Shown here piece by piece: positions 1 to 36,629 of a stretch of DNA of 36,629 nt. Source of the stretch: Candidatus Zixiibacteriota bacterium (GTDB lineage Bacteria > Zixibacteria > MSB-5A5 > GN15 > JAAZOE01); contig JAZGGI010000039.1 of the NCBI GenBank assembly GCA_036480375.1, forward strand, positions 1 through 36,629, read 5' to 3'. Position 1 is the stretch's first letter, and each line of letters begins with the position of its first letter. The notes beneath the pieces were generated by a model. That model saw only the letters and a program-made list of their open reading frames with translations. It searched no databases and was not told the origin of the DNA. Both the position numbers and the translations under genes were made by a program.

Positions 1-3000
1 ACACCGCATCGCCGACATTGACCGTTCCATCGCAATTAGCATCGCCCGATTCCAGAGGTTCCGGGGGCGGACCGCTCCTGAATATATGATTTATCAGATA
101 AACAGCATCCCCGACGTTGATCATACCGTCGCCGTTAGCATCACCGAGAACGAATTGATCCTCGTCGCCCGATAATGTCACCTCGCCGTAAGCGTTCTTC
201 AGAACATCATCGCCCGTAAATTTCCAACTGACCATGTACCCGAAATCACTCGTGTCGGCAATTATGCCGTAGGAATTTATAAATTCGGATGAGGACAGAT
301 CAATCTGAACAACATCGCCGATAAAGTCGGGATGCGATGATATTATTGTGGTCGAATAAGGAGTGACTGAGCCGTTGACCGTAATTTCGGCTTGATCCAC
401 ATCGGACGCCGTCATGCCTTCTCCAAAATCACCCAAATAAACTGCGATATAATCCGGAGCGCTCTCGGCATGAACCGTATCCGGTTCAATAACCGTCACT
501 CCCGAAGGCCCTCCGGACAATAGCTCCATTACCGCCGTTTGCAGTGCCAGAGCCGCCGAAGCCGGCTCCATAAACGACAGCGGAAACTCAAAGAAGATAT
601 ATTTGTAATCGTTACTTAAATTTCGCCAGGCGATAGGTTGCCCCTCATAATAAGAATCAAATCGCGAATCATAGGTATATATTACCTCGTATCCGCTGCC
701 GGTCAATTGAGCGTACGTCGGGCAGGGAATCCCGACGCAGTTCGGCCAGGGGGAGGAATGATGGACCGTCATCAGTGAATCCCATGCCAGTTCCGGATAG
801 CCATCGGCAACGGTATGAGCCCCGACCAGATCGGAATAAAATGTAGTGGCGTCAAACATCGTTAATAACTGTTTGCGGGTGTTTATATTAAATTTGGAGC
901 GATACGCGTAATCCGGTTCACCGGAGTAAAACGATATCGTATTTTCGCCACCATTAATATTGATATCGCCCCACCGTCCGAAGATTACCACATGGCCCCC
1001 GGTTGACAGGTAATCATCAATATTTTCCAGAACCCCGCCCGAATTATCCGGCCAGCCAAAATCATCCGTTCGAGCTGATTCACCGCCCAGAACAATCAAC
1101 TCATAATCAAGCAGGTCGTCAAGATCGATATTGTTGGGGTTGGCGCTATAAGCCGAATCCGAAATGTAATCGAAATTAAATCCCGCCAGGGCGTCTCGCA
1201 TAAACTGACCGGTTGCAGCGGCATCAATGATATAGGTTGAAATATAATTCGACCTGTTCACTACCAGCATTTTCCCCGGTTCCAGGGTTGCCGCCCGGCT
1301 GACAACCGGATCGATTCCGGCTAAATCCGAAATATTACCCTCGATATCGATGGCGACGACATGATAGGTGTGATACAGCGCGCCCAGTGAAAAATCATCA
1401 TCGAGATAGCTGCTTCCGGATATATGATCCGGCAGGATGACACCATCCCGGATTATGGCGTAATGACTGAAATCCAATTCACAATTAGCGGCGCTCCAGT
1501 TCAATTGAATTGAGCGATATCCGGGCCGGGCCGTAATTTGTTGTGGCGGCCGGGGCAGGAAATAGGGAGTTTGACTAACGGCATCGCCTACTAACGAGGA
1601 TTGCCCGGAATTATTCACAGCATAGACTGTAATTTCATACTCCTCGCCTTCGACCAAACCCGATAGCACATAACTTGATATATCACCGGAAACGTAAACA
1701 TATCCGTAATCCGAAATCGTTGTCGAATTATAATGTATCTTATACGAGCCGATTTCAGCAGGATCTCCGCCGACCCAATTAACCTGCAAAGACTGTCCAT
1801 CGCCCACATCAAGCACCGACGAAATCGAAACCGCAAAGGGAAGTTTATCAATACTGTAAGCGGTGGCAAGGACCAATTGGACTACGCGCGACATATATTC
1901 AAAATTCATGTAACTGGTACTGTCTCTAAAAGTATGAAAAACCGTGGAGAATTCATGTTCCGACGCCATGACAATATCGAACCCGGCCTGCATAAAGGGA
2001 AAATGGTCTGAGTTGGCGGCCCCATATTCAAAATATCCGGTGAGGTTGGTCAACGGCTGCCCCAGATCGCCCATCAATAAAGCGTATCCGTCATAATCAC
2101 CATGACCGATATCAACACCACCGTAATTTTGGTAATGGCCAATCATATCCATATTGAACATGCAAATTATGCTATCACCCGCAGCGGCAGCATCATAGGC
2201 ATAATCATAAGCCCCGAGAAGTCCCTCTTCCTCCGCATCAAACAGAGCAAAAATAATGGTCATCTCCGTCTCGAGATCATATAGTACCCGAGCGACCTCC
2301 AATACCGCAGCCGTTCCGGAACCGTTATCATCGGCCCCCGGCGAACCGGGTTCGGAGTCAAAATGAGCCCCTAAGACAATCTGACGATTAGGATAATTCG
2401 ATCCGGGTTTTACCGCCACAACATTGAAGCATTCACGGTAATTGCCATACACATATTCATAAAAACTGGGATATGTAACATCAGTATAGCCGAATTCAAG
2501 AAATTTATCTCTAATCCAATCCCGAGAGGCCCGATTCGAAGCCGTCCCGGCCGTTCTATCATAAGATTGAAGCTGGCTTACATACGAATCGCAGGAATCT
2601 TCTTCGACCAGACCAATAAGTGAGTCGAGTCCGATTTCCTGAAGTACAAATGATGGGTCATAAGTTCGGGGGAGTTTATAAAATATTTTCAGCCCCTTAT
2701 TATTAATCGGGTGCATATCCTTCCTGTCGTCGCGAGACAGAGACTTATAATTATCCACCAGCAGAATACGCAACCCTTCGTATTGATAAATAACCTGGAA
2801 TTTATCTGTCTTTGATTTATCCCGACTGTTGTCATAAGCCAGATCATCCTTATCAATTCCCGTAGCCAATAGCTGTGTCTCCAAACCGCTCTGCAGGAGC
2901 AAATTCGAGGATAAATTATCGGCTTGAATAATATATTCGTTTCCGATTCTGACCAGAGGTTCAATCCCGGTTGATATCAATAACTCAGCATCGTTCTGGC

Positions 3001-3092
3001 TTTCCAGCTTGACTTTATAAATTTCCTCGCAAATACCAATCGAGCTTAATCCTACAATTAGCACGGCGGCAATGATTAATGAGTTACGCATG
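1..3092 (-). CDS. Secreted M28-family zinc aminopeptidase with FN3 and dockerin-like repeats (partial, apparent frameshift)
   Basis: The gene runs off the left edge, so its C-terminus is missing. From the ATG at 3092 the protein begins MRNSLIIAAV, then one extra base near 3060 breaks the frame. Removing it continues as LIVGLSSIGICEE, giving a complete signal peptide, and that second frame stays open to base 1. Numbered with the repair, the M28 metallopeptidase signatures are GAHFDSEPGSPGADDNGSG (metal ligands His243 and the Asp pair near 254-255), FDAEEEG near 287 (catalytic and ligand Glu) and NSDHFP further on. Residues about 418-590 hold two fibronectin III-like domains, followed by a long region I do not recognise. 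The last visible part has two dockerin-like Asp-rich repeats (bases 1-170). It is likely an extracellular or surface peptidase. No other start in the open frame gives as good a signal peptide; TTG at 3073 is the alternative. Confidence 0.85.
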
Positions 3093-3251
3093 TTTGGCTC
3101 CCTAAGATATGAAGTAACAACGATGAAGTATCCAATCCTCCCAATATACTCCATTTTTATAGCATGTAAATAGCTAAAATGTTGCTTTGCTTTTTTCGGC
3201 ACTTTTTCTTTAATTCCTTAAACCTAAAAAATAAATAAATTGGGCTAAAAT
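3093..3251. promoter_or_regulatory. Divergent intergenic region between peptidase and acylase genes
   Basis: This 159-base AT-rich spacer lies between two divergently transcribed genes and must hold both promoters. I could not pick convincing -35/-10 pairs, and neither start has a strong Shine-Dalgarno sequence. Confidence 0.35.
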
Positions 3252-5675
3252 ATGAAGAAATTCGGCTGGATAGCGGGCGTTTTCGTAGTCTTGATAATCT
3301 CGATTTGCGGAGGCATGTACATCTTCCTGAAATCAACCCTGCCCGAATATAATGGGAGCATAATTATAGATAGAATTGAGGATAAAATTGAGATCATCCG
3401 CGATTCTTATGGTATGGCTCATATATATGCCGAAAATGACAATGACGCCGCCTTTGCCCTGGGTTATTGCACCGCCCAGGATAGGCTGTTTCAAATAGAA
3501 ATGATCAGACGAGCGGTCAAGGGAAGACTATCTGAACTTATTGGCCCCGAAACAGTTGATGTGGATAGGCTTTTTCGCCTGATTACCTCGGGAAAATCAA
3601 TTGAAGAGAGATTTAATCTTTTGCCGGTCGAAGTTAAAGAAATGATGACAGCCTATGCCGCCGGCGTTAATCAATATATCAATAACCCCGACGCCAATTT
3701 CCCGATTGAGTTTTCTCTGATTGGGTTTCAGCCCGAGCCCTGGGAGCCGGCCGATGAATTATGCGTCATTTATTACATGGCCTGGACGCTGAATTTCTCT
3801 TTTGACACCGAATTGACTTATGAAGCGGTCCGCGCTAAAATTGGCCGGGAATTGGCGGATGAAATATTTATTGATTATCCCAAAGACGCTCCGACCATCA
3901 TACCGGGTCAATTCAATTTAAATAGCGCAAACCGGTTTTTGAAAACGGTCCGAGCCGCTCGAGACCTGACCGGTATGCCGTTTCGCGGAGGGAGCAATAG
4001 CTGGGTCATATCTGGGGAAAAATCTAAAACGGGGATGCCGATTCTGGCCAATGATATGCATCTCGGCTTCGGAGCTCCCGGCATCTGGTATGAAGCCCAT
4101 CTGAACACGCCAAATCTAAATGTTTCCGGCGTCTGCCTGCCCGGGGTGCCGTTTATAATCGCCGGAGCCAATGACAATGTCGCCTGGGGTTTTACCAATG
4201 TCATGGCCGACGACGCCGACTATTATCTTGAAAAAATAAATCCCGCTAATGGCAACCAGTACGAATACGACGGCCAATGGATGGATATATCAGGACGTGA
4301 AGATACTATTTTCGTCGCTAATGATACTCCCATCGTGATAAATATTCGGCATACCCGCCACGGTGTAATAATCGATGATATCATCGAGGATACTTTTTGG
4401 AAACACGCCGATACTTCTTATTCAATCGCGATGCGCTGGACTTTAAATGATTTTAATGATGAACCAACCGCCTTTTATTATCTCAATCGTGCGGCCAATA
4501 CTGATGAAATTGAGACTGCTGTCGCGCTCTACAAATGCCCGGGGCAGAATTGGGTTTATGCCGACAAAGATGGAAATATCGGGTACTGGGCAGCGGTCGG
4601 AATTCCCAATAGAGACGGATTTGACGGCTCCCGTATTCTGCCCGGTTGGGACAGTCAAAATGAATGGGCCGGATACGTTGAGACCGAAGACCAGCCCCAT
4701 ATCAACAATCCTGAAAACGGCTGGATCGCGACGGCCAATAACAAAACTATCGGCGATGATTACGCGCATTATATATCACAATCATTCGCGCCGCCCGACA
4801 GGTATATCCGCATCCAATATCTTTTGAATAGTAAGGACAAGCTCAGCATTGATGATATTAAAGAAATTCACGCCGATAATTATATGATCGCCGCCGAAAA
4901 ATGGACCCCTCGGATAATCTCCGCGTTAGATAGCGGGTCGCTTAATGAACTTGAAAGCGATGCCCTCAATATTTTGCAGGACTGGAATTATCACGCCGAC
5001 AAAAACAGCTCGGGTTCCTCCGTGTTTCACGCCATCATGCAAATTATCATTGAAAATATTTTCCGCGAGAGAATGGGCGATGATTTATACTTTTACTATC
5101 TGTCGCATAACAATTTTGGCGTACACAAAGCCTTGCATTCTCTTCTCGAAAAAGATTCTTCAGAATGGTTTGACAATCCCGGCACGGCGATAGTAGAAAA
5201 CCGGGATGATGTATATCGTAAAAGTTTTTCTCAGGGTGTCGAATTTTTGAAAAATAATCTCGGCGATGATGCCGAACAGTGGCAATGGAGCCGTCTCCAT
5301 TCCCTGACGTTTTATAATTCGGTCGGACGTAATATCCCAATACTGAAAAACTGGATGTATATCGGGCCATTCCCGGTCGGCGGAAGTTCTCACACCGTTA
5401 ATCCTACTCTTTACAGCCTGGTAAATCCCTGGGAACCTTTGGCGGGAGCGTCTCATCGTCATATTTTTGATTTGGGGAATATGAAAAACTCTCTGCGAGT
5501 CATTCCCGGCGGAATTTCAGGGAATTTTATGAGCCCTCATTATGATGATCAGGTTAATTTGTGGCTCAACGTTGAATATCGACAATTTCAAATTGATTGG
5601 GAAGATATCACTGCCGACGCCGCCTACAAACTTACTCTTATACGCCAATCCGATATTGACAGTGCCATTAATTGA
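3252..5675 (+). CDS. Penicillin acylase family Ntn hydrolase
   Basis: This 807-residue protein belongs to the penicillin acylase (peptidase S45) family, which hydrolyses amide bonds of acylated substrates such as beta-lactams or N-acyl homoserine lactones. The natural substrate cannot be read from sequence. An N-terminal hydrophobic stretch (residues 7-27) is a signal peptide or anchor, placing the enzyme in the periplasm or on the membrane. The motif GGSNSW carries the expected autocatalytic nucleophile at Ser248, so the precursor should split into an alpha chain (up to 247) and a beta chain starting SNSW. A spacer-like segment rich in Asp and Gly precedes it less clearly than in the classic penicillin G acylases. 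The length fits the family. It may be co-transcribed with the polyferredoxin 49 bases downstream, though no functional link is evident. Confidence 0.93.
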   Translation: MKKFGWIAGVFVVLIISICGGMYIFLKSTLPEYNGSIIIDRIEDKIEIIRDSYGMAHIYAENDNDAAFALGYCTAQDRLFQIEMIRRAVKGRLSELIGPETVDVDRLFRLITSGKSIEERFNLLPVEVKEMMTAYAAGVNQYINNPDANFPIEFSLIGFQPEPWEPADELCVIYYMAWTLNFSFDTELTYEAVRAKIGRELADEIFIDYPKDAPTIIPGQFNLNSANRFLKTVRAARDLTGMPFRGGSNSWVISGEKSKTGMPILANDMHLGFGAPGIWYEAHLNTPNLNVSGVCLPGVPFIIAGANDNVAWGFTNVMADDADYYLEKINPANGNQYEYDGQWMDISGREDTIFVANDTPIVINIRHTRHGVIIDDIIEDTFWKHADTSYSIAMRWTLNDFNDEPTAFYYLNRAANTDEIETAVALYKCPGQNWVYADKDGNIGYWAAVGIPNRDGFDGSRILPGWDSQNEWAGYVETEDQPHINNPENGWIATANNKTIGDDYAHYISQSFAPPDRYIRIQYLLNSKDKLSIDDIKEIHADNYMIAAEKWTPRIISALDSGSLNELESDALNILQDWNYHADKNSSGSSVFHAIMQIIIENIFRERMGDDLYFYYLSHNNFGVHKALHSLLEKDSSEWFDNPGTAIVENRDDVYRKSFSQGVEFLKNNLGDDAEQWQWSRLHSLTFYNSVGRNIPILKNWMYIGPFPVGGSSHTVNPTLYSLVNPWEPLAGASHRHIFDLGNMKNSLRVIPGGISGNFMSPHYDDQVNLWLNVEYRQFQIDWEDITADAAYKLTLIRQSDIDSAIN

Positions 5676-5724
5676 CATTGGAAAGCGTTTTATTATATTT
5701 GACAATCAAAAAAGGATATAAAAG

Positions 5725-6795
5725 ATGAACCAGAGATATTTTCTGACAGGCCTTTTTATAATTTTTGCTTTCTGTCTAAGCGCGACAATTTACGGTCAGG
5801 GACAGAGCGATAATACCCAAACCGTATCCGATACTTCCGCCGCATTGGAAGAAGGAAATGAATCCAACGCCGAAATAGATTCAGCCGCAGTCGCGGCTCA
5901 ATCTGAACCGCCGCCCTCACCCCCAACATTTTGGGATTTTATGACCTCCGGAAAATATATCGCCTTTATGATACTGATGGCGGTCGGCTTGATAATTCTA
6001 TTTACCAAATGGATTAATTACTGGATACGCCTCGGCGCGTTAGCCGTGATTTTTGTACTATTCGGACTCGATTATTTCTTTCCTCTCCACCCCAGCCCGA
6101 TGTGCGGCGTAACAAAACTGTTTATGTTCAAAATCACGATGGGCGAATATTTCCCGGCTTTTTTGGCGATGTTCGCGGCAATCATGATTCCCAGCTTAAT
6201 CGGGAGAAAATTATTCTGTGGATGGGTCTGCCCTCTGGGAGCGTTTCAGGAACTTATCAATAAAATTCCGCATAAGCTAAAATGGAAGAATTTCAATTTC
6301 ACGGCTTTCAATACTGTTCGCATTTCTCTATTGGTTATGTTTTTCCTGACCTTCTTTTATGTCCGCGATCTTATTATCGCCCTGGGGCAGAGGATCGAGC
6401 TCAATCCGTTCATCGGCGTCTGGCCCGCATATTCAGCATTTAGTATCTATGATCCGATAAACTTTTTTGAACTTTTGCACTGGTCGGTCGATACGACTTT
6501 CGTCGTCCTGATGACCATTCTAGTCATATCTTCTTTTATCATCTATCGCCCGTTTTGTTATCTGATATGCCCCATCGGAGCCTTGACCTGGTTTTTGGAA
6601 AAAATATCATTGGGCAAAATCAAAATTGATTACACCGCCTGCAATGAATGCGGTAGCTGTGAAGAAGAAAGCCCCTGCCCGACGATCAAACCGATGCTGG
6701 AAAATAAAAGCAGAGCTCTGCCTGACTGCACTTCCTGCGGAGAATGTATTAAGACCTGTCCGGAAGACGCGATTCAGTTTAAGTTTTTGAAATAA
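5725..6795 (+). CDS. Membrane polyferredoxin, NapH/CcoG-like 4Fe-4S binding protein
   Basis: The 356-residue protein has a signal peptide (1-24) and an acidic, Pro-rich periplasmic linker to about 68. About five membrane segments follow, near 78-96, 101-120, 143-159, 199-218 and 258-275. Two NapH-type motifs, CGWVCP (165-170) and CYLICP (278-283), lie at membrane edges. The C-terminal tail carries two ferredoxin cluster motifs: Cys306/309/312/318 and Cys335/338/341/345. The first has five residues instead of the usual three before its last Cys. The architecture is that of electron-transfer proteins passing electrons between quinol or cytoplasmic donors and periplasmic partners. A purine-rich AAAAGGA precedes the ATG. 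It converges on the receiver gene with only 16 bases between. The redox partner is unknown. Confidence 0.85.
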   Translation: MNQRYFLTGLFIIFAFCLSATIYGQGQSDNTQTVSDTSAALEEGNESNAEIDSAAVAAQSEPPPSPPTFWDFMTSGKYIAFMILMAVGLIILFTKWINYWIRLGALAVIFVLFGLDYFFPLHPSPMCGVTKLFMFKITMGEYFPAFLAMFAAIMIPSLIGRKLFCGWVCPLGAFQELINKIPHKLKWKNFNFTAFNTVRISLLVMFFLTFFYVRDLIIALGQRIELNPFIGVWPAYSAFSIYDPINFFELLHWSVDTTFVVLMTILVISSFIIYRPFCYLICPIGALTWFLEKISLGKIKIDYTACNECGSCEEESPCPTIKPMLENKSRALPDCTSCGECIKTCPEDAIQFKFLK

Positions 6796-6811
6796 ATATG
6801 AGGAAAGTAAA

Positions 6812-7237
6812 TCAATTATCGATAAACTGTGCCAGCAATTTATCTTCATAGCGCTTCATAGCTCTCTTGACGGCGCTTAAGAGCCTCTCTTTTTCTACCG
6901 GCTTTGAAATAAAATCGCATGCCCCGTACTTAAACGCTTCCAGTGTATATTCAAGCGAGGCAAAGGCGGTCAGTATAATTACTTCTTCCTCACGCTGTTC
7001 ATCATATATTTTCTTGAGAATATCCATACCCGAAAATCCCGGCATTTCAATCTCGGTAATTATGATGCTAAACGCTTCGCGCGATAATATTTCAGGCACT
7101 TCGAGGGCGTTATGAGTCGTCTTAATCCGATATGAACTCCCCTCTTCAATAACCTGCTCCAATAACCGCAGCATATGCACCTCGGAGTCTATCGCCAAAA
7201 TTTTCCGCTTCATATCTATTTTCATATTATTAGCCAT
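6812..7237 (-). CDS. CheY-like receiver protein with Glu at the phosphoacceptor site
   Basis: This is a 141-residue single receiver domain with no output domain. I use the ATG at 7237 (MANNMKID) rather than the in-frame TTG at 7243, because a GAGG lies about 10 bases upstream. Conserved receiver parts are present: ILAID near the N-terminus, MPGFSGMDIL, ILTAFAS with the switch Thr, and the SKPVEKERLL Lys-Pro. However, the residue that should be the phospho-accepting Asp is Glu62 (IIITEIEMPG), and the N-terminal acidic pair is reduced to ID-SE. Such substitutions usually give a receiver that cannot be phosphorylated normally or is held in an active-like state. It follows the PEP-synthase-like gene by 37 bases on the same strand and is probably co-transcribed with it. 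No histidine kinase is visible. Confidence 0.88.
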   Translation of the reverse strand: MANNMKIDMKRKILAIDSEVHMLRLLEQVIEEGSSYRIKTTHNALEVPEILSREAFSIIITEIEMPGFSGMDILKKIYDEQREEEVIILTAFASLEYTLEAFKYGACDFISKPVEKERLLSAVKRAMKRYEDKLLAQFIDN

Positions 7238-7274
7238 GCCCAAAAAACCTCGCCTGACTATAATAACTCAAAAA

Positions 7275-9797
7275 TTATTCCAATCCCAGCTTTTTTATAA
7301 AATCCTGAGTGTACCATTCCGCGACGGCATCATTGGAAAGCGCCATATCAAGCTGTTTGGTTTTCATCGTCAGGCGCCCCAACAAAAACAATTTTTCATC
7401 AATTACCTGTTTATCCTGATACGATATCCCGGCGTTTAGAAAATCGCCTTTCCTCTGCTGAGTAAATCCCATATGGGATAATATATCTTTTAGCAATTTT
7501 ATTCTCCGAATTCTCCGATCCAGGGTCGCGCCCCCATCCTTGTATTGCATATGAATATAATTATTACCCGTTTCATCCGTACGCATTACCTCCACCGTTG
7601 TAAAATGATAGCCCAGGCGCAGGCTCAGCATCATATACTCACGCCCCAGAACAGTGAAACTGTACTCAGAATAATCTTTGTTCGTCTTGAGTGTCAAATC
7701 GGTTCCAAGGCCTTTGGTGAAAACCGGTAGAGGCGGCTTGACCGGCCAACCTTCTTCCTTTATTCCCGCCCAGAAATTTTTCATTGGAGTCGCGTTAATA
7801 TCTTCTTCGGTAACATATCTTTCTTTAACGTCGCTCAAAAGCTCACGTTCGAGATAGATTACGCTCATATCGACCGGTAAATCGCTTTTGAGTTTATACC
7901 CCAGAGATTCTTTACTCTCCATTTCCTGAGCACGGCGAAACATCTCCTCCATCGCCTTTTGATGCGCGAAACGTGTAATATCATGGAAGGACATGCAATT
8001 TTCCGGAAGAAAATCCTCATCGGCCGGGTGCAAAAGCCTCAGGGGAGTCACCAGGTCAAGAACCTTATCAAGCACCCGATGAATTCCGGAATCCTCAAAC
8101 AAATCGTATTCCGGCTGCCGGGCTTTAACAATATCCTCATGTTTGCCCGCATATATGGCTTTTTCCGTGGCGTCAACGGTAACGATGTGCCCCGATTTTA
8201 GATTTTTATATTCAGGCACTCCGGCCAGGGTAGGAACGTGATACTCACGGGCAATCGTTGCCATGTGACTCGCCAATCCCCCGATACGGGATACGATGGC
8301 GCTGACTTTGCTCATGACGGTAATCAGACCGGGAAACGGATGATGGGTGACCAAAACGGCGCCCTCGGGAATATCGGGCAAATCACTGAACGTCGATACA
8401 TGATAGACCGGGCCGCTCCCCGCTCCCGGACAAACCGTCGTTCGGCCGGTCAGTATCTTTTTCTTGCGGGTTGTATCCAATTGTACCGCCTCTGATTTCA
8501 ATCGGATAATTTGCAGAGGACGCGACTGGAGCAAAAACAATTTATCATTTTTATCTATTACCCATTCAATATCCTGCGGCATGCGATAATGCTTTTCAAG
8601 CTTCAACGCGTATTCTCGGAGTTCTTGCAAATGCGGTTCAGCTATAGAAAACTTCCTTTGTTCTTCTTCAGGAATGTCTTCTTTTAAGGTTCCGCCTTCA
8701 GGGAGATTCACAAGACGCGCCGGCTTTTTGGCGATTCGGGAATACAAAATCCGACCCGTGTCGCGCGATAACCGAAATTCATCGGGCGTCAGGCGGCCGT
8801 TGACGAGATATTTGCCCAGTCCGAATATGGAATTGACGATTATGGAATCATCCCTCGGATCAATCGGGTCGCGAGAATAAACCACTCCGCTGGCTTTGGC
8901 GTCAATCATGCTGACGCACCCGACGCTCATCGCCAATTCAGCTTCCGAAAGAGAATGACTCAAAAAATAATAAATTGCCTGTGGCGTGAATTTGCTGGCC
9001 AGAATCTCACGGTATCTGTTGATTAACTCTTCTTCCCGAACATTTAGATAGGACGCGTATTGCCCCGCGAAACTGAATAGAGTGTCCTCACCTATGGCGC
9101 TCGACCGCATCGATATCATCCCGTGCGACGTGCGCATGATAAGTTCCCGGTAACTCTGTAAAATACTGCTCACCAAATCGAGCGGCACCGGACTGGCGTT
9201 AATCATTTCCCTGATCTCACCGCCTATACGAACCAGATCATCATAACTCTTGATATCGAGAGAATCTATGCGGCGGCTAATACGAACCTGGAGGTCGTTG
9301 GCATCAACGAAATGTTTATAGGCTCGAGCGGTAATCGCGAAACCTTCCGGAACCGGCATATTCAATCTCGCCTTCATTTCGCCCAACTGCGCGTTCTTGC
9401 TTCCGACACTGTAAGCTCGATTACGATTCAGGCGGTCAAACGAAACCGTCAGAGAGTCTTTCTTAATAGGTTGCTGCCCAGGAAGAACCGTTCCCAATAC
9501 AGCATCGATTTCATTGAACCGTACGCGGAGCGCTTCATATTCCGGTCCCCCCAACGCCACCATTTTATTAATTATCAGGGTAATCCCCCCGCGTATTTCA
9601 GTCAGGCATTCTCGAATATAATGGATATCAAACAGATATTCGCCCTGAGATTTTTCCCCCATGTCACCCATGATTCCCAGAATATGGTTATTCTGTTCCA
9701 GCAACTGGAGGAAAAGAGCGAAATTTTTCTGAATCGTTCTTAAATCAGAATTTGAATTTCCGCCGTTTCCCAGTCTTTGATTTTCCGTCTTATCCAT
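7275..9797 (-). CDS. PEP synthase-like protein (PPDK ATP-binding plus phosphohistidine domains, no PEP barrel)
   Basis: The 840-residue protein starts with about 115 helical residues of unknown type. A pyruvate phosphate dikinase N-terminal ATP-grasp region follows: SVGSKNAQLGEM near 130, SSAIGEDTLFSFAGQ, and DIEWVIDKNDKLFLLQSRP. Next is the swivelling phosphohistidine domain with GGLASHMATIARE, where His511 is the expected phosphocarrier. True PEP synthases end in a TIM barrel that binds PEP or pyruvate. Here residues about 545-840 show none of its motifs and look like an unrelated domain. The protein probably uses ATP to phosphorylate His511 and passes the phosphate, or uses it for self-regulation, on an unknown acceptor. 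The adjacent receiver-like protein is a natural partner candidate. The start is an ATG with no clear Shine-Dalgarno sequence. Confidence 0.85.
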   Translation of the reverse strand: MDKTENQRLGNGGNSNSDLRTIQKNFALFLQLLEQNNHILGIMGDMGEKSQGEYLFDIHYIRECLTEIRGGITLIINKMVALGGPEYEALRVRFNEIDAVLGTVLPGQQPIKKDSLTVSFDRLNRNRAYSVGSKNAQLGEMKARLNMPVPEGFAITARAYKHFVDANDLQVRISRRIDSLDIKSYDDLVRIGGEIREMINASPVPLDLVSSILQSYRELIMRTSHGMISMRSSAIGEDTLFSFAGQYASYLNVREEELINRYREILASKFTPQAIYYFLSHSLSEAELAMSVGCVSMIDAKASGVVYSRDPIDPRDDSIIVNSIFGLGKYLVNGRLTPDEFRLSRDTGRILYSRIAKKPARLVNLPEGGTLKEDIPEEEQRKFSIAEPHLQELREYALKLEKHYRMPQDIEWVIDKNDKLFLLQSRPLQIIRLKSEAVQLDTTRKKKILTGRTTVCPGAGSGPVYHVSTFSDLPDIPEGAVLVTHHPFPGLITVMSKVSAIVSRIGGLASHMATIAREYHVPTLAGVPEYKNLKSGHIVTVDATEKAIYAGKHEDIVKARQPEYDLFEDSGIHRVLDKVLDLVTPLRLLHPADEDFLPENCMSFHDITRFAHQKAMEEMFRRAQEMESKESLGYKLKSDLPVDMSVIYLERELLSDVKERYVTEEDINATPMKNFWAGIKEEGWPVKPPLPVFTKGLGTDLTLKTNKDYSEYSFTVLGREYMMLSLRLGYHFTTVEVMRTDETGNNYIHMQYKDGGATLDRRIRRIKLLKDILSHMGFTQQRKGDFLNAGISYQDKQVIDEKLFLLGRLTMKTKQLDMALSNDAVAEWYTQDFIKKLGLE

Positions 9798-9972
9798 TTG
9801 GCCGCATTGAATTATTATAGTTATTCAATATATCGCCGTATCATCCCGACTTCGTTAATAAAAACATAGCCTACTACTGATTCAAAATCAAGACTCTGAC
9901 GGGATAGATTATAAATTGCATAGACTGAGACAATGTATTAATTTGTATAATTACAACTCCGCGGAAGGATGG
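9798..9972. promoter_or_regulatory. Divergent intergenic region
   Basis: This 175-base AT-rich spacer separates the minus-strand PEP-synthase-like gene from the plus-strand DUF362 gene and should hold both promoters. No palindrome or confident promoter pair was found. Confidence 0.3.
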
Positions 9973-10935
9973 ATGATTATGAAACGTCGCGATTTTATTA
10001 GGAAAACCGCACAGGCTACGGCTTTAGCCGCGGTCACCGGCACAACCGGATGGCTGTTTCACAACCGGGAAATTTCTGCCGGTCAAAAATTGGTTATTTC
10101 CAATCCCGATTACCGTATCGCCGACAATCCGGAACTTCCCAAAATAGTCCTGGCCCATAATGAAGATCACATTCAGGCCCTCCGCGCTTCGCTTGATGCC
10201 ATCGGAGGAATTAAGCGGTTCATACGACCCGGCGAACGAGTTGTCGTCAAACCGAACGTCGGATGGGATCGCACGCCCGAACAGGCCGCCAATACCAATC
10301 CTTTGCTGGTGGGTGAAATGATCCGGCAATGCCTTTCGGCCGGGGCCTCACAAGTCATCGTCACCGATGTTACCTGTAATTTTGCTCCCCGCTGTTTCAT
10401 CCGTTCCGGAATTCGTAAAGCGACAGAGAGTGCCGGAGGTATTGTCATGCTTCCTCGCGACGAAGATTATGTTCGAACCGATATGGGGGGCAAAATCCTG
10501 ACCATCTGGCCGGTTCTCAAACATTTCATCGAAACCGATAAGTTGATCAATATGCCGATTGTCAAACATCACTCGTTGTCATCCTGCACGATTGGAATGA
10601 AAAACCTCTATGGCATCCTCGGCGGGCGGCGCAACCAGCTTCATCAGGAAATTGACCAATCGATTGTCGATCTGGTCGCATACTGCAAACCGACTCTGAC
10701 CGTTGTCGATGCTACCCGCGTGTTGATGCGGGGCGGCCCGACGGGAGGCTCGCTCGATGATGTCTCTCTTCAACATTCCGTCATCTGCGCCACCGACCCG
10801 GTCGCGGCCGATGCCCGGGGCGCTGAATTTCTGGGCGTCGCGCCGGATAAAATCAGCCATATCATCCTGGCCGAAAAAAACGGCCTGGGTATGATTGATT
10901 ATCTCAACGCCGGATATAAAGAGATTGCCGCATGA
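9973..10935 (+). CDS. Tat-exported DUF362 domain protein
   Basis: I start this at ATG 9973 (MIMKRRDFIRKTAQA), placed just after GGAAGG at 9963-9968. The longer frame from 9916 has no ribosome site. The product is 320 residues. A twin-arginine signal (KRRDFIRK plus an Ala-rich hydrophobic stretch to about 30) implies export of a folded protein. The rest matches DUF362: VVVKPNVGWD, LINMPIVKHHSL, GMKNLYG and DPVAADARGAEFLG are recognisable. DUF362 proteins are often encoded beside or fused to ferredoxin domains, but their activity is not established. The last codons overlap the next gene in ATGA, so it is translationally coupled to the polyferredoxin fusion. A second DUF362 gene, without a signal peptide, lies at 19334-20254. 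Confidence 0.9.
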   Translation: MIMKRRDFIRKTAQATALAAVTGTTGWLFHNREISAGQKLVISNPDYRIADNPELPKIVLAHNEDHIQALRASLDAIGGIKRFIRPGERVVVKPNVGWDRTPEQAANTNPLLVGEMIRQCLSAGASQVIVTDVTCNFAPRCFIRSGIRKATESAGGIVMLPRDEDYVRTDMGGKILTIWPVLKHFIETDKLINMPIVKHHSLSSCTIGMKNLYGILGGRRNQLHQEIDQSIVDLVAYCKPTLTVVDATRVLMRGGPTGGSLDDVSLQHSVICATDPVAADARGAEFLGVAPDKISHIILAEKNGLGMIDYLNAGYKEIAA

Positions 10936-12599
10936 CCGTTAAAACCACTCGCAATATCAGGCGCGTATCGCAAATCCTGTTTTTCGTTATATTTTTCTGG
11001 CTGATTCTAAAAACAAATTTCGAGATCAATTTTTCCGGTGAAGGCGATATTACCCTCCCGTATCCCGTTTCGTTATTCCTCGAATTCGATCCCCTGACCG
11101 CGCTGGGAACTCTTCTCGCGACCGGAACATTATACAAAGGCCTTCTCTGGTCGCTCGTCATCCTGATTCCGACGATTTTTCTCGGCCGTTTTTTCTGCGG
11201 ATGGATTTGCCCGTTGGGAACTCTCAATCACTGGATATCCGAAATCCCCTCGGAACGGTTGAAACGCAAAGGCAAAAGTAAAATCAACTCGAATCGCTAC
11301 AAAAAATACCAGCGCATCAAGTATTATATCTTTTTGATATTTATCGCCGGGTCGCTGGTTGGAACTCTGCAAATCGGTCTATTGGATCCCCTGCCGTTTC
11401 TGGCCCGCTCCATCGGCACGGTCGTCCTGCCGACTCTGCATACCACCTCACTTGCCATCGTAACCTGGATAAAATCAATCGGATGGCCCCCGCTGGGCGA
11501 TGCCGCTCAATACGTATTTAATATCCTCACGGCCCTAATCCTGCCTTTCAGGCAAATGCACTTTCACACTATCTTTTCGCTGGGGCTATTTTTCATCCTC
11601 GTCCTGTCTCTCAATCGCGTCTTCACTCGTTTCTGGTGCCGCGGTATTTGTCCCCTGGGAGCAATGCTCGGGATATTCTCCCGCTATGCTATTTTCGGAT
11701 TGAAAAAAGACGAATCGACCTGCGATAAATGCAATCTCTGTCTGGAACATTGTCAGGGCGCCGATAATCCCGAAATCGGATCCAAATGGCGACAGGCCGA
11801 ATGTCATCTCTGTCTCAACTGCCAGGCTTCTTGCCCCGAAGGCTCGTTATCGTTTTGCTTCTTTCCCGATCACGAAACGACCAAAACCAATCCCGCCCCG
11901 ACCCGGCAAGTCGATATCACCCGCCGCAAAGTCTTAGCTTCGGTCGCCGGAGGATTGGCATTGTTTCCTTTTATCCGTTCCGGGGACGCCTTCGACGCCA
12001 ATCCCAATCCGTTTCTTATCCGTCCGCCCGGTTCAGTCGAGGAAGACTGGTTTCTCAAACGATGTATCCGTTGCGGCCAATGTATGCGCGTCTGTCCCAA
12101 CAACGCCATCCATCCGACCCTGATGGAATCGGGCATGGAAGGCATCTGGACGCCGATTTTGATTATGAAAATCGGATACTGCGAACCGACCTGTACGCTG
12201 TGCGGGGAAGTTTGCCCGACCGGCGCGATCCTGCCGATGACCTCCAAAGAAAAAGTAGGCGACAAAGACAATCCTCCCGACCGCATCGGAACCGCCTTCT
12301 TTGACTGGGGACGCTGCCTGCCGTGGGCGATGGGCAAAACCTGTCTCGTTTGCGAAGAATGGTGCCCGACTTCGCCCAAAGCGATTTTTCTCAGGGAAGA
12401 AGAAGCGACTGACCGCAATGGCAACACGATCACGATCAAGAGACCGTATATCGAACCTGACATTTGCACCGGCTGCGGCGCGTGCGAATATGCCTGCCCG
12501 GTAATTGATAAACCGGCTGTGTATGTCACCAGCGTCGGCGAATCCCGCTCCGCCAAAAATCAGATTTTACTACAGAGAAAAGGGATCAATAAATCGTAA
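10932..12599 (+). CDS. NapH-NapG-like polyferredoxin fusion with six 4Fe-4S clusters
   Basis: The 555-residue protein has two halves. Residues 1-310 resemble NapH: about six membrane segments (near 13-30, 68-84, 130-150, 160-182, 193-207, 212-230), the edge motifs CGWICP (89-94) and CRGICP (236-241), and two ferredoxin motifs (Cys264/267/270/274 and Cys291/294/297/301). Residues 325 onward resemble NapG/MauM: a Tat-like DITRRKVLASVAGG segment near 328-341, then Cys378/381/384/388, Cys417/421/424/428, Cys462/471/474/478 and Cys512/515/518/522. Six clusters could carry electrons from quinol or the cytoplasm to the outer face, if the second half sits in the periplasm. The ATGA overlap with the Tat DUF362 gene says the two work together. 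No nap, nos or mau catalytic subunit is nearby, so the acceptor is unknown. Confidence 0.88.
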   Translation: MTVKTTRNIRRVSQILFFVIFFWLILKTNFEINFSGEGDITLPYPVSLFLEFDPLTALGTLLATGTLYKGLLWSLVILIPTIFLGRFFCGWICPLGTLNHWISEIPSERLKRKGKSKINSNRYKKYQRIKYYIFLIFIAGSLVGTLQIGLLDPLPFLARSIGTVVLPTLHTTSLAIVTWIKSIGWPPLGDAAQYVFNILTALILPFRQMHFHTIFSLGLFFILVLSLNRVFTRFWCRGICPLGAMLGIFSRYAIFGLKKDESTCDKCNLCLEHCQGADNPEIGSKWRQAECHLCLNCQASCPEGSLSFCFFPDHETTKTNPAPTRQVDITRRKVLASVAGGLALFPFIRSGDAFDANPNPFLIRPPGSVEEDWFLKRCIRCGQCMRVCPNNAIHPTLMESGMEGIWTPILIMKIGYCEPTCTLCGEVCPTGAILPMTSKEKVGDKDNPPDRIGTAFFDWGRCLPWAMGKTCLVCEEWCPTSPKAIFLREEEATDRNGNTITIKRPYIEPDICTGCGACEYACPVIDKPAVYVTSVGESRSAKNQILLQRKGINKS

Positions 12600-12636
12600 T
12601 TTTAATTTCAAATAATTTTTGGCGAAATAGAATATT

Positions 12637-13377
12637 ATGAAATGTCGATTATGCCATTCAAAGAAAGATTTACGAAATTCACATATAATTCCAGAATTTT
12701 TCTATAAGCATTTGTATGATGAAAAAGGAAGGCTGTTAATGACATCTACCGCCAAGAATGAAACTACGCATTATAAGCAAAAAGGGATTTATGAAAAATT
12801 ATTATGCGATGTTTGTGAACAACACATCAATGAATTTGAGAAACATGTAAAAATAGTTTTTTTCGACGATATGAATTATCAAGATACAGGAGAACCTAAT
12901 CAAATTAAAATCGTAAATCTCAATTATGAAAAGTTTAAGTTATTTCAATTGTCATTAATTTGGCGAGCAAGTGTATCATCTGATGATTTTTTCAAGAATG
13001 TCTCACTTGGGCCACATCAAGAAATCATCAGAAAAATGATACTTCAGAAGAAACCTGGAGCGCCTCATGACTATGGCTGTCTCATTATTGGTTTAGAATT
13101 GGAAAAGAACGCATCATTTGACGCAATTGCAATGCCTAAAAAAGGCAGGTTCGAAAATCTTAATTGTTATATGTTTACAATTGGAGGATGTATATGGCAA
13201 TTTATAATCTCCAGACAATCACACTTATTTAGTCATAAGAAGGATTTCTTACAAAAGGACGGAAGTTTATTAATTCGGATAATTCCTGCTAACGCTGTAC
13301 CATCAATTAATTCCTTTGCAAAAAACTTATTGCATTCCGGAAAAGTTTCGGATATAAATAAAATGATTAATAAATAG
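12637..13377 (+). CDS. HNH-like zinc-binding hypothetical protein, AT-rich
   Basis: The 246-residue protein opens with CRLC (Cys3, Cys6), then SHIIPEF (His16) and LLCDVCE (Cys57, Cys60). This CxxC...H...CxxC arrangement is typical of HNH-nuclease-like proteins, where the SHIIP His would be the catalytic or metal-linked residue. The remainder is not recognised. The gene is clearly richer in A and T than its neighbours and uses many AAA, AAT and ATT codons, and it is followed by repeat DNA. Both features suggest horizontal acquisition. It starts 37 bases after the polyferredoxin fusion but is unlikely to be functionally related. A nuclease role in defence or in a mobile element is possible but unproven. 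Confidence 0.65.
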   Translation: MKCRLCHSKKDLRNSHIIPEFFYKHLYDEKGRLLMTSTAKNETTHYKQKGIYEKLLCDVCEQHINEFEKHVKIVFFDDMNYQDTGEPNQIKIVNLNYEKFKLFQLSLIWRASVSSDDFFKNVSLGPHQEIIRKMILQKKPGAPHDYGCLIIGLELEKNASFDAIAMPKKGRFENLNCYMFTIGGCIWQFIISRQSHLFSHKKDFLQKDGSLLIRIIPANAVPSINSFAKNLLHSGKVSDINKMINK

Positions 13378-13627
13378 ATTCTTTTCCATTACTCAATACT
13401 CAATTCAGGAACCCTGTGATCCTGCCATCGCGCGAAGCGCGACAACAATATCATGATTCAAATACTTCCGGTGCTGTCAGGTCCTGATTTTGTGTAACAA
13501 AATTGTGACCTGACAGTTTCTAATATCGGTTCACCGCTTCGCTAAGGAACCGACAGCACGTAGTCGATGTGTAACGACAACCCTCGGGTTGTCGCATTGT
13601 CGAAACCGCAGGGATTCCGACAAAACG
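13378..13627. repeat. Hairpin-rich intergenic repeat cluster
   Basis: No gene is seen. The spacer holds at least three repeat units found elsewhere in the window. One is a hairpin with arms CTGTCAGGTC (13474-13483) and GACCTGACAG (13507-13516). The second is a 24-base segment at 13527-13550, which recurs exactly as its reverse complement at 28844-28867. The third is a palindrome at 13575-13594 with arms CGACAACCC and GGGTTGTCG. Confidence 0.8.
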
Positions 13628-14671
13628 CTAATAAACCACCAGATTCAATCCATAAAGAGTTTTACTGGACCAGGAGCCAGGATGATTTTGCTTGCGTGCA
13701 AATTCAAATTCAAGCCCCATTGATTGAGTCAAAAACCGTTTCACCCCTGTATTAGAATTATCTGGATCAAAAATCGCCCGAGCGAACCCGCGACTGCTTA
13801 ACGTTAATCCAATCGTACTTGAAAAGTATTGTCCCTTGATACCAATCCGTCCTATGCGTAAATATAAGGCCTCTGCCAAACCCAATTCAAGCCCTACTTT
13901 AGTAGTACCCCCATCAATGGGAAATTCAATCGCGGGCAAAAGCGATATAAACGAAATCTGTCCGTATTTCCCGAAACTGTCAAAGCTGAATTTGACCGAA
14001 GCTCCTGCCAGTTTTTCAACATCAGACCCAATTGTCCAATAGTTCCTCCAGGCATGCGCAACTGCCAAATAGATATTGAATACTTTTTCACCCTTTTTCA
14101 GATTTTTGTGATATATATTTTCAAACGGAAACCCAATCAGGAATGAATAATTTAATCTCGTTTCACTATTGTAACTATCGCCAGATTTGGATTCGCGAAA
14201 ACTTATTTCATACGCCCCGCTAATATCGACTTTTTCGCTTTTACTAAACCCCATAACGAAAGCGTTATATTGCGTCGATGCCTTCCTAATTTCTAATGAA
14301 GAATATGGCCCATCAAATGTCATACGTTCAACCCTTGAATACGTTCCTAATCGGTAATACCCGGCATAAATATTGACTGGAAGTTTTGAAGTTACCTCAT
14401 CTGTATTTATCCTGGCGAAAATTCCACAGTATCCAATTTTATTGGTGCCATAGTAAGACTTACTGAATTTTATCTTCCCCGGAGAGCATTGAATATAGTA
14501 TTTATAATCATTAGTCGGAAAAGCGATCTGGGCGGGATTATAATAAGCGTTGCCCCCTTCAGTCAGAGCAATCCCCGCCTCGCCCATCCCGGTCGCCCGT
14601 ACTATTTGACAATAAGTCATCGTCGAAAAACCCAAAAGCAATATCGCAAATCCCAATACAAATCTTTTCAT
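13628..14671 (-). CDS. Outer-membrane beta-barrel-like protein
   Basis: The 347-residue protein has a clear signal peptide (cleavage likely after TYCQ near residue 22). A conserved-looking N-terminus follows, ATGMGEAGIALTEGGNAYYNP, with the GxxxAxxxxxxAxxxNPA pattern of PorV/PorQ-like and other FCB-group barrels. The rest alternates polar and hydrophobic residues with many Tyr, Phe and Gly, and ends in the aromatic LNLVVY expected of an outer-membrane strand. GGAGG lies a few bases before the ATG at 14671. The role could be a transport channel or a secretion-system accessory; the neighbours give no clue. Confidence 0.7.
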   Translation of the reverse strand: MKRFVLGFAILLLGFSTMTYCQIVRATGMGEAGIALTEGGNAYYNPAQIAFPTNDYKYYIQCSPGKIKFSKSYYGTNKIGYCGIFARINTDEVTSKLPVNIYAGYYRLGTYSRVERMTFDGPYSSLEIRKASTQYNAFVMGFSKSEKVDISGAYEISFRESKSGDSYNSETRLNYSFLIGFPFENIYHKNLKKGEKVFNIYLAVAHAWRNYWTIGSDVEKLAGASVKFSFDSFGKYGQISFISLLPAIEFPIDGGTTKVGLELGLAEALYLRIGRIGIKGQYFSSTIGLTLSSRGFARAIFDPDNSNTGVKRFLTQSMGLEFEFARKQNHPGSWSSKTLYGLNLVVY

Positions 14672-15115
14672 ACAACCTCCATATAATTTGGCAAATATGG
14701 ACAGATATACCTAATTTGTCAAGCCAATCACGAGTATAAATTTCACCACTGTCATTCCCGAGAGCCCCGTTTTAACGGGACGAATCGGGAATCCGGAATG
14801 TCATCGCGAGGAGTTCGGCGATAGCCGGACGACGCGGCGATCTGTATTTAAAAACCAAAGATTGCCGCGCTCGTTTCACTCGCTCGCAATGACACAGATT
14901 ATTATTTGAGTCCCGTAGGTCGAAACCCCTGCGGTTTCGAAATCCTTGAAGATATGCAAGGATGGAGCCCGCAGGGCTCCAGCCAATTCCCCCGTCTTTT
15001 GGAATATACGGTGAAGCTGAGTAGGTAGAAGTAGGAGACTTCTGCCATTACCGGCTTAAAATATTGGCAGGAGTTTCGGAATTGGAAATTCCTCGATTTC
15101 TGCCCTACCGGGCAA
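14672..15115. repeat. MITE/REP-like inverted-repeat array
   Basis: No gene is seen in these 444 bases. A nested hairpin spans 14754-14792 (ATTCCCGA with TCGGGAAT, inner CCCGT with ACGGG). A 96-base imperfect inverted repeat spans 14799-14894, with ends TGTCATCGCGAG and CTCGCAATGACA and inner GCGGCGATCT paired with AGATTGCCGC. Smaller hairpins follow at 14920-14940 (TCGAAACC with GGTTTCGA), 14943-14962 (TCCTTG with CAAGGA) and 14964-14980 (GGAGCCC with GGGCTCC). Dispersed non-coding repeats of this kind are common in environmental bacterial genomes. Confidence 0.8.
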
Positions 15116-15940
15116 TCAGTATCCCCAGGGATAATAATTTCTTGTTACACAAAAACTCCCTATAGGCGAAGAAGTAAGATTTATGCTAAATTCTAATAGC
15201 TCTTCATCAGGAAATGTAAATCGTTCACTAACGACTATGGTATATTCGCCCGGGGGCAGGTTTTGGATTTCATAATCCAAGTCAAAAAGGCAATTGCAAC
15301 TACAATCTCCTTCAACTTTTGACTCGTCTATAGTAATTATGTTATCCTCAATATTTATATCGATAATCATGTCTAACGGGCAACAGTTAAACCCGGCGTT
15401 GATATGGCGGAGTGATAATGTGCCGACCCCGTCATACTGATACTCAATACAATCCTGATTTGTGGGCGTACTTTCTGATGCCGTTGATGTTTTCTCAAAG
15501 CTTTTGCAGTCGCTACGAGCTGTCAATGTACCCGTTGGAGGACAATCCGCGCATGGGCCGAGACCGCCCCTGAATACATGATTAATCAAATAAACTGCAT
15601 CACCGACATTGCAATTGCCATCGCAATTGGCGTCTCCAGCTTCGATAGATTCAGGAGGTGGGCCACCTTTAAAGACGTGAGCAATTATATAAACAGCATC
15701 GCCGACGTTCACCTGCCAATCGCCATTGGCATCGCCGCAGATATATGACAGATCAAGACGAAAAAGACCGCCACTAGAGGTCCCTGCAAAAATGTCACCA
15801 CTGGCGTTGATGGCCAAACATATCACACTTCCCCCATATGGCCCAATGGTCTGCTCCCAGGTTTGAGCAAAAGAAATTGGATTGAATGAGTAAAGAGTAA
15901 GAATAACAATCAGAACCGCAGTTTTGAAGAGATGTCCCAT
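15116..15940 (-). CDS. Secreted protein with one propeller-like repeat and paired dockerin-like repeats
   Basis: The 274-residue protein has an excellent ribosome site (AGGAGG just before the ATG at 15940) and a signal peptide to about residue 25. Residues about 38-62 (VICLAINASGDIFAGTSSGG) look like a single blade of a BNR or two-component-regulator propeller, far too little to fold alone. Residues about 68-132 hold two dockerin-like repeats (GDANGDWQVNVGDAVYIIAH and a partner). They resemble those at the left edge of the window and probably bind calcium. The Cys-rich C-terminal 140 residues (CDCSCNC-type clusters) are not recognised. The protein may be a truncated or recombined member of a larger propeller-dockerin family. 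Confidence 0.75.
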   Translation of the reverse strand: MGHLFKTAVLIVILTLYSFNPISFAQTWEQTIGPYGGSVICLAINASGDIFAGTSSGGLFRLDLSYICGDANGDWQVNVGDAVYIIAHVFKGGPPPESIEAGDANCDGNCNVGDAVYLINHVFRGGLGPCADCPPTGTLTARSDCKSFEKTSTASESTPTNQDCIEYQYDGVGTLSLRHINAGFNCCPLDMIIDINIEDNIITIDESKVEGDCSCNCLFDLDYEIQNLPPGEYTIVVSERFTFPDEELLEFSINLTSSPIGSFCVTRNYYPWGY

Positions 15941-16074
15941 AATTCCTCCTAAGATAGAAGACAGAATCTATATTTTTTTAACGTATTTCCCGATGCGGAT
16001 CGCATGTGATTAGTATATACAGGCAATGTACTTATTATGGCCGATTTTGTCAACGAATTAGATGAAAACATTAT

Positions 16075-18192
16075 TCAAAAATTATCGCGCAACGTCCCAA
16101 CGACAGCCAGTATAATTAGTCCCGCAATCGACAATATCAGCCACACGACGCCGATGATGGGAAGCAAAATCGTTGTCGTCAACAAAGCCGCCGCGGCAGA
16201 CCCGGCAATTTCCACCGCGTATCCCGCTCCGCGATTGTTATCGAGATAAATCGCATAATACCGATTGGTCGCTCCGACAAAAAGCGTCCCTGTCCCCAAC
16301 GCCGTCACGAACAAAAAGCAAACATGAAAATAGATCGCTTCCCGAGGGCCAACGCTTTGGTATAAACTTAAAAACATCACCGCCGCCGCCAGAAGCAAAA
16401 CCAACGCCGATTGCTCAATCCGCATCCGCACATCCTGACGATGCGCGTACCAGGTTCCGGCCGCCAGACCAAACATAAACGTCCCGATCAAAACCGCCAT
16501 CTCCGAATAAAGCGACCCAGCCGTCGATTGATACAAATAAAAAGACAAAAGTTCAAACGACAACGAAACCGCCCCGGCCGTAAAATATAGAAACAGCGGA
16601 AAACGACTGCGCTTACTGTCAGACAATCGCGACATAAAAAAGAATATCAATATCAGAATCGGAATCGCATACAGCCAGGTATGATTGGTAAGAATCCCAT
16701 GAATTATTTTCCGGTCAAACTCATGCGCCGTCGAACGATACAACGCCTGATAATGCGTCAAAATAGGTTTTTCAAGTGAATTAAATTGCTCAAACTCACC
16801 GGCGGCCCGCATCACTCGTTCGGTTTTCATTTCATTCAAACGGTCATAGAGATATTCCGGGGTGACGCTCTTCGTCGGATAACCCAGCGAAACGATTAAA
16901 CTCATCACCGAATCTGCGGAAATCATAATCTTATCGGTATCCGAGGCAAAAAACAAAGTCATCGTCCCCGGCCAGATATTAATATGATTGAATGACTGCT
17001 CCAGCGTTTTATAGATCACCGACAGCGCTGGTTTTATATCGGGCGAAATATAGCGGTCGGTATCGTACTCGGTTGGGATATACAGGATCCCGTCCTCTTT
17101 GAGCCATGCCTTGATCTTGATAATATTTTCCGCGGTCAACAAGCGGCTCGATTTATAACTATCCAGCGCCCCGGGGTTGAGGATGATAATATCATAATAG
17201 GTAATTCCGTCATGTCGAGCGAAATACCGCAGCGGATCATCGTTGATCGTAATAATTCCGGATGTAAATATTTCTATCCCCGACAACCTCCGACTGATTT
17301 CAGCCCGAGGATCGAGAAAGGTCACTCGCGATGTGTCAACTAAAGGATAAAACTCTCCCCGCCCTATGAATAATATTTTTTCAGCATCGGGCTCGTATAT
17401 CATCGGAGGGATAAACCGGTTTTCAAACCGTTCAATATCGGGATAGACATCTTCGATAGTATTATCGGTCATTAAAACATAATGGCCGTCTTTTTCCAAA
17501 ATAGCCTGATGCCCATAAGGAGTATCGAACGACGAAATGACATGATAGCCTTTGTATTTAAGCTGATCGCATTTTTGGTCGAGTGTCGGCGCCGCCATCG
17601 CTGCCGGAATTATCGCCGCAATCCCAATGATCGACAATTTTATTATATTTGATAATTTCCCCGATGTTAACGATAACACAATAACTATTATTGTTAAAAC
17701 CAGCGCGAATCCCAACGTGGAAAATACATTTCCCGCGAAAATCGTTATAACAATTCCTCCGACAAACGCCCCAAGGCCTTCAAATAAATATACAACGGCA
17801 ATGGCATTTCCCGGATCAATGCCCCGATTGGAGATGGCGCTGAACAACCAACCCGATATAATTCCAACCGGGAACATAGCAATAATCGAGAGCATTGCCG
17901 CTTTTCCAAACGGTATAATCTCGCCCATCACCGGCGACAAAAACACGGGAGATAACCTTACCGCGATAATCGTAATCGGCACCAGAGCCGCTCCGATGAT
18001 AAATAGAATAGTCGCATTGATACCGCGTTTTTTTCCGCCCAGGTATGCTCCCATCGCAACCGAAATCAACCAGCCGAATAAGGCCGTGCCGATGAATATT
18101 TCATCGCCATTGAATGATGATATAATTTCTCGCAGGAGAAGAACCTGTCCCCCGATTGAAAAAATCCCGAGCAAGAATCCCTGCCGGTGCAT
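16075..18192 (-). CDS. Membrane spermidine-synthase-like protein (degenerate Rossmann domain between membrane halves)
   Basis: The 705-residue protein has about six to seven membrane helices up to residue 205. A soluble Rossmann-like domain of about 300 residues follows, then a second bundle of membrane helices (about 510-700). The layout matches fused membrane/spermidine-synthase-like proteins. The nucleotide-site motif is ILFIGRGEF rather than the usual glycine-rich GGGDG, and the catalytic Asp loop reads DIIILNPG. True polyamine synthesis is therefore doubtful. Binding of S-adenosylmethionine or a relative remains possible. Its ATG overlaps the TGA of the radical SAM gene by one base, so the two are translationally coupled, and it is the third gene of the DUF362 - radical SAM - membrane protein operon. 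It could be a transporter or a membrane partner for that enzyme. Confidence 0.75.
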   Translation of the reverse strand: MHRQGFLLGIFSIGGQVLLLREIISSFNGDEIFIGTALFGWLISVAMGAYLGGKKRGINATILFIIGAALVPITIIAVRLSPVFLSPVMGEIIPFGKAAMLSIIAMFPVGIISGWLFSAISNRGIDPGNAIAVVYLFEGLGAFVGGIVITIFAGNVFSTLGFALVLTIIVIVLSLTSGKLSNIIKLSIIGIAAIIPAAMAAPTLDQKCDQLKYKGYHVISSFDTPYGHQAILEKDGHYVLMTDNTIEDVYPDIERFENRFIPPMIYEPDAEKILFIGRGEFYPLVDTSRVTFLDPRAEISRRLSGIEIFTSGIITINDDPLRYFARHDGITYYDIIILNPGALDSYKSSRLLTAENIIKIKAWLKEDGILYIPTEYDTDRYISPDIKPALSVIYKTLEQSFNHINIWPGTMTLFFASDTDKIMISADSVMSLIVSLGYPTKSVTPEYLYDRLNEMKTERVMRAAGEFEQFNSLEKPILTHYQALYRSTAHEFDRKIIHGILTNHTWLYAIPILILIFFFMSRLSDSKRSRFPLFLYFTAGAVSLSFELLSFYLYQSTAGSLYSEMAVLIGTFMFGLAAGTWYAHRQDVRMRIEQSALVLLLAAAVMFLSLYQSVGPREAIYFHVCFLFVTALGTGTLFVGATNRYYAIYLDNNRGAGYAVEIAGSAAAALLTTTILLPIIGVVWLILSIAGLIILAVVGTLRDNF

Positions 18193-19334
18193 CAGAAGAA
18201 CCGTCCGGGAATAATTTTACCGCATGATTTGCATTTATTTTTACTCATGCCGGAAACAGAGGTACGATATCCCCGCCGTTCGATCAACATCTCACCGCAC
18301 TTGGGACAATACGTTGATTCCGCTTTATGGCTGGGGATATTGCCCAGATAAACGTATTCCAATCCCTCGGCCCGACAAATCGAAAGAGCTCGATCGAGAG
18401 TCGTCTGCGGCGTCGGCGGGAGATTTTTGAGAAGATACTGAGGATAAAACCGCGAGAGATGTATCGGAACATCGACCCCGAGATAATTTTTTATCCAGCG
18501 AGCCAATTCGGTAAATTCATCATCGGAATCATTGAGAGTCGGAATGACCAGATAAACAATCTCAAGCCACACATCCGATTTTTTAATCTGTATCAGCCCA
18601 TCCAGAACCGGTTTGAGTTCACCGTCAACATAATCTTTGTAATACGTTTCGCGGATTGCTTTCAAATCAATTTTAACGGCATTGAGGTGTTTGAGAAGTT
18701 CACCCAGCGGTTCAGGATTGATATACCCCCCGGATATCATCACCGATTTAATACCATGCTTATGACCCAGCTCGGCGGTATCGTACATATATTCATAAAA
18801 TATTACCGGCTCGCTGTAGGTATAGGCGATCGTAGGTACTTTCCGCTGCTGGCATAAATCAATTATATCTTTTGGAGGAAGAGAGAAATTTTCGGTTTGT
18901 TCCGGTCGGGATTGGGAGATATCCCAGTTTTGGCAACACTTGCAATTAACATTGCATCCCGCCGTCGCCAGCGAAAACGCGCTCGTCCCCGGATAAAAAT
19001 GATGGAAAGGTTTTTTCTCGATCGGATCGATATTGACCGCACACGGCAGGCCATACACGAGCGTATAATAAGTATCTCCTCTGTTTTCGCGCGAACCGCA
19101 ATAACCTCTCTCCAAATCTGTAATCCTGCATCGGCGAGGACAGATCTCGCATTCGATTCCGCCTTCGGGAAGTTTTTTATAATATCGGGCTTCGACCGAT
19201 GAAAGTTCCCTGGTGTAATCAAAAGCGCAGGCGTTCTGGACGCCTCCCAGAAATTCCGGCAGCAACCCGGAATGCGATGACATCGCAGCACACGCCCCGC
19301 ATCCGATAAACTTCATGAATTTTCGCCGATCCAT
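18192..19334 (-). CDS. amrS: AmmeMemoRadiSam system radical SAM enzyme with Tat signal
   Basis: The 380-residue protein carries the radical SAM motif Cys127-x3-Cys131-x2-Cys134 (CNVNCKCC). It also has the family's upstream CEICPRRCRI (62-71) and YCGSREN, and a C-terminal zinc ribbon (YCPKCG...CKSCG). These identify the radical SAM member of the AmmeMemoRadiSam system, whose reaction is unknown. The N-terminus (MDRRKFMKFIGCGACAA) is a twin-arginine signal with RR at 3-4, so export with the cluster already inserted is predicted. The gene overlaps the DUF362 gene (TAATG) and the membrane gene (TGATG) by one base each. The Memo-AMMECR1 partner is divergently encoded just beyond DUF362. The alternative is that the Tat-like segment is an uncleaved anchor. 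Confidence 0.92.
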   Translation of the reverse strand: MDRRKFMKFIGCGACAAMSSHSGLLPEFLGGVQNACAFDYTRELSSVEARYYKKLPEGGIECEICPRRCRITDLERGYCGSRENRGDTYYTLVYGLPCAVNIDPIEKKPFHHFYPGTSAFSLATAGCNVNCKCCQNWDISQSRPEQTENFSLPPKDIIDLCQQRKVPTIAYTYSEPVIFYEYMYDTAELGHKHGIKSVMISGGYINPEPLGELLKHLNAVKIDLKAIRETYYKDYVDGELKPVLDGLIQIKKSDVWLEIVYLVIPTLNDSDDEFTELARWIKNYLGVDVPIHLSRFYPQYLLKNLPPTPQTTLDRALSICRAEGLEYVYLGNIPSHKAESTYCPKCGEMLIERRGYRTSVSGMSKNKCKSCGKIIPGRFF

Positions 19335-20254
19335 TAAAACAATTTCCCTTCGCTTATCGAGCCATCCTCAGCAATTGCCAATACGCCAATTTCAATCTTT
19401 GCAATATTCGCCTGTCCCAAACCCAATTTTTCGGCTTCATCAAGATATTTCACTTCCCGCCCAAGTTCTTTCAACGATTTTTTGCCATTCCTCGCTCTTA
19501 TCCGATTTAGAATCTCCAGAGCGACACAGTCGGCCGCCACCGGATCCTCCGATATTATCAAACTATTATACGAATCAATAGAATGCGGAGCATATCCCGG
19601 CCCGTTGTCATATTGAACTTTCACGGCGTCGATAATCGTCAGGCGGTGTTTGTCCCGAATCGGAGTCAAATTATTAATATTGGCGGCGTACGGGCTGCAA
19701 TTGTTATCATGGTATTTATTCGGATTATGAATCGCGCCGTACATATTTTTCAATCCGGCTGACATACCGGCGATAGAATGATCCTTCAGAATCGGAATAT
19801 TTACGTTATGCTCAATCATTCTCGTCAAGATTTTTGAAACCATTGAATTTACTTTGCCTGAGTTAAGAAAAGTCCGATCATATCCAATTGTAGCAACGTC
19901 GGTCCCGAGGCATCTCACACCCGTAGAGGCGGCGTTGAGGGTATAACCCGCTTTCTTGAGTTCATGATTCGTTCGTTCCCAGATTATTAAATCGTTTTCA
20001 TCATATCCGGCATTTTCTCTTAATATATTTACAAATGCTTCGGTCAAATTCAACGGCGTCGCGTTAAACGGTGTCAGGCAATTAGTCTTGATTCCGACCG
20101 CTCCGCCCGGAAAAAGCTGTTTAAAATATTCATTAAGAGATAAATTGCCTGCGACGAAACCAATTCCGGCTTTAATCATGTTTTCGTAAACACTTACCGA
20201 AAATTTTTCGCCGAGAAAATCGCCGAAGTATTTTACGACCGCCACCCTGCTCAT
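19334..20254 (-). CDS. DUF362 domain protein, cytoplasmic
   Basis: I start at ATG 20254 (MSRVAVVKYFGDF), giving 306 residues. The longer frame from TTG 20311 would run across the divergent promoter region. DUF362 marks include VGIKTNCLTPFN near residue 55, NIPILKDHSIAG, GLKNMYGAIHNPNKYHDNNC and SEDPVAADCVALEIL. Unlike the Tat-exported paralogue at 9973-10935 it has no signal peptide, so it should act in the cytoplasm. It heads a three-gene operon with the radical SAM enzyme and the membrane protein, joined by one-base overlaps. DUF362 proteins often sit with 4Fe-4S proteins; a role in maturing or feeding the radical SAM enzyme is inference. Confidence 0.88.
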   Translation of the reverse strand: MSRVAVVKYFGDFLGEKFSVSVYENMIKAGIGFVAGNLSLNEYFKQLFPGGAVGIKTNCLTPFNATPLNLTEAFVNILRENAGYDENDLIIWERTNHELKKAGYTLNAASTGVRCLGTDVATIGYDRTFLNSGKVNSMVSKILTRMIEHNVNIPILKDHSIAGMSAGLKNMYGAIHNPNKYHDNNCSPYAANINNLTPIRDKHRLTIIDAVKVQYDNGPGYAPHSIDSYNSLIISEDPVAADCVALEILNRIRARNGKKSLKELGREVKYLDEAEKLGLGQANIAKIEIGVLAIAEDGSISEGKLF

Positions 20255-20350
20255 AATAACAATATACAAACTTTTCCGGCGCGAGTGCCAAGCCTTTTTA
20301 CCTTGACCCAAACTAAAAAATCGACGTATTTTTTATCAGAGGTATTAATC
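20255..20350. promoter_or_regulatory. Divergent promoter region between AmmeMemoRadiSam half-operons
   Basis: This 96-base spacer lies between DUF362 (minus) and the Memo-AMMECR1 fusion (plus). TTGACC (20303-20308) and TATTTT (20327-20332) are spaced by 18 bases and could serve the plus strand, though the leader would be very short. AGAGG near 20338-20342 is the ribosome site for ATG 20351. Shared control of both sides from here is likely. Confidence 0.4.
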
Positions 20351-21814
20351 ATGAAAGTTCGTATAATCTTTGTCGGAATTATTCTCGTAATCGCATGGGG
20401 AATGGTCACGCTGGGAGCCGCAATGGATAAGTCAAATGAGGCAATAATACGCTATCCGGCCGTTTCAGGAATGTTTTATCCCTCGGACGGTGAGGATCTA
20501 CTCGAAATGGTCAATCAACATTTGGCCGAAGTCAAAGACCTGCCGGAAATCGACGGACAGATTATTGCCCTGATTGTACCGCACGCCGGAATCGAATATT
20601 CCGGCCAGATTGCCGCTTACTCTTACAAGCTTCTTGAAAATTCGAGTTTTAACAAAATCATCCTGTGCGGACCGTCGCATCGAGTGCCGTTTGACGGCAT
20701 TTCAGTTTACGGACCCGATGTAACCTGGCAAACACCCCTCGGAGACGTTATCTGCGATAATGACCTGTGCCTCCAACTTATTGAAAACAACAAATCCGTC
20801 AAATTTTCTAAGGAGGCACATAATCGCGAACACTCCCTCGAAGTCCAGCTTCCGTATTTGCAGGCCGTATTAAAAGACTTCACCCTGGTACCGGCGACCA
20901 TGGGATTTCCCGCTCCCGAAACAATCGATGCTTTGGCTGCGGCCCTGACAGATCTTGAAATGGATAAAAACACCGTTATGGTCGCCTCAACCGACTGGCA
21001 GCATCATATGTCGGCCAAAGCAGGCTGGAAATACGATTCATTGGGACTTGAATGCCTGGAAAAAATGAACCCCGATGAATTGCAAAAACTCCTGGCAGAA
21101 AAGAAAACCCAGATGTGCGGCGGCGCCCCGACGGTAGCGGTCATGAAGGCGGCTATGGCCAAAGGCGCCGATAAAGTCGAAATATTAAAATACGGCGATT
21201 CGGGAGATATCACCGGAGACAAAAGCTCTGTTGTCAGTTACGCCGCCGCGGTTTTATATAAAGCCAATGAAAACAATGAACTATCGGAGGCCGATAAAAA
21301 GAAATTATTAAAAATAGCCCGGCAGTCGATTGAAACTTATCTCGAAACCGAAACAATTCCCAAATTTGACGTTCCCGAATCTTTAAAACGCCTCGGCGCC
21401 GCTTTTGTGACGCTTGAGAAAGACCATCGTCTGCGCGGATGCATCGGCCAGACGATAGCCATCACTCCTCTTTATGAAACCGTATCGCATTGCGCCATTC
21501 AGGCGGCCGTGTCCGACCCGCGCTTTCCTCCGGTAAAAAGAGTTGAGATGAATCAGATTCATCTTGAGATTTCAGTTTTGACTCCGCTCCAAAAAGTCGA
21601 ATCTCTGGATGAAATTGAAGTCGGTCGAGACGGGCTTATGATATCAATGGGTAGAAATCGAGGCTTACTACTTCCTCAGGTAGCCACCGACTACGGCTGG
21701 GATCGCGAGACGTTTCTCAGGCAAACCTGCAAAAAAGCCGGCCTCGCACCCGACGCCTATAAATCAGCTCAAGCCGAAATATTTAAATTTCAAGCCATAA
21801 TCTTTGAAGAATAA
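20351..21814 (+). CDS. amrB-amrA: AmmeMemoRadiSam proteins B and A fused (Memo-AMMECR1), with signal peptide
   Basis: I start at ATG 20351, where AGAGG is well spaced; the GTG at 20285 is not supported. The 487-residue product has a hydrophobic signal or anchor (5-24). The Memo domain covers about 35-305, with His78 (VPHAG), His110 (GPSHR), REHSLEVQ near 159-166, DWQHH (215-219) and Cys256 (MCGGAP). These match the His/His/Cys metal site known in human MEMO1. The AMMECR1 domain follows (about 313-487) with its signature LRGCIG at 361-366. Memo and AMMECR1 are the B and A components of the AmmeMemoRadiSam system, often fused. Function is unresolved; metal- or redox-linked chemistry is the usual suggestion. 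The export signal here matches the Tat signal on the radical SAM partner. The metal transporter starts 12 bases downstream. Confidence 0.93.
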   Translation: MKVRIIFVGIILVIAWGMVTLGAAMDKSNEAIIRYPAVSGMFYPSDGEDLLEMVNQHLAEVKDLPEIDGQIIALIVPHAGIEYSGQIAAYSYKLLENSSFNKIILCGPSHRVPFDGISVYGPDVTWQTPLGDVICDNDLCLQLIENNKSVKFSKEAHNREHSLEVQLPYLQAVLKDFTLVPATMGFPAPETIDALAAALTDLEMDKNTVMVASTDWQHHMSAKAGWKYDSLGLECLEKMNPDELQKLLAEKKTQMCGGAPTVAVMKAAMAKGADKVEILKYGDSGDITGDKSSVVSYAAAVLYKANENNELSEADKKKLLKIARQSIETYLETETIPKFDVPESLKRLGAAFVTLEKDHRLRGCIGQTIAITPLYETVSHCAIQAAVSDPRFPPVKRVEMNQIHLEISVLTPLQKVESLDEIEVGRDGLMISMGRNRGLLLPQVATDYGWDRETFLRQTCKKAGLAPDAYKSAQAEIFKFQAIIFEE

Positions 21815-21825
21815 ATATATCGCAA

Positions 21826-22824
21826 ATGAATCACATGAAAGGAAAATTCGGGGAGTTTTCTAAGAAGTATCGATTACTGTGTATCATATTATCCTTATGC
21901 GTGTTTTTAATATTGGGCGGGTGCGGCAAAATATCCGAACGAAGAAATCGCGATTTATCACAAGCGGAGTCAATTAATATTTTAGCCACGACAGGTATGA
22001 TCGGCGATCTGGCAGCCCATATTGGCGGTGAACGGGTTGCCGTCTCGACTCTGATGGGCCCCGGCATCGATCCTCATTTATACAAAGCCAGCCAGCGCGA
22101 TGTGATTACACTCGCTAATGCTGATATTATATTTTTCAACGGTTTGCATCTTGAGGGAGCCATGTCCGAAGTTTTGGAACAGATGGAATCGTCTGGAATC
22201 ACCGTGGCCGTCGCCGGCAGCGTCCCGGAAGAGGAATTGCTATCGCCCGAAGAATTCTCCGGCGCTCATGACCCTCATGTCTGGTTTGATGTACAATTAT
22301 GGATCCATGCGGCCGAATCGGTCTATCGGACATTAGCAAAACTGGACTCGGCTCACGCCGAAACATATTCAAAGAATTTCGAGAGCTATCGGGCTGAGCT
22401 GGAACGACTCCACGAGTTTGTTTTGAATGAATCGGCCAAAATCCCGGAAGATGTCCGGGTTCTGATAACCGCTCATGATGCCTTTAATTATTTCGGACGC
22501 GCCTATGGTTTTGAAGTCAGGGGACTTCAGGGAATCAGCACCGCTTCGGAAGCCGGAACCGCCGATGTACAGAAACTGGCGGCGTTTATCGTTGAAAAAA
22601 AAATTCCGGCTATATTTATCGAGTCATCGGTTCCTCAACGCAATATCGAAGCGGTTCAGGCTGCCGTCGCGGCCCGTGATTTTGAGGTAGTCATCGGAGG
22701 CGAGCTATTTTCCGACTCAATGGGTGATACAAGTACTCCGGAAGGAACTTATGTCGGAATGGTCGAACACAATATAAATACAATTGTCGCAGCCTTGACC
22801 GGCTCCGGGAGCAATCCGGAATAA
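21826..22824 (+). CDS. TroA-like metal-binding lipoprotein of an ABC transporter
   Basis: The 332-residue substrate-binding protein of the cluster A-I (TroA/ZnuA/PsaA) family has a lipobox LGGC with acylated Cys33. The metal site is His84 (IDPHLYKAS), His151 (DPHVWFD), His217 (TAHDAFNYF) and Asp297 (GELFSDSMGD). The third His, with HDAF and the following GLQGISTASEAG, resembles TroA more than the Glu-containing manganese binders. There is no His-rich loop as in many ZnuA proteins. Zinc or manganese is therefore likely, and specificity cannot be settled from sequence. The gene follows Memo-AMMECR1 by 12 bases and leads the transporter genes. Confidence 0.92.
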   Translation: MNHMKGKFGEFSKKYRLLCIILSLCVFLILGGCGKISERRNRDLSQAESINILATTGMIGDLAAHIGGERVAVSTLMGPGIDPHLYKASQRDVITLANADIIFFNGLHLEGAMSEVLEQMESSGITVAVAGSVPEEELLSPEEFSGAHDPHVWFDVQLWIHAAESVYRTLAKLDSAHAETYSKNFESYRAELERLHEFVLNESAKIPEDVRVLITAHDAFNYFGRAYGFEVRGLQGISTASEAGTADVQKLAAFIVEKKIPAIFIESSVPQRNIEAVQAAVAARDFEVVIGGELFSDSMGDTSTPEGTYVGMVEHNINTIVAALTGSGSNPE

Positions 22825-22840
22825 GGGGACGGATAAATAA

Positions 22841-23602
22841 ATGAATGAAAAATTGGGTAATGAAGTTATTCCGGCTATAGATGTCGAGGACATGACCGTC
22901 GCCTATCGCGATAAGCCGGTTTTATGGGATGTTGATTTAATCGTACCGCCGGGTGTGCTCATGGCTATCGTCGGTCCCAACGGAGCCGGAAAAACAACAT
23001 TGATTAAGGCAACTTTAGGCCTTATAACTCCCGCCGCCGGACGGGTTTTGATTTATGGAAAACCGTATCCCGAGCAAAGGCAGTTGGTCGCCTATGTCCC
23101 CCAACGCGGCTCGGTTGATTGGGATTTCCCGACCACCGTACTGGATGTCGTCATGATGGGCAGGTACGGTCACCTGGGGTGGATTCGCCGTCCCGGCAAA
23201 CGTGAAAAAACCGCGGCGGAAGAAGCTCTCGAAAAAGTCGGAATGATTGACTTTGCTAACCGACAAATCAACCAACTATCGGGAGGGCAACAACAGCGAA
23301 CATTTTTAGCCCGGGCATTGGTTCAGGATGCTCGCATTTATTTCATGGATGAACCGTTTCAGGGCGTCGACGCTACGACCGAGCGAGCGATAATTCAACT
23401 GCTTCGCGAACTGAGACAATCAGGAAAAACCTTAGTCGTGGTTCATCACGACTTGCAAACCGTGCCGGAGTATTTCGATTGGGTCACGCTCCTTAACGTG
23501 CGCCGTATCGCCAGCGGACCGGTTGATGATGTCTTCACTGATGATAATTTGAGAATCGCCTACGGAGGCCGCGTCGGTTTTTTGCAGGCCATGCAAAAAT
23601 AG
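22841..23602 (+). CDS. Metal ABC transporter ATPase, TroB-like
   Basis: This 253-residue ATPase has Walker A GPNGAGKT (45-52), a Q-loop at YVPQRG, signature LSGGQ (146-150), Walker B IYFMDEP (166-172) and the switch His in VVHHD (about 202-203). The phrase [20 protein letters not shown] is typical of ATPases for zinc/manganese/iron cluster A-I importers. It starts 16 bases after the lipoprotein gene and powers the two permeases that follow. Confidence 0.95.
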
Positions 23603-23632
23603 AGAAAATCTATTTCGAGGATAAATCAAATT

Positions 23633-24766
23633 TTGGACGGGATATTTTACGATCTTATTTTTGATTATACCCTGCGAACGGTCGCCCTCGGATCGGCCGT
23701 GCTGGGTTTGGTCAGCGGCGCGTTGGGATGTTTCGCCGTTTTGCGACGCCAATCGCTTATGGGTGATGCCATGTCACACGCCGCCCTTCCCGGAATTGTC
23801 ATCGCATTTATGCTGACCGGCATGAAAACGCCACTTGTATTAGTAATCGGTGCGGCCCTTGCCGGATGGCTCGGAACTCTCAAAATCATGAGTATTGTCA
23901 ACCTGACCCGGCTCAAACACGATGCCGCTATGGCCCTGGTGCTTTCCGTTTTCTTTGGTCTCGGATTAGTCTTGCTCACTTTCATTCAGAAAACGCCGGA
24001 AGCGGCCCAGGCGGGGCTTGAGAAATTCCTTTTCGGGCAGGCGGCCGCGCTCCTCGAACAAGATGTCATCATTATGGCCATAATCGGCCTGATAACCCTG
24101 ACTATTCTGATTGCCCTTTGGAAAAGATTCAAGCTCTTAAGCTTTGACGTCGAGTACGGCCAAAGTTTGGGGCTTCCGATGCGAATGCTCGATATGATTT
24201 TAACCGGCCTTCTGGTTTTGGCCATCGTCATCGGCCTGCAAACTGTCGGCGTCGTACTTATGAGCGCGATGATTGTCGCCCCCGCCGCGGCCGCCCGTCA
24301 ATGGACCGACAAATTGGGAGTGATGGTGTTCCTGGCCGCAATTTTCGGCGCGGCATCCGGTATCAGCGGCGCCGTCGTCTCCAGTACCGCCGAAAAATTA
24401 CCGACCGGTCCGACGATTGTGCTTTGTGTCAGCGCTATTGTTATTGCGTCATTACTGTTTGCTCCCAACCGAGGAATAATCTGGAGCCGGATTCGCCAGA
24501 GTAAAAATCGCCGCAAATTGCAACTCGACACGATCATCTGTGATTTGTATTCTCTGGCGTTGCAGCACGATGATTTTTCTCATGCCCATGATACGGCGAC
24601 TTTGATTGCCATGAGTCCCGGTCAGTCTGGGATAAAATTCAGCCTGGAAGAACTGGAACGCCGCGAACTCGTGAAACTCACGGAAAACAATCAATGGACG
24701 CTGACTGAAAAAGGCATTGATGAGGCCAAACTGATTAGCGCCATATTCAAAGGACAGGAAAATTGA
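23633..24766 (+). CDS. Metal ABC permease, TroC-like, with C-terminal winged-helix-like tail
   Basis: The start is TTG 23633 (MDGIFYDLIF) behind a GAGGA; no better ATG fits the family N-terminus. Residues 1 to about 280 form a typical ABC-3 permease with eight or so membrane helices, including GDAMSHAALPGIV and the conserved VGVVLMSAMIVAPAAAA. ABC-3 permeases normally end near FAPNRG (about 277). Here about 100 extra residues follow, with helical segments and the pattern FSLEELERRELVKLTENNQWTLTEKG, like a winged-helix repressor of the DtxR/MntR kind. The next gene overlaps by four bases. Confidence 0.92.
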   Translation: MDGIFYDLIFDYTLRTVALGSAVLGLVSGALGCFAVLRRQSLMGDAMSHAALPGIVIAFMLTGMKTPLVLVIGAALAGWLGTLKIMSIVNLTRLKHDAAMALVLSVFFGLGLVLLTFIQKTPEAAQAGLEKFLFGQAAALLEQDVIIMAIIGLITLTILIALWKRFKLLSFDVEYGQSLGLPMRMLDMILTGLLVLAIVIGLQTVGVVLMSAMIVAPAAAARQWTDKLGVMVFLAAIFGAASGISGAVVSSTAEKLPTGPTIVLCVSAIVIASLLFAPNRGIIWSRIRQSKNRRKLQLDTIICDLYSLALQHDDFSHAHDTATLIAMSPGQSGIKFSLEELERRELVKLTENNQWTLTEKGIDEAKLISAIFKGQEN

Positions 24767-25872
24767 ACTCATTCCAATTGGAAATACAAATGATCGCCGT
24801 CGTCGTGGCTGTCGCCTGTGCTCTTCCCGGAGTATTTCTTGTCCTGCGCCGAATGGTCCTGATGAGTGATGCCATCAGCCATGCGATCTTATTCGGAATT
24901 GTCCTGGCGTTCTTAGTGACCGGTGATATTAATTCACCTTTTTTGGTTTTGGCCGCCGCGGCCACCGGTGTTTTAACAGTCGTATTGGTTGAGTTAATCC
25001 AAAAAACGGGACTGGTCAAAGAAGATGCCTCAATCGGACTTGTTTTCCCGGCTCTGTTCAGCATCGGCGTCATCCTGATTTCCCGATTCGCCGGAAACGT
25101 CCATCTCGATGTTGATGCCGTGCTACTTGGAGAATTAGCCTTTTCACCATTTAATAGATTGGAATTTTCAGGCTATGATCTGGGTCCCAAATCACTATGG
25201 GTCATGTCGGGCATCCTGATATTGAACATCACTTTCATCATTATCTTTTTCAAAGAACTCAAACTGGCGACTTTCGATGCCGGACTGGCAACCGCCATCG
25301 GCTTTTCTCCGGTAATACTAAATTATCTTTTGATGTCATTCGTTTCGATTACCGCCGTGGGAGCTTTCGATGCTGTCGGATCGATACTCGTCGTTGCCCT
25401 TATGGTCGGACCGGCCGCGTCCGCCTATCTTCTGACCGACCGACTGGGCGTTATGCTTGTCATCAGCGCAGTACTGGGAATAATTGCCGCCATTGGCGGT
25501 TACTGGTTGGCGCATTTTCTTGACGCCTCCATCGCCGGCTCCATCGCGGTTACCACCGGTGTCATCTTCGGCCTCATATTTTCCTTCGCGCCTCATCGGG
25601 GAATCGTGGCGATTTTCAGACGACGAATGAGACAGAAATGGGAATTTGCCCAAACCATGCTGGTCATGCACATTTCGCAGCATCAGGGTACGCCGGAACA
25701 ATCCGAAGAATGCCGGACAGAGACACTATATCATCACATGCACTGGGATCAGAATTTCACCGAGCGGGTTTCGCGAATAGCTCTCAGAAATCAACTTGTA
25801 AGAGAAGAAAGCGATTGCCTGCTTTTGACTGATAACGGCCGTCAACTGGCGTCTGAAACTCTCGCGTTATAA
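24763..25872 (+). CDS. Metal ABC permease, TroD-like, with C-terminal winged-helix-like tail
   Basis: The TTG start at 24763 overlaps the previous stop (TTGA) and sits behind AGGACAGGAA. The 369-residue protein has a standard ABC-3 permease body (residues 1 to about 275: SDAISHAILFGIVLAF, VGSILVVALMVGPAASAYLL). A cytoplasmic tail of about 95 residues follows, ending FTERVSRIALRNQLVREESDCLLLTDNGRQLA, which again has winged-helix-like spacing. Having such tails on both permeases suggests the transporter senses metal or binds DNA, or that the tails are released as repressors. This is the last gene of the operon before a convergent cysteine desulfurase. Confidence 0.92.
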   Translation: MNSFQLEIQMIAVVVAVACALPGVFLVLRRMVLMSDAISHAILFGIVLAFLVTGDINSPFLVLAAAATGVLTVVLVELIQKTGLVKEDASIGLVFPALFSIGVILISRFAGNVHLDVDAVLLGELAFSPFNRLEFSGYDLGPKSLWVMSGILILNITFIIIFFKELKLATFDAGLATAIGFSPVILNYLLMSFVSITAVGAFDAVGSILVVALMVGPAASAYLLTDRLGVMLVISAVLGIIAAIGGYWLAHFLDASIAGSIAVTTGVIFGLIFSFAPHRGIVAIFRRRMRQKWEFAQTMLVMHISQHQGTPEQSEECRTETLYHHMHWDQNFTERVSRIALRNQLVREESDCLLLTDNGRQLASETLAL

Positions 25873-25954
25873 TATATTGTTTTCACAGGAAATTTATGAA
25901 ATATTAAAATAGCCGCTCCAATTATCGACCGTTTATCTAATTTATATTCAATTT

Positions 25955-27151
25955 TCAGACTGTCTTTGTCCTGGCCTTCATTTCTTTGGCTCGTATCGCG
26001 ATATCCGACATCCCCTCAATCGCCCGGTCAATATGTTCCTCGGTATTGAACGGTCCGATAGCGAAACGAACTCCCCCGTGAATATCCAGCGTCCCGATTT
26101 GTTGGTGAACCAGAGGCGCGCAATGCAAACCCGTTCGCACGGCGATATCAAAATCAACATCGAGCATAATCCCGACATCGCCCGCGTCGAGCCCCTCGAT
26201 ATTAATCGTCAATGTGGATATGCGCCGGTCGAGCTCGCCACCACCGTACATAATCAAACCGTCTATATTTTCAAAACCATCGATTAGCCGCAGCGTTAAT
26301 TTCATCTCATCGTCATGTATTTTATCGATCCCGCCTGATTCGACAATCCAGTCCTGCCCCGCCGCCAATGACCCGATCCCGACCACATTGGGCGTTCCGT
26401 ATTCCATCCTGAAGGGATACTCATCGAGATGATACGGATAAGCTGAACGCACTCCTGTTCCACCGCTGCGGGTATGTTTGATTTCGACATGCTTGCGAAC
26501 GCACAGCCCACCTATTCCGGTACTGCCCATTAGAGATTTGTGTCCGGTGAAAGCCAACACATCGATATTCATCGCTTTCATATCAATCGGAACTTTGCCC
26601 GCCGTCTGGGCGCTGTCGATAGCGAAGAGAACATCTTTTCCACGGCAGATGGCTCCTATTTCCGCGATGGGCTGAACCGTCCCCAAAACGTTGGAGCCGT
26701 GATTGACGATAACCAGTTTGGTCTTTGACTTAATTGCTTTTCTGATATCATCGGGATCGACAAAACCGTCGCCGTCAAAGGGCACAAACGTCGCTTCAAC
26801 ACCAAAATCTCTGACCAGATGATTGATCGGCCGGATGACTGAATTATGTTCCACATTCGTGGTGACGACATGATCGCCCGGCTCCACCAATCCGTTGATG
26901 ATTAAATTCAAAGCGTCAGTGGCGTTGTACGAAAAGCACAACCGTTCCGGGTAGGCGACATCGCCGCCGAAAAATATCGTCAACCGTTTACGCAACTCAT
27001 CAATGATATTCCCCGCTTCAATAGCCTTATCAAATCCGCTGCGGCCCGGATTGACTCCGCAATCTTTATAAAAATCCATCATGAAATTGTACACGGATTG
27101 AGGCTTCGGCCACGACGTAGCCGCGTTATCGAGATAGATTAAGTTGTCCAT
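25955..27151 (-). CDS. Cysteine desulfurase, class V aminotransferase fold
   Basis: This 398-residue PLP enzyme removes sulfur from cysteine to give alanine and a protein persulfide, the usual sulfur source for iron-sulfur clusters. Visible landmarks are YLDNAATSWPKP at the start, EHNSVIRP near 101, HGSNVLG, the PLP lysine Lys205 in TGHKSLMG, and the catalytic Cys344 in RTGLHCAP. The sequence is closest to the SufS-like group 2 branch that often acts without a nearby scaffold; no suf or isc genes are present here. With several iron-sulfur proteins in the window its product is in demand. It starts at ATG 27151 behind GGAGGGATAT. Confidence 0.93.
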   Translation of the reverse strand: MDNLIYLDNAATSWPKPQSVYNFMMDFYKDCGVNPGRSGFDKAIEAGNIIDELRKRLTIFFGGDVAYPERLCFSYNATDALNLIINGLVEPGDHVVTTNVEHNSVIRPINHLVRDFGVEATFVPFDGDGFVDPDDIRKAIKSKTKLVIVNHGSNVLGTVQPIAEIGAICRGKDVLFAIDSAQTAGKVPIDMKAMNIDVLAFTGHKSLMGSTGIGGLCVRKHVEIKHTRSGGTGVRSAYPYHLDEYPFRMEYGTPNVVGIGSLAAGQDWIVESGGIDKIHDDEMKLTLRLIDGFENIDGLIMYGGGELDRRISTLTINIEGLDAGDVGIMLDVDFDIAVRTGLHCAPLVHQQIGTLDIHGGVRFAIGPFNTEEHIDRAIEGMSDIAIRAKEMKARTKTV

Positions 27152-27726
27152 ATCCCTCCAGAAAACCGAAATAAATCAATTCGGTTAATTCAACCTGCGA
27201 TAAAGATAATATAATCCCCCCGTTTGTCAACCGAACTATCGATATGGTTTTACATCCCTATGTTGAGGTTTACATCCCTATACTAAGGCTTGTTGAGGTT
27301 GCTCAAATACTGCCTTTTGATTCTTGAAGTCTTGCCGATTTACATTGTAGCGACAACTCTCGAGTTGTCATCTGTAGAATTTTTCTTCTCACCACGAGCC
27401 CCCCGAACGTAATCCGAAACCCCCGCCGTAGGTCCTGAAACGAAGCCCCGAAGGGGTGAGTAAAGGAGGTTTCGACATTTTATCTACAAAGTGATTGCCA
27501 TTATCATATAGTCGTGCTATTATCGAATGTAAACAAAGATTCGTTTTAAACTCACCCAACGGGTGGGATACAAATGCGATAACCTCAAGCGGAGCGGTTT
27601 CAGCTATGGCATTATTGGCTATTTCGATGGTGGCAGTGTGCTGTGGTTGCAGGTTGATGCTCACAAGGATGGAGAGGAAAGGTTTAATAGGACAAAGGTT
27701 GAACCCTTCACAAGGAGGAAATAAAA
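27152..27726. other. Gene-poor spacer with repeats and an upstream reading frame
   Basis: The spacer has a 20-base tandem unit around 27251-27300 (TACATCCCTA repeated with TGTTGAGGTT). It also has a palindrome at 27351-27369 (CGACAACTC with GAGTTGTC) matching the one at 13575-13594, and repeat sequence near 27400-27480. A protein-like open frame without an ATG covers 27533-27724 and is listed separately. Confidence 0.6.
27533..27724 (+). pseudogene. Possible small gene or gene remnant just upstream of the barrel gene
   Basis: A 63-codon open frame has no ATG; GTG 27563 would give about 53 residues. Its translation has a protein-like mix, with segments such as SGFSYGIIGYFDGGSVLWLQ and VDAHKDGEERFNRTKVEPF. 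It stops at 27722-27724, two bases before the next ATG, and its last codons contain the AGGAGG ribosome site of that gene. It could be a truncated gene end, or a leader whose translation affects the barrel gene. I do not recognise a family. Confidence 0.3.
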
Positions 27727-28362
27727 ATGAAAAAAGCAATCTTGGGAATGGTCGTGTTTGTTATCTTCGCGACTACCGGTATGGCTCAAACGAAAATGTC
27801 AGGTTACATTGGAGGCGGCTTAGGTGTGCCGATGAGCCCCTCCGGCTTCACCGATGAGCATAATATGGGTCCTAATTTTATGGGAGGCCTTGGATTCGAA
27901 TTAAGTCCATCCCTTGAACTTGTCTGCAGGGTTGGATATAACATGTTCCCGATTAACGAAGATGCAATTATGACAGAACTTGAAGCAGAACTGGGACCTC
28001 TGCCGGGCGTAAGTATTGACGGTGGAACTTTTAAGGTCCTTGCGTTTGGAGCCGATTTAAAAGTGAACTTTCAATCGAGTGGCGATGAAGCGAATATGGC
28101 ACCATTCATAGTGCTTGGATTGGGAATGGCAAGTACGAGCTTTTCTGATGTAACGGTATCGTTAGGCGGTATGGGTATAACTGTACCTGTCGATGCAAGT
28201 GAAACTAATTTTGCATTAAACTTTGGCGCCGGATTCAATTATATGTTTTCACCGAGTACAGGATTATTTGTTGACGGCCGCTATTGTATAATATTAACTG
28301 AGGATGAATCGGTTAGTTATTTACCTATTCGCGCCGGTTTGAAATTTAATTTTGGTGGCTAA
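27727..28362 (+). CDS. Outer-membrane beta-barrel protein (porin-family fold)
   Basis: The 211-residue protein has a textbook AAGGAGG ribosome site and a signal peptide ending TGMAQ near residue 21. It then shows repeated Gly-aromatic strands (SGYIGGGLGVPMSP, MGGLGFELSPSLELVCRVGY, FIVLGLGMAST, FALNFGAGFNYMF) and ends in LKFNFGG. The pattern fits an eight-stranded OmpW/OmpX-like barrel. Substrate and role cannot be told. A strong terminator follows, so it is probably transcribed alone. Confidence 0.82.
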   Translation: MKKAILGMVVFVIFATTGMAQTKMSGYIGGGLGVPMSPSGFTDEHNMGPNFMGGLGFELSPSLELVCRVGYNMFPINEDAIMTELEAELGPLPGVSIDGGTFKVLAFGADLKVNFQSSGDEANMAPFIVLGLGMASTSFSDVTVSLGGMGITVPVDASETNFALNFGAGFNYMFSPSTGLFVDGRYCIILTEDESVSYLPIRAGLKFNFGG

Positions 28363-28384
28363 TAAACATAATTTAAGATACTAT

Positions 28385-28411
28385 AAAGGCCGACCAACAT
28401 CGGCCTTTTTT
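28385..28411 (+). terminator. Rho-independent terminator after the barrel gene
   Basis: A stem AAAGGCCGA / TCGGCCTTT (28385-28393 with 28400-28408) with loop CCAACA runs into a T tract (28406-28411), 23 bases after the stop codon. Confidence 0.9.
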
Positions 28412-29091
28412 ATTACCTATATCGCTATCAGGGGAGGTAAGTATATAAACATAGGGGATGTCAAGGCCGGGTGCCCCAAGTCTTCAGACTTGGGGAAAGA
28501 TAACTATCACAAATCATCTATCAGCACGACCGCTGGCCGCATTAAAAAAACAAGCGAAGCATTTTTTCGGATAGGTTCCCGCATATAGCATTCACAATTA
28601 ATCAACTAATCTGATGTAATTTCCGAAAACATCCTCATTTAGTAGTATGGGTTATCTAAAAAATAATATGCGTAACAGTAGGGGCTCGTCGAGACAGGCG
28701 ACGCCTGCTTTCTGGGTCGCTCGCGAGCGAACCCTACAGAAAAAACAGGCCCCCGCCTGTCGCAATCACCACCGATTTGATATGACCCAAAACGTTATTC
28801 TGAGGAAACAAACCCATTTTGGAATTTGCTCACTGTTCCGCCAGTTCCTTAGCGAAGCGGTGAACCGGCGGTAGGTCAACCGCGCGACAGCTAAAAACAG
28901 GCTTCCGCCTGTTGATATGACCCAAAACGTTAATCTGAGGAAACAAACCCATTTTAGGCAAACGAGGACATCCGCCGCCCAAACCATGTGCGAATTTAAT
29001 TAAAGCTCGGAGAATATTGACAATTGACGGCATATAGCGCAAATTCCGAATTGGCTCACAGCTTGCCATGAACTCCGACAGGAAATATTTT
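28412..29091. repeat. Repeat-rich intergenic region with REP palindrome and 42-bp direct repeats
   Basis: No gene is supported. A REP palindrome lies at 28474-28495 (arms CCCCAAGTCT and AGACTTGGGG). A 42-base unit occurs at 28779-28820 and again at 28914-28955 with one mismatch. Each copy follows a short hairpin of ACAGGC and GCCTGT. Between them, 28844-28867 is an exact inverted copy of 13527-13550. Confidence 0.8.
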
Positions 29092-29871
29092 ATGGCCCAG
29101 ACAAACGACAAAAAAAAACTAATCACTCACTTCCGAAAAGACCCCGTTCTCTTCGCCTATCATATCGGCGACCTCGATGATTTTTTCTTTCCGCTCTGCC
29201 AATGGCCCGCTCGCACCAACGATAATGATGAAATCGAAGAAGCGATTCTTATCTACAATAATCCGCTGTTCGTTACCGTCATGGCCTTCGGCCTGACCGA
29301 ATCTTATGAACCGTTTTTACAGAGAGAATTTGAACATTTCCCCAAAACATTCTTCTGTCATTTTCAGGACAAGTATCGAGACATATTCAAATCGAAATAC
29401 AACGAAGAACCGTTCGGCAAACATCTCAAAATGAAATTGGGTAAGTTTACAAAACAGCACGACGACAATGACAAAAACATTATCCGTCTGAGTATGAATC
29501 ATCTCGATATGATTGAAGAATTTTATTCCAGGGCCTATCCCGACGGTTATTTCGATCCCAGGATGCTCAAGACGAATAAATATTTTGGATATATCGAAAA
29601 CGAGATTCTGCAGTCCGTCGCCGGTTTGCACGTTTATTCCGATGAATACAAAATAGCCGTCCTCGGTTCCATAGCCACCCATCCCGATTATCGGGGCAGG
29701 GGCCTGGCGACAAAAGTGACATCGAAACTTGCCCGGGAATTATCGGCCGAAAATAAACTTGTCTGTCTCAACGTTAAAGCCGATAATATCCACGCTGTCA
29801 AATGCTATGGAAAAATAGGTTTTGATATCGTGCATGAATACGAGGAGGCGCGATTTAGTAAGAGGACATAA
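29092..29871 (+). CDS. GNAT-family N-acetyltransferase
   Basis: I start at ATG 29092 (MAQTNDKKK), which has AGGAAA about seven bases upstream; ATG 29068 has no ribosome site. The 259-residue protein has a C-terminal GNAT fold. VLGSIATHPDYRGRGLATKV holds the acetyl-CoA loop (RGRGLA), then LVCLNVKADNIHAVKCYGKIGF gives the usual beta5-alpha4 segment. The N-terminal half (residues 1 to about 120) starts DPVLFAYHIGDLDDFFFP and resembles the atypical N-terminal halves of two-domain GNATs. The acceptor is unknown. The next gene is 18 bases downstream and probably in the same transcript. Confidence 0.87.
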   Translation: MAQTNDKKKLITHFRKDPVLFAYHIGDLDDFFFPLCQWPARTNDNDEIEEAILIYNNPLFVTVMAFGLTESYEPFLQREFEHFPKTFFCHFQDKYRDIFKSKYNEEPFGKHLKMKLGKFTKQHDDNDKNIIRLSMNHLDMIEEFYSRAYPDGYFDPRMLKTNKYFGYIENEILQSVAGLHVYSDEYKIAVLGSIATHPDYRGRGLATKVTSKLARELSAENKLVCLNVKADNIHAVKCYGKIGFDIVHEYEEARFSKRT

Positions 29872-29889
29872 ATCAGGGAGGATGGCCAC

Positions 29890-30282
29890 ATGGCCGAAGG
29901 AATATTTGCCACCGCGATAAATTGTATGGATGGCCGGACGCAGTTGCCGGTTAACAAGTGGATGAAAGATAAATTCAGAGCTGATTATATCGACACCATC
30001 ACCGAACCGGGGCCGGATAAAATACTGACATCGCCGTTTTCACCCCTGAGCCAGTCGATAAAACAGCGCGTCCTGATTTCGGTGGAAAAACATAACTCAT
30101 CAGTGATCGCCATTGTCGCGCATGACCAGTGCGCCGGCAATCCGGTCTCCAGAGACGAACATATCGCGCAATTGAAAAAAGCGATGGAAACGGTGAAATC
30201 ATGGAACCTGTCGGTTGACATACACGGCGTCTGGATCGGCAGTAACTGGCAGGTCGAGGAGATTGATTCGATTGTAAGATAG
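29890..30282 (+). CDS. Miniature beta-carbonic-anhydrase-like protein
   Basis: The 130-residue protein has AGGGAGG before its ATG. It carries the beta-carbonic anhydrase metal and activity signatures Cys12-x-Asp14-x-Arg16 (NCMDGR) and His78-x2-Cys81 (AHDQCAG). These are the zinc ligands and the Asp-Arg dyad of that family. At 130 residues it is well short of the usual 180-230, missing the N-terminal arm and most of the C-terminal helices. Carbonic anhydrase activity is therefore uncertain; a zinc-bound relative with another job is possible. Its stop is three bases from the end of the convergent prmC gene. Confidence 0.72.
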   Translation: MAEGIFATAINCMDGRTQLPVNKWMKDKFRADYIDTITEPGPDKILTSPFSPLSQSIKQRVLISVEKHNSSVIAIVAHDQCAGNPVSRDEHIAQLKKAMETVKSWNLSVDIHGVWIGSNWQVEEIDSIVR

Positions 30283-30285
30283 ATT

Positions 30286-31146
30286 TTAGGATAATTTGCA
30301 GATAACGACCCGGTCGATATCGGCCAAATCTTTAAGAAGAGCGCAGCCCGAATAGCGCGGATCGGCATCAACCATCTCGAATATCAACTCCGCCTGGTCA
30401 TAACCGATTTCAAAAATCAGCGACCCCGGCCGGTTGAGATAATCAGGAGCCTGCCTGACCAACTTTTCAATTATATCCATTCCGCTGCTTCCGGCCAATA
30501 GTGATATTTGGGGATCGGCTTTTACTTCTGGTGGCAGACCATCGTAATCGTCATCTTTGATATAAGGAGGATTCGACGCGATAATATCGAACTTCAGCTT
30601 TTCATCAATCGACTCAAACAAATCCGACCGCACAAAGTTAAGATCAAGCGCGCCTAGTCTCGATGCGTTTTCCCGGGCCACTCCCAACGCATCATCAGAA
30701 ATATCCGATGCGGTAACCTCAATATTTTCATTTTCCAATCTGGCCGACACCGCTACCACTCCCGACCCGGTTCCGAGATCGAGCAGCCTGACCGGCTTTT
30801 TATTCATTTGCCGGGCGGTTCGCAAAACACAATCGAGCAATATCTCAGTTTCCGGACACGGCACCATCACGCTTTCGTTGACGATAAATTTCCGCCCGTA
30901 AAACCAGGCCGATCCGAGAATATATTGCAATGGATAACGCGTTTTTCTTTTATCAACAATCTCATAAAATTTTTTCAGGATTTCCGGCATCACAAGCGTA
31001 CCTCCGTCGAGATATAATTTGAGCCGTTCGATATCGAGAAGCTCGCACAGGATGAGTTCAGCCTCGACTGTGCCGGCGTCGATGCCGACCTCGCGCAATT
31101 CATGGCCGGCATCAGAGATTAATTTATTAATATTGGCATTCGCCAT
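30286..31146 (-). CDS. prmC: PrmC, release factor glutamine methyltransferase
   Basis: I use ATG 31146 (MANANINKLI), 286 residues. The protein methylates the glutamine of the GGQ motif in peptide release factors using S-adenosylmethionine. Visible landmarks are an N-terminal helical domain, YILGSAWFYGRKFIV, the SAM site LLDLGTGSGVVAVSA and the catalytic NPPYIKDDD. It is usually encoded next to prfA; here it is the last gene of the TldD-TldE-Tat protein operon, and its ATG overlaps the upstream TGA by one base. Confidence 0.94.
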   Translation of the reverse strand: MANANINKLISDAGHELREVGIDAGTVEAELILCELLDIERLKLYLDGGTLVMPEILKKFYEIVDKRKTRYPLQYILGSAWFYGRKFIVNESVMVPCPETEILLDCVLRTARQMNKKPVRLLDLGTGSGVVAVSARLENENIEVTASDISDDALGVARENASRLGALDLNFVRSDLFESIDEKLKFDIIASNPPYIKDDDYDGLPPEVKADPQISLLAGSSGMDIIEKLVRQAPDYLNRPGSLIFEIGYDQAELIFEMVDADPRYSGCALLKDLADIDRVVICKLS

Positions 31147-31376
31147 CAAACCATATCAGGAAGTTGCCCGCCTCCGCCGTGCCACATATCTGTTAGTTCG
31201 GGACGAAATGAGCATCCCGACCGGGCATGACCGTGAAACCGCAGAATCGGACGGGACGAACCTGTTATGACCAGCTCATCATTTATCGCCAGTATCTCTC
31301 CGGCGGATGATAATGTCACGACCGCGCCTGCCGCCAGCAGTGCCGACAATTGCAAAAACTCGCGCCGTTTTAACAT
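31146..31376 (-). CDS. Small Tat-signal protein with Gly-rich tail, unknown function
   Basis: I start at ATG 31376 (MLKRREFLQLSALLA), with GGGAGGG upstream inside the end of the TldE gene. The product is 76 residues. A twin-arginine motif (KRREFLQL) and an Ala-rich hydrophobic core fill residues 1 to about 28. The mature part would be only about 45 residues, ending MWHGGGGQLPDMV with one Cys and several His. It is tightly nested: a 7-base overlap with TldE upstream and a 1-base overlap with prmC downstream, which supports real translation. It could be a peptide substrate for TldD/TldE or a truncated remnant of a larger Tat protein; I recognise no family. Confidence 0.6.
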   Translation of the reverse strand: MLKRREFLQLSALLAAGAVVTLSSAGEILAINDELVITGSSRPILRFHGHARSGCSFRPELTDMWHGGGGQLPDMV

Positions 31377-32734
31377 GATCCCTCCCATTCTTCTTTGGTT
31401 TCCTGAACCAAATTGAAATTATTTATTTTCATCGCGGGCACCATCATCAAAGACGAATATTGCGGATAAACGATTCTGTTTTTACTCATCATCTCGACAT
31501 TGGAGAACGCCTCCAGAATCGATTGATTGGTCCGCATATTTTTGATGGCCGGACCGATTTTGCCATTTTCGATCAGAAACGTCCCGTCAAAAGTCGTCCC
31601 GGTAATCATCGTTCGCATCGGATTGAGATAATTGATATACCAGAAATGAGTGATGAGAACGCCTTTCTCGGTCGAAGCAATCATCTCATCGATGCCGCTA
31701 TTGCCCGGCGACATCACCAGATGCTTGGGATAAGGACCGAAGCTGTTATTGGGTTGTACCGAATGCCCGGTTGCTGGTACGCCCATCAGATTGCCATAGT
31801 ATGTATCAAACGCACCCTCTCCGGCTTTTCCGTTTTCGATAGGCACGATTCGTTTTTTGGGGACGCCCTCATAATCAAACAGAAGCGCGCCGAAGGCTGG
31901 ATTATCAGCTTCATCGGCGATGGTGATATTCTCGCCGGTTATAAGTTCACCGGTTTTACCCGACAAATACGAGCGTCTTTGCAGAAGCGTCCGGCCGCCC
32001 ATCCCGAGGAAACTCAGGAACAAGAGCAATTGTCCCACCGCGGCCGGTTCGAGGATGACCGTATATTGACCATCATCAAGAATCACCGGATTGATATTTC
32101 TTTTTGCCTTCTCAATCGCCCGCGAGGCCGCTGTTTCATAATCGATATTGGCCGGATCGGGGCTGAATGAAACTCCATATCCCGATTGTTCGCCCTCACC
32201 GACGATAGTCAGCGACAATTCACTTTTGCCGTTTTGACCATATTGAAAAACACCCAATGAACTAGCTACTGCTACGGTATTGATGTCATGCCGAAATGCG
32301 CCTGAAGCGTTTAGGTTTTCTTTGGCCGACATAGACGCTACTTTGGCTACCACATCCGCCATATCATCGGGGGTAAAAGATAGATTGGGTTCGACCGTTA
32401 CGACTTTATCCATCGGAGGCGCGACTGATTTGTCGGGGAACGATACAAACCGTTCATCCGGTTTTTGAAGCAGTCTGATTTTGTTGGCCGATTCGACCGC
32501 GGTTTTGATTCCTTCCTGCGTGACGTCGTTAGTTATCGCGATACCGATTTTCTTTTCATTGACGGCGGTAATGACCAGTGTCGTTTGTTCCTGTGATAGA
32601 TTTTGTGTAATGGTCGATTCGGCAAAACGGGTCAGGTCTGTTTTCTCGCCCATCAAGACAACTTCGGTCAAATCGGCTGTGGAATGTTTGAGAGCGCTTT
32701 TCAGAATTCCATTGATATTATCACGATTCATCAT
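31370..32734 (-). CDS. tldE: TldE/PmbA-like protease subunit
   Basis: The 454-residue protein is the partner of TldD in the heterodimeric metalloprotease that, in known cases, trims unfolded peptides such as the microcin B17 leader. It lacks the HExxxH motif, as TldE should. Conserved features include ITNDVTQEGIKTAVESA near the N-terminus, GRTLLQRRSYLSGKTGE, FGALLFDYEGVPKKR and the C-terminal MVPAMKINNFNLVQ. It overlaps TldD by ATGA (32731-32734). Confidence 0.92.
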   Translation of the reverse strand: MMNRDNINGILKSALKHSTADLTEVVLMGEKTDLTRFAESTITQNLSQEQTTLVITAVNEKKIGIAITNDVTQEGIKTAVESANKIRLLQKPDERFVSFPDKSVAPPMDKVVTVEPNLSFTPDDMADVVAKVASMSAKENLNASGAFRHDINTVAVASSLGVFQYGQNGKSELSLTIVGEGEQSGYGVSFSPDPANIDYETAASRAIEKAKRNINPVILDDGQYTVILEPAAVGQLLLFLSFLGMGGRTLLQRRSYLSGKTGELITGENITIADEADNPAFGALLFDYEGVPKKRIVPIENGKAGEGAFDTYYGNLMGVPATGHSVQPNNSFGPYPKHLVMSPGNSGIDEMIASTEKGVLITHFWYINYLNPMRTMITGTTFDGTFLIENGKIGPAIKNMRTNQSILEAFSNVEMMSKNRIVYPQYSSLMMVPAMKINNFNLVQETKEEWEGSC

Positions 32735-34176
32735 GACTGCCCTCCCACATCAATGTTAACGAATCTGACGGGCGAAGCTCCTTCTCCTGTTCGAGCGTTT
32801 TGTCCCGGCTGGCCTTTTCCGCAATTAGGCGTACCCTGCAAAACAAATTGCGACTGGTCGCCGATAGCATCACAGTTATTCCATAGCTGAGTCGTGCAGC
32901 CCGAAAAAGTTGGGCTTTTGACCACCCCGGCCAATTTACCGCCTTTGATTTCCCAGCCGATCTCGCATCCGAACTGGAAGTTTTTGCGTAGATCATCAAT
33001 CGACCATGACGTTGGGCCATCCATATAGATTCCATCATCAACGTCGCCGATGAGCTGTTTAAAAGTTTTGTTACCCGGCTCCAGTATGGTATTGGTCATG
33101 CGGACAATTGGAATATTGGCCCATCCTTCGGCCCGCATATTTCCGGAACTGTTTAGTCCCACACGGCCCGACATTTCCCGGGATGATAGATAATTTATCA
33201 GTTTACCGTTTTTGATAAGTTGTGTTCGCCTGCTTTTGACGCCCTCATCATCCCAGATAAACGACCCCAATCCATGCGGGATCGTCGAATCGATGTGGAC
33301 GTTGACGATTTCCGATCCGTACTGAAGCGAGTTGAGATTTTCCGGAGTGGCAAACGATATCCCCGAAAAATTCCGCTCGGTGCCGAAGACCCGGTCCAGT
33401 TCGAGAGCGTGACCGATGGTTTCGTGAATCACCAGCGATGTGATATTTCCGCCCAGAACGAGGGTCGTATTTTTTTGCGGGCAGGCCGGGGCGGCGAGAA
33501 CCATCGTGACTTCCTCGGCCATGCGGGGAATCTGATCTTTCAATTTCAATTCATCCAGAAGTTCATATCCTTTGAGTTCGTACTGTCCGGCAGGTTTGGG
33601 ATACGACCGTTCGGCGCGTTCGCGGCGCGATTTGGCCTGCCCCAGGCTTATCCCCGCGCCGGATTGAATCAGAAGCTGATGCTGTTTGCATCCTTCTGAT
33701 GAGAAAAACCATTTGTCCAGTTTGCGAAACGACACGAAACAACTGCGGGTGTTGATGTCTTCAATGGCGCCCATGGCCGCGTCAATATCGGCCAGATACG
33801 CGATCTTATCTTCCAGCGGTACCGTAAACGGATCGATTTTGAAATCGGATTTGAAATCGCCCTCGCCGATTTCAATCGGCGTCAGCTCGACCGGAGTTTT
33901 CATAACTTTTGCCGACGCTCGCGCGATTGCGGCCGCTTGTTCGACTAATCTATCAATCGCCAGTGTCGCGTCATCCGATGCGGCAAATCCCCAGGCGCCG
34001 TCGAGTAGCATTCGAACCGACCACCCGGCCGAGATCGAACTTTCAATCGGTTCGGGTTCGGCGTCGGAATACGACAGGTTTTCGTCATGAATAATCTCGT
34101 AGCGGATATCGCAGTATGACGCTTTTTGCATCGATGCCGCCACCAGTCCATCCATGGCGATTTTTTCTATATCCAT
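32731..34176 (-). CDS. tldD: TldD metalloprotease subunit
   Basis: The 481-residue protein has the family's catalytic motif His251-Glu252-x3-His256 (HETIGHALELD). It also has SFIWDDEGVKSRRTQLIKNG, RAEGWANIPIVRMTNTILEPG and a Cys-containing C-terminus (GTPNCGKGQP). With TldE it should form the cytoplasmic protease that degrades or matures small unfolded peptides. GGGAG lies just before the ATG at 34176. It is the first gene of an operon of four overlapping genes. Confidence 0.94.
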   Translation of the reverse strand: MDIEKIAMDGLVAASMQKASYCDIRYEIIHDENLSYSDAEPEPIESSISAGWSVRMLLDGAWGFAASDDATLAIDRLVEQAAAIARASAKVMKTPVELTPIEIGEGDFKSDFKIDPFTVPLEDKIAYLADIDAAMGAIEDINTRSCFVSFRKLDKWFFSSEGCKQHQLLIQSGAGISLGQAKSRRERAERSYPKPAGQYELKGYELLDELKLKDQIPRMAEEVTMVLAAPACPQKNTTLVLGGNITSLVIHETIGHALELDRVFGTERNFSGISFATPENLNSLQYGSEIVNVHIDSTIPHGLGSFIWDDEGVKSRRTQLIKNGKLINYLSSREMSGRVGLNSSGNMRAEGWANIPIVRMTNTILEPGNKTFKQLIGDVDDGIYMDGPTSWSIDDLRKNFQFGCEIGWEIKGGKLAGVVKSPTFSGCTTQLWNNCDAIGDQSQFVLQGTPNCGKGQPGQNARTGEGASPVRFVNIDVGGQS

Positions 34177-34504
34177 ACACGCTCCCTATAGATAACTTTT
34201 TTGATTTTGATACGCATAATGTACGAATTGAATGGTTAAGAGTCAAAAAAGAATTCGAATATGTGCCATCAGTTCCTGGCTCAATTTTGCTGGAATGTGA
34301 ATTAAGATGTTCTGTCGGGTCTTGATTTTGTGAAACAAAATTGTGACCTGACGTGTATCAAGAACTTACGATTCGAAATGTTTCCCCATTCTTTAGGCTG
34401 AAGATCATTTCAAGACTTTTTCAACAAGCCCCTTCAGGGTTGGAATGAGATATTTATTTAAATTTGTGATTCACTTCAATACGTGATTATGTTAAGATAT
34501 CATT
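34177..34504. other. Intergenic region holding direct repeat copy A
   Basis: No gene is seen. The promoter of the tldD operon must lie near 34177-34260. From 34315 a hairpin (GTCGGGTC with GACCTGAC) leads into the 106-base repeat shared with the right edge of the window. Confidence 0.6.
34318..34423. repeat. ~106-bp direct repeat, copy A
   Basis: This segment recurs in the same orientation at 36523-36629 with a single extra A in the second copy. It begins with an imperfect hairpin containing ATTTTGT and ACAAAAT. Confidence 0.93.
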
Positions 34505-35044
34505 ATGTCCAAACTAAAACATTATGATGAATTTGGAATGGCAAGATTTATCACCTTTTCCTGTTACCGCAGATACAAATTATTCAATCGAGAATATGTA
34601 TATGAGGTATTTCTTAAACATCTTGAATCGTTCCGGCGTGAGAATGATATTAGTATTTTGGGGTATGTGATTATGCCCAATCATGTAAATTTGGTTCTGT
34701 ATCCTCATTGGAAGATCGAAATGGGAAGATCGATTGGCCACCTAAAATCTAAATTTGCGTATGAAATACTTTCGGAATGGAAAAGGATAAAAAAGAATCG
34801 GCTTGAGAGACTTTGGGTATATAGAGGCGGAAAAGAATCATTTGCCTTCTGGCAATTGCGGTGCTATGATCATAATTGCCGGTCGCCAGAGACCGTCAGA
34901 GAGAAAATACATTATTGCCATAACAATCCGGTTAAATCGGGATTGGTTGCTTCACCTGAAGAGTGGAGATGGTCGAGTTACAAATGGTATATGGGAAATC
35001 GACCGGAAATTGTGCGGGTAGATGAGATAGATGTTTTGTGCTAA
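34505..35044 (+). mobile_element. REP-associated tyrosine transposase (RAYT), HUH motif degenerate
   Basis: This 179-residue Y1-transposase-like protein is of the RAYT branch of IS200/IS605 enzymes, which nick and mobilise short palindromic REP elements. ITFSCYRR lies near the start, GYVIMPNHVNLVLY holds the metal motif, and IHYCHNNPVKSGLV carries the expected nucleophile Tyr137. The motif should read His-x-His but is His60-Val-Asn62 (codon AAT at 34688), so metal binding may be weakened. The gene is AT-rich and flanked by REP palindromes and the 106-base repeats. Its cognate REP (35054-35073) starts ten bases after the stop. No clear ribosome site was found. Confidence 0.85.
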
Positions 35045-35053
35045 TTGTCTTTT

Positions 35054-35081
35054 CCCAAGTCTAAAGACTTGGGGCACCCGC
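35054..35081. repeat. REP palindrome adjacent to RAYT
   Basis: Arms CCCAAGTCT and AGACTTGGG surround a 2-base loop and are followed by GGCACCCG. It is an inverted copy of the REP at 28474-28495, which is preceded by CGGGTG. A partial copy of the same unit occurs at 36465-36490. Confidence 0.85.
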
Positions 35082-35176
35082 GCTTAAGAAAATCGTCTAC
35101 CTTGCTATTGTCAGTTGACGAGACGGTCTCAAAGTTCCAACCGGAAAGAGTGCAACGCTTATAGGAGGTATGTGTT

Positions 35177-36445
35177 ATGGAGAATAATCCAAGTAACAAC
35201 CGCGAGATCAACTGTACGAACAATTCATATTGTTCTATCTTGATATTGTGTGCCGGGGTAATAATGTTGGCGGTTGGAAGTGTCTGCCGCGGAGAGTTTG
35301 ACGCTGGTACGGATCAGCTGATGGTGGTGGAGCACCGAACGATTTTCGATCAGAAGGCCATGGCAAACGGATCAATAGCTACACTCAGTATTGGCGGCGA
35401 GTGGTACACCGCGTCGCGCTACCACCGTGATCCTGCCAGCGAGGGATCCTGCGAGATCACCGCTTACGATAAGCATGATGTCGTATTCTGGCAAGGTAAT
35501 CTCGGGTGTACAGTTCATATGAGTTCTGTCGCTGGCTTCTTCTTTTCGTATAATCCACTCGGTGACCATACAACCGAGATTTATAACCTGAAGGTGTCAA
35601 GCGATCCCATTGCAAAGCCACGATGCTACCCGACAGAGCACGCTTTTTCAAGTGACGGCAAATATGTCCTCCTTGGTGGAGACGGCCTAAGACTGTTCGA
35701 TGATCTTGGCCAACGACTTTTCTCGTACAAGGTTCGTCTTGACCAAGATGTTGCTTTGGCAATCAGTGCCAATTCAAGCTTTATTGCCGTGGGAGATGTG
35801 GTAGAAGAGGACACCGGAGTATCGGATAGCATTTCCAGCAGGGCAACAGACTCGTATGAACAACGAGAACGACCGACAAACCAAGACTCTACCGGAACGC
35901 GGATCCGTCGTCATGCTAAGAATGGTACCAGCGAAACGGCTGGTGGTGCAAGCGGTCAGCGAAGAAAACCTGATCGAATTCAAAAGCGACGCAGCCGACA
36001 GAGTGGACCACAGCAAATGGTATCAGTTTTAACACTGACGGGTCAACGCCTGAGTGAGTTCCCCATATCAAAGTACGCTAATGCTCTGGCAGTATCTAAT
36101 GACGGTGCATTGGTTGCTGTTGCCAGTGGCGCAGAGGTTAGCTTGTTTACTGTCGATGGCGATTTAAAGTGGTCCCATGTTTTTTCCAACTACGACAACA
36201 CGGTGAAGGCTATAGCCATCGGGAATGACGGAACTGTGGCGGCGGTGGTGAATGAAAGTCGCAATCGGGAAATTAACGAGCGTTACGTTGTCGCCTTCGA
36301 CTCTGACGGCCAACCGGAAGCGAGTGGAAAGATAACCGATCGTCCAGCGCTGGATATCTACGACATTAGACTTGTGGTCGGCGACGACGATATCAGCTTC
36401 GCCGATTCCAAAGAACAGGTTACACTTCGATCCATGCAGGACTGA
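35177..36445 (+). CDS. Secreted WD40/PQQ-like beta-propeller protein with an odd internal insert
   Basis: The 422-residue protein has an AGGAGG ribosome site. A hydrophobic segment (residues 20-36) follows a polar N-terminus and fits a signal peptide or anchor. Repeats of propeller type appear: HAFSSDGKYVLLGGDGLRLF, VALAISANSSFIAVGD, ANALAVSNDGALVAVASG and VKAIAIGNDGTVAAVV. Residues about 216-280 (35822-36016) are unlike the rest: very rich in Arg, Ser, Thr and Gln, they break a blade between two strands. The +1 frame through this stretch gives a more protein-like sequence. The family and target are unknown. Confidence 0.65.
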   Translation: MENNPSNNREINCTNNSYCSILILCAGVIMLAVGSVCRGEFDAGTDQLMVVEHRTIFDQKAMANGSIATLSIGGEWYTASRYHRDPASEGSCEITAYDKHDVVFWQGNLGCTVHMSSVAGFFFSYNPLGDHTTEIYNLKVSSDPIAKPRCYPTEHAFSSDGKYVLLGGDGLRLFDDLGQRLFSYKVRLDQDVALAISANSSFIAVGDVVEEDTGVSDSISSRATDSYEQRERPTNQDSTGTRIRRHAKNGTSETAGGASGQRRKPDRIQKRRSRQSGPQQMVSVLTLTGQRLSEFPISKYANALAVSNDGALVAVASGAEVSLFTVDGDLKWSHVFSNYDNTVKAIAIGNDGTVAAVVNESRNREINERYVVAFDSDGQPEASGKITDRPALDIYDIRLVVGDDDISFADSKEQVTLRSMQD

Positions 36446-36522
36446 GGTGGGGATAATTGTTTTTAGCCGGGTGCCCCAACCCTTCAGGGCTTGTTGATAA
36501 ATCCCTTTCGGGTGTTGCGGCA

Positions 36523-36629
36523 GGTCTTGATTTTGTGAAAACAAAATTGTGACCTGACGTGTATCAAGAACTTACGATTCGAAATGTTTCCCCATTCTTT
36601 AGGCTGAAGATCATTTCAAGACTTTTTCA
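36523..36629. repeat. ~106-bp direct repeat, copy B (runs to window end)
   Basis: It matches 34318-34423 almost perfectly and continues to the last base, so the true repeat may be longer. It is preceded by a partial REP unit (36465-36490). Confidence 0.93.

Follow-up and report, generated by a model that had tools for sequence, protein, structure and literature searches.

Predicted winged-helix tails on both permeases of a divalent-metal ABC importer from Candidatus Zixiibacteriota

A four-gene importer operon with the ytgABCRD order

In Chlamydia, YtgCR is a fusion of a permease and a repressor: YtgR is cleaved from YtgC and acts as an iron-dependent repressor (PMC7755916; PMC5599777). Fusions of the YtgCR type were found in 11 phyla by their discoverers (Thompson et al. 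2012), as told in a review, and the architecture 'permease plus DtxR' is already known. YtgCR-like fusions have so far been taken as built-in repressors, and there are homologous fusions whose only annotation is 'metal ABC transporter permease'. The solved importers PsaBC and ZnuBC share the transmembrane core of these permeases and have no tail.

The window, by which we mean the whole stretch of 36,629 nucleotides analysed, contains a four-gene operon, SBP-ATPase-permC-permD, encoding a divalent-metal ABC importer (Table 1). Both permC and permD belong to the ABC-3 family by Pfam search (PF00950). The gene order is that of ytgABCRD in Chlamydia trachomatis, and in both systems a DtxR-type winged helix follows an ABC-3 permease, the one encoded by permC in the window; in these respects the parallel to YtgCR drawn in the initial annotation is right. 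The span first singled out, 24470-25872, runs from the C tail onward through the whole of permD, the D tail proper being 25585-25869.

Table 1. Coordinates of the importer genes and of the domains and motifs of the two tailed permeases
Feature	Position	Strand	Details and evidence
Metal-binding lipoprotein, ZnuA/AztC/TroA-like substrate-binding protein (SBP)	21826..22824	+	PF01297 E 1.2e-77
Mn/Fe/Zn importer ABC ATPase	22841..23602	+	PF00005 E 8.7e-30; NCBIfam Mn/Fe ATPase models
permC, whole gene	23633-24766	+	377 aa
permC transmembrane core (ABC-3)	23633..24460	+	PF00950 E 2.7e-69, residues 13-276
permC tail, predicted winged-helix domain	24458..24763	+	model residues 1-102, starting at FAPNRG; AF2, Foldseek, hhalign
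C-tail H-x4-H-x-H motif (tail H37, H42, H44), between helices 1 and 2	24566..24589	+	C-tail alignment
C-tail helix-turn-helix (tail residues 46-68), without DNA-reading signature	24593..24661	+	AF2 model and conservation
permD, whole gene	24763-25872	+	369 aa; 4-nt overlap with permC
permD transmembrane core (ABC-3)	24763..25584	+	PF00950 E 1.1e-43, residues 9-273
permD tail, predicted winged-helix domain	25585..25869	+	model residues 1-95; AF2, Foldseek, profile search
D-tail conserved H29, H33, E38, E42, H51, W54	25669..25746	+	D-tail alignment
D-tail helix-turn-helix (tail residues 48-68)	25726..25788	+	AF2 model and conservation

ABC-3 permeases had been said to end usually near the motif FAPxRG, and this is borne out by the closest solved permeases, PsaC (7kyo/7kyp, 282-290 aa) and ZnuB (9oko, 260 aa), with which the alignment ends at residues 281 and 284. 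The second ABC-3 permease of the genome (L058, on another contig; 287 aa) is also untailed. In both permC and permD of the window, about 95 residues are added past the ABC-3 core and FAPxRG.

Upstream of the importer, at 20351-21814 (+), lies a fusion gene of Memo (PF01875, E 1e-63) and AMMECR1 (PF01871, E 3e-54), whose product has a hydrophobic, signal-like N-terminal stretch. The gene is 11 nt upstream of the SBP gene and is therefore probably co-transcribed with the importer. A metal-handling role of the Memo-AMMECR1 protein is conceivable, given that human MEMO1 is known to bind both iron (PMC11081632) and copper (PMC9477392). In the relatives examined, no such gene was seen beside the importer. 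Just upstream of the fusion gene, at 20295-20319, an imperfect palindrome, TTTTTACCTTG-ACC-CAAACTAAAAA, forms an AT-rich candidate operator; the palindromes upstream of the relatives' DtxR genes gave no match to it.

Fold and descent of the two tails

The input to AlphaFold2 (AF2) was one alignment for each tail, with 11 sequences for C and 10 for D, all taken from independent genomes. The C-tail model has helices at tail residues 3-37, 46-52, 59-68 and 84-101 and strands at 72-74 and 79-82 (mean pLDDT 89.4); that of the D tail has helices at 3-33, 48-52, 56-68 and 83-94 and strands at 72-75 and 78-81 (mean pLDDT 92.8). In both models, helix 1 of the tail is a single unbroken helix coming straight out of FAPxRG, and no floppy or disordered linker between core and tail was seen. 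Foldseek searches of the PDB returned winged helices of IdeR, DtxR, MntR and MarR type with probabilities of 0.97-1.00 and E-values of about 0.003-0.04, the level expected for so small and common a fold. The C tail matched those of IdeR, DtxR and MntR and the D tail those of MntR, DtxR and MarR; the rmsd to MntR/DtxR was 2.2-3.1 Å. Structure prediction, the check proposed in the initial annotation, thus gives a winged helix in both tails, with DtxR, MntR and IdeR among the best PDB fold matches, and the claim that both metal permeases end in winged-helix tails is upheld by computation.

The comparison across homologues, likewise proposed at the outset, recovered the same tails from a Bacteroidota metagenome-assembled genome (MAG) and, within the phylum, from 10-11 genomes, which rules out a read-through, a frameshift or an assembly artefact. 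A chance HTH-like pattern is ruled out by the confident models together with profile matches exceeding those of shuffles.

The descent of the tails was examined with hhalign. Scores that include the shared FAPxRG segment are inflated, and the values used here were obtained after trimming FAPxRG and the linker. C tails matched the DtxR tails fused to permC at 97.8% (99.3% untrimmed), stand-alone DtxR at 93% and D tails at 87%, and the match of D tails to stand-alone DtxR was 82%; 0/100 column shuffles reached these scores. The comparison of D tails with the fused DtxR tails dropped from 95.5% with FAPxRG to 40% once it was removed, and DtxR descent of the D tail is therefore probable rather than certain. 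A D-tail profile search found MntR/DtxR matches at weak E-values (0.014-0.1), and searches of Pfam and NCBIfam and single-sequence searches of the PDB using the tails gave nothing decisive. A DtxR/MntR-type winged helix is clearly the ancestor of the C tail, which has a common source with the complete DtxR carried by permC in sister operons, and probably that of the D tail. The kinship to DtxR-type winged helices first proposed is thus firm for the C tail and weaker for the D tail, as judged by profile comparison.

Distribution of the tails and loss of repressor features

Operons of relatives with the same gene order fall into two kinds. In the 13 loci of type I, among them Pontibacter and a Flavobacteriales MAG, permC is longer by about 155 residues, PF02742 is present in 13/13 of these tails and permD is untailed, an arrangement like that of the YtgCR fusions. 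Type II is represented by the window and nine further genomes of the phylum, together with a Tenacibaculum MAG (Bacteroidota); here permC has the winged helix only and permD is likewise tailed wherever the contig reaches it. Among 132 genomes of the phylum, ten gave strong matches to the C-tail profile. The D-tail profile matched these ten and one more that is cut by a contig end, so that all genomes of the phylum with a C tail also have a D tail (10/10). In a tree of the permC core, the type I rows group together (89/84), and a second group (97/97) joins the type II rows to Rhodothermales, Deinococcus, Halomonas, Paracoccus and a single row of Veillonellaceae; the root of the tree is unreliable, with a long outgroup branch, and does not say which tail type is ancestral. 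Since the tail trait is clustered on this tree, the perfect association of C and D tails in the phylum represents few events and not 20 independent ones.

The Halomonas, Paracoccus and Deinococcus relatives were found on plasmids by a search with whole permeases; a plasmid search with the C tail alone gave no match. The Paracoccus importer carries tails on both permeases. In Deinococcus the D tail is present and permC has only a short stub, so that the C-D pairing is not absolute. On Paracoccus aestuarii plasmid p190534 (L127) both permeases are annotated within one 2.1-kb frame, and a near-copy on plasmid p296221 (L128) has separate permease genes; L127 is a possible fusion or frameshift. Deinococcus plasmid importers have a very small DtxR encoded directly downstream (L129:6543-6887, 114 aa; L130:5079-5474, 131 aa), and upstream in L130 there is also another DtxR, which is full-length and carries a FeoA domain.

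Just upstream of many or most related operons a stand-alone DtxR/MntR is encoded. The tails are kept both beside such an adjacent regulator and in four type II genomes without any PF02742 protein (G000, which is the window's own, G004, G096 and G097), although most of their relatives encode one beside the importer. In the type I operons L051, L049, L050, L055, L098 and L099, two adjacent DtxR-family proteins are encoded: the stand-alone one is short and its DNA-binding domain is intact, and in the permease-fused one the metal domain is intact and the DNA-reading helix has drifted.

The metal-binding/dimerisation domain Fe_dep_repr_C (PF02742) is absent from permC, permD and the whole genome by Pfam search: this half of DtxR has been lost from the tails. 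The DtxR DNA-binding domain (PF01325) has no match in the window tails and no tail reaches its cut-off; among the 13 type I tails there is a single sub-threshold match (E 0.14), against 10/10 above cut-off for the stand-alone DtxR/MntR neighbours scanned. The signature [PS]SVTxM / LPTVTRTV, kept in these neighbours, is absent from the recognition helices of the tails. Information content of this helix is 1.83 in the C tail, 1.71 in the D tail and 1.85 in type I, compared to 2.35-2.67 in the stand-alone neighbours, where no other compared part is conserved as well, whereas in both tails it ranks among the less conserved parts. Most members have a net acidic tail once the basic linker is passed. 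The fused DtxR of type I has a highly conserved metal-binding half and a drifting DNA-reading helix, a pattern that points the same way and agrees with a non-repressor reading.

These features bear directly on a YtgR-like repressor, the idea raised in the initial annotation. In the form considered here, one or both tails, freed by proteolysis or membrane-anchored, would attach to DNA and shut down transcription of the operon in the presence of ample metal. Such a role would suit the winged-helix fold of both tails and the ytgABCRD gene order, YtgR being a proven repressor; the genome encodes no PF02742-bearing DtxR-family protein to do the job instead, and the palindrome lies upstream of the operon. 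We nevertheless consider it unlikely. The tails have no metal-sensing/dimerisation domain, the DNA-reading signature, to be compared with the DNA-binding residues suggested as a check, is absent, the recognition helix is variable in an acidic tail, and release by cleavage finds no flexible linker in the models. Regulation could come instead from the single Fur homologue encoded in the genome, and most related operons have an intact DtxR of their own.

Candidate metal ligands and roles at the transporter

Ranked by information content, a measure that favours rare residues, the most conserved positions are W80, H44, H37 and H42 in the C tail and W54, H33, H29, H51, E42, E38 and E20 in the D tail. 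Irrespective of the measure, H37, H44 and W80 are invariant outright in the 11 C-tail sequences (H42 in 9/11), as are H29, H33, E20, E38, E42 and W54 in the 10 D-tail sequences (H51 in 9/10). The conserved His positions of the C tail and the His/Glu positions of the D tail are candidate metal ligands, which the conservation suggests and does no more than suggest. Halomonas and Paracoccus have a tailed permC without the HxH motif, and Deinococcus a D tail without the His residues; the proposed metal site is therefore not universal.

Conservation of this kind makes it very improbable that the tails are a vestigial, decaying and functionless remnant of a YtgCR-type fusion. A remnant would explain that, of the two domains in the fused DtxR tails, the C tail matches the first and lacks the second. 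It would not account for residues that stay invariant in 11 divergent sequences from two phyla, nor for a second tail on permD and the strict co-retention of both. In addition, the clade containing type II (97/97) spans several phyla and is therefore probably old or widely transferred.

Winged helices frequently serve in protein-protein contact, and FeoC is itself a small winged-helix protein. The tails might accordingly be structural or stability domains without metal sensing, docking on each other or on the ATPases and assembling or protecting the transporter in a FeoC-like manner. The invariant W80 and W54 and the long helices continuous from FAPxRG are consistent with this, and FeoC protects the iron transporter FeoB from FtsH (PMC10710835). 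By itself, however, such a role does not account for the presence of His and Glu at the best conserved positions, and we regard it as possible but rather doubtful.

The explanation we prefer, while giving it only an even chance, is that the tails no longer serve in transcription and instead provide post-translational regulation of the importer, probably metal-sensing trans-inhibition. Importer-fused regulatory domains and substrate- or metal-dependent trans-inhibition are established in metal transport (PMC10710835). The heterodimer of the two permeases would hold the two winged helices adjacent to each other on the cytoplasmic side, at the ends of the last transmembrane helices, and would thereby do the job of the DtxR dimerisation domain. 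Either the conserved His/Glu of the tails would capture incoming metal (Mn/Fe/Zn), or the tails would make contact with the ATPase; at high cytoplasmic metal import would be slowed or stopped, metal closing or unloading the transporter. Whereas fold and descent follow from the models and profile comparisons, this function at the transporter is one that we infer. The 'paired sensor' built into the transporter, as first suggested, is plausible and the best reading, because conserved His are found in both tails and Glu also in that of permD. Classic trans-inhibition domains (MetNI, ModBC) are on the ATPase rather than the permease; this counts against trans-inhibition, as do a metal site that is not universal and a pairing that is not absolute. 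A literature search on trans-inhibition of ZnuBC found nothing relevant.

In its full form, which we put forward tentatively, a DtxR-derived fold would have been recruited twice in one importer, once per permease, would have lost its DNA-binding role and would now be a paired cytoplasmic metal sensor switching the importer off. If this is true, the sister operons would represent an intermediate step, a tethered DtxR with a drifting DNA-reading helix and a metal site that is retained. As the fused winged helices of both types are without the DNA-reading signature, homologous fusions may be transporter-level metal sensors and not repressors. A general question is thereby made testable, namely whether ABC-3 metal importers have a built-in off-switch. 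The winged-helix-only version, which bears His motifs and occurs on both subunits and in several phyla, has no model in Pfam or NCBIfam that recognises it, and no description of it was found in the literature searched, which is not proof of its being undescribed.

Compared to YtgCR, in which YtgR has a metal-coordinating DtxR domain and is cleaved off, the window tails have no metal/dimer domain, and permD is tailed as well. Stand-alone MntR, IdeR and DtxR share the winged-helix fold and a weak profile similarity with the tails, but the tails have neither PF01325 nor PF02742, and their recognition helix is not conserved. The Deinococcus plasmid importers (D. deserti, D. peraridilitoris) belong to the same importer clade, and the winged-helix-like tail of their permD, of about 85 aa, shares with the window D tail the conserved Trp before the third helix; unlike in the window, permC ends in a short stub, the D tail is without the His pair and a separate small DtxR is encoded just downstream in 2/3 loci. 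Finally, the type I operons of the phylum, Pontibacter and Flavobacteriales are homologous to that of the window, and in profile alignment the window C tail covers the first of the two domains in their fused DtxR; they differ from it by their longer, PF02742-containing tail without H-x4-H-x-H motif and by their untailed permD.
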